Assembly: GCF_002234675.1 (NCBI RefSeq)
Contig: NC_019871.2
Span: 18,670,433 to 18,734,432, forward strand
Length of the DNA stretch: 64,000 nt
Direction of reading: 5' to 3'
Source of the DNA: Oryzias latipes
Taxonomy: Eukaryota; Chordata; Actinopteri; Beloniformes; Adrianichthyidae
In this document: piece by piece, positions 1 through 64,000 of the stretch
How the letters are laid out: every line of letters starts with the position of its first letter
Numbering within the stretch: the first letter of the stretch is position 1
Translations under genes and position numbers: made by a program
Notes under the pieces: generated by a model
What the model was told of the DNA's origin: nothing
The model's input: the letters and a program-made list of their open reading frames with translations, nothing else
Database searches by the model: none

Positions 1-640
1 CAATTCGCTACATGGCGGCGCAATTTTTATTTTTTCATCAAGCACTGAGCCGCGGCCCGCGACCGTTGCCCCCCTGGAAGAAGATCCAGCCAGGTTTGCG
101 CATGCGTTTTGCGCTCCGTGCTCACCTCTCAGCCTGCATCCTTCACCCCGCGCCCCCTCCCTTCTCCTTCTTCACCCCGCGCCCCCTCCCTTCTCCTTCT
201 CACACACATTTGCGTCTACTTCTCAAAGACAGGAAAGAGAGCGCAGCTGCGGGGCGGGGGCGCCGCCAGGTTTCAGGCTGTTACAAACTCTGTGATATAA
301 GTAAACCAATAGTGATGCATAAAGTATTTTACAAGAGCTGAGCCGCTGGCGCCGCCCCTCCGTCATTTTTCCGCCCCGGGCGATCGCCCGTATGACCCGT
401 GCCTAAAACCGCTACTGGAATGGAGGAACACATTCATCTGATAACCAATAGGGTCTACCCTCTTCTCTGCATTTGAATATAAAAAGGAAAACAACAAACT
501 TGGATGCTGCATATTTTCATCTGGAGTTTACTTTCGTGTAATTTTATTGGGTTCTTTAAAACACGGAGTCCTAAATACATCAGGATAATTTTAAAATAAT
601 CTAGAATTAAAATCTTTGAAACACGAAAACACTTTTCAGC
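1..640. other. Intergenic stretch beyond the 3' end of serpine2
   Basis: The first 430 bases are GC-rich and the rest AT-rich. I see no exon of a recognisable gene. Short ORFs at 12-341 and 109-300 run through low-complexity C/T-rich sequence and have no family features. A perfect tandem duplication lies at 142-199. Confidence 0.5.
142..199. repeat. 29-bp perfect tandem duplication
   Basis: Two identical, directly adjacent 29-base copies (142-170 and 171-199), each beginning TTCACCCCGCGCC and ending TTCTCCTTC. Pyrimidine-rich low-complexity sequence, probably a slippage product. Confidence 0.85.
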
Positions 641-642
641 CT

Positions 643-648
643 TTTATT
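643..648 (-). terminator. Candidate poly(A) signal of serpine2
   Basis: TTTATT on the plus strand reads AATAAA on the minus strand, about 390 bases past the serpine2 stop codon. A second AATAAA lies further downstream at 543-548. No transcript evidence is available to choose between them. Confidence 0.4.
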
Positions 649-1039
649 CTTGCTTGCATTATTCAAACAGGTTTAACAGAAAGGTTCACCAACAAAAAGA
701 ACATGCTTTTAAGAGTGTAAAGATGGATGGCAAAAAAGGCACCAAAAAAAAAAAAAAAAATTCTTACAGCCAAAGCGAGACAAAATAAAATAAATGACAT
801 TCAAAGTCTTTTAAAAATGCAATAAAGTAAAAAAGTTTAAACACAAAATTAAAACAATTGGAAAACATTTTATCCAGCGTTCTGCGATCCACAAAATGAG
901 TAACATAAAAAGCAATATTTAAAACAAATATCCAGCGTCCACATTTTACATAACAGTTCCCGTAAGGCAGCTTGTGAGCGATCCATGAGCTGGTCAGAGG
1001 GGCTCATGGGAGTCTGCCCCAGGGGGTCAGGAGGCAACC

Positions 1040-4000
1040 TCATGGCTGGTTTATCTGGCCCATGAAGAGAATGGTTCCTGCAGATAGAGAAGCTCAATCC
1101 AACAACGTTCCAGACATCTGCGCAGACCTGTGCATGAACTGCTCTACCTGTAGGCTTATGCCGGATGAGGAAGAGGAAGGGTCTGTCCACAGTAACCCAT
1201 GGCGGGGAGGACCGTGCCAGCAGAATGGTAGCTGTGGACGAAAGCAGTAGATTGTGAAGAAATGCCATCATCCACCTCCCAATGTGTAGAGAAAAGAGCA
1301 GAAACCCTAACCGGTGGCAGCTGCAGCTTGTGTCCCATCTTCATTCACAATGATCTTGGCTTTCTGGAGAGCTTTGGACACGTGTAGAGGTTCAGCGCCT
1401 GGAACAGCAGGGAAATGTAGTTTTTATTTTCTAATTGAACAATCCCCCCCTTTCACTGTACACATGATGGCAGCAGAGCTACACTCTACACAGCAGGATG
1501 CCTCAAACGAGCTGTTCTGTCCCTAATGGACCTTCACGCTGTGAGAACATTCAGAGATGAGGTTCAGAGCGCTGCTCTTACTTACTGATGTGGGAAAAGT
1601 CAGCTTTGTCCTGACTGAAAATGTCCGATATTCCCAAGGATGAGAGGGGGGCTTCCAGGTCCACCTCTGCATCTGCAGTGAACCTTCAGAAGAACACACA
1701 CAGATGAGCGGATCGGGCTGTTTGGAAGTTGCTCAGAGCCGGTATGTGTCTTACTTTGGGATGAACAGGCGGATCTTCCTCATGTGCATCAGTTTGGACC
1801 AGGTCTGCACGGTGGCTGTGCTGATATGGGGGGTGATGCTGGACAGGGCCGTGTCTTCTTCAGAGGGCACAACAATGACCATGGTGATGTTGTCGCCGTG
1901 GTAGGGCAGCTCGATCACCTTGTATTTGCTCCCTTCAGGGGTGGTGGCCATGCCTGAAAAGTAAAGATCAAAATAGAAGGACGCAGACATTTCAGCCAAA
2001 ATGGTCCGTTTATAGCAGCAGAAAAGAATTCAGCTCAAGTCTTTGACATTTGTGATCAATCCTGAACAAACAAAAAGCCTTTGTACGCCGAGGGAGAGGG
2101 GTCCCTCAGTCCAGTTCTCTTATACAGTAATGCTTCAAACAGACAGTTTCAACGTATATGATACACTCATAATAGGGGGGTATACAAAAACATTATTGGG
2201 AACTAACAGTATGACTACTTTAACCTACAGGTATAACTGGGATTACTAAAAGACGTATAAATCACCTGTAAGCTGCAAACACGAGCTTTGCTGTCAGAGA
2301 CTTAAAGTTTGGTCATGTTCTTCAAAGGTGGGGGGGTGGGGGTATTTATCTTAATACCCATTTCTAAAACAGCTTAAATAAAGTGCTTCCTTGTCTTGTT
2401 GCATGCACTTCTGAACTTCCTGTCCTGAATTCCATCAGTAGGAACAAAAATGCACTTTAGAATCAAAAGGCAAGGCCAGCCTCAACTGGATTATCAAGGA
2501 GTCCCCGATGGTTTCGTTTGGACAGCCAAAGACAGACGTGAACCTACTCCAAACACAACCTGACAGCTAAGCATGAGCTCAGCTTCACATCAGTGCCGTG
2601 TGAAAACTATCTGCTCCCTGCATACACCATCCGTCTAAATATAGCAACTGATTAGTATGACATTTGATTTCACACCAGACCAAATAATGTCGAACCTCCA
2701 TGGCATGTCTAGAAGCTGTTCCTCTGCTGTGTTTTCACAGATCACCACACCTTCTGGATGAACCACAAACTGAGCTAAAAAAACATCTGAACCAAACAAT
2801 CCAACATCCAGTTACTCTGACCTTTGTTCCATGGTCTGGGTGAATACTGGACTCTGATTGGCTGCTGGGTGTCCACTAAAATGTGTTAATTTGCACCTAT
2901 AAAAAGAAGTTCTGGTTAATTAGCCTGAATGTTCTATATTAATGCGCCAGCTTAAACACCAGTTGGTGACCTTAGCAACAGAAACAGGTAACATAGGTCT
3001 GTCTTCCTGTCCTTTTCTCTTGCTTACCTTTATTACCCAAAATAGAGTATTTCTTGACATCAAAGCAATCTAGGAAACTACTTTTGGACTTTGTTTTTAT
3101 AACACGCAGTTTTGCTTCATCTTCTGGACAAAAGCAAGTGGTAATAGGTGAACTTTCCCACTAAACGATGCTTTGGAACACTTAACATGATGTTTAACAA
3201 GAAGGCCATACCACTTTCCTCCACTGGTTAGTTCTCATACACAAGCTGCAGCAGAACAAGAGGCAGGTTACCATGACAATGCGTCACACGGCATATCAAA
3301 TAGTCAGCTTCTTGTGAAAAAAAATTTCAATGTTAAAAAATAAATTACTAATATAAATGATTTCATATTTCTTTCCTTCATAATTGCCCATGCATATCCG
3401 AGATGACACCTCGTTGGACATTGTTCCTTACTTCATGGTGAGGAACTCTGATCCTGTTGGCCTGTTTTTAATTTGCATCATGCAGAAAGTTTCTGCCAGA
3501 GCTTCTCACCGATGTTAAAGAGCGACAGCTGGGACATCATTGGAACTTTAGAAACGCTTCCGTCAGCCGTGTGGAAGGGTCGCATCTTGGTGTTCTCTGG
3601 CTTGAAGCAGGACTTCCACAGGCCTTTGAAGTAGATTGAGTTGATGGCAACCAGACGGGTCATTGCTGGATCCAACAGGTCTGCTTTGAGCAAGCTGGGG
3701 ATGTGACCTGAATGGAAATACAACAAGAAATCGCCAAGTCATTGGGCCGGTCTACAGTCCGGCCCAATAAAGACGCTCCGGGACCAAGTGAAACATTTAT
3801 GACTCATCAAGTTCTAATGCACTTTGAGTTTGTTTGAAGACTGAACCAAACAACTGCATTTGGATAAAAAAGAAACCTCTGAGGCTACATACACACCGGA
3901 CATGTGATGCACGTTCAAGAACCTGCTAAATGGACATTCTTGAACACACTTTAAGCATACGGCGTTCACACTGGACTGTCACTACCCAATACTTGCGCAT

Positions 4001-6298
4001 GTAACAGTACTCACAGTTGGAAAAAGCTCAGTGCAAAATGTCAAAACTCAGCAAATCTTGCTCCAGGCTTTTTCTTCCAGTTTTTATTATGGTGGAATAT
4101 AAGTATTTGGTCAATAACAAAAGTTCAACTCAATACTTTGTTATATCCCATTTGTTTGCAATGACAGCAGTCAAAAGTCTTCCCAAGGTTTTCACAAGCC
4201 GTTGCTGGTATTTTGGCCCATTCCTCCATGCAGATCTCCTCTAGAGCAGTGATGTTTTGGGGCTGTCGCTGGGCAACACAGACTTTCAACTCCCTCCAAA
4301 GATTCTCTATGGGGTTGAGATCTAGAGACTGGCTGGTTCACTCCTAGACCTTGAAATGCTTCTTACCAAGCCACTCCTTCGTTACCCGGGCTTTGTCTTT
4401 GGGATCGTTGTCATGCTGAAAGACCCAGCCACGTTTCATCTTCAAGGCCCTTGCTGATGGAAGGAGGTTTTTACTCAAAATCTGATAATACATGGCCCCA
4501 TTCATTCTTAACACAGATCAGTCGTCCTGATCTTTTGCTGAAAAACAGCACCAAAGCATGATGTTTTCACCCCCGTGCTTTACAGTAGGTATGGTGTTCT
4601 TTGGATGTAACTCAGCATTCTTTCTCCTCCAAAGTTCTATTTTGGTTTCATCTGATCATAGGACTTTCTCCCAAACCTCTTCTGGATCATCCAACTGCTC
4701 TTTAGCAAACTTTAGACGGGCCTGCACATATACTGGATTTAGCAGGGGGACACGTCTGGCGCTGCAGGACTTGAGCCCCTGGCAGCGTAGTGTTACTGAT
4801 GGTAGCCTTTGTTATTTTGGTCCCAGCTCTCTGCTGGTCACTCACTAGGTTCCCCAGTGTGGTTCTGGGATATTTGCTCACCGTTCTTGTGATCATCCTG
4901 ACCCCTTGGGGTGAGATCTTGCAGGGAGCCCCAGATGGAGAGAGATTATCAGTGGTCTTGTATGTCTTCCATTTCCTAATAATTGCTCCCACAGTAGATT
5001 TCTTCAAACCAAGCTGCTTACCTATTGCAGATTCAGTCTTCCCAGCCTGATGCAGATCAATAATTTGGTTTCTGGTGTCCTTAGACAGCTCTTTGGTCTT
5101 GGCCATAGTGGAGTTTGAGTGTGACTGTCTGAGGTTGTGGACAGGTGTCTTATAAATTCATAACAAGTTCAAACAGGTGGCATTAATACAGGTAACGAGT
5201 GGAGGACAGAGGATCCTCTTTCAGAAGAAGTTACAGGTCTGTGAGAGCCAGAAATAATGCTTGTTTGTGGGTGACCAAACACTGATTTTTCATCATAATT
5301 TACAAATAGATTCCTTAAAAAAAAAAATAATAATAATAATAAATAATCAGACAATATAATTTTTTGATTTTTTCTTCTTCTCATTTTGTCTCTCATAGTT
5401 GAGGTTTACCTTTGATGATAATAACAGGCTTCTCTCACATTTTTAAATGGGAAACCTCACAATTTGGTGGCTGACTAAATACCTTTTTGCCCCACTGTAC
5501 GCACGTTTACATTGAGTTTTCATTGGAGATGTTAGCTTGAGCCCGGTTTGAATGTAGCATAATATTTAATGGGTTTCAGTCAGTTCTGTTGGGATCTGAA
5601 CCCTCTTCAGCGGTTTTCTACGTTCTTCAAAACCTTTTGAATGTCACATTCCTACCTTTGGTCATGTTTTTGACCCATTTGTTGATCTCGTCAGCAGCAG
5701 CGTGGGGGTTGCTGAAGTCAAGAATCCTGCTTTCACACTGAAAGTTGGCTTTGTTTGTGCTCACAAAAGTCTTCTCCATGGGGAACCCCTTCTGGCTGAA
5801 GATACCGTTGGCAATCAGAACCGTGTCTTGGTTGGACTTGGAAGTAAGAGTTTTGTGCAACCTCCTCAACATCTTGTAGGGTCCTGAGCAGAAAAAAAGG
5901 ATTAGATTGATCTTTACCTCCTTAAATAATCTTTCATTTAAAAACAGTAACAACTGTGAGAAATAACTTAGGGTCAGTGTTTGTTCAACTGCATCTCCTG
6001 ATCTTCTTCTTCCACAGAAGATCCATCTCTTACCATTTTTCTTGTACCGCAGCCCTTTGATGATCTGCCTCCGTGTTTCCCCGTGGGCTCCAGAAAGCAG
6101 CATGCCTAAGACGGAAGCCACTCCATGGGGCGAAAGCACCACGTTCTCCAAGGGTCTGGAGCGGACTACTTCCTGAAACACCTGGATGCCAAGATCAGAA
6201 CCTCGTTCTCCATATGATGGAGCTTGGCACAGCACTTTTTTATATACAAACAGGTTCATCAGTGCACAAAGGCAAACTAGTGATGCGCCTTTCTTCAT
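1040..6298 (-). CDS. serpine2: Serpin E2 (protease nexin-1 / glia-derived nexin)
   Basis: Secreted serine-protease inhibitor; the vertebrate family inhibits thrombin, urokinase and trypsin-like proteases at the cell surface, helped by heparin. Coding exons on the minus strand: 6034-6298, 5656-5883, 3510-3707, 1755-1953, 1586-1683, 1312-1398, 1148-1231, 1040-1077. Joined they give 398 codons plus stop, the same length as human SERPINE2, with consistent phases and GT-AG sites throughout. The start ([17 protein letters not shown]) opens a signal peptide; a splice acceptor 14 bases upstream implies a noncoding first exon. Serpin signatures visible: [32 protein letters not shown], the hinge [11 protein letters not shown], and the reactive loop [10 protein letters not shown] with Arg-Ser at P1-P1' as in mammalian SERPINE2, then [10 protein letters not shown] and a final MGQINQP. 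The heparin-site segment reads [14 protein letters not shown], with fewer lysines than the human one. A Tc1 relic lies in the intron between exons 2 and 3. Orthology rests on remembered family sequence; other clade E serpins fit less well. Confidence 0.93.
2825..3310 (+). repeat. Dispersed repeat copy (relative at 58780-59290)
   Basis: Contains TCTGATTGGCTGCTGGGTGTCCACTAA and, further on, CCACTGGTTAGT followed by AGCTGCAGCAGA. The same blocks recur near 58786-58816 and 59180-59225 inside an eif4g1 intron, so this is a moderately diverged interspersed repeat in a serpine2 intron. Class not determined. Confidence 0.55.
4096..5497 (-). mobile_element. Decayed Tc1/mariner transposon in a serpine2 intron
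   Basis: The minus-strand ORF at 4702-5106 begins [20 protein letters not shown] and continues into a paired-type helix-turn-helix ([20 protein letters not shown]), typical of fish Tc1 transposases. The catalytic half, read in broken frames at 4250-4700, keeps only traces of the DDE region. The right terminus reads, on the minus strand, ACAGTGGGGCAAAAAGGTAT next to a TA. The left end (AAGTATTTGGTCAATAAC near 4100) lacks a clear matching terminal repeat and is probably truncated. Non-functional. Confidence 0.85.
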
Positions 6299-6733
6299 GA
6301 TCCCCACTGCACCTGAGGGAGGAGCCAACAACAACAGGTCAGAGGCAGCCCCTCCAACCCCCCCAAAAACATCTCCGTGAAACCATTGAAATGACCGATG
6401 AAGGTTACCTGGACATTCCTGTCTGTGGGGGTTCATACCACCCCCCCTGAACAGAAAACACTGCTGTTCACTACTTTGGACTAACTGCCGACTTAACTGT
6501 CATCCCGGGAAACAACAAGCTGCTGCACCAACCGACAGGGATCTACGTTCGGTCTCTCGGTTGAGCAGCAGGAATTTGCGCCGTAGTTCTATGTATCCTC
6601 AGGAGGAGGACCCACTAACGCAACACGCTTTCAAAAGAGGAAATGTCTTCAAGGAACGTCTCAATAAAGTTTTTATGTATAAGTAATTGCTGAAACATTT
6701 TTTTTCTCCCCCCAATTGGTGCACATGGTGACA

Positions 6734-6753
6734 CCCCCCCCCCCCCCCCCCCC
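6734..6753 (+). repeat. Poly(C) tract
   Basis: An uninterrupted run of about 20 C bases upstream of serpine2. Its length may be unreliable in an assembly. Confidence 0.9.
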
Positions 6754-6988
6754 GGAATGGTCAGTCCCACAGCGGGGTGCGGCCCCACTTCCCAAAGCTT
6801 TCACGCGCCGCGTCAATGAGACGGCTATTTACTCACAAGACCCCCACCCCATCAGATATTTGCCTTTTTTTCTGAGGGGAGGGGGGTCAAATGTCAGGAG
6901 TCACTAGTTTAACCCCAATAGAGTCCGTTTTTACGGGCCGTCGAGATCGTTTGCATCACGTCCCTGCAGATGAAACGGCTGCGCTTAC

Positions 6989-7260
6989 CCATCACGAGGA
7001 GAGTTGCTCCGACTTTATCACTCAGGTAAACGGTGACCGTATCCGTCCGCCTTCCTATCCAGTAGGCAGCTAACCTGGTCCGGGCTGGGGGTTGACGGTT
7101 CTGATCCCGGCGACAGTCAGTTTTATTTCTGACTTCGCCGTTGTTTCTCGGAAGACTTTATCGCTCCGGGCTCCGCCTTCCAGCCAAACAACCGAACGCG
7201 AAGCGCGTCTCTCTTGTGCAGTAACTAGCCAAACGGCGAAGCACTCACATCCGTTGGAAT
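6989..7260 (-). promoter_or_regulatory. Candidate serpine2 promoter and noncoding exon 1
   Basis: The first coding exon has an acceptor at 6313-6315, so transcription must start upstream. The CpG-containing stretch at about 6900-7260 is the most promoter-like sequence nearby, and a minus-strand donor GATGG|GTAAGC lies at its inner edge, ending an exon at 6989. The upstream limit and the transcription start are guesses; the interval 7261-7928 shows no gene. Confidence 0.3.
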
Positions 7261-7928
7261 TTCAAAATAAAACACAATAAACAGTTAATCCTAATGTGTT
7301 TGACTTTATATACAAACGTATACGTGGGCTCTAGATATGTTTCTAATACGCGTTTTATTTCATGACATTTTGCGCTATATTCAGAAATTATGGATGACTA
7401 AGGTTATAGTTTTGGGATGACACTCAGAGTTACTTCCGGTATAGTGTTTGTCATGAAGTTCAGGTGCAGTTACCTGTTTGAGAGCAATACTCAGGTCATA
7501 ACGTGATGCGTAGCACGCTTTCAAGCATTTGCAGTGGTCGAAATACTTCCTGATTTCCCCTACAAATTAAAACAAAACAGCAATTTACTATAATTTAAAA
7601 GTGAAATTTAAAAATGAGTTGTTTTTATGTACATTCTACCTCTAATTCTTTCCTCAAAATAGAATTTGCTAACAAACTAAGTTGTGTTGACAGATATGAA
7701 CACCTGTAAACACCTGGTGAGCCACACAATAAGTGAGGCAGCTCCATGGGATTATTTCAGGGAGAGGAGGGTTTGTCTCCTATTTCTACACTAATTTTGT
7801 GACAGTTTCTACACCTAATTGATTTTCCAAAAACCTAAGTGCAAACTTTAAAAGTGTCTTTTATTGAAAAACAATTTCACAACTGTCAGTTATAGTGAAG
7901 AAATACTTAAAAATGTGTTATTCATTAA

Positions 7929-8131
7929 CCCTTGTGCTATCCTATGACCCCACCCTTACATTGACGTGTTCTCCCTACCATGACAAAGGTGGATAAAGGT
8001 GGAAAGATTTCATGTAATCCATGGACACCAGTGAAGATCACAAATCATTGAAGAAAAAAGGTTCAGCGCACTGTCTAGTGGGTCTACAAGACCCAACTCC
8101 CAACATTAAAGTGCCTAGGATAGCACAAGGG
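7929..8131. mobile_element. piggyBac-like miniature element (MITE), copy 1
   Basis: About 203 bp with terminal inverted repeats CCCTTGTGCTATCCTA and TAGGATAGCACAAGGG. Preceded by TTAA (7925-7928) and followed by ATAA, one base off a TTAA duplication. TTAA targets and CCC/GGG ends are piggyBac hallmarks. It carries no ORF and lies beyond the 3' end of prss16. Confidence 0.7.
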
Positions 8132-8598
8132 ATAAAGCATAACGTTTTTGCCATTTCCCATTTCAGTTCAGTTAAATCATTTTAGTATGACTTTGTGGTC
8201 ACAACTTAATTGAACCTACTGATAACCTTCATTTTAAAAGATGGGAACATGTTGAAACCTGAAGTTTTTTTTATTGTGTTTTAGTCAAGCGATGAACGGA
8301 CTATAAAGAATGCAACTAAAGAGACACTGCATTGAAGCAAATGTTAAGCCGGATAAAGCCAGAAAAATCTATAATCTTTTGTGTTTGGGACAAACTTCAT
8401 GGACTAAAATCATTTTAAACGCTTTATTGATTCAGGCAAAACCAGGAAAAGCCGATGTTACATTTATGCATTCAGCTGCTGCCTGCAGCAGGCCAACCTT
8501 TGCACAAAACCTCCAACTCAAGTTATTTCTGCTCTTCCATACTAATCAGACTGCCTTTAGAAATCTAACCAATGCCCAAAAATGTATGGTTAAAGATC

Positions 8599-8634
8599 TA
8601 TTTATTTTGAGGTTACACTACCTCAAAATAAATA
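8599..8634. terminator. Perfect hairpin carrying poly(A) signals, 3' of prss16
   Basis: Arms TATTTATTTTGAGGT (8599-8613) and ACCTCAAAATAAATA (8620-8634) are perfectly complementary around a 6-base loop. Each arm offers AATAAA on one strand. On the minus strand this is about 210 bases after the prss16 stop, so it is the best candidate for its polyadenylation signal. Confidence 0.5.
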
Positions 8635-8821
8635 TCAAAATACTCACATTTTACTGAATTTTTTTTGGTAAACATATGATTTTATTACATTTTCAAATCT
8701 CATTCAATTTCTTTCATAGTACAAAGATTTGTGCAAAAAGGCATTTGAAGCAAATGTCAATCAGACAGATTTGGGCAATCTTCTTCCTCTTGAAGTTTTT
8801 TAGGTTTGCAAAGCCCCCAGG

Positions 8822-11800
8822 TCAGTTCTTCAGCCACTGCTGGAGAAGCAGCAGGACATGGTCACGCGCCAGAGAAAGCTGCGGCAGATCCTGGCTCCTG
8901 GCCGGGTACATGTTTGCACAGTGGGCTGTTCCTTCATTCATTTGAAAAGAAAAGAAAAAGATTTAAGCTGTTTTACATGAAACTTTATGGCATTTACGGA
9001 AACTACAAAAGACATCAAAAAAGGTTGATTATTATAATAGATTTTCCTTTGCAATTGCATCTTCTTAATTTAAAAGTATACTTTTTCATTTGTACATCTT
9101 ACTCGTGAAAATCTGAGTTTTACCAGATGGTAAAATTTGGTCAAAAAAAGTACGGAGTTTTAGGTATTTGTCAAACAAGAGCAATTCCACGTCGGCTGTT
9201 TTTTGTGATTTATTTAAACAAATATGAGAAGACACCTCATGAGATCTCTTGAGTCTGACGGGGTTTTAGATGTTTAACCCTTGTGCTATCCTAGGCACTT
9301 TAACATTGGGAGTTGGGTCATCCAGACCCACTAGACAGTGCTCTGAACCTTTTTTCCTTCCATGATTTCTGATCTTCACTAGTGCCCATGGATTACATGA
9401 AATCTTTCCACCTTTATCCACCTTTTTCATGGTAGGGAAAACACGTGAATGTAAGGGTGGGGTCATCTAAGATAGCACAAGGGTTACGGTTTTCTAACGC
9501 TCCTGCTGCGCTTCGGCTAAACCTTGTTAAAAACGACGTGCTGGAACGTGTCACTGAAGCTGCAGTTAATTCATGTTCAGACCCATCAATACATTTTTAT
9601 ATTTACCAATATCTAAAAGAAAGAACCCCCCCCCCAAACTTTTTCACTCTCATCATTGCAGGGTTGAATGTCGGAACAATATTCAAGGCAAAGAGCAGCA
9701 AATGTTTTGTTTTTTGAAAGTTGGCATCATCCTCTCAATTCCTACCTTTGATAAAAACAGCGGGGAGGTCGGCTGTGATGTCCTGGGTAATCCCTAGAGC
9801 ATGCCAGGGATCTATGGACCCGTTGGGAAACACTATTCTGCTGGATTTAATATTGTAGCCCCCGTAGTACTCGTTGGTCTGGGCCACGGCTTGTGCCACC
9901 TGTTCAGCGCTGATATTGTAGAAATCTGCACACTGTTTCAATTGATAACTGGAAATCAAAGAAAGGATGGACACAACTTAACCAGCCTCTGGAACTGAAG
10001 AAAATCCAAACAAACAGAAAGAATTCAATGTTGAAGTACCAGCAGGTTGAGGGGTAGCAGGTGCACAGAAGACATATTTATGAGTCAGTTTGAGAATTTA
10101 TAAAGAACTCACTCAAGAGGAAAGCCAGTGAAAGGCTGGTTGGGTGAATCTGTGCTCTGGTAGAATCCAAATTCAGTGCATGTCTGGTAGACCCACTGTC
10201 TCCCTGGCAACACACACAGATTTCCTCACTGCCTGCCTACATACATTTGCGAAAAGGAGTGAGCTAACAGGGAACAACAGAAAGAAACACTATATTGCTG
10301 ATGAGCAAAGAGAGGCCACCTGTTGGTGCAGGTGAATCACACATACATCAGCTCCTTACAAAGCAGGAGCTAGGAAACAAAAAAAAACTGCTTTGTCAAA
10401 AGTTATCTGCAAACATGGAGTCAATAAACCATCTTTTTAAACTCAATAAGAATTTTGTAGTGACGTTTTAAGATAACATTGATAGATCTGTTGTTTTTAC
10501 TCATCTGCTGCAAAAGAATCACATTTCCGTGATGGTTTTCATGGTCCTAAAATTTTAACTTCAAAAACCTAAATCAAACCTTTAGTACCCATGCGTTTTG
10601 AGAGGTTTACATCCTGCAGCAGCATGAACTCAACTGTTCCTGCAGTTGGTGCATGCTTCAAAACTTACCCCAATGAAAATGGTGTTTTTGGAGCTTTTAA
10701 CATGTTTTTGTGGCATTTATCTGATGACGGATGACATGTATAAAGAAAATGAAGCTCATCTCTGAGTATTTCTTTATTCAAATTATTTGAAATCTGGAGC
10801 AGAGGGAAAGATGCCGTTTGAAACAGTTTGAAGCAGCTACGTAGGTGCTACAATCAGCGGCCCACAAGCTCCCTGCTCTGCTCCATTCTGATGCATCCTG
10901 TTGTAAACGACTACATCCATCTTTGTCTCTGTTTTCCTCACCCGAGGTGGCGTCTGGCTCAAAACTGTTTGGCTGGGCAGCTTTCGATATTGCTCGCCAT
11001 TTTTATTGCAACACTAATGTTAGGTTGGGGGTGTGATGGGCTGTAAGCTAATGGGAGAGTGTGTAAACTGAGGCGTCTCAACAATTAAGAAGAAAAGAGA
11101 GGGCAGGGTTGATCCGTGCCAACAGTCCTGCCCACAACTGAAGGGTGATATTCTAATGAACAACGGCCACTCTGCAGAAACTATGGCTACGTTCACACTG
11201 CAGGGCTTCGTGCTCAATTCCGATTTTTTGAAAAAAATCCGATTTTTTTGCAAGGCCGTTCACATTTCCAATTAAATGCGAATTTTTGTGATCCATGTGT
11301 GACCGTGAAATGTCCCACAAGTGACCCGCATGCGCAGAAGAGTACTCAACGGTGAACAACGTCACTTGTTGTTTGCGGAAGTGGCTATCGTTAACAATGG
11401 ATGTCAACAACAGTGTTGTCAACAGCGGAGCTCTTTTTGCATTAATACATTTATTTTCACAAAGGAGCCAGCACAATAACAATCTTCTCATTTTAAGAAG
11501 GCATTGTCTGTACCCACTGTAGTGGAATGGGGATGTGGATGTGGATGTGCTGGGGCCGCGCATGTGTGTAAGAGAGAGGAGAGAGAGCGCGTGCAGCGAA
11601 GTAGAGAATGGGGGGGCAGTGTGGGCGAGCATTCATGTTGTGTGTTATGGAGGAAGGAGAACGGTAATAAAAGAAGGCTTCCCCCAGCAGAACTGCTATG
11701 GACTCTTTATTAACCCATTCTAGAGAATCCTGGAGAATCTGAGGGTCCGAACGGGGAAGTGAATCACGGAGGAGGATCCGCTTTCGGCCCTGGAGAAGGT

Positions 11801-14800
11801 GTCTCCCGCACTTCTGACCACGGTTGGAAAGGAAAAAAAGTAATCGCGGAAAAGGTTCAACACCACGCTCGGCTACTTCGCTGGAAAATTTTTCAAAAAC
11901 CGCCCGGTTGCGATAAGAGCCCTGGAATAGAGCTGTCACCCCAAATATGAATCCAATCGGTGACCTCGCTTCCCTTTCACTGACTGGTCTCAGCAGCATC
12001 GTCCGCCATGGTTGATGTTTATGTTCTCGTTCCCGCCTACTTCAACGTAGAATTATGAAGTTTTTAGCGTATCAATGACGTACGGGTCAGATTCATGTGG
12101 CCTGGCCGGTCAGACGGCTGTCGCATTTCAAAAGATCGGATACGTATCGGATTCAGGACCACATACCAAAGTGGCCTGGGTCGCATTTTAAAAGATCGGA
12201 TCTGTGTCGTTCAGACTGTCATGAAAAGATCAGATACAGGTCGCATAGGGGCAAAAAAGATAATTTGGAATTGGGTCGTTTCAGCCTGCAGCGTGAACGT
12301 AGCGCATGTACTGCAAAATGACACAAGTTGTTTGATTGTTTGGCTAAAAATGGCCTAATCATAATTAAAAGACCACCTGGAACACTTTAAAAAAATAGAT
12401 TTTAACAAAAAGATTGGCAGGACTTTAAGTTTGGCAACAGAAGAAAACCAGGAACCAAAGCAGTAGATAGAACAGCCACAAATGATTTCAAATGTAACAA
12501 CAGAGAGAAAACAGTCCTTCTCACCCACCTCCATTTGCAGAGGGCCCCTCCCAAGACGTGTTGGTCATGTCTCTCAAATAGTTACTGAAGCTAGCGTCCA
12601 AGCATTTGAGTGAGAAGGTGTCCATCAGAAGCCGGGCCACCGCAGCGTATCGAGCGTAAGCATCTCCCAGGGAGGGGTCACTCATCACATCACACAGCAC
12701 CTTGATGGTGATGTTCCCCCCCTGCACACCCTGAGGAGCCACAAACCAAAGAAGATGAGGAACACAGTCCTGACTAATGCTAATTGAATGTTTTCTGTCT
12801 CACAAAGAAGTTCTGCTTCAAAATTCTACTTTTTCACAGCTGACTGAAAATGTTTTAAGCACTAAAAACAGCCACTGATTCATTTAGCAGAGATTAAAGC
12901 TTTTATAGTTTTTTTTGTTGAGAAGTTTATTCCAGTTTTGGATGAGAAACTGTCACATTTTTGTGGCTCCAAACAAGAGAATTGTAGCTCCTTGTGAAGC
13001 CGTCATGTTCTGGCTGCTCACCAACCTACCAGTTGACTTATTCCTGGTTCCAAAAAGCCAAACGTGTCATTTCCTGGGATGATGGTGGAGCAGGTAAATA
13101 ATTGTCAGGGATTGTGGTACTTGAAACGCTAACTACAAATGTCTCATAGTGACTCCCACCTTTGCATGTTCTGCCTACAAAGAGGAAAATGCTGTGACTG
13201 ATTCTTAAAGCTGCGGTGTTACATAATATCCCTCTTTATTTAAAAGCCCTCCATTGATAACCCTGCAGGTCTGACTGCTGATTGGGTTACACCTCCGTCC
13301 CAGATCGTAGCAACATTCCTGAGCGGTACCTAAAACCCGGTGGGTGACTTTGTGCCGCAGACAGCTGTGGGCTGAGCTCGTCTGCTGCTGCTGCTCTCAC
13401 TTCTTTTACAAGCCTCTCTTTAGCTCAGGGCAACAGGAAACTGGAGAGACCAAAGACTCCTTTGTTACTTCTTCTCATCAGCTTATTGGTAACCAGACTC
13501 ACGTCCCGTCGAGCCATCGGGGGCTTTGCACAGAGGGGACAGGGATGGGGGCAAAAACCGCGGGGGGAAGGGGAAATAAAGAGAGGCACCTTAGAGGAAG
13601 GAAAACGAGAAAATGGGAATGAACAGTTTTGAACAGTTGCAATTTCCTGAGGCTGCTGCTCTAACTTGAACAGCCTTTTGAAAGTTTGGCTAATGTTCCT
13701 TTAAACAGTTCAGTGAGCATAATGGAAAATGAAGTCATTTAAGGGAAACGTTTTCATCCTTCAGCAGAAACAGAAATGTGCTCAGCAAGGGCGTTCTTGA
13801 GGTTTACACATTTCACCAAAGTCCCAGACCTTGGCTTGCATGTTATGACTTCTTCACATTACATTGTTGGAGAAGACCATTGAAGCCCCAGATGTCCTTT
13901 ACCATCCACTTGATGGCTGTCGCAACAATTCTCTAACAAGTCAATCCCATCTGTGCATCAGGGTCTCCATTTTAAGTCCAGAAAAAGGACAAAAGGTTTA
14001 ATAGTTTGGTCAATACAAAGACAGTCTGGGTACCACACACGTTCAGCTCCGTTATTCCTAAAATTAGTCCAAGTTAAAGCCGTGAGTGGCGTTGTACATC
14101 CCGCAGGTGCTACCTGGCCTCGGTGCCCCCTTTAGACCTGCCCTCACTGGCTGAGTGGCTGCTACATGCCCCTCACTCCACCCTTCTCGCCCCTGACGGC
14201 TTTTATTATAACAACCATTTTATGTTTGGGTCGCTTAAGAGTGACAAACAGGCCGGTGTCATTTTTAAAAGAAATAGCAAAAGTTAACTTTGGATTTGCT
14301 TGGCAACAGGGGTTTTTGTTAACCACGCCCACATTCTTAATATGCTCATATTGTATGTTATCATGTTTTTCTGCGTGGGCCAAGCATCCATGTATTAAAC
14401 GTTCACAATATTCTGGTAAAAAATACGTGAGCAACAAGGAAAGTGCGTTTTTACTAGATCACCACTCTAATGCAGTTTAAGATCTACAACTTCTAAACCC
14501 AACACTTTTTCCCCAAGTAGCTTCCCATTGATGCTCGCGGAGACAGAAACCCTTAGGAAGGGTTTAAATTTATAGCTGGCACTAAAGGTGAATTTTTTTT
14601 AAACTTCACGAGTGCATCTTTTGGTGACTGTTTGTGTCTGTGGCTGGCAGAGGTCAAATATTTGCTCCAAGGTGCAATAAGAAAGAAGAATTGTGAAAAC
14701 ATTGCAGGACAGAAATAATACTATTATAATAACTTTATTGACTCTACATGTCTGTTTATATGTACGCATTTTCAAAAAATGGCTTAAAATCCACTTTAAT

Positions 14801-17800
14801 TCTTCAGTTCATTTGATCAAAACAAAGTCGAAGTTTCAAATAAATCTGTTTATCTTGGCTCTTTGAGCCACAGAAGTGCAACCATGTTGTATAAAATATC
14901 TTATGTGTGTATGAAGCATGTAAATTACTACAGTTGAGGTTTTTGTACCGTTGCTTTTCCTTTGTTATTGTTTATCTCCAATCTCATGACCCCAAGTCTC
15001 CTTTAGCTGAAGAAGAATGGAGGATGTGCCATCACTCTGGGTGGTAAAAGATCCAAAATCGATAATAACCCCCCCTGTGAAATCTATTTTTCCCTAATCT
15101 TACCTCAAACTCTCGGTTATCTTCATTGTACTGGACGACATCCATGAAATTACCAGCCAGCATCTCCAGGAAGTAAGCAGAGTCCATCTCTGTCTGGATC
15201 TGCAGTTTGGAGCACAGGCTGGATGGCGGCGACAGGAGGAAAAGAGGATGATGATGGAGAGAAAAAAGAACAAAACACACAGAGAGCAAATGAGATGAAG
15301 AAGAGAAGATAATGGAGCAGAAACAAAATACAGAAGCATCGTCAAGCTATTTAGTGTTCATCCTCATCAAGACCAACAGGAAATATTCAGAGCGTTTGAC
15401 TTCATCTAATCAAATCTCATCCCAGTCACTTGTCAGGTTAACGACGGTGTTGAATTCCTGACATCTGTCCCGATTCTGTGATCGTGAGTTATGTGAGCGT
15501 CTAAAGAAAACCTCCAACTGATTACGAATGAAAGAATAAAGTCACGGTGAAAGCCGGGGAATTTTCCCGGACGCTTGCTGGTTTGGACGCCGTTCAAACC
15601 TCCAAACCGCCTCTGTGACGTTTGCGTGTTTGTGCATGAAAACGTGTCTGCAGGACAGAGGAATCAAAGCCTCTTAGAGACGCTCTTTTTTTTTTTGTCT
15701 CCATGACCGCATTCGCTTTTCATAGAGAACAAAAACCACTTAGTTTCCATTTTCGTCACTTCGCCTGACTTTGGTCACTGCACTTTATCATAAACGCTCA
15801 TAAAATAAACATTAGAGACAAACGTGGTGACTGCAGACACTTTAACAAGCACAACACGGCTGCAACTGAATACAATGAAAGGCAAAGAAAAGAAAGTGAT
15901 GCCATAGGGCCAGAACCACAAAAATAAACCCAGAAGAACTTCTGTCCTTAAAGCTGCTGTTGGGTCAGCAGACGCTTCAATCATCCTCTTTGGAAAAATC
16001 AAATAAATGATTTGATTGCTCTTATATCCCCATGGAGTTTATATAGTATTTTTGAACAACATATTGTAAGATGATGACATTAGCAGACCTGCTTTAACTC
16101 CCTTATTTCATGGCAGACTGAAAAGTTGAGTGTTTTATGTCATCTATGACCCTAAATGTGGGTCTGCAGTGCATTGCAGGTACACCTTGAAAACCAGAGG
16201 ACTCATGTCGCATTGTTGGAAAGACCTTCACATGAGAATCTCATCATTCTGTTGTCTACATTTTTCAAATGCCTTGACTGTGTTTTGTCAAATCAAAACG
16301 TACTTTGACAGCAGCTCAGAAAGGATGAAGCTGCACCGACAGTGAACCGGCTCCATGCTGAATGTGCACATCAAGGGCGACAGTGGCTCAGGTGGTTGAG
16401 CGGGTCGTCCAATGACCGAAGGGTTGGCGGTTCGATCCCCGCTCCCACCAGCCAAAATGTCGTTGTGTCCTTGGGCAAGACACTTCACCCTCCTTGCCTC
16501 CAGTGTGGCTCCACTGGTGTGTGGATGTGCATGAATGATCCCAGTGATGTTCAGAGGGGCCGTAGGCGCGAACTGGCAGCCGCGCCTCTGTCAGTTTGCC
16601 CCAGGTCAGCTGTGGCTACAACAGTAGCTACCATCACCAAGTATGAATGAGGAGTGAATGAATAATGGACTCAATGTAAGCGCTTTGAGCGTCTTGAAAA
16701 GCGCAGATAAATCCAATCCATTATTATTATAATTATTATTATCAAAATCTAGCAATGCCTCCTTAGAGACCCACTCTGATGAAAATTGTGTTTTTTTTAA
16801 CAAGTTTTTGTGGCATTTTTCTGATGATGGAGGACACATATGAAGAAAATTCATCTTAAAATTACATTTTTGAGTACCGGTATTTCTTTTTTTTTTTTTA
16901 AATCATTTAAATTGCCGTTTGAGAAAAAAGATTGTATTTGTGATGCAGAAAATACGCTGGGCGGGCCACAAGCTCCCTGCTTCAGAAGCTCTCAGGACTT
17001 AGTGGGGAAGTGGGGGTTGTTCTGCGCCAACAGTCCCGCTGAATTTCTAATGAACTGCTGCTCTGCAGAAACTATGTCCTAGAAAACACCAGGGGTTTTC
17101 TATTTTAGCTAAAACAAAAAACCGTATAATCATTATTAAAAGACCACTAGAAACACTTTGAAAATAGATGATCGGAGTGGGACTTAAACTGGAAGGAGAA
17201 CCCCTGTTTTCCAAACAAAACCAGTTTGGAATTACTATGAAGAAAGAATCTCTCAGTAAAAGATAGATTTCAGTTCTTAGTTTGGGAACTACCACGAAAT
17301 GCTCTTCAGTCAGATTAAACCACAGTTATTCTTTAAAAACACTTGGATTATTGGGGAGAGATTGCGTAGGGATGAACTTCATAAAGTCATTAAGGAAAAA
17401 GGGGAATCAGATTTTCTGTAAGTGAGGTAGTTTTGTCATGTCAACAATCACAAAGGACTTGTGTAAAGTTCACTAAACCCCATGAAGCTTAAAAAAGTTA
17501 AAGTTATAATTAGCAGGGCAAACAGTAAAAGCTCTTCCAAAAGCAGAGCAGAATCTGCTTTGTCATTGTTTGGACTTAAATACAGCCTGGGGTTACACTG
17601 AACTTCTGCTCTGCGACCTTCACTTTCTGCTCAAATTTCACAAAACACTGCAAGACAGGAGGAGTAGCTCCCAAAAGATCAAGAACTGTACTTGAAGTCT
17701 TTGGTGATGTTGTCAAATGTCTCAGGATCTTTCAGCTTCTCCACCAGGGAATCTGAGGCTTTCTTCACCAACAAGGGGCATTTAGCATTTTCGGAGGCCA

Positions 17801-20800
17801 GTGAACGCCACACAACCTCAAGATACTCTGGGGAAAACACAGAAGCAGAGGAAGTTACAGAAACCATGAAAAGCTTACAACACTCCGTCACGCTGTTCAA
17901 ACAGTGAGTGTAATCTGTTTGTATTGGGTTTTTTTTCTCTAAAGGGGTCGGAGTGAGATTCAAAGGAAAGAAAAACTCAGTTTTAGAGGTTTTTTTCTGC
18001 ATAGGTGAAGGACGGCCTTTTCCTGGCAACAGTCAGTTCTGAAATAAAAACAAAAAAAGGAGGGAAAAATAGAAACTTGGCATCAGTACAGCTTGGATGT
18101 TTTGTCTCAGTGTTTTTTTTTTTGCCAGAAGTGATGTGGGTCCATGTGGGCTACAGTGTTTTCTGGATAGTGTGTGTGTGTGGGTGAAAACACGTAGACT
18201 CTGATTCAAAGTTGACCTTGATTCCAGCCTTCTGGAAGAAAACAAAGGCTCTGCTGAACAACAGATGTAAAGAATCAACACAACTTGGATCTAACAGGAA
18301 CTCAGGAGCTAAAGTTGCTGTGAATGATCTTTGTCCATCCAAATTCTGCTTCCTGTCTGTCCTGTCTGCTTCCTGCATCCCCTACACCTGAGTAGAAGAA
18401 ACAACAGAACTCCTCTTTCACATGACACGACGCCTCCCCATACCTGGAAAGTTGACGGTTGCATGCACGGGTGCACTGGTGGCCACAGAGGCGTGCACCA
18501 AGTGAGGGTATTTCAGCCGGAACCAGGCAGCCAGAGAGCCAGGGTACGACCCGCCAAACGCCACCCACTTGTTGTTGGTCAGCCCTTGGGCCTCGCCCAT
18601 GACGGTACGGAAGTGGGCCAGGTCGGCCAGGGCCTGACGGCTGCTGAGGTAGCGCAGGTTGTTTGTGCTGAGGTCCCTGCGTGAAAAGTAAGGAATTATG
18701 GGAATGGATTGGGTCCAAAATGAGTGAGGAAAACAGAGAAACACATTGTCACATTTTACCCTAACAAGCTCTTTGGTGAAGCACAGAAAAATGCTTGGAA
18801 AGCAGATTCTAAAAGATTTATCTTTGAAATTTTAGTCTTCTTTCATCCACTTATTGTGTTGAATTGCCAAAATTGATTAATGATTTGACTAGCAGCAGAA
18901 AAGTCTGGAATTGAGACGTCAATAGAGTACAAGTTGGGTTTTTTTTTCTCAGAGGTATATGTGAAGGTTTGTAAAATCTAAAACTAAAAAGAACTGCCTC
19001 AGTAATTAGTGACCAGATTTTAGAAGAAAAAAGGAGTTATAAGTGTTATAATGACCAAACCGGGAGAGAAAAAACAGTTTTAATAAAGAAGGAAGGTCAT
19101 CGTGCCCCTTAAATAATTAAGTAAAATCTATGTGGAGAAAAAAAAAACATTTTATCATCAAAATATTGTTGTAATAAGGATTCTTCAGCTTCATTTTTCA
19201 GTTTGCTTTCACACCTTCCAGGTTTCACCTTTTTTGTTCTTCAAGGATTATTTTTCCTCATTTTTTAAGGCGGTCCTGACATTCCAAACAGTTCTATTAA
19301 GGTCTCCACAAACAAAAGTTCAGTCAGACGGGCGTCATGTTCAGAGAACGTGCTGGAATGTCAGGTAGAACAAAAGATGAAAGTGAGATTTCCAAACTGG
19401 AAACTAACTCCGACGAGCAGTTTGATGCAGAGTTGACAGAAAATAAACCAAAAAATCCTCAAAATGTGAACACATCTCAGACCTTCTGGGCCGGAATTAA
19501 TTTATAGATAAACAGACGACAAGAAAACGATCCTGTAAACTGAACTATTAGGTAAATTCTACAAACAGATCATGGAGGTTAAGTCCTCTGAATCTCCAAC
19601 CATCTGTTCATTCACACAAAAGTCCAGCACTGCCATCTAGCGGTAGACTTTAGCAGCGCCAGGTTGAAAAAAAAAAATCACGTAATTTCATCGTAGTGGC
19701 TGCTTGGAGGAGGTAAAGCTCCCTGAGAAATGCTGCAGCAGCAACAACCTGATCCTGAATGTGGAGAAAACCAAAGACCTGGTGATCAACTTCAGGAAGA
19801 AACAGCCTATGTACCCCCCCCCCCCTCCACTGCAAAAAAAAAAAATTAAAAAGGGCTCACCTGCACTTCCTGCAACAGCTAAAGACAGCAAGTGTCAATC
19901 CATTGATCCCCACCACCTTCTACAGAGGCATCATTGAGAGTGTGTTAAGCAGCAGCAGCAGCAGCAGCAGCATCTCTCTGTGGCATGAAAGGGCCTCAGA
20001 CAAAAAGGCACTAGAGCGAGTGGGGCGTTCATCATTGGGGTCACACCGTCAACCAATGGGGGACCTGACAAAACGCCACTGCCTAACAAGGGCAACACAG
20101 ATCACCCCACTCAGCCCGCATGGACCCCCCCCCCCCCCCCCCCCCCCTACCTTCTGCCCTGCAGAACAGTGAGGCTTCATGACAGCTTCTACCCCACGGC
20201 CACCAAAACTCACCAAAACAGGTTTTATAATTTCCTGTTCATCCACCAATGTCTACCGGTTTTTGCCTTTCACTGCTATTTTGCACAAAATGTCCTTGCA
20301 TAACTGTTTTTATTTCTATTGCATTTGGCTCACCAACCAGATTTGACCTGCCGTTGTCTTTCTATTGCATCTTCAATGCCATGCACAAATGATGATACTA
20401 AAGAAATATGATAGGGATTAGAGTTAACTGATGTTCTTATTTAATGTTCCAGAAAAACAGTAAAGTGTAGCAGGAATCCTTGTGGTGACCTTTCTGCTTT
20501 AGAGTTACGGGTCAGAAATAAAACTTTTCCTTCCTGATTACCCACTAAATGATGTTCTATCCCTGCCATTCCTAAAGAAAGACGTTTAGAAACCAAACCA
20601 GCCCTGAACTGCTGTATAAATGACCATCATAGACTTGACTGAAATTTTTACCATAAAGGGAAAAAAACAACAAAAAAAACAAAAATATTTTTTTGTTGCA
20701 TTCTTTTTAAGCTTTTAGTTCTTACAAAAATAATTTAAAAAAATCACTACGGAAAATCTTTGAGTGAAAAATACTTTTACAAATAAGAAAATTATTTTGT

Positions 20801-21919
20801 TTTTAAATCTAAAAAAAAGATCTTGATGAACAAAGATATGTATCCAGAACTTTTTTTTAAATACACCAAAAAAGGATTTTAAAACCAACCTGGAGAGCAA
20901 GGAGAGCAAAGGGACAAGGAAACGTCTACAAAGTGCTTTATAATTGTGGCTTACTGTAACAAACAAGGTCTGTGTCGTTTGTTTAAACAGCAATGAGTGA
21001 GGTGATGTAGTTTTGATGATTTGTTGTGAGTTGCATCATATGAAATCGATGCTCTGGGATGTTTGGTGTATTTTACTGACAGTCCCCGCCTATTTCTGTA
21101 GCTTCACGTGCAGGAGGCGGAGCCTATCTGTGATAAAGACCCCCCCCCCAAAACCCAGCTGATTTTTAAAAAATCCAATGCGACAGGCTTCCAAACAATT
21201 TCTCTTCCTCGTCTGAAAAGCTTTAGAGTTACAGTTTCTAATTCTCAGGTGCATATTTCACAGAAAAATCCGATAGAAAAAGATAAAAAGTGGACCACAG
21301 GTCATTCAGAAGAGCTTTTTGGACGTTAGTTTTTGTATGTTTTGTTTGATGGGTTCCACTCAAAAACATATCAGTGACCAACATCACGTACAGCGTTGGG
21401 TGACTCTTCCCATAGTAGCGATGCTCCAGCATCAGGCACAGGGCTCCCAGCTTCTCTGCGTAGATCAGCCAGGTTCCGTTCTTCATCCATGCGGGGTTAG
21501 CTGGACCCTCTCCCCCGATCATCAGGAACACCGGCCCGCCGGGTTTGTAGAAGGCTTCATTCAAAAAGTATCTCTGCGAAGTGACGACACTACTGTACTC
21601 ACTCACCTGCTTTAGTTAATAAAACCATAGACTGCGGTGAAGTTACTCGAATATCCAACCTAAAACTAACTTCACCGCGTTAGTAAACCATAGAACCTCC
21701 TGAGAAATGCGCAGAACCAACCTGCTTCCACGCTCTGCTGTCCGCACCATTGAAGTGGTCAAGCTTCTGCGTGAACCACTGCTCCTCAGCCTCGCGGCTA
21801 CCTTCTTCACGCGCGTGACTCCGGAAGCCTTTGGACAGACATTCCACCGCAGCGAACAGCGCGAAAATGAAAACTACGTTCAGTTTGCACACGAAGAGCC
21901 CGCGCGTCTCAAAAGCCAT
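8822..21919 (-). CDS. prss16: Thymus-specific serine protease (peptidase family S28)
   Basis: Lysosomal/endosomal serine carboxypeptidase-like enzyme; in mammals PRSS16 acts in thymic epithelium in peptide presentation. Minus-strand coding exons: 21722-21919, 21392-21573, 18444-18676, 17692-17827, 15104-15218, 12529-12730, 10113-10203, 9746-9948, 8822-8931. Joined length is 489 codons plus stop (human 514), with phases agreeing at every junction. An N-terminal hydrophobic segment ([14 protein letters not shown]) is a signal peptide. Family features in order: [43 protein letters not shown], the nucleophile motif [18 protein letters not shown] (Ser170), [18 protein letters not shown] (Asp432) and [19 protein letters not shown] (His457). 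All three catalytic residues are present. It is transcribed away from hdac10 with 835 bp between the two ATGs. Relatives PRCP and DPP7 share the fold, but the exons match PRSS16 best as I recall it. Confidence 0.9.
9278..9483. mobile_element. piggyBac-like MITE, copy 2, inverted relative to copy 1
   Basis: Preceded by TTAA (9274-9277) and followed by TTAC. Ends are CCCTTGTGCTATC and GATAGCACAAGGG. The interior is the reverse complement of the copy at 7929-8131 (for example the block around GGATTACATGAAATCTTTCC). It lies in the last prss16 intron. Confidence 0.7.
10640..12420. repeat. Interspersed repeat copy A, split by a DNA transposon
   Basis: Blocks GTTTTTGTGGCATTTATCTGATGA, GGCCCACAAGCTCCCTGC, CCAACAGTCCTGCC, CTCTGCAGAAACTATG and AAAAGACCACCTGGAACACTTT recur in order in copy B at 16750-17190. 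Copy A is interrupted between CTATG and GCATGT by the element at 11186-12303. Repeat class unknown. It lies in the prss16 intron between coding exons 6 and 7. Confidence 0.65.
11186..12303. mobile_element. Non-autonomous DNA transposon, about 1.1 kb
   Basis: Terminal inverted repeats GCTACGTTCACACTGCAGG and, at the other end, CCTGCAGCGTGAACGTAGC. Subterminal sequence is rich in GATCGGAT-type and CGATTTTTT motifs. A minus-strand ORF of 168 codons (11493-11999) lies inside but I recognise no transposase motif in it. The uninterrupted paralogue at 16750-17190 gives an empty-site comparison. Superfamily not assigned. Confidence 0.7.
16375..16745 (+). mobile_element. tRNA-derived SINE, copy 1
   Basis: A-box-like TGGCTCAGGTGGTTGAGC and B box GGTTCGATCCC (16429-16439) form a pol III promoter. 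They are followed by the fish SINE body (GTCCTTGGGCAAGACACTTC, CTGTGGCTACAACAGTAGCT, AAGCGCTTTGAGCGTCTTGA) and a TTATTATTA tail. It lies in a prss16 intron and shares the body with the SINE at 47866-48845. Confidence 0.85.
16750..17190. repeat. Interspersed repeat copy B (empty site)
   Basis: Matches 10640-11185 joined to 12304-12420 without the 1.1-kb transposon: TTTTTGTGGCATTTTTCTGATGA, GGGCCACAAGCTCCCTGC, CCAACAGTCCCGCTGA, CTCTGCAGAAACTATG, then AAAAGACCACTAGAAACACTTT. It directly follows the SINE tail. Confidence 0.6.
19690..20260 (+). pseudogene. LINE reverse transcriptase C-terminal fragment (L2/Rex1-type)
   Basis: Broken frames encode [20 protein letters not shown] and then [10 protein letters not shown] followed by [18 protein letters not shown], which resemble the C-terminal part of L2/CR1-group fish LINEs. 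The segment holds a (CAG)8-like run encoding serines (19949-19972), a poly(C) run at 20125-20147, and several frameshifts. A dead fragment in a prss16 intron. Confidence 0.65.
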
Positions 21920-22754
21920 ACCGATAGAAACGTTTTCTGCGAGTATGTGGTAGAAAACCCACCAGTCAATGGTTCAAATGAGGAAACCATAGACGTCACG
22001 TGACGGAAACAAATCAGGTCATATGACTTGTCTGTGTGCCGCTTTAATGACTCGTAAAAACTCAGGAAGCACGAGCTTCTGATTTAGCAATCACTTGAAT
22101 ATATTTGATTTTTGAAAGTGTAAAAATAGTAATAATAGCATAAAGGTTGTTTCAAAAAATCTTTGTCTTCGGGGTTTTTTTTGTAACAAAATTTATTTTA
22201 TCAAACCATTTTTGATGCAATGCGGGTTTGTCCTTAAATATAAGACTAATGAAAACAAAAGGATAGATGTGTGGTCTTGCATAAAGTTATGAACGTCTTT
22301 TCATACAAGGGAATAAATATCAGATTTGTTGTCAGCAAACTCTAACAACTAAACGACATTTCTTGGAACTCGGTTTTCCCTGTATTTCCGGAATGAAACC
22401 TAAAGGTGGCAGTAATGAGATGTTTTTAGAGTGAAACTGCTGTTTAAACTCCAAAAAGAAGAAGATGATGTGCGGTTGGTCCTGTTTAACTCTGGGTTGG
22501 ACAGTGGGTGCCGTTTAACCATAAAAATTAAATTAGAAACTTAATTCTGTATAGTTGCATTATTTTATTTTCTGTCTTTATCTAATGAGTTTCTTTGCGA
22601 TTTCAAATATTAGCAGAAGATCCTTAGCACACGTGTCAGTTGCTGACAGTTGTGTATAAAACTTTTCGTCATTATTTAATCTGTAAAGTGATTAAAATTT
22701 AACTATCTTTTGCACGTTTGGAGTGTTTTCAAGAAAAGAAAGCAATACAACACG
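21920..22754. promoter_or_regulatory. Shared divergent promoter region of prss16 and hdac10
   Basis: The start codons of the two genes face away from each other across 835 bp. The prss16 side holds a perfect GTCACGTGAC at 21995-22004. The hdac10 side holds GGTGGCAGTAATGAG (22405-22419) and AAAAAGAAGAAGATG, blocks I remember as common near fish transcription starts. No TATA box is obvious on either side. Confidence 0.55.
21995..22004. promoter_or_regulatory. CLEAR/TFEB-type E-box upstream of prss16
   Basis: GTCACGTGAC, a 10-bp perfect palindrome, lies 76-85 bases upstream of the prss16 ATG and preceded by an overlapping ACGTCA. It equals the CLEAR consensus through which TFEB/TFE3 drive lysosomal genes. 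PRSS16 is a lysosomal/endosomal protease, so the site fits. Binding is inferred; USF or MYC/MAX could also use it. Confidence 0.6.
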
Positions 22755-25700
22755 ATGGGAACTGCTCTGATTTATGATGAGGAAATGACCAAATACAAAC
22801 TGCTTTGGGTTGAGTAAGTAAAACACGGCTCCTGACTTCATGCTTCAATATTCAAGCATTTCAATTCAAATATTTGGACAGTATTTCACAGTTGAGAGAT
22901 GCTTAGCTCATATACCAACATTTCTGGCTTAATTAAACTCGCAAGTATTAAAATTGTTTGTTTTATTTAGCCTACTTTAAATCTAGTTAAACAAGCAAAT
23001 TAAGAAAACAAGAGAACAATTTCTAAAGCCGAAGTGGTAGGAACCAAAGAAATGCTTCGATGTCGCACTGCGGACAATTAATAGTGATACACTTAAGGAA
23101 AACGCTTGATTTTTTTTTAACTCGGGTAATTTAAATGTTAGCATTAAAATGTGTTACTGTACCCCTGTTCTAAAACACGAGCTTTTGGATATTTGTTTAT
23201 TGTTAAGAAACAGATTTAGGTGGTCTCTTACTTTGTGAATGATACTCAAGAGTAAAAGTTCTGTGAAATGTTTTAAGACATTTTCCTTTATTGAGTTACA
23301 GATAAACATTTTTTAATTTATCTTTGTTTGTTTAATAAACCTACATTTTACATATTTGTACGTTGATTTTTTTTAAATTATGTTATAAGAAAGATGTTTT
23401 ATTGTTTTAGATTATTGTTACTGTTGTTTATTGTTCCTGTTGATAAACTGCCTTCATATGATGATAGATTATGTTTTTAACGTTTTATTTTTAAATATTA
23501 GTTTTTACATTAAAATTGAAGCAAAGTATCAAATTTAAGATTAGAACATTATTATTAAAAATTACCTGTTAGTTTTAAGTGTGGGTATTTTTTGGTTTAT
23601 GTGGTTTACCAAGTACTTAATAAATATTAGAAAGTGCCAGAAAACAATAAAGCTAAATGGTTTTTTTTTGTAAAGACATGAACTGTCATTCTTTATTTGT
23701 GCATTTCAGTCCAGCATGTAAGATTGAAGTACCGGAGCGCTTGACAGTGAGTCACGGTGCTTTGGTCAGAAATGGGCTCACCGATCGCTGTATCTGTCTT
23801 CCTGTCCGTGAGGCGGTGGATGCAGAGATTCTTTTGGTCCACAGGTCAGCTGTGTGAAGGATCACCTGAATCCTCCCTCTTTTATAGTTCCCGAAGTCAA
23901 AGATGGTCCATCTTTTAAGGTTAAGCATTGTTTTTTCCTTCTTCTCAATCCAACAGTGAGGAATATCTGGAGGCAGTGAAACAGACTCCTCATATGACTT
24001 TAGAAGACTTGAAAGAGTTCACTCTCCAGTATGGTGACGTTTACTTCCACCCTGTTAGTGTTACTTCCTGTCAAAACATTGTCAGATGTGGATGTTGAAG
24101 CCCCTTTTAAAACTCTCTTGCCACTTGCTGCCCTAGAACATCTATCACTGTGCCAAGCTGGCTGTAGGGTCTGCATTGCAACTGGTGGACAGCGTTCTGA
24201 TGGGAAAGGTGAAAAACGGCATGGCTTTGGTCAGGTGAGGGGATTCATCGGTTGCAAAACTTGTTTTGGTTCTTTATTGCAGCTTGCTGTAATGGATCTT
24301 TAGTGCAACATTGCCAAAGAGCACTATATTTCATGTATTTTTTTTTTTTTCCCAGACCTCCGGGTCACCACAGCATGCGCAGTGCAGCCAACGGTTTCTG
24401 TGTGTTCAACAACGTGGCCATAGCAGCTCAATATGCAAAGCAGAAATATGGAGTCAAAAGGTTTCTTTAATTTTGAGTCCTTCCTGGTAACTATCTGGAA
24501 GGCACTTTTTTTTTTAAAGCAGACTCTTTTAAAACAGTTTAATGTGTTTTTTTGTTTGTTTTTTCCAGGATTTTGATAGTCGACTGGGATATCCATCATG
24601 GTCAAGGAGTGCAGTATTGCTTTGAGGATGACCCAAGGTGAGGCTTTAGCGATGGAAGTTTCCGTAGCTAAATCAGACTATGTTTTTTAAGTTCTACATT
24701 CTCTTAATTTTTTCCTCTTAGTGTTCTCTACTTTTCTTGGCACCGGTATGAGCATCAGAAATTCTGGCCCAATCTCAAAGATTCTGACTATGACATTGTT
24801 GGCAAAGGGGAAGGAGCTGGGTTCAACATAAACGTGCCATGGAACAAGGTCAGCTATAGCTCAAAATATCGGGAAATGTGGGGCTTCATGCGGTGCTTCT
24901 CCTGTCAGCAATACTAAACAATTCTCAAGCAGGAAAAAATGTAACCGTCAAGGATTTGTGTCAAAGGGCAGTAGGTGGTTTTATTTGCTGTTGTCAAGGG
25001 AAAAAATAGAATACAACACTGTATTTGATTGATTATTGCAACAAAACCTAAGACCTAGCTACTCAGATTAACCAGGAAATATCTAAAATCGGATCTGCTG
25101 GAGTTTTTACTATCGGATCATTTGAAATCAAAGTAATGGAATAGAAAAACCTTACTTTCTATGTAATTTCTTTTTGCATGTTCATTTTTAAAAAAAAATC
25201 TTAAAATTGAACAGTTTTTTGAATTATTTTAGGACAGTTTTGGCCTTTTATTTCTTTCTAAACTAAAGCAATCTCAACCAAATATAAGTAGTTTAGTAGT
25301 ACTGTAATAAAGTTATGCTTTATAACCTAGTATGCAGGATCATACAAAAATGGTATTGTGGGGTCATACAAGTTCTACACTATGTTAGAAAATATTAGAA
25401 GTAATAAACATTATAAAGAGCCACAATAATTAAGAAATTAGTTCAAGGCAGCTCTGATGAGGTTACTTTTAAGATTATCCCAAATATCAGGCTGATTTGA
25501 TATTATATTGTACTTTTTGGAAGCTATTTATAGATTATTCCACTAGAAACACATCCATGATGACTGTAATTTACATTTTGGTTGAAGGGTTTATATCAAA
25601 AGGTTTATAACAAAGGCAGATTTTAAGTGCGATCTTAATCTATTCTATAAGCTTCTATGCATCATGTTATGCTGAGAAATTGTTCTCGTTTGTGAGTCGC

Positions 25701-28700
25701 TGCAAACAGCAATTCGTCTTGTGGTTCTGTATGTTTGTGGTTTAAAGTAAATCTCAGTTTTGCTGTAAACAGGTTTGCGTGAACATGTATAAATTTGAGG
25801 CCCCTTTATGATGTTGCAGGTGGGAATGGAGAACAGTGATTACCTCTCAGTTTTCTGTCACGTCCTTCTGCCAATCGCCTATGAGGTAAGCCAGTTTGTG
25901 GGGGGAAAAAATGACATTTGTTGAAATACGATTTAATGAATTACTAATGATTTGTTTGTCATTCTTTCCTAGTTTTGTCCAGATTTGGTTTTGGTGTGTG
26001 CAGGGTTTGACTCAGCCATTGGTGACCTAGAGGTACCAGTTAAAATTTATCACAGCATGTTACTGGATTTTAGTTTTTATTTTAAATTTGTAATTGACCT
26101 ATCAGAAAGTTGAATATCCTCATGCTGTCTCTGCTACCTGCAGTTTCAGCTCTCTTTTATCTCATGATGTTTTTTCTCTGGAAATACATGTTTTTGAAGC
26201 AAAGAACAAATCATGAAATGAATCTGTCAAAGTAAAATTATTAGCAAAACGTTCTTAAATAAAAAAAAAACATATTGGATTAATAGCATAATTGCTTTAT
26301 GTTTACTGTTTTTAAACATTGTGATTTTTTTCTCTTTAATTTTAGGAAACTTTGGAATTCTTTAATTAGATTATTTGTTTTCAATTTTATTTAGATATTT
26401 TTTTTGGCATTTTAAATATTTCAGGGTTAGATATGCCATTTATTTAACTAATTTTATTTTAAATGTTAGCATTAAAATATTGTGTTTTGTTAAAAAACAA
26501 AACAAAAACAGCCTGCAACAGTCAGGCCAACATAAAAGCCGTACATTACAAGAATTAGAGGAGACAGATTTAACTGCAGAGGAAATGGGGCATTTTTTTC
26601 TTCTACTGGTTTACCTGCTGTTTCATGAAGCACTCAGATTTTATTACTGTCCTCCTTTTTTTATTTACACAAAACATAGTTAAACCTTCTCCATCTTTAG
26701 GGGGAAATGTGTGCCACTCCTGACATCTTTGCCCACTTGACTTATCTGCTGATGAACTTGGCAGAAGGGAAACTGTGTGCTGTTCTGGAGGTCAGATCAT
26801 TTCTCAAACATATAACATAAAAAAACGTGAATCAGTTTTCTTCCTTCCAGGTGGAAAAACAAACAAACAGAGATATTTAAGGTCGTATCATCTGATTTTG
26901 AATTCCTCAGGGAGGATACAACCTGACTTCCCTGGCACAGTCTGTGTGTCAGACAGTTCAGACTCTACTTGGAGATCCTCTTCCTCCGCTCACGAATCTC
27001 ACTGGTCCCTGCAGAAGGTGAATGTCTTCAACGTCCAAACATGCTTGTTTCTGAGTGTTTTTGATAAATGCTGCAGTTTGTTACTCTCTTCCAGCACGCT
27101 CGAGTCCCTTCAGTGTGTCAGGGCAGCTCACAGACAACATTGGTCTTGCCTCAGACATGCAGGTACAGCATGTGTCTGAATCCTTTCACATTTTCAGGAT
27201 GTCAAAGATTGTAGTTTCCGTTTATTTTGAAAGTTCTTTAAACTCTGTTTGTAGTTTTTAATTCAACCACTTTGATTTTTTAAAACTAATTTCCACCTGA
27301 AATCACTTGTTTCTCCAGTGGATCTGCCCACCTTTGAGATCAGTACCATACGCATCAAATCATCTGGAGAAGAGAACAAAGATGAAGCGGAAGTTTGGGA
27401 GGAGCAGAAGAGCCCAGAGGAAAAGATTTGGCCTGAGCCTCCAAAGCGCGTCTCTCCTCGTGTTTGTTCTGCCGTAGTTCTTCCTGATGGCGTGGTTTGT
27501 CCGGATGCCTGTGAGCGCCTCAGCTCATCTGAGGATCTCGGCCCACATCTGCTCACCCTGAAGTGAATAGCATTAAGATTATTCCCTAAGTTTGGTATTA
27601 TCATAAATCAAAATATGTTTTCATTTTATTTTCAAAGGAAGGATTTCCTCAAAGATGCCGATGACAGTGCTGTCACAGCTTTGTCAAGAGTTTTTTCCCT
27701 GATTGACAAAATGAAAAACAATGAGGTAAAGAATCAAATCTTGCTTTTTTTAAATACTTTTTTGACGAGAAAAATAAACAAACCATAATGAGATCATCAT
27801 ACCATTCAGATCCGTAATGGCTTGGCGCTGGTTGGTGATGCCGCCATGACGATGACATGTGTTGTCCAGCATGTTGCTGCTGAAGTCGACAGCCGGTATG
27901 AGTTGATCAAAAGTTGCTGAAAATGTTGTTTCCTTTCATTGGATTATCTATAGATACATTTATTTCTAAACAATTCAGTAAAAAAAATGGAGAACAACAT
28001 TAGTGAAAATGTGAATGCTTGGTGTCTGTTGTAGTCTGGAAGAAGGGTGAGACTCCTGGTAAAGGTGATCAAGTGAAATGTTTGACCAAACAAACTAGAA
28101 GGTTAGGGTTTCTGTTCCAGGACAAGTATTAAGCTTCTTATAGCGCCCTCACTTATTTCTTTTCTATCTTTCTTGAAAATGTATATTTTATAGTTTTAAA
28201 AACATGGCTTACTGTATATTTATAGTGTATTTATGAATAATTTATATATTTGTCTTAAACAAGACACCAAATGTTTGCGATATTCTCAACCCCTAGGATG
28301 CTACATATGGATGTATTTAGATAGATGACTACCTGACAGAGAAAATAAAAATCTTCATTCTAGTATATTGAGCAGCTTTTATTGAATATTAGTCCTTTTA
28401 GGACTACAGTCTGAACCTTAACCTGATGGAGTGACTCTTGTCCGTCTGCAGGGTTTTCCTCGTTTGTGTCGGCAATGGAAACATTCCAGGTCACATCATA
28501 GAAGATGGGTGATTACCATTTATGTTTAAGGGGGAAAAAGAGACAATGCTTCTTGATTTTGGACAAAAAGGTTGTTTATACTTTTTTTTTGTCTGTTTCT
28601 AAGGAAAACACTTGTGGTGCAGATCAGCGGTGAAGATACTGAGGAACAGGGCAGCAAATACTATGTTCCTGTTTGTTTAAAGAAGGTATTTTGTTACATG

Positions 28701-29354
28701 TAGTTTAATATGTAAAAAGGTTACAAAAGGTTCTCATAAGATCATCCCATTTAAAAATGATGCAGTGATATACATTTTTCTTTATACTTTATACTTTCTT
28801 TTTCCCTCACAGGGCTGCACCGACACCTCAGGCTTTGCACAGGCAATGTTTAGCCTCCTCTTACCCCTCGGATATCAACACAACCCTAGTCTTGTCTTGC
28901 TGGTTCGGATGCCTGGTAGTGGAGTGTGTGACATCATGTGGCAGCAGCTGACGGCCCTGCTGCAGAGCTTTGCTCAAGGACACACGCTGGTATTACTGCA
29001 GGTGTGATGACACGGGTAATATTTCACCTTTTGGGAGGAGAATCAGAGAACAATGTTATTGTTTTTCTCCTTAAGGAGGATGATAAGGCATGTGTGGGCC
29101 CAACAGCCTCCATCCTGCTGGGGAACCCTGCTCCTCCATTGGGACAGCTTCCGGCTTCGTTGAAGGAGGATGCTGAAGCTGTGGAGAGACTGAGAAGCAG
29201 GCTGCAGGCTGACTGGAACCTTTTGCTGGCAACGGGTGAGAGCACTAAAGAATCTACTTTAATGTCAGGCACATGAGCGGAACATCCCTGCTCTAACTAA
29301 ACGGTCTCTCCTCTAAATCCAGCACCAGAAAATGGAGGGACTGATGAAGGTTGA
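22755..29354 (+). CDS. hdac10: Histone deacetylase 10 (polyamine deacetylase)
   Basis: Class IIb zinc deacetylase; HDAC10 deacetylates N8-acetylspermidine in the cytosol. Coding exons: 22755-22813, 23710-23844, 23957-24053, 24137-24234, 24356-24460, 24569-24637, 24722-24848, 25820-25885, 25973-26032, 26701-26790, 26911-27017, 27095-27162, 27319-27562, 27638-27725, 27810-27895, 28452-28508, 28604-28685, 28813-29001, 29076-29235, 29323-29354. They sum to 672 codons plus stop (human 669). The N-terminal catalytic domain shows [20 protein letters not shown] (His134/His135), [10 protein letters not shown] (zinc ligands Asp172, His174), [13 protein letters not shown] (zinc ligand Asp265, gatekeeper Glu272 that marks polyamine specificity) and the catalytic-Tyr motif GGYNLTSL. 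The C-terminal pseudo-deacetylase domain follows ([16 protein letters not shown] to the end). Odd: the P(E/A)CE motif reads PACK at residues 21-24. The donor after exon 3 is GTTAGT. The last short exon is the least certain. Confidence 0.93.
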
Positions 29355-29479
29355 AGAATCCCTGCTCCTGTTCTACCCCTACGGCTTCACCCTATCACTA
29401 CATTCAGCCCTCCTAGCAGAGATACAGGAGAAAAAAATAGTGCCTTCAAATCCGGAAGTTACTACCGCTGGATGACGTC

Positions 29480-29827
29480 ATGAATAGTCGCCAATCCTCT
29501 TATGTTGGCGCTCGGAAAATAAATAACATCATTGGTTTTAACTCTCTGAAAAGTCATGCAAAAACAAAAACTCCTTCTCCTTCGCCCCACAAGCACAGCG
29601 TGGAACACCCTACTAGCAGAGGGATAGCCAGCCCCGAGTTGCTTTGGTTCCTCCTTAAAAAACATGGTCAGAAACCACTATATCTTCAAATGCCCCTGCA
29701 ATTGGATCATAATGGAGGAGCCAGAGGGGTAGGGAAGCACTATGGATTCGGCCAAACTCGCACATTTCGGTCCATGAGTCCAATTCATACCTCTGATATT
29801 TTTGGAATGCCGTCTGCTTTTTGCTGA
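29480..29827 (+). CDS. Uncharacterised intronless ORF, 115 codons, behind hdac10
   Basis: Open from ATG 29480 to TGA 29825-29827. The protein is basic and rich in Ser, His and Gly, without a signal peptide or membrane segment; its second half looks structured (ELLWFLLKKHGQKPLYL, then GKHYGFGQTRTFRSMS and TSDIFGMPSAFC). I do not recognise the family. The palindromic CRE TGACGTCA (29473-29480) overlaps the first base of the ATG, and AATAAA (29826-29831) overlaps the stop. It lies 125 bases after the hdac10 stop on the same strand, so it could be a separate short gene, a retrocopy, or simply hdac10 3' UTR that happens to be open. Antisense ORFs at 29462-29665 and 29655-29843 are shadows. Confidence 0.4.
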   Translation: MNSRQSSYVGARKINNIIGFNSLKSHAKTKTPSPSPHKHSVEHPTSRGIASPELLWFLLKKHGQKPLYLQMPLQLDHNGGARGVGKHYGFGQTRTFRSMSPIHTSDIFGMPSAFC

Positions 29828-29831
29828 AATA

Positions 29832-31259
29832 AACAGAAACCACAAGTGATTCTGTTCAAATGTTTGTCATAGTATGAAGTAATATTTGTGTCGCTCCATT
29901 GAAAACAAACTCAAATTTAAATTCAAAATGTCTTAAATTGATAACAAAATGTTCAGTTTTAAAAACAAAAGTTTCTAAGTAACAAATAAAAATGTGTTGT
30001 CTTCAATTTCACTATCTTTCTCTTTGTTTTTGCATTCTCAACTCTGAGGTGACTATGATATACAGCAAGAGCCACCAAACCAGCCAATCACAGACGAGCA
30101 GGACTGCTCGCAGATGATTGGGTATTAGACTCACTTTCTCTCCTGGTTCTCATCAATGAAACAAGGCCTATTGGAAATTGAATTCAAATCTTCTGAACCA
30201 TGAACTCTTTCATTAAGATATAAAAAGAGCAATTGAAAGCTTAATTAAAAATGAGTCATTAGCAAATGACATAACTAAATTGAAGTATGTTAGATATAGG
30301 ACACAGTGCATTGCTATCTCACATGGTAAAGCTCATGAATCAATACAATAAACAAAAAGAAACTGAAAGTACACTTGCAATAAAATACAGTTAAATGCAA
30401 ACGATAAACAATAGCTAATCCTTTTATACACTTCTTTGAACAAAATGTTTGTTTTCAAGGTCAAGAGAGCAAAGTGGATAGAGAAGGGTGAAATTTCAGC
30501 ATATTTTTATAAACTAGAAAGAAAGAGACGAGAACAAAATGTAATTAAAAGCACTTGATTATTGAACACCAAAAATGTACTGATCCTGTGAGAACTTCAA
30601 AGGAAACCTTTCATTTTTACAGCAGACTATACTCCTCCTCCTATTGAAAAGCTGATGCTAAAGATCTCTGACTCTATCAAGGAACAATTAAGTGCTTAAG
30701 TTATATAAAGCTCCTGGCTCGGATGGCATAACGAGTATCGGTAACTTCTACAAGCACTTCTGGGATAATCTAGGATCTAATCTACAATATGTTAAAACAC
30801 TCCAATAGACATGATAAAACAAGGGATAATTACCTTAATCCCTTTTCTGGCAAGTCTCCACTTTGTTTCCTGATGGTTCCTGATGATTACTTGATGTGTG
30901 ATTTGTAGTCATTTCTGGAACAATGCATTGACTTTTTCTAACAACAAATCAAGATTCTCTTGGTTTTGATATTTGATCTGTGATATGTAATAATGAGATT
31001 TGAAATAATGCTATGTCTTTTCACATAATTAAAATGTACTTTGTTTTTCTTAATTCTCATGTTTTTCAGATGCCTTCTCCTGCTCCTTTTTAAGCCAATT
31101 GCTTTTGATGAATTTAATATTTAATTCCCTTAATGTGTTATGTACAGTATAAGTGTAAAACATCTGCTATAACTGTCAAATAATTAAAAAAAATTATTTT
31201 ATGCTTATTCTATTGTTCCAAACATGAAGAAACTAAAAATTAAGGTCTACTGTTCGCAA
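29832..31259. other. AT-rich intergenic stretch with LINE-1 remnants
   Basis: No intact gene. Apart from the degenerate LINE segment at 30440-30800, I see only AT-rich unique-looking sequence between the hdac10 side and the psmd2 promoter. Confidence 0.5.
30440..30800 (+). pseudogene. Degenerate LINE-1-like ORF2 fragment
   Basis: Broken frames encode RAKWIEKGEISAYFYKLERK, like the L1 block before the reverse transcriptase, then YKAPGSDGITSIGNFYKHFW, like the L1 motif K-PGSDG-T-EFYK-FW. Stops and frameshifts separate them. An old, dead L1-group insertion. Confidence 0.6.
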
Positions 31260-31409
31260 TTGTGGTCATCCCATTGACAGGTTTTGAGACATGCTTGCTA
31301 ACCGCCAGGAGGGGCGCTGGAGAGTCAAAGACGATCCTCTTTCAGCACCGAAGAAGTCAAACGAGAGTCCACATCCGCTAGCTAATCAATCCTTCACAGA
31401 GCCGCAACC
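31260..31409 (+). promoter_or_regulatory. psmd2 promoter / 5' UTR region
   Basis: The start codon sits in GCAACCATGG, a good Kozak context. The preceding 150 bases are the likely proximal promoter and leader. I found no TGACnnnGC antioxidant element of the type NFE2L1 uses at proteasome genes in this short stretch. Confidence 0.4.
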
Positions 31410-40659
<9,250 letters not shown>

Positions 40660-41124
40660 ACTGTTTTGTTCTTTATTGAGTTCCCCCCCCCCTACGTCTC
40701 ACCTGATGCATTTTGTTATTCATTGTGTGACTGAACTTAAGGAATCGAGCTCCTTCTGTGGCCCACCTCCTTACAGGAAACGAGTGTCTGGAGTTTGGTT
40801 GGTTGGATTGAAGTTAAAACTTCTCAATTTTTCAGTCAAGAATTCAATGAATAACTTCTCCAAAATCCCAGCAGCAGTTCAGACGCACCCTTCAACCCTG
40901 CCCCTCATCCTTCATTCTTGTAATTAGATTGCTTTAAAGTTTGTGTTCACGTCAGATCTTTTTCTGGTTTTCCCCCTTTTGTTACAGTTCTATAAAATGT
41001 TAAGAACAAACATATAAACAACCATTGTGTGTATTCAGACCTGGCTGTATTTGAGTTTCTTTATTTTTTAATCTTTTGTGTAGAGCATCCAGCAGCAGTC
41101 ATACTGAGCTTATCAACCATATAT

Positions 41125-42507
<1,383 letters not shown>

Positions 42508-43035
42508 CCCTTTAATGTGTGGAGATCTTCTACCAGTCTGTATTAGCCAGCACCTAGTTCACCTCTGTGGTCTGCTGGGGAAGCAGCATTGCAGTCAGTG
42601 ACGCCAAAAGACTGAACAAGCTGATCAGGAAGGCGGGTTCTGTCATTGGCAGCAAACAAGAAACATTTGAAGCAGTGATGGAGAGGAGACCACTGAACAA
42701 GATCTTATCTATCAGGGACAACCCAGAGCATCCTCTCCACCCTGTTCTGGACAAATGGTAGAGGTCCTAGGAGGCTCAGACAGCTCCGCTCCAAAAGTGC
42801 CCGATAAAGAAACTCATTCTACACAATTTAACTCTACAATAACTCAGAGATGACTTTTGCATATTTTGACCTGTTTGTAAATAGTCTTTAAACTATACCG
42901 CCTTATTTTTTTACATTTGTTTTTTTTTTATTGTTTTTATATTATTCTATCTTCTCTTATGTTTACTGCTATGGTAACGCACAAATTTCCCAAGTGTGGG
43001 ATCCTTAAAGTCCTTCTGATTCTGATTCAAATATG
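42508..43035 (+). pseudogene. LINE 3' end (Rex1/L2-type reverse transcriptase tail)
   Basis: Encodes VVCWGSSIAVSDAKRLNKLI, RKAGSVIGSKQETFEAVMER and IRDNPEHPLHPVLDKW in frame, the typical C-terminal end of Rex1/L2-group fish LINEs. An AT-rich 3' region ending in CTTCTGATTCTGATTC follows. It is 5' truncated and directly abuts the cut right end of the Tc1 element. Confidence 0.75.
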
Positions 43036-43199
43036 CAAAACAAGACCGAGGTGATATCAGTTATGATTATGGGAGGTAATTAATGTAAGGGATTACTAAT
43101 AAATTCTGGCTAACATTTACATACCACGTCCATTAACTTGTAAAGAGGCAAAACCACAGGTTTTAATGATTAAAACCCACGTATTATCCTCAAATATTA

Positions 43200-43580
43200 C
43201 TCACACATTTCACCCTTGGGGTCAATTTAACCCCAGGGATATTTGCCTTCAGAAAATGATTTACATCAAATTGTTGTTTTAGTGTCAGGCACATTGTTTA
43301 TTTGCTGAATACATAAATAACCCTGTTCTCTATAGCGCCACCATCAGGCCAAACATTTACATTAAAATGAATGTATCTTGAAAAGTTTTCATTCAAATCT
43401 TCTCAAATGTACTGACAACATTAATGACCACAAGAGTTGGAACCCTATTGGTGTTGGTGTTTTTAGGACATTTGCTGTAGCGCCACCATCAGGTCAAAAT
43501 TTCAGTTTTAGAGTTAGATGATCTTGAAAAATTTTCATTCAAATCTTTTCTAATTTGGGGTGCACATTCATGACTCTCAC
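43200..43580 (+). repeat. Fish repeat with a 145-bp internal duplication
   Basis: TAGCGCCACCATCAGG occurs at 43333 and 43478, each followed by ATCTTGAAAA(G/A)(T)TTTTCATTCAAATCT. The period is 145 bases. The palindrome GGGGTCAATTTAACCCC lies just before (43218-43234), and near-identical palindromes occur at 45178 and 45358. Confidence 0.6.
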
Positions 43581-43859
43581 AGAATAAATCATATTGGCTG
43601 ATTTTAGTAACCCCCTTTCCTTTTATTAACATATTTATTTACATATTTGTATCTCTTTTTTGTGACATATTTGTGGTTGGTCACTATAAAGTCTCACTCA
43701 CCCCTTTTCTTTTGTTATCTGGGCTTGGAACCGGCAGTGGCAGAGTTTGAGTTTTTTCCCCCTTTTTTTATGTTTTTGTTTGAAACAGAAAATCATAATG
43801 AGAACATAAGTCAGATAGTCAGAACATTACGGTAACAGTTCTTCATGCCCAGAGTCAGA

Positions 43860-43860
<1 letters not shown>

Positions 43861-43900
<40 letters not shown>
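43861..43900. repeat. (TA)20 microsatellite, 5' flank of R4-like LINE
   Basis: About 40 bases of pure TA directly before the first base of the R4-like LINE fragment. Confidence 0.95.
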
Positions 43901-43901
<1 letters not shown>

Positions 43902-43904
<3 letters not shown>

Positions 43905-44820
43905 TACATCAAGCTCAAGGCCCCAACTGACAGTGTGCTCAGTGAATGTCTCAAGCAATGGAGAGCAGAGGATACAGTGCTGGAGGACAGATCCTCATGG
44001 GAGGACAAACCCCTGCATGGGATGTACCACTGGACCATAACTGAAGTGGCTGATATCAAGAAGTCCTACCAATGGCTAGAAAGGGCTGGCCTACAGGACA
44101 GCACTGAAGCGCTCATCCTGGCAGCTCAGGAACAAGCCCTGAGCACCAGAGCGATAGAGGCTCAGATCTACCACACCAGACAAGACCCAAGATGTAGGCT
44201 GTGCAAAGAGGCGCCTGAAACAATCCAGCACATAACTGCAGGGTGTAAGATGCTGGCAGGTAAAGCATACATGGAGCGCCACAATCAAGTGGCTAGAATA
44301 ATACACAGGAACATTTGTGCAGAATATGGACAGAAAACCCCAAGGTCAAAATGGGAAACACCTCCGAAGGTAGTAGAGAATGAGAGAGCAAAGATCCTGT
44401 GGGACTTCCAGATCCAGACTGATAGGATGGTAATGGCAAACCAACCAGACATTGTAGTGGTGGATAAAGAACAGAGGAAAGCTGTTGTGGTGAATGTGGC
44501 AGTGCCAAGCGATGGGAACATCAGGAAGAAGGAACATGACAAACTGGAGAAATACCAGGGACTCAGAGAAGAACTGGAGAAAGCATGGAAAGTGAAGGTA
44601 ACAGTGGTGCCTGTGGTAATTGGAGCACTCGGGGCAGTAACCCCCAAGCTGGAGGAGTGGCTACAACAGATCCCTGGAAAGACCTCAGACCTCTCAGTCC
44701 AGAAAAGCGCAGTGCTAGGAACAGCTAAGATACTGCGCAGGACCCTCAAGCTCCCAGGCCTCTGGTAGAGGACCCGAGCTTGGAGGAGAAACCACCCGCG
44801 GAGGGTGAGAGGGGCGTTTT
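43902..44820 (+). mobile_element. R4/Rex6-like LINE, 5'-truncated, C-terminal ORF intact
   Basis: An open frame runs from the TA tract to a stop at 44766-44768, about 285 element codons with no break. It carries a CCHC knuckle CRLCKEAPETIQHITAGC (spacing CX2CX8HX4C) and then ANQPDIVVVDKEQRKAVVVN, like the PD...D core of the restriction-enzyme-like endonuclease of R2/R4-clade LINEs such as fish Rex6. It ends QKSAVLGTAKILRRTLKLPG. The reverse transcriptase domain is missing. A short 3' UTR (CCGAGCTTGGAGGAGAAACC) leads straight into a second (TA)n tract. Clade assignment is from remembered motifs. Confidence 0.8.

Positions 44821-44886
<66 letters not shown>
44821..44886. repeat. (TA)n microsatellite, 3' flank of R4-like LINE
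   Basis: About 60 bases of TA with one AAAT interruption, directly after the LINE 3' UTR. Confidence 0.95.
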
Positions 44887-44889
<3 letters not shown>

Positions 44890-45177
44890 AAATATATAAC
44901 CATCAATTGAAAATATTTTACTTGAGATGATAATTTTAGTGGGGAAGCATGTGTTGGAAAGACTTGGATGTGATCAACTCACAAGCCTACATTGGCTTCC
45001 TCATTTTGGCAGGATTTCACACCACACCATGAGAAATATCAAAGTTCTAGTGGGAATAGTTGCTTTCCCTACCCCCCTGTTATGTATCAACGCAAAAGTA
45101 TCAACTCCGCATCTGCAAGTGTGGGGATGCTAGGTCACACACACAGACAGACAAGTTTTACACAGCTAAAACAGCCT

Positions 45178-45374
45178 GGGGTCAAATTGACCCCAGCGGA
45201 ACACCAATGTGTGCCATTTGTGTTTAGCACATTGAAAAAAATTTCATCATGATAATTTATGCTTAATCAGTTGTTCCGATCAAATTAGGAAAAGTCATGA
45301 AATATGAAGTAAAAAGAAAAAGGTTAACCATTATTTTTTGATGACAAACATTGAATTGGGGTCAAATTGACCCC
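45178..45374. repeat. Pair of GGGGTCAAATTGACCCC palindromes
   Basis: Identical 17-bp palindromes at 45178-45194 and 45358-45374, 180 bases apart, plus a variant at 43218-43234. They probably belong to one interspersed repeat that the R4-like LINE and its TA tracts split. Confidence 0.7.
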
Positions 45375-45489
45375 AAAGATAAGAGGAGGGTTAAAAAAGC
45401 CACAAATAACAATTAATTTAATTTACTTTTTTTTTTTTTTAAATTTCATTTGATTCCAAACCTGAAACGTCAGTAACATCTAAACAGTT

Positions 45490-45654
45490 TTGTTCCATAG
45501 AGCACCAGAGTTTGTTTTCTTGCATGCTGGAGGACTCACATCCAAGAACGTGAAGGCGCGAGCCGCACGTGACGGGATCCTGCCGGAATTACAAGATACC
45601 GGCTTCCGGGAAGCGCTTCCGTCCGTCCGTCTTTGCGGACTCAAGGAGAGAAAG
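45490..45654 (+). promoter_or_regulatory. eif4g1 promoter and probable noncoding exon 1
   Basis: The GC/CpG-rich island at about 45540-46400 is the only one upstream of the eif4g1 coding exons. Within it lie ETS-like GGCTTCCGGGAAG, a pyrimidine-rich CTTCCGTCCGTCCGTCTTT and a strong donor GAGAAAG|GTAACG ending an exon at 45654. Splicing to the leader of the first coding exon (near 51862) is inferred. Short ORFs at 45686-46081 and 46127-46354 in the island have no family features. Confidence 0.5.
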
Positions 45655-46439
45655 GTAACGCCGCCGTCCTAAGCCCAAACCTCCGGTGAAATGTTCGCTG
45701 TCGGTGCAGCGGAAGCGCGGCGTGGGCTCGCGGGGACTGCGGAGGCTCTCGCGCGGACCTGTTGTTGGGACTTTTGCCGCGCGCTCCGGGGCTGCTCCCG
45801 CTGTGTTTTCAGGGATTAGCCGTAGCTCTGCTGCTAGCATCCAGGATGAGGCGCCGCGGGAGTTCCGTCTCCCCCAAAGCGTGACTGGGGGGAGCCGGTT
45901 CACGCCGCAGCTCTGGCCCGTATCAGCTGCTAGAACATGCGCCTGGGAGCAGGTGTTTACACCGGTAACCGTTCATTCTGGCCGACAGGTCTGCTGCAGC
46001 TGGTTAGAAGATGCTCCAACTAGCAAACGGTTAGACGTGGAGCGGAAAGCAGGGGGTTTGATGCCGTACAGCTGTTTCTAAGTAAAGTAGAGAGTTTGAT
46101 ACCTGTTCGGTACCCTAGTTAGTAACATGCCCGCGGAAGGGTTTTACGGTCTGACAGCACAGCGTCATGGTTCGCCGGGAAAAACTAGCAGCAGCTGTGA
46201 CGGTTCTCCTGGAGAACCTGCTGCAGTGGATGCTGATGTGACAGAAGCAGCCCAGAACGTCTCCCGGACTGACTCCGTGCAGGTCAGCCACTGCAGTGAA
46301 GGTCGAGCATCACCACAGCCCACGTGCACGTGCATGTTCCCGCTGCATCAGTGATGCTGCGGCCGCACCGGCCGGCTGTCTGCGGCTACTGACACCGTTC
46401 CACGAGGCAATGGCACGTGTAACCATGTAGTTAAACCCG

Positions 46440-47865
46440 GGTGGTCAGGCCTAAGACAGTTAGCTACACACCTGACCCGCACTGTTACAGAACTAAACCT
46501 TTCAGGGACATGTTTAGTCTGATTTCGGGTTTGTCGCGTGGGTGAGTGAGTAAACAGAAGGACACGCCCCTGTGTCATAACAGACGGCAGTCTGGGGTGA
46601 GGAGGGAGTCATTGGACCCCCCCCCCCCCCCCCCCCACCCACACACAAAACACACGTGCTGTTCCTTAAAATTAAAGGCTGGTGTTCTTGATCATAATGC
46701 ACAATGCATGATGAATGTTGCTCAAGGCAACGCATGCTTAGAACATGTGAACACGTGGGTCAGAAATGGATGCTGCTGGTCATGCTTGACATGTTCAGGT
46801 GCATGACAGAACATCTTAGTTTCCTCAAAAAGGTCTTTATTGGTTCTAAATGTGCACACAGACCTGTATTTCTTCCTCCTGGTTATTGGTTTGAAGGATA
46901 GAAGGATGTTCTTCTGTGCGCAAGAATCCAGACCAATTACCGGAGTTCCTCACTGCCTATGTCAGGGAGGCTACTCTCTGGAAAATAGTGATTTCATATT
47001 CCAACCTGACACTTTCCCCCACTACCTAAACAACCACTTCCTGTTCTGAGCGATTCATTGATTGACCAACAAACTCACCTGACTCTCAGAGTCCTGTGAA
47101 TAGCAACAATAGTCTAGTAAGAACTGAACGTCTTTATGAAACATCCATGTCTTCTTCTTGTCAACACTGCATTACTTCAGGGGTTCATGCAAAACAGCCT
47201 CAGCCAGGTTTGTTAGTCATTGGTTCTAAAAGTTGTTGGTCTGTAATGTTTTTCATAGATACACTTCAACTGTGAGAGACAGATTGTAAACAAAGAATCC
47301 AGTAAATCACATTGTTTGATTTTTAAAGAATTGAATACAAACTTGTGTCCTTAACTATGCAAAGTCATATCAGCTTATTTAAGAGATACCATAATGGTGG
47401 GATATTGTTTGGTCAACAGTTTTTAATTCTTATTTAGGGGGGTATTCCAGAAAGCATGTTTAAACTACCCGGACTTTAACAAAAAGGCAAAAAGAGGCTC
47501 AGCGGTTCCATCCAGCAATCACACAACAGCTGAACACCGGTGAGCAATTCAAGGATGAAAACTATCAGAGTATGAATCATTATAGTGTGTTTAAAGAGGG
47601 GTTAAAGGATGAAAGCTGTGCATCATAATGAAGGTTGTGGGTGTTCTTCTGAACATGGCTGTCTGCTTTGGGTCAGAACGCTGGAGTCTGGGATGGAAAG
47701 CTTTGACTGTTCAGATCACAGCCTGGTTTATGTGGGCCAAAACTGAACATGACTTAAACACCACTGAACTAAATGATTGGAAAATATGGTTTAAGTAATA
47801 CATAGCTGTTTAATCTACTTAACTCTCATTGAAGACACTGTAGGTGTATTATTTGGTATATTCTA
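46440..47865. other. eif4g1 5' intron, no recognisable element except poly(C)
   Basis: A poly(C) run of 20 bases (46617-46636) followed by CACCCACACACAAAACACACG. GGTATTCCAGAAAGCATGTT at 47443 resembles, in inverse, the repeat end at 55100-55125. Otherwise I see nothing. Confidence 0.4.
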
Positions 47866-47902
47866 GGCTGCAGTTGCTCAGGCGGTTGAGCAGGACGTCC
47901 AA

Positions 47903-48510
47903 TAGGCCTGCACAATATACCGCAAATTTATCGTTATCGCAATATCCAGCTCTGCAATATGCATATCGCAAAAGACGGCGAATATCGCAATAAATCGCAA
48001 ACCCAAAATGTGTTAAAACAATCTTCTAGCAGCTTGAAGCATTTAACGAATCAAATAAATCCCTTTATGCTTTGACCAATCAGATGGACGCCTTCCCATT
48101 GTTGACCAATCAGATGGAGGCCTATTATGTTAACCCTGGTCCTGAAGAGCCTCAACCCTGCCTGTTTTCCAGCTCTCCTTAACCAGCTTGCTGTTGATTG
48201 GCTGACTCAAGTGATTTCACATCCTGATTGACTGAACACACCTGATTTTGGTTATCATTATCGAGCAGTCTAGGTAGAATTGGAAAACAGACAGGGTTGA
48301 GGCTCTTGAGGACCAGGGTTAGCCACCCTGACGTTTGTCCCCCATGTCGATGAGGGTCATTTGGAGTATAATTTTTAAACTGTTGCAATGAAATGGGAAT
48401 GATGTTTTTGTTTATTTTTCTATTTGTTTATTTACCGCAAATTTATCGTTATCGCAATATTGATCACTAATATCGCATATCGCAAGTTTTCCTCATATCG
48501 TGCAGCCCTA
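47903..48510. mobile_element. hAT-like non-autonomous element inside the SINE
   Basis: Terminal inverted repeats TAGGCCTGCACAATAT and, from the other end, TAGGGCTGCACGATAT. It is flanked by a perfect 8-bp duplication ACGTCCAA (47895-47902 and 48511-48518), the hAT hallmark. The interior is rich in ATCGCAATAT / TTATCGTTATCGC. It carries a further insertion at 48131-48321. Confidence 0.88.
48131..48321. mobile_element. Long-TIR MITE nested inside the hAT element
   Basis: About 190 bp with 41-base terminal inverted repeats starting TAACCCTGGTCCT and running to GTTTTCCA, with only two mismatches between the ends. No ORF. Confidence 0.85.
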
Positions 48511-49209
48511 ACGTCCAATGATCAAAAGGTCTGCAGTTCGATCCCCACTTCTCCCCAGTCAACTTTTATTGTGTCCTTAGGCAAGACACTTCACCCTTCC
48601 TGCCTCCAGTGTAGCTCCACTGGTGTGTGAATGCGTGTGAATGTCACGGTGATGGTCAGAGGTGGACACTGGCAGCCATGCCCCTGACAGTGTCCCCCAG
48701 GGCAGCTGTGGCTACATCAGTAGCTTACCATCACCAAGTATGAATGAGGAGTGAATGAAGAATGGACACATTGTAAGAGCTTTGAGCGTCTGGATAAGCG
48801 CATATAAATCCACTCCATTTTTATTATTATCATTAGGGGTGCATTTTAGGTTTATGTGTTCACTTTTCGTCAAATCCTTTCAGGGGTCAGCACAGTGAGT
48901 CAGCTTTTCACTATTTTGTACAGGTGGTTTGGTAGAGATTTTTACGTTGGCTGCCCTTTCTGACACAACCTTGTATTTTATCCAGGCTGGGGACCAGCAC
49001 AGACTTGGTTCCCCTGTTTTCCCATGTGCCAGTACTACCCGCAGCCATCTGAACCATCCAGCTGCTATATTTCTACGGTTATATTATGGGTGTATTATGT
49101 GTATGAGAAATTATAGATGTATTATAAATGTGTCATGGCTGATAATGTGTATTATGGATAGGTCTATGTGTTTTTTAGATGTATTATAGGTGTAGCATAG
49201 ATGTATCAC

Positions 49210-49600
49210 AGGTCTGCACGAAATGAGGAAAACGCGCGATTTGCGATATTAATGATCAATATTGCGATGACGATTGTTATTTGTGATACATGATGAACAA
49301 ATAACAAAACAACTCAATGGATCATTTCAATTTCACTGCAACAGTTTAATTTAAATAGGAGTCAACATACCTTAAATCACATTCCAAATGACCCTCGTCT
49401 TCCTAAGAGGCGACCATCTAACATTAAAGGAGTCCATCCGATTGGTCAAATGCATAAAGGGATTTATTAGATTTTTTAAATACTTTAAGCTGCAATAACA
49501 TTGTACCATTTATCACAGTTTACGCAGACTTTTGCGATTTGCGTATTGGACAGCTTGATATCGTGATAACGATAAATTTGGGATTTATTGTGCAGGTCTA
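49210..49600. mobile_element. Second hAT-like element of the same family
   Basis: Ends AGGTCTGCACGAAATGAGG and TTATTGTGCAGGTCTAA, with ATCGTGATAACGATAAATTT near the end and the same AAATGACCCTCGTC / ATCCGATTGGTCAAATGCAT core as the element at 47903-48510. No clean target duplication. No inner MITE, so it shows the uninterrupted form. Confidence 0.7.
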
Positions 49601-51861
49601 ATCATGGGTATATCATAGATTTAATATTAGTGTTCTACAGTGAAAGGCTTATTTCTGACTGTTAAAAGCTGAGTTTTAGTCTGGAGTTGACATAACCTAC
49701 AGCAGCAGCAAAGGCTTTACTGCAGCTCAGCACCAGCGCTGGTGATTGGTTTGCGTGATACGAGTGTGAATCTAAGCTTAACATACAATCTCTTTGAGTA
49801 GAAATCAATAAAGGTGAAGTATAAACTAAAAGAATGTGTGAACAGGTCAATGTGGTTTCAGCTCTACTGATAGAGCTTTTATCAGTGGTTGTTACAGTGC
49901 AGGGATGTTTGTGGATATGTTTTCTGCTGCATAGTTCTCAGACTCAAAGGGCGAAGTTTCACATTTAAGCTGTATGGCTGCTTTGCATGAGTTCACCGGA
50001 AGTGCATAATGTTGGTAGAAAAATGTTACTGTCACAGATTTTTCTTGTTGTTTCCATGAACTCAAGGGAGTGTAGTAAAGGTCACATCTATCCTCAGACA
50101 GTTCTCTCCTCACCTAATGATCATCTTGCATGAGCTGTTCTTATTGATGCCTGCAGTCCTTGTCCTTACTTAAGTCTTTGAACCGATGTCAGTCTGTCTG
50201 TCCTCAAGGTGGCTTTTATCCTCCAGTTTTCCTGATAACTGGTCATGTTTTGTTTGAGTAATTTAAGTTCATGCTAAAAAACGCTGACTCATCATGACTC
50301 GGGCTTTCATCCAGTTTCCTCTGTGTGATAACCGGGGGGGGGGTATGGATGACTGTAAATTCTTAACTATAAACACCATTTGAATCGGGTCATTTCATAA
50401 CAGTCCAAGGTCTCGTGAATCCATACTTTGGATGGTCCTTTGCTCTCTGATCTTTCGCTTGTATTGTCATTTCCTGTGCATCTCTGAACAAATGCCATGT
50501 CTCCCCTTGTCCCTTGACTGCAGATGTTTCCATGTTTTTACTCTATTAAAAGAATGATTATTACATGATTACTGGTGATTGAGCTTCTCATGCAACCATT
50601 TCAGCTTTCCTTAAGACCAACAATTACTCTAAAGCCACGTTCTGAATAATTGACCCACAGAGGAGAAGCTCTGATCAGCACTTTAAAGCTGAACAATAGT
50701 ATTGATTATTGGCTCGTTTTATTTGCTGATTACTTTTCTTGATCAATAATTTAGAACCGCACAGGGTTAATGGACTCGGCAGAGATTTGCAGACACCTAA
50801 AGGTGATGGAGGAGTGGACCAGAGTCATGGAGCTCCTTTCAGGATTTCTTCTACTGTAGCCTTTCGTGTCAAAACCTTCAACCTTTTGATGCGATAAGTT
50901 ACATTTTCTTTGAAAAGGAGCATCTGAAGTCCAGAAACGACATTTTCCAACTCCTGTGTGCACTGAGTGTTTTGTTTACATGTGTGCAGCTGGGTAATGA
51001 GAAACAAACAAAAAGAAAATGGAGAGAAATGAGAAATAATTGGAAGTAAGAATTTGATCAATGTGATCAGTTCTGGCTGCAATTTAAACGACAAGGGAGA
51101 CAAACTTGGATGTATCAGAATGTGTCATGGTTTGATTTTGCGGCACTGACTACAGTAGTCTGACTGAATGTTTATTTTTGAAAATTTTGAAATTCTGTGA
51201 AAGGTTATGGTAAAAGTTATGGAAAACTATTGCTAAAAAATGTACGAACCCTGATTGATGAAATTGCCTATAGTATGTAGCTGACAGGAGGATGTTGGAG
51301 TTCCGGGATGGGCTGACCTTTTGCTGATTTCTGAGATTTTCATGAAGCTTGGCTTTGAGCTGATGGCGGAGATTGTTCCCTGTTTGGTGATGGGCAGATT
51401 TCTGTTGGCTCAAATGGTCTTGATGGTGGAGCTGCTGTTTAATGTTAGGTAAACGATCTCTGTTGTGTGTACAGACATGAAACCTCTGGTGTTTTTGAAT
51501 GTCATTTCCCTTCATAAAGCTATTTACATTGTTTACTGGTTTAGGAAGATACCATCATCTAAAAAACAGAGTTTACTATATGAAATTGTGTTATTTATTA
51601 ATATTTGTTTATAATCAGTTTTTTTTAAATCTTCTTAGAGATTCTGTATAGTAGTACTCCCCGTAATTTAAGGCTTACATAACAGGTTATTTAGTGCTTC
51701 AATGTGTTTTAACATGTTTGATGTTAAACAAGCTACTTACTTTGTGTTTTAGCTGGTGTTTCTGTTCTTGGGACCTTAAAGGATTCCTCTGTGTAAGGTT
51801 GAACATCTTCAGAAGGTCTGCTCCAGACCTCTGAAGTTCTACTCACTTCTGTCCTGTCTTA
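49601..51861. other. eif4g1 5' intron, nothing recognised
   Basis: Unique-looking AT-rich sequence with a G run near 50333-50343. I find no exon or repeat with identifiable ends. Confidence 0.4.
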
Positions 51862-51890
51862 GTCGTGCACAGGTCCACATCTGCCTCCCC

Positions 51891-51911
51891 ATGCAGACCC
51901 CCGTGAAATGA
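51891..51911 (+). promoter_or_regulatory. Six-codon uORF overlapping the eif4g1 start codon
   Basis: ATG at 51891 opens a six-codon frame (MQTPVK) ending with TGA at 51909-51911. The main ATG is at 51908-51910, so the two overlap as ATGA. A ribosome that translates the uORF terminates exactly on the main start, an arrangement suited to termination-reinitiation or leaky scanning control. It is only real if the leader exon includes this segment; candidate acceptors CTGTCTTAG (51862) and GTGCACAG (51872) both keep it. Confidence 0.6.
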
Positions 51912-54900
51912 ATAAAGCACCACAACCTCTTACGGGACCCCCCTCCGCCCCCCATCCAGCCCCCTCGCCCGGTCTTTCACAGGTAAGATGTGCTGTGTTT
52001 AACATTGAAGAGTGACGGTGTTCCATGCAGATGAAAAGTCTGAAAGGGAAGATGATCATTGGTGGGTTGGTGAACACAGGGACTTCCCTGCTTCTGCAAA
52101 TGCTTTCAGGCAGGTTTATGGACTTAGTCAGAGTTAAAATGACAGTAACCACCTCAGTGGCCTAGTGGGAGAGTGTCCTCCCTGAGACTGGAAGGTTGTG
52201 GGTTTGAGTCATACCAGAGACTCTAAAAATGGGTCCCAATGCCTCCCTGCTTGTCACTCAGCTTTAACGGGTTAGATTTGGGGGTTAAACCACTAAAGGA
52301 AGGGTTCTCAAGTGCAGTGTTGTCTGCAGCTCACTGCTCCCCCAGAGAATAGGTCAAATGCAAAGAACAACTTTCACACACCCAGGTGCATTACAACTAA
52401 CATGACTTTAACTTTAAATACCAGGAATTACCTTTTACTTCCTGTATGGACATCCATCCATCCATCCACCCACTACAGACACTATTTTTCACCAGATTTG
52501 AATAGAAATCGCAGCTTCGCTGAATTCTGAAGTTCAAGAAAAGCACATGATCCATCTATGCTCCCATTAGACAGCTTCCGTTCCGTACTGAGCTTATGCC
52601 CAATAAATCCTTGTAGGATGTTGTTTAACATCCTTAATGATTTAATTCACTAAATTAAAGACATTTTTTGACAGTTTAGTCTTTTTCAAGACAATTAAGT
52701 TAAATAATTAACAGTTAAAGCACTTCAAGAACAATTTTCTCCATTAACAATAATGCACAGGATGCTGGGATATTATTGTTTATGACTTTTTTTTTTAATC
52801 TTCTGCAGTTAACAGCTTTCTTTCATTCTACTCTTTCTGTCTCTTATAGCCACCGTTTCCCCCTGGCCAACCCCCTTCTGTTCTGTTTGCACCCTCACCA
52901 CAGCCACAAATGAACCCCACACCGCAGGCCCGACAGGTGAGCCTCCCGCTCCTGTAGGTGCTGGGGTTTGATGTTTATCCAGACATTTTTTATTGGCCTT
53001 ATTTTAAAAGAGTTAGCATCAAAAGAAAATTTCTCCGTCATGCTGCTAAAGTCTTCTGGGGTGAGACTGACCGAACTTCTGATCACTCAGGTTTTCTTCT
53101 TCTGCACTTTAACTCCTATTGTTGGTGTAACCTCCTGTCAGAGTTGGAGCACTGAAGATGTCTGCAGGTCATCTGACATAAGCAGTGAGCTGCTTAAGTA
53201 GTTGAACACATTGGGTTTGCTTAAAGTGAACCAGAGTTCGTTTCCCCCGATAATCCGGAACAATTTTTCAATCTGATGGGATTATATCCCATATCCAACT
53301 TAAATGAATTACTTCTATTGGTAACAAGTAATTGAGTTAAATTTACTCAATCTAATTTCTTACGTCTATCCAACTCAATATTTTTTTACAACTCAAATTT
53401 ACATATTTATCTAACTAAATGTCATATTAGTCCAATTCAATTAAATGTTTTTTCTTCTTAATTTATTGTACTTCTAGAACCCTCGTATGTCTTAGTTTGA
53501 ACCTGCAGATATTCTCATTTTTATAACAGTAAAATGAATGAAACAAAATGGAATTGCAACATAAAACCATTTACCATATCTCTGAATTTATCATTACACC
53601 ACTATACAGTAGGGCTTCTAAATAAACTCATCATCCTCTCCCTCCCTCTCACTCATGGTGCAGAAAGAATTAAATATAACGGGACAAATAACTACGCAAA
53701 ACACAGTAAAACATCTAAACAACTAAACACATTTGGTCAAAAAGCCACACTTAAACCTAAATCCGTCCAGACAGGCAAAGGGAATGGTATCCCACAATTC
53801 CTTGCGGTGCCAATCTAACCGCAGCACCACAGTTACACCTACTTAATTGAATTAATTTGAATGAAAGAAAAATAACTGTCTGATAACTACATGTTATTTT
53901 TAAGTTGGCCGAACTCAAAAAAATGATTTATCTTAAATGAAGAAAATAATTAAGTTAGATCAATGTTAGATCAAAAGTTTATCTTTCCAACATCCATACA
54001 AGGTCTTATCATGGAAAAAGTATTATCTGAGCTTCTTCATCCACTAAATCAGTGTTTTTCAACCAGTGGGAGATGGTCAAGTGTGCCGTGGGAAATAAAT
54101 TTCCCTCATTAACTGATTTAACAACATTTTCCATCTCCAGGATATCAGTTCTTTTTTCATCCAAACACGCCCTGACAAAACACTGAGAAATTAGGAATAT
54201 GAAAGATCGGAAAATACTTTTTTCTTTGTGTTTATTTGATTCTATTAAAGACATTTTGAGAAGAATGACGGTACCGTGATTTAGCTGCAGCTATAACTGT
54301 TTTCTGAAAAGTCTCGCCCCTTTAACTGTCTCCGCCAATCATTCTTGGAATCTTAATCACGTCATCAGTCTGACCAATCAGAAGTGGTTAAAGTCTTCAC
54401 TTCCTTGTTCTGAATTCTGCTGATAAAGTCGCTCAGTTCCAACAAAAATACAAGCTAAAACTCATCTTCTGTGGTGTAGTTTTCCACAGAATCCGGTGTC
54501 AGACCGTAGAAAAAGTGAACAAAACAATGAAGCCCAGAGACGCTAGTCTTTCTGCGTTCGGCGTATTTTTGCACTAAATCTCCTATGATGCATTGGGTTA
54601 AAGTAACAGCGAATGAGTCTCTCCTCTTAACGTCTTGAAACCACAACGAACACACATCAAACAGTTTTAAATCTTCTAACTTAACTTTTATTACATCTTT
54701 TAGAAAAAACAGCGGCAGCTTCCAGCTTTTTCTCCCACAATTATCACAAAAATGTATGTGAGATTGTGGAGGGGCTGTAGATCAATACAGACTGAGTTTC
54801 TCCTTTTATTTTTTTATTTTTTGGATGCTGGTGTGCCGCGGGATTTTTGTCAAGGTGTGCCGTGGCTCAAAAAAGGTTGAAAAACACTGCACTAAATCAT

Positions 54901-57900
54901 CTTCAAATAGACACGCCATGCTGCTTCACCTCTCTGAAAACAAACTAACCTTCAACTAAACCTGCTCCAGACCAGGTTATGTTCAGAGCATGAGTTGCTA
55001 TGGCAACTTGACATACCCTGAAACATACCTCCATTTTTGGAACCGAAAGCTGAGGTTATCCACTTCCTTAGCCTCAAACTTACAGTGGTAACTAGCATAA
55101 CCTGCCTTTTGGAATACCACCCAGGAAAGGCCGTGTGACAGTAGTCTGAATAAACACCAAACGCAAGGTACAGGACTCGATCCGTACCAATTTAAGCATA
55201 TTGGCTCCGTAACAAACGGTTTTCCCAGTCTGAATATATCCTTAAAGGTCGTGGAGCTTTCAGTTCTATAAAACAAAAGCCTTCATGAAAAGTATTAATG
55301 TAGAATGTGTTGTCTTTTGACAGTTAGCCTTTACGGTTAACTTTTTAGCAGAAGGGTTCAAAAGTGCCAAATCGTAGAAGTTTGTGAGTGGAAGCATGAA
55401 CCCTGAGCTTTTCTTTTTTCTGCTTTTCCTCCAGTTTGCTCCAGGGCCTCGCGCTTTACACCAACAGGTACTAACAGCTCCCTAACAGCAGTCAATGAGG
55501 CTGTTTGTCTGTCCCTAAGTTCATGTTCGGAAGCGCTGGAGCAGAGTGAAACATGGAAGCTAGTGGTCTGAAGATGGTGTTTACAAACAAACACCTTTAG
55601 CCCAAAGGGAATCTTGTCTAACCAAATTTGTTCTTTGTTTTTTTGGGGAAAAGTTCAAAATTTTTAACCAACAAAACATTGGTTGTGTCCGAATTCACTT
55701 GCTCCTCCCCGGTTAGTGCACTTTATTGTGGATTCGCCATTTTGTTTTATGGTTTCCGAATCTACAATTCCAAAATCACGTGCCCTGGAAATTTCCCAGA
55801 ATTCTGTGCAAAAAATAGTATGCATTGATGTTCACTAAAGTTTGCATTGAGTTTTTGTCATTTGAAAAAAAGTATTTGAATTACATTTAAAATACTTATT
55901 TAAAACAACCACGTTTTTATCATCAGAACCCAGTGGATTCTTAAAGAGTTTTCATAAATTTTTCATAGTTTTTAATTCAGCAAATGGTTGACATCATAGT
56001 TGGAGTTTAAAAAAGAAAGTAGTTTGCGTTTGTCTGAATTTGATAGTCCTCCACTATGTAGTCCTTCAGGGGTTATGGAGTGCATCTGGACACAGCCGTT
56101 GTCTTTTCTCACTACCTGAACTAGATTTTAACTTCTTGAAAGTAAGTTAAAAAAAAGCAAACCATGAAATGTTGAAACATTAAAGTGGTTAGCTGGCCCC
56201 AAAATAGCTTCTGGAAATGTAAGCATACTTGTTTTTACAGTGCAGCTGCACAGACTGAACCAGGGTTGTCTGTTGTTCCCTGCATGCTGCTCCTTTATTT
56301 ACTGCTTGGCACAGACTTGCTGTTTTCTGGGCTCTTTCTCTGACTGACTGTGCTACTGTCTCACCTCAGTCCTTCTCTTTGAACCCTCTTCTTGTTTTCA
56401 TATGATTTTTGTCTGTGTGCTGCTGAAGGGAAGCTTCAGGTCTCTGCAGGTAACTCTGCTTTCTCTATCTTCCCCTTCTCCTGTCCAATCCCCCCTCAAC
56501 CATGCATATGCATGCAGTGCTGTGCTTTGTTGGCTCGATGTGGGTTTGTTGGCAGTGATGGTTAGCTCTCAGTCTGGCAGCAGAATGCCAATGAGGAGAA
56601 AGAAAGAAGCAGCTGATAGGCAGGCACATCTTGTTTTAGTGACCATCGAGCCACAAATTCCTCGACATACAACGAGCAAAGGTTCCCTCTCATCTGTAAA
56701 ACATCCCAGCATGAACAGGAATTAGTATGAGCCTCTTTTGGATAGCCTTTACTGGTTTATCCAACTTTATACCATGGTCTGGGTGAAAACAGTGGTCCCT
56801 CGTCACAGTGGAGGTTACATTCCATAAATAGCCTGTGCATATAGATGTTTTAAGGTTTTAAAACTCCCCATTACACACTTTATACACTTTTCTCAGACAG
56901 ACGTGACCATTTTCCCACTTTTCTCTCTTGTTGAAACTATCAAAATTTAAATCTTAATTGAAAACTAGGTCCAGTATTTTCAATGAATGAAATATTTGTA
57001 TAAAATAAAAACAAAGATCTGGGGCCTCATTTATAAACGTTGCGTACGCACAAAAGAAGGCGTACGCCACTCTCTACGCAGTAGTTGATATTTATAAAAA
57101 GCAAACTTGATGGGAAAATGTGCGGTCCTTCACGCAAGCTCTGACCCAGGCGTACGCACAAAAACGGGTGAAATGAGAAACGGCGACACCGTCGGCAGAT
57201 GGAAGAAACGCGTGAAAGTGACAATGACAATACTGCCTCTCAGAAATAACATGACGACCTCACAAAGCAAGTCTTACAATTAACAGCCTACACGAACACC
57301 CGTTTGATCGATCAGCAGTGAAACAAACAAAAAAAAATCAAACGAAAATTACAACAGAAATTCAAATGAACACTTATTTGCAGAAAGAAAAGTGAAATAT
57401 GTTCAGCAATATTGGCATGTTGTGCAATTCATCCTCATAAATAATAGTTAACAGAACGAAATAATGTACAAAACTGATGTTCTCGTCAGTGTGTCCGTCT
57501 GGCGGAGCAGACATAGGTGCGGGCGTGCGGACGGACGGACAGACGTACTAATTGTCCACTGGGGAAAGTTCTTTTCATATTAAAACATTTCTTCATAAGC
57601 TATGGAATTATGGTATTCATACATATGCCTTTAGTTTTTTTTATCTTTGATAAAACAATGTATGGCGTATTTTTCAACCATTCACAAAGCAACAAGAAAT
57701 TACAATTGCGCTGAAAAATTTACCATTTCCACGTTGATTATTACCGACATCTGTAGCTTGTCAGATGCAATTAAATGGAGGGAAATAAAATGCCCCATCA
57801 CAATGCGTAATGACGCACAATGGCTGATCTTGCGCTCTTAGAAGATGTGGCAAATGGAAGAATTCGGAGAGAACGCATCTTTAGACAAGAAGACTTGCTG

Positions 57901-59997
57901 GCAAACGAGGACGAGTGGCTTATGAGCCGGTTCCGACTTCCTCGAGCCGTCCTCTTGGACCTCTGCCGGCTTTTGGGCCCGCCGTTACAGAGGAGCACTC
58001 GGAGGAACCACGCGTGTCACCCGGTGCATCTGGCGCTCCGGTGCCCCCCCACCCCACCCCCACCCCGTGGCAGACACACTCTGGCGATGCAGCTCCAGAC
58101 GTTTTTTTGCCTCGACTTTGATGTCCGACCATTTCTTTTTCATTTCGGCCACGGTCCGAGGTTGTGAGGCTACAGCATTTACGGCGTCTGCCTTTTTGGC
58201 ATTAGTAATGCCCACACTGTGCCCTCCAAACAACACTTTTCTCCTCTTTTCCACCTCGCCAACGATAACTTGTACTTCACATTGAGTGAAGTTACGTTTT
58301 TTTGATTTCCTCCCTGTGTTTGCTATGATCTCGCAAGACATGAATATTAATTTGTGGGCGTTTCACGGACTATTTATGGGCAACTATAGGTGTGTCATGA
58401 AGCCGCAAAAGCTGCGCAGCATTTAGAATTGGTTGTGATTTATTAAGGGAAAGATGCGTAGGATGTGCGTGCGCACGGTTTTATAAATCCGAATATTTTT
58501 GTGCGTAAGCACGTCCTATGTTTCATCCGTACGCCACTTCTGACGCAAATCCTACGCAAAGTTTTATAAATGAGGCCCCTGATCACGATTGAAGATTTAT
58601 GTATATGTGACAAACTGAGCGCATTCTGTACAGGGGACACTGTATGGAGGAGATTGTTTGTGAAGATCAACAGCCAATAGGGATGCAGAACACAGTACTC
58701 TGTGAAAAAAAGAAAAGCATGCAAAATAGCATGCAAAAAAACTGACAAAAACAGAAAAAAAAACCAGCAAAGGACCACTGTACTCAATTCTGATTGGCTG
58801 CAAGGTGTCCATTAAGTAAGATACATTATACCTTACTTATTGGACACCCTGCAGCCAACCATTAAAGTAATGAAATTAAATAATTGGATGTAGCATATTT
58901 ATTAAGATACTACTTTATTAATCTTGTTATTTTAACATTTAAATAGTTTTTCACAATAAGCAGACTATTTGATATGCGTTGTGATGCATTGTCATGGTAA
59001 CTGTTACCGAGCCAGAAACAACCACGCTCTACTGCAGCCGGTATAAGCACCGGAAGATAGTGGTATATAAGCTTAACGTCATGCTATGTGACTAAAACCA
59101 TCATTTAAAGGGAAAGTTCACCTCTTACCCCTTGGTTTTGTCCACCTAACATGACCTTTAGCACATATACAACTTCCCCCCACTGGTTAGTCCTCATCCA
59201 CCAGCTGCAGCAGAGCGTGCAGCAGATTACCATCACGTGTCTCACCACAATAGTTTGTTTCTTATGGAGACGATTTAAACATTTAAAAAAACTAAATTAA
59301 AGTACTAATGATAGATGTAATATTTTGTTCTTTTGTAAGGGACCATGGGATAACCAGAACTAGGCCCTTTGAGGTGTCAGAAATTAATGGACTTTGTGGA
59401 ACCAACCATCCATGATGTATATCAGTTTCTGACACTCCTCTGGCATTATCCTTTACGTGTCCATGTTCTGCCATCACCCCTGGATTTTTTTTTTTGCTTT
59501 TCAGTCTTTGGTTTCTCCACACTTCTCCTCATCTCCATTTTAAATTCTATTGTTTTTTTCTTCTTCCTTTGTCTCCTAATACCTCCTCAGCCATTCTACA
59601 CCAGCAGGACAGGGCTGGCTCCCAGCACTGGCTCTCGTGGAATCCCCCCCAGCAGTGCCCCCCGTGCCGTGACTCCCACCCATGTGTACCAAGCAGGCCC
59701 TGGCTCCCAAATGATGATGATTCCTCAGCAACAGCTGTCCTTCCCCAGCTCACCTCAGGGTCCGGCCTACTTCATACCTGGGCAGGTGAGCAAGGCATCC
59801 AAAATGAGGTCAGCCTTTTCTGACCTGCAAAACAGGATTTTAATGACTCTGCTTCTGTCTTCCTTCCTTCCTTTTTGTGTTCTATTTTTCTTAGTACCGG
59901 TCAGCCGCTTATATGACGACACCCCAGCAGTACCCAGTCCCAGCAGGAACTCCAGGCTTCTACCCTGGAACCAGCCCCGCTGAATATGGTACTTTTG
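51908..59997 (+). CDS. eif4g1: Eukaryotic translation initiation factor 4 gamma 1, N-terminal part
   Basis: Scaffold of the eIF4F cap-binding complex. Coding exons read here: 51908-51982, 52850-52936, 55435-55467, the optional microexon 56429-56449, 59591-59785 and 59895-59997; the last ends in phase 1 and the gene continues past the window. Diagnostic peptides are the start MNKAPQPLTGPPSAP, then PPFPPGQPPSVLFAPSPQPQ, QMNPTPQARQ, PFYTSRTGLAPSTGSRG, HVYQAGPGSQMMMIPQQQ, AYFIPGQ and QQYPVPAGTPGFYPGTSPAE, each matching the mammalian eIF4G1 N-terminus as I remember it. All earlier junctions are phase 0, so the short exons can be skipped without shifting the frame. The PABP-, eIF4E- and eIF4A-binding regions lie downstream and are not seen. 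The gene follows psmd2 on the same strand, as in mammals. Whether this is a 1a or 1b teleost duplicate cannot be told. Confidence 0.95.
52145..52425 (+). mobile_element. tRNA-derived SINE of a second family
   Basis: A-box-like CCTCAGTGGCCTAGTGGGAG and B-box-like GGTTGTGGGTTTGAGTCAT, then GGGTCCCAATGCCTCCCTGC and GTTAAACCACTAAAGG, ending GACTTTAACTTTAA. This body is widespread in fish genomes. It lies in the first coding intron of eif4g1. Confidence 0.7.
54050..54889. mobile_element. hAT-like non-autonomous element, about 840 bp
   Basis: Terminal inverted repeats CAGTGTTTTTCAACC and GGTTGAAAAACACTG, with GTGTGCCGTGG-type motifs inside both ends. It is flanked by a perfect 8-bp target duplication CACTAAAT (54042-54049 and 54890-54897). 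No transposase; minus-strand ORFs at 54009-54254 and 54455-54655 look non-coding. Confidence 0.88.
54898..55125. repeat. Interspersed repeat end ending in GGAATACCACCC
   Basis: Read on the minus strand it begins GGGTGGTATTCCAAAAGGCA and GGTTATGCTAGTTACCACTG, a common fish repeat terminus. The hAT element at 54050 probably inserted in this older repeat, because the TSD bases CACTAAAT(C) continue into it. The left half before 54042 is hard to delimit. Confidence 0.45.
55681..56097. mobile_element. MITE with TGTGTCC terminal repeats
   Basis: Ends GGTTGTGTCCGAATTCAC and, reversed from the other side, GGCTGTGTCCAGATGCAC: 14 of 18 bases match. About 417 bp, no ORF, in an eif4g1 intron. I could not read a clear target duplication. 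Confidence 0.55.
56429..56449 (+). other. eif4g1: 21-nt eif4g1 microexon encoding GSFRSLQ
   Basis: Seven in-frame codons (GGAAGCTTCAGGTCTCTGCA plus G) between an acceptor GCTGCTGAAG and a donor GTAACT. Both flanking exons are phase 0, so inclusion or skipping keeps the frame. The bases just before the acceptor, TGTGTGCTGCTGAAG, contain repeated TGC, the placement known for SRRM4-dependent neural microexons. From memory, mammalian EIF4G1 isoforms carry GGFRSLQ at this spot, differing by one residue. Confidence 0.75.
57022..58578. mobile_element. PIF/Harbinger deletion derivative with remnants of both genes
   Basis: Terminal inverted repeats GGGCCTCATTTATAAA at both ends, flanked by the 3-bp duplication CTG (57019-57021 and 58579-58581). 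A plus-strand ORF at 57820-58010 encodes a Harbinger transposase N-terminus (RERIFRQEDLLANEDEWLMS, RFRLPRAVLLDLCRLLG). A minus-strand ORF from 58341 encodes a Myb/SANT-like second protein (KRNFTQCEVQVIVGEVEKRR, then VAEMKKKWSDIKVEAKKRLE). The two converge and are joined near 58040, where the middle has been lost. It lies in an eif4g1 intron. Confidence 0.85.
58780..59290. repeat. Dispersed repeat copy with a strong hairpin
   Basis: Shares TCTGATTGGCTGC, GTGTCCA, CACTGGTTAGT and AGCTGCAGCAGA blocks with 2825-3310. At 58796-58856 arms GGCTGCAAGGTGTCC... and ...GGACACCCTGCAGCC (25 bases each, two mismatches) flank an 11-base loop. Confidence 0.55.
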
Positions 59998-60595
59998 GTA
60001 AGAGGCTCTGCCCAGGGCCTCACTTTTGTCACTTATTCACCAAAACACATCCATTAAAAAGAAAAACACGTTTTTATTACTCACATTAGTAGACTATAAC
60101 AGCAAACCTGCATGTAAATAACATGTCCAATCTTTTTTTTTTTAGGGGGGGGGGGTCTTTTATAGTTATGGATATTAATGACTGTCAGGGTTATGACTTT
60201 TCCTTAACAAAGAGAAGAACCACACAGGAAATTAGATTAGAAGCCTTTCTGTCACGGCGCTAACTGCGACAGAGGAGTTCTGTCTTCCCAGTGTAACCAG
60301 TGGCTGGGGTTGATAACATGAAAGTGGGTCATTCAAGCAGGCAGAACAGGAACATCATATCTTGTACAGTCAGCACCTAGCACGTCAGTGTTTTGTTCTT
60401 TTACTGAAAGACAGAACTGAGACGCAATCATTTTCTGGTGAAAATAGCGTGTAAGGAAATGATACCTACGGTACGTGAACCCCAACAATGACTTTCAAAA
60501 CTGGGTTTCAGTTTTTATCACCGCTCTCTATAGTTTTCAGTTTTTTTCACAAAATAAAGCTTTTTTTCATTTTGGTGAGTTTTGAGGAAGACCTA

Positions 60596-61461
60596 CCGTA
60601 AATTCTGGACTATAAAGCGCACCCGATTATAAGCCGCACCCACCCAGTTTCACGTGTTCAACTACTTTTATACATACACAAGCCGCATCGGAATACAAGC
60701 TGCATGTACTAGGCAGCATTGACATCCTGACAAATCACATTCTGACTCCCAGAGTAAGTGTGATGCATTGGCACACTGTGGGTGGAGCCAGCATTGCCTC
60801 AGGCTCATGTATTTGAGTGCACCTACATCTGCCAAACAGCATGGACCTCTATTCTGTTCACAAGTTCCTCAGTTATGTTTTTTTATTTTATTTTTTTTGT
60901 TTTTTTTACTTATTGACAATCTAGGTATCATACATAAAATTACAAACAGTAACCATATAATCAACATTACATCCCTCAGTTATGATGAGGAAATTTACAT
61001 CCGCGATTCCCCATTTCCCATGAGTCTTAGGGGCTAAAAGTGTCACGCAGCTAACCGGCTTTTCCAAACCCGTTGGTGATGGTGGATTTTTTGACGCTGC
61101 TTTTAACGATTGCTTTTAACTTGAAAGCTTCATCATATTGTAGCGGCAATCACGTGCACGTTGGGTCTAATGGCACCAAAGGATTCTGGGATGCGGCCGG
61201 GCATGCGTGTTTCGTTTTGTTGAACCATGACTGAAATGTCTAAGACCTGAAGTCAACACCATGCTGTTTGGCTGCTGATAGGTGTGTTGAAAAACAATTG
61301 ACTTGTGCTTGATGTTAGATAGAGAATTCAAACCATTCACTGAGTCCGAAAGTACGTACATGGCGGCCGCCAATTAATCCATAAATTAGCCGCGTCACTG
61401 AATAAGCCGCAGGGCTGTAAGCGCAGGAAAAAGGTAGCGGCTTATAGTCCGGAAATTACGG
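60596..61461. mobile_element. TA-flanked MITE with CCGTAA...TTACGG ends
   Basis: The left end CCGTAAATTCTGGACTATAA and the right end, reversed, CCGTAATTTCCGGACTATAA match at 18 of 20 bases. TA lies directly outside both ends (60594-60595 and 61462-61463). About 866 bp in an eif4g1 intron. No transposase recognised; the plus-strand ORF 60768-61037 is not family-like. Confidence 0.8.
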
Positions 61462-61463
61462 TA

Positions 61464-63590
61464 GTTTTCAAACAGCCTGGCCATAGAGAGGAGTGGTCCC
61501 ATCTAAGAGGAGTGCAAGTGTGTCTTGGGGCCTATACAGCCACCTCAAGGGATGGAAAAAAAAGGGACCGTACCATTATCGTGCGTGTGGTAAGTGTATC
61601 ATGAAGTATTTGTAAGGCTAGAGGAAGTTGCACGCACTTATGACAAACGGACGATGAGTTCTTATGGTGTTGTACAGTGTCCTTATGCTACTCTTGTTGT
61701 TAGTAAGGTGCTAGTACTGGTTCCTTACTGACTGTTCACAAATGCTCGCTGCACGGAAGGCACTCCCACATGGGCTCCTTTTGCAGTCTGCAGGATTTGG
61801 GGGGGGGGGGGGGGGTGAAAAAGTGAAAATACGCCAGCGTCTCACCTACATCACCCTTACTCCCTTATGTGTTGTATAAGTGTTCACTGCGACCAATGCA
61901 GAAAAAAATGGGCATGAACATTTTCTCCCTACGTGGTCACAGAGCAGTCTACCACCTTGTTATACTGTGCGTGCCCCATACAGGTCTGACCATTTTTCAC
62001 TCGCAGACGACCCGTATGCCCCTTTTAAGGACAGTTAGGACTAAGGTCCAGTTTAAACTTCATAGTGATTTGTAATCGCTTGGGTTGCGTTGGTTGCAAG
62101 GCCATAGGAAGGGGATTGCTCAAATTGCTGCAATTGTGATACAAACTCATTACATTAATTAAGATTTGAATTTAATGCCCATAGTGCAATTGTGAACATT
62201 TAACCAGAACTTATTTCATGCAATTAGAAGACACGACTTTGGAGCAAACTTGATCCAGAAAATTGCTGTTTCCACATCCCAGGATTTCTAAACCACGTTC
62301 TAAATACATGAGGGGTTGGTTATTATGTCATTCTGACTCAGTTTAAAAAAAGAAACACAAGAATCTCACTACACATTTACTTTATAATGCAACTTTTGGT
62401 ATTTTGGATAATTTCAAATGACCTTTTGTTTAAAAGTAAAGTTATCTGGTATGTTGAGGCATTTGAAAAAAACACTGTTGTACTATCTCAAAGATCTCTA
62501 CATACGCTTTCACTATAAATAAAATACCAAACCACTGAAATGCTGGAGATAATCCATCAGGCTGGAAAAGGATAAACACCACTCAGAAGTTTGTTGCAGG
62601 TATTGAGAACAGTTGCCAGCTAACTTAGTATGCAATTCAATTCAATTTTCAATTCAATTTTATTTGTATAGCCCAAATTCACAATAACAGTCGTCTCAAT
62701 GGGCTTCGTATGGGTAAGTTAGTACGTTAAGTTAGTACGAACTAAACTGCACGATTCCAGGAGGATCGCGAAATGATTGATGCAATGGCCAATTGATATG
62801 AAGTATAAACTGGCCCTAAAGCTTTACTAATCCCGTTTCAGTCTACATGAGGACAGTTAAGGTCAACTCCAAGGTTATAGATTGAAGTGAAACCTGCAGT
62901 ACTTTTGCATTCATGCCACATTTTTACTTTGGATCAAATGACAGGATTTGAAGGTAATGCAGTTTATCCTGTAAAACCAAATTCTAGAAGTAAATGAAGA
63001 CTGTAAGTCATGCAGGGATTTTAAATAACACAAACATCGGAATCTGCTAGTCTGTCAGTTCAATGTATTTAACAACATGAAATAACACAAACCAACATCT
63101 GTTAATATGTCGGACTGTTTCTTTACCTTGATGCAGTCGTCTTGCAAACTTGTGTTACATCTCCCTCTAGAGGTGACAGTAGGTCAGACGGTAAACTCCC
63201 TGACCTTTACTGGCAGGCATGTGAACTATTTGTTGACCCATGGTTCATCAGCAATGCTCACAGACAGACCGGTCAACACAAAAACCCATTTTACTCTTTC
63301 ATGTCCTGCTCTGTCCCTTTAAGGCAGGAAGAACAATGACACTTAAAGGCAGTTAATCTTTGAATGATGTTTTTTTTTACTAGATTACAGTCACGTTTGT
63401 CAGTAACAAAAAAATATCTATAATTTATATTCATATATCTATAATTGACCTTCAAAGTTTACTTTGAAGGTGGAGAAAGTCTGAGGTGGATGAGGTCATC
63501 ACAAAAGCTCCTGTGCTGTTTTCTTTCTCTGCTGCCTTGTGAGTTTGTGCCGTAGCTGAGCAGTCTTACATTTCAGGGAGGGAGGGAGTA
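61464..63590. other. eif4g1 intron, mostly unrecognised sequence
   Basis: Contains a poly(G) run at 61799-61815 and, at about 62635-62715, a repeat fragment TCAATTTTATTTGTATAGCC followed by CGTCTCAATGGGCTTCGTAT, a common fish interspersed tail. I find no further eif4g1 exon before 64000. Confidence 0.45.
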
Positions 63591-63609
63591 ACAGAGGAAA
63601 GACGGAGCT

Positions 63610-63715
63610 CTGTGATTGGACAGGCAAGAATGTCAAACACGTCCTTTAGTTGGTTTCATTTCAGCTCCTCAGCCCCGGTCTCTATAAGGACACACAGATT
63701 CTTCCTGACTCATGA
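63610..63715 (+). promoter_or_regulatory. Possible internal promoter in an eif4g1 intron
   Basis: TGATTGGAC (inverted CCAAT, 63612-63620) and TCTATAAGGA (TATA-like, 63681-63690) lie about 65 bases apart, a normal CCAAT-to-TATA spacing, followed by CACACAGATTCTTCC where a start could lie. Mammalian EIF4G1 has alternative promoters, but no downstream exon is visible here to test this. Confidence 0.3.
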
Positions 63716-64000
63716 ACTGCTTCGTGGAGCTTCGCCACCTTTGTTAGGCGAGATGTTGTCATAGAACATCTGAAGCAGTAATGCACACGTGAACACGCGT
63801 GAACGAAATAGTTTGTGTTCCTCTGTTAATTAGAAAAAAACCCACAAAAGTCATTAAACTTGAATGAGAGAAAAGTTGTGATAAACATTTACTGAAAATG
63901 TTTATTTGTAAAACGTTTTAAATCCTTCTAGAAACGAGCCTGAACATAAATGATGGTACCCGTAACTTAATATTTAGTAGCATGATCACGTGACTACTGC

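Follow-up and report, generated by a model that had tools for sequence, protein, structure and literature searches.

A 21-nt exon in Oryzias latipes eif4g1 is probably orthologous to the neural microexon of vertebrate eIF4G1

The window, meaning the whole 64-kb stretch of Oryzias latipes DNA analyzed here, carries on its plus strand the 3′ part of psmd2, encoding 26S proteasome subunit 2 (38120..40659; later exons to the stop codon read by eye), which is the closest recognised gene upstream of eif4g1 and lies on the same strand. Region 38120-38575 matched 26S proteasome subunit 2 chains in PDB with a best E value of 2.3e-31, whereas Pfam (E up to 1) missed this piece and returned only a sub-threshold THAP match. 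The first coding exon of eif4g1, MNKAPQPLTGPPSAPHPAPSPGLSQ (51908..51982, plus strand, 75 nt), reads MNKAPQPLTGPP..LSQ and is followed on the same strand by an 87-nt exon (52850..52936, PPFPPGQ..QMNPTPQARQ), a 195-nt exon beginning PFYTSRTGLAPS (59591..59785, PFYTSRT..IPGQ), and a 103-nt exon beginning YRSAAYMTTPQQYP (59895..59997, YRSAAY..EYGTF). PSMD2 and EIF4G1 are adjacent in human, and human eIF4G1 starts similarly to the MNKAPQ.. sequence read here; with human as the comparison, psmd2 upstream and the N-terminal exons place the exon described below in eif4g1. Neither PDB (E up to 10) nor Pfam (E up to 1) gave any match to the encoded N-terminal stretch, and scans of viral and prokaryote contigs (not vertebrate collections), made with two downstream exons in case stray vertebrate sequence was present, gave pattern matches numbering 9 and 132, of which none proved to be a relative. 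The encoded N-terminus (171 residues) consists to 67% of P/Q/S/G/Y/N/T and has nine charged residues, which accords with the reported overlap with prion-like domains (PMC10551640).

Between the 87-nt and 195-nt exons lies a microexon of 21 nt (56429..56449, plus strand, phase 0-0) that encodes GSFRSLQ. It reads GGAAGCTTCAGGTCTCTGCAG, is preceded by gatttttgtctgtgtgctgctgaag and followed by gtaactctgc, and so has AG..GT borders; the adjoining exon edges are at 55467 upstream and 59591 downstream, and the eif4g1 reading frame stays open with and without it. The coordinates, length, and peptide given for this seven-codon exon in the original prediction were all reproduced from the sequence, and its description as phase-neutral on both sides is correct. 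However, the 75-, 87-, 33-, and 195-nt eif4g1 exons are also phase 0-0, and because its neighbors share this phase we dropped symmetric phase as evidence. To call the splice sites clean was generous: AG and GT are present, but the donor, GTAACT, lacks a G at +5 and scores 4.5 against 7.2 for both the 87-nt and 195-nt exons (with assumed scoring weights), and the acceptor, AAG, has 11/16 pyrimidines, the lowest among the four eif4g1 acceptors scored, with A at −3. Regulated micro-exons are reported to have weak polypyrimidine tracts (PMC10551640, PMC4317164). Folding of the RNA around the microexon was ordinary (z 0.21, with 118/200 shuffles folding equally well or better), which led us to abandon the idea of a structural switch. 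A search against Rfam, with gathering thresholds applied, gave zero matches across the 64-kb window.

Upstream in the same gene is a further in-frame exon candidate of 33 nt, encoding FAPGPRALHQQ (55435..55467, plus strand). Its acceptor, with 15/16 pyrimidines, is the strongest of the four scored in eif4g1, and its donor is the weakest (−0.44, compared with 4.5 for the microexon; same assumed weights). No mammalian counterpart of this exon is known to us, and it is a possible cassette exon specific to this lineage.

Several mobile elements accompany these genes. A DNA transposon at 57016-58584, within the intron that follows the microexon, has 22-nt terminal inverted repeats at 95% identity and a minus-strand Myb/SANT-like ORF (Pfam PF13873, E 4.9e-14). 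Its plus-strand ORF, which we take to resemble the start of a Harbinger transposase, gave a single sub-threshold and unrelated Pfam match, and the whole looks like a shortened PIF/Harbinger element. Elsewhere there is a presumably hAT-like element at 54050-54889, with ends cagtgtttttcaacc and ggttgaaaaacactg, and a presumably MITE-like one at about 60594-61464, with inverted ends around ccgtaaattctggactataaagcgca and gcggcttatagtccggaaattacggta. Minus-strand ORFs at 41342-42330 and 4702-5157 are, we assume, Tc1/mariner-like transposase fragments, and a 310-aa open frame between long TA repeats (43836-44768) presumably resembles the end of a LINE-type polyprotein.

The mammalian Eif4g1/EIF4G1 neural microexon, which is reportedly the subject of Gonatopoulos-Pournatzis et al. 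(Mol Cell, 2020), is taken by us to be 21 nt long and to encode GGFRSLQ. Against that length and peptide, the exon found here is likewise 21 nt, preserves the frame, and encodes a conserved peptide, with S in place of G. The claim that GSFRSLQ lies one residue from the mammalian peptide thus stands as a 6/7 match to an assumed mammalian sequence; the string GGFRSLQ was found in 0 papers in a full-text literature search. Position in the gene can be compared through primers. Primers Eif4g1F and Eif4g1R are listed in the primer table of a microexon-splicing paper (PMC8378409), and from the subject of that paper we infer that they flank the mouse microexon. Translated in one frame each, they give QMNTPS and FYPSRA, which resemble QMNPTPQ (with a gap) and FYTSRT in the two flanking exons, so that the microexon lies between short, weak matches to both primer peptides. 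For each peptide, 4/6 matches are also present elsewhere in the window; because of this and their shortness, it is order, frame, and gene taken together that carry the argument from the primers. The two microexons are therefore alike in gene, in position between QMNTPS- and FYPSRA-like exons, in being small and in frame, in peptide (6/7), and in having UGC by the acceptor, where SRRM4 targets would be expected to have it; the window differs in its extra upstream 33-nt exon candidate and in the transposon in the downstream intron.

The paralogous EIF4G3 also has a 21-nt microexon, exon 6a in human (PMC7697094), of equal size and likewise linked to SRRM4, and the zebrafish eif4g microexon in the main text of PMC12626420 is that of eif4g3b, with Eif4g1 named there for mouse only. 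In contrast, the psmd2 neighbor and the MNKAPQ.. N-terminus, which resembles the human start, place the window in eif4g1. For fish, 402 microexon pairs are reported as common to mouse and zebrafish (PMC7821500), and a layout of UGC plus UC is described in 42 of 95 conserved microexons in a study that also tests eif4g3b (PMC12626420). Among the titles and abstract openings of the literature matches listed, none concerned an eif4g1 microexon in fish; a term search for eif4g in PMC13281805 was negative, and the term occurred only in a reference in PMC12626424, PMC11283458, and PMC12148930. The Atlantic cod EIF4G1 splice variant (PMC6072735) was considered and set aside, as it is described with a complete domain and could not be linked to the microexon.

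How readily could such an exon arise by chance? The window contains 469 AG-N21-GT stretches, 236 on the plus strand and 233 on the minus strand, and the 236 plus-strand stretches alone lend some weight to the view that this is a chance stretch in a long intron, never spliced in. Yet the microexon matches the assumed mammalian GGFRSLQ at 6/7 in the expected intron and frame, and every other one of the 469 stretches matches at 3/7 or less; when splice sites are ignored, the best other heptapeptides in six frames reach 5/7, at four places. First-order Markov copies contained a comparable exon in 1/300 cases for 52938-59590 and in 2/150 for the gene span, with thresholds derived from the microexon itself. 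Further UGC-bearing candidates do exist. At the donor strength of the microexon and with two UGC, candidates of 9-27 nt in the window number one on the plus strand, the microexon, and two on the minus strand, whose donors equal or better its own. When the thresholds were relaxed far enough to let the 33-nt exon through, 52960-59590 yielded four candidates of 6-60 nt. UGC was paired in two of these, the microexon and a 9-nt in-frame AG..GT candidate at 53052-53060 (SSG). The latter has a weaker donor and an acceptor with A at −3, lies in the same stretch as the microexon, in the intron that follows the 87-nt exon of eif4g1, and is probably due to chance. Given the peptide, intron, and frame, we regard a chance origin of the GSFRSLQ exon as very improbable.

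The original prediction placed a TGC motif within 15 bases 5′ of the microexon, and those 15 bases are exactly as reported: the acceptor TGTGTGCTGCTGAAG (56414..56428, plus strand) has UGC, the SRRM4-type motif, starting at −11 and −8, and ends in AAG. Srrm4-dependent exons are described as having UGC close to the end of the polypyrimidine tract, with its GC needed. Further upstream is a pyrimidine-rich stretch (56369..56394, plus strand) with UCUCU at −55, possibly comprising PTBP1 or SRSF11-type sites, and UCUCU and UGC are reported as intronic enhancer motifs (PMC13080001). Downstream, the donor GTAACT is followed by another pyrimidine-rich stretch (56450..56498, plus strand) with TTCTCT at +12, which may likewise have a regulatory role, and by TGCATG, an RBFOX-type site, at +60 (56509..56514, plus strand). 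According to Li et al. 2015 (PMC4317164), alternative micro-exons show an enrichment of UGCAUG on their downstream side, but because TGCATG occurs 22 times on the plus strand of the 64 kb, with another at 56281, the site is modest evidence. UGC is likewise frequent. Of the 584 pyrimidine-rich AGs in the window, 178 have at least one UGC within 20 nt and 29, that of the microexon among them, have at least two. In a control of nine acceptors read by eye, the microexon among them and the four psmd2 sites unaligned, five of the other eight had at least one UGC within 25 nt, including all four of psmd2, and one of the eight had two; three psmd2 acceptors were entered one base late, which shifts motif positions by one and leaves the counts by sequence the same. 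UGC was therefore dropped as stand-alone evidence, and the pair at the microexon is compatible with SRRM4 control rather than proof of it.

These frequencies bear on the alternative that a genuine, orthologous exon is constitutive here, or controlled chiefly by PTBP1 or RBFOX instead of SRRM4. Its favor lies in the commonness of UGC beside acceptors in the window, those of psmd2 (exons read by eye) included, and in the pyrimidine tracts and TGCATG that flank the microexon. It is harder to reconcile with an acceptor that is the lowest in pyrimidines of the four scored in eif4g1 and has A at −3, with a UGC pair right at that acceptor, and with the published naming of EIF4G1 as an SRRM4 target (PMC10214192), and we consider it unlikely. 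The same paper bears out the premise that SRRM4-controlled neural eIF4G microexons are known biology. As for the proposal that the microexon and its control have been kept from fish to mammals, gene, position, length, and peptide fit it; kept control would be an additional step, because UGC near acceptors is common in the window. On balance, the GSFRSLQ exon is very likely orthologous to the neural microexon of vertebrate eIF4G1 and would be mostly skipped, but included in neurons through SRRM4/SRRM3.

Whereas the exon-like stretch, its frame, its gene, and its motifs are directly observed, we infer in which tissues this species uses the exon, what regulates it, and what it does. With a weak acceptor, and with pyrimidine tracts on either side that favor PTBP1, the microexon would most likely be skipped in most tissues; Ptbp1 knockdown raised inclusion in 129 of 141 micro-exons with altered inclusion (Li et al. 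2015, PMC4317164). In neurons, SRRM4/SRRM3 would act at the acceptor-adjacent UGC motifs to bring about inclusion, perhaps with help from RBFOX bound to the UGCAUG further downstream. The known SRRM4 target in EIF4G1 is reported to show higher inclusion in neuroendocrine prostate cancer and in normal brain (PMC10214192). Here, inclusion would lengthen the Pro/Gln-rich and presumably disordered N-terminus of eIF4G1 by seven residues, including one F and one R. Reports on mouse state that inclusion promotes phase separation and restrains synaptic protein levels, and that deletion of the microexon alters social behavior and increases some synaptic proteins (PMC10551640, PMC8670310). By analogy, this chain of effects would be the likeliest in the present species too.

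A more doubtful extension is that the microexon and the 33-nt candidate form a tandem pair in this lineage, with the latter also alternatively spliced, so that four N-terminal eIF4G1 variants differing in F and R would tune phase separation and translation; if true, control here would exceed the simple on/off choice described for mammals. The microexon itself is probably real and already known in kind, and it confirms an expected conservation with little surprise. Its value is that a well-studied, autism-linked splicing switch and its likely control elements have been located in a fish genome, where the locus lends itself to tests by deletion or with minigenes.
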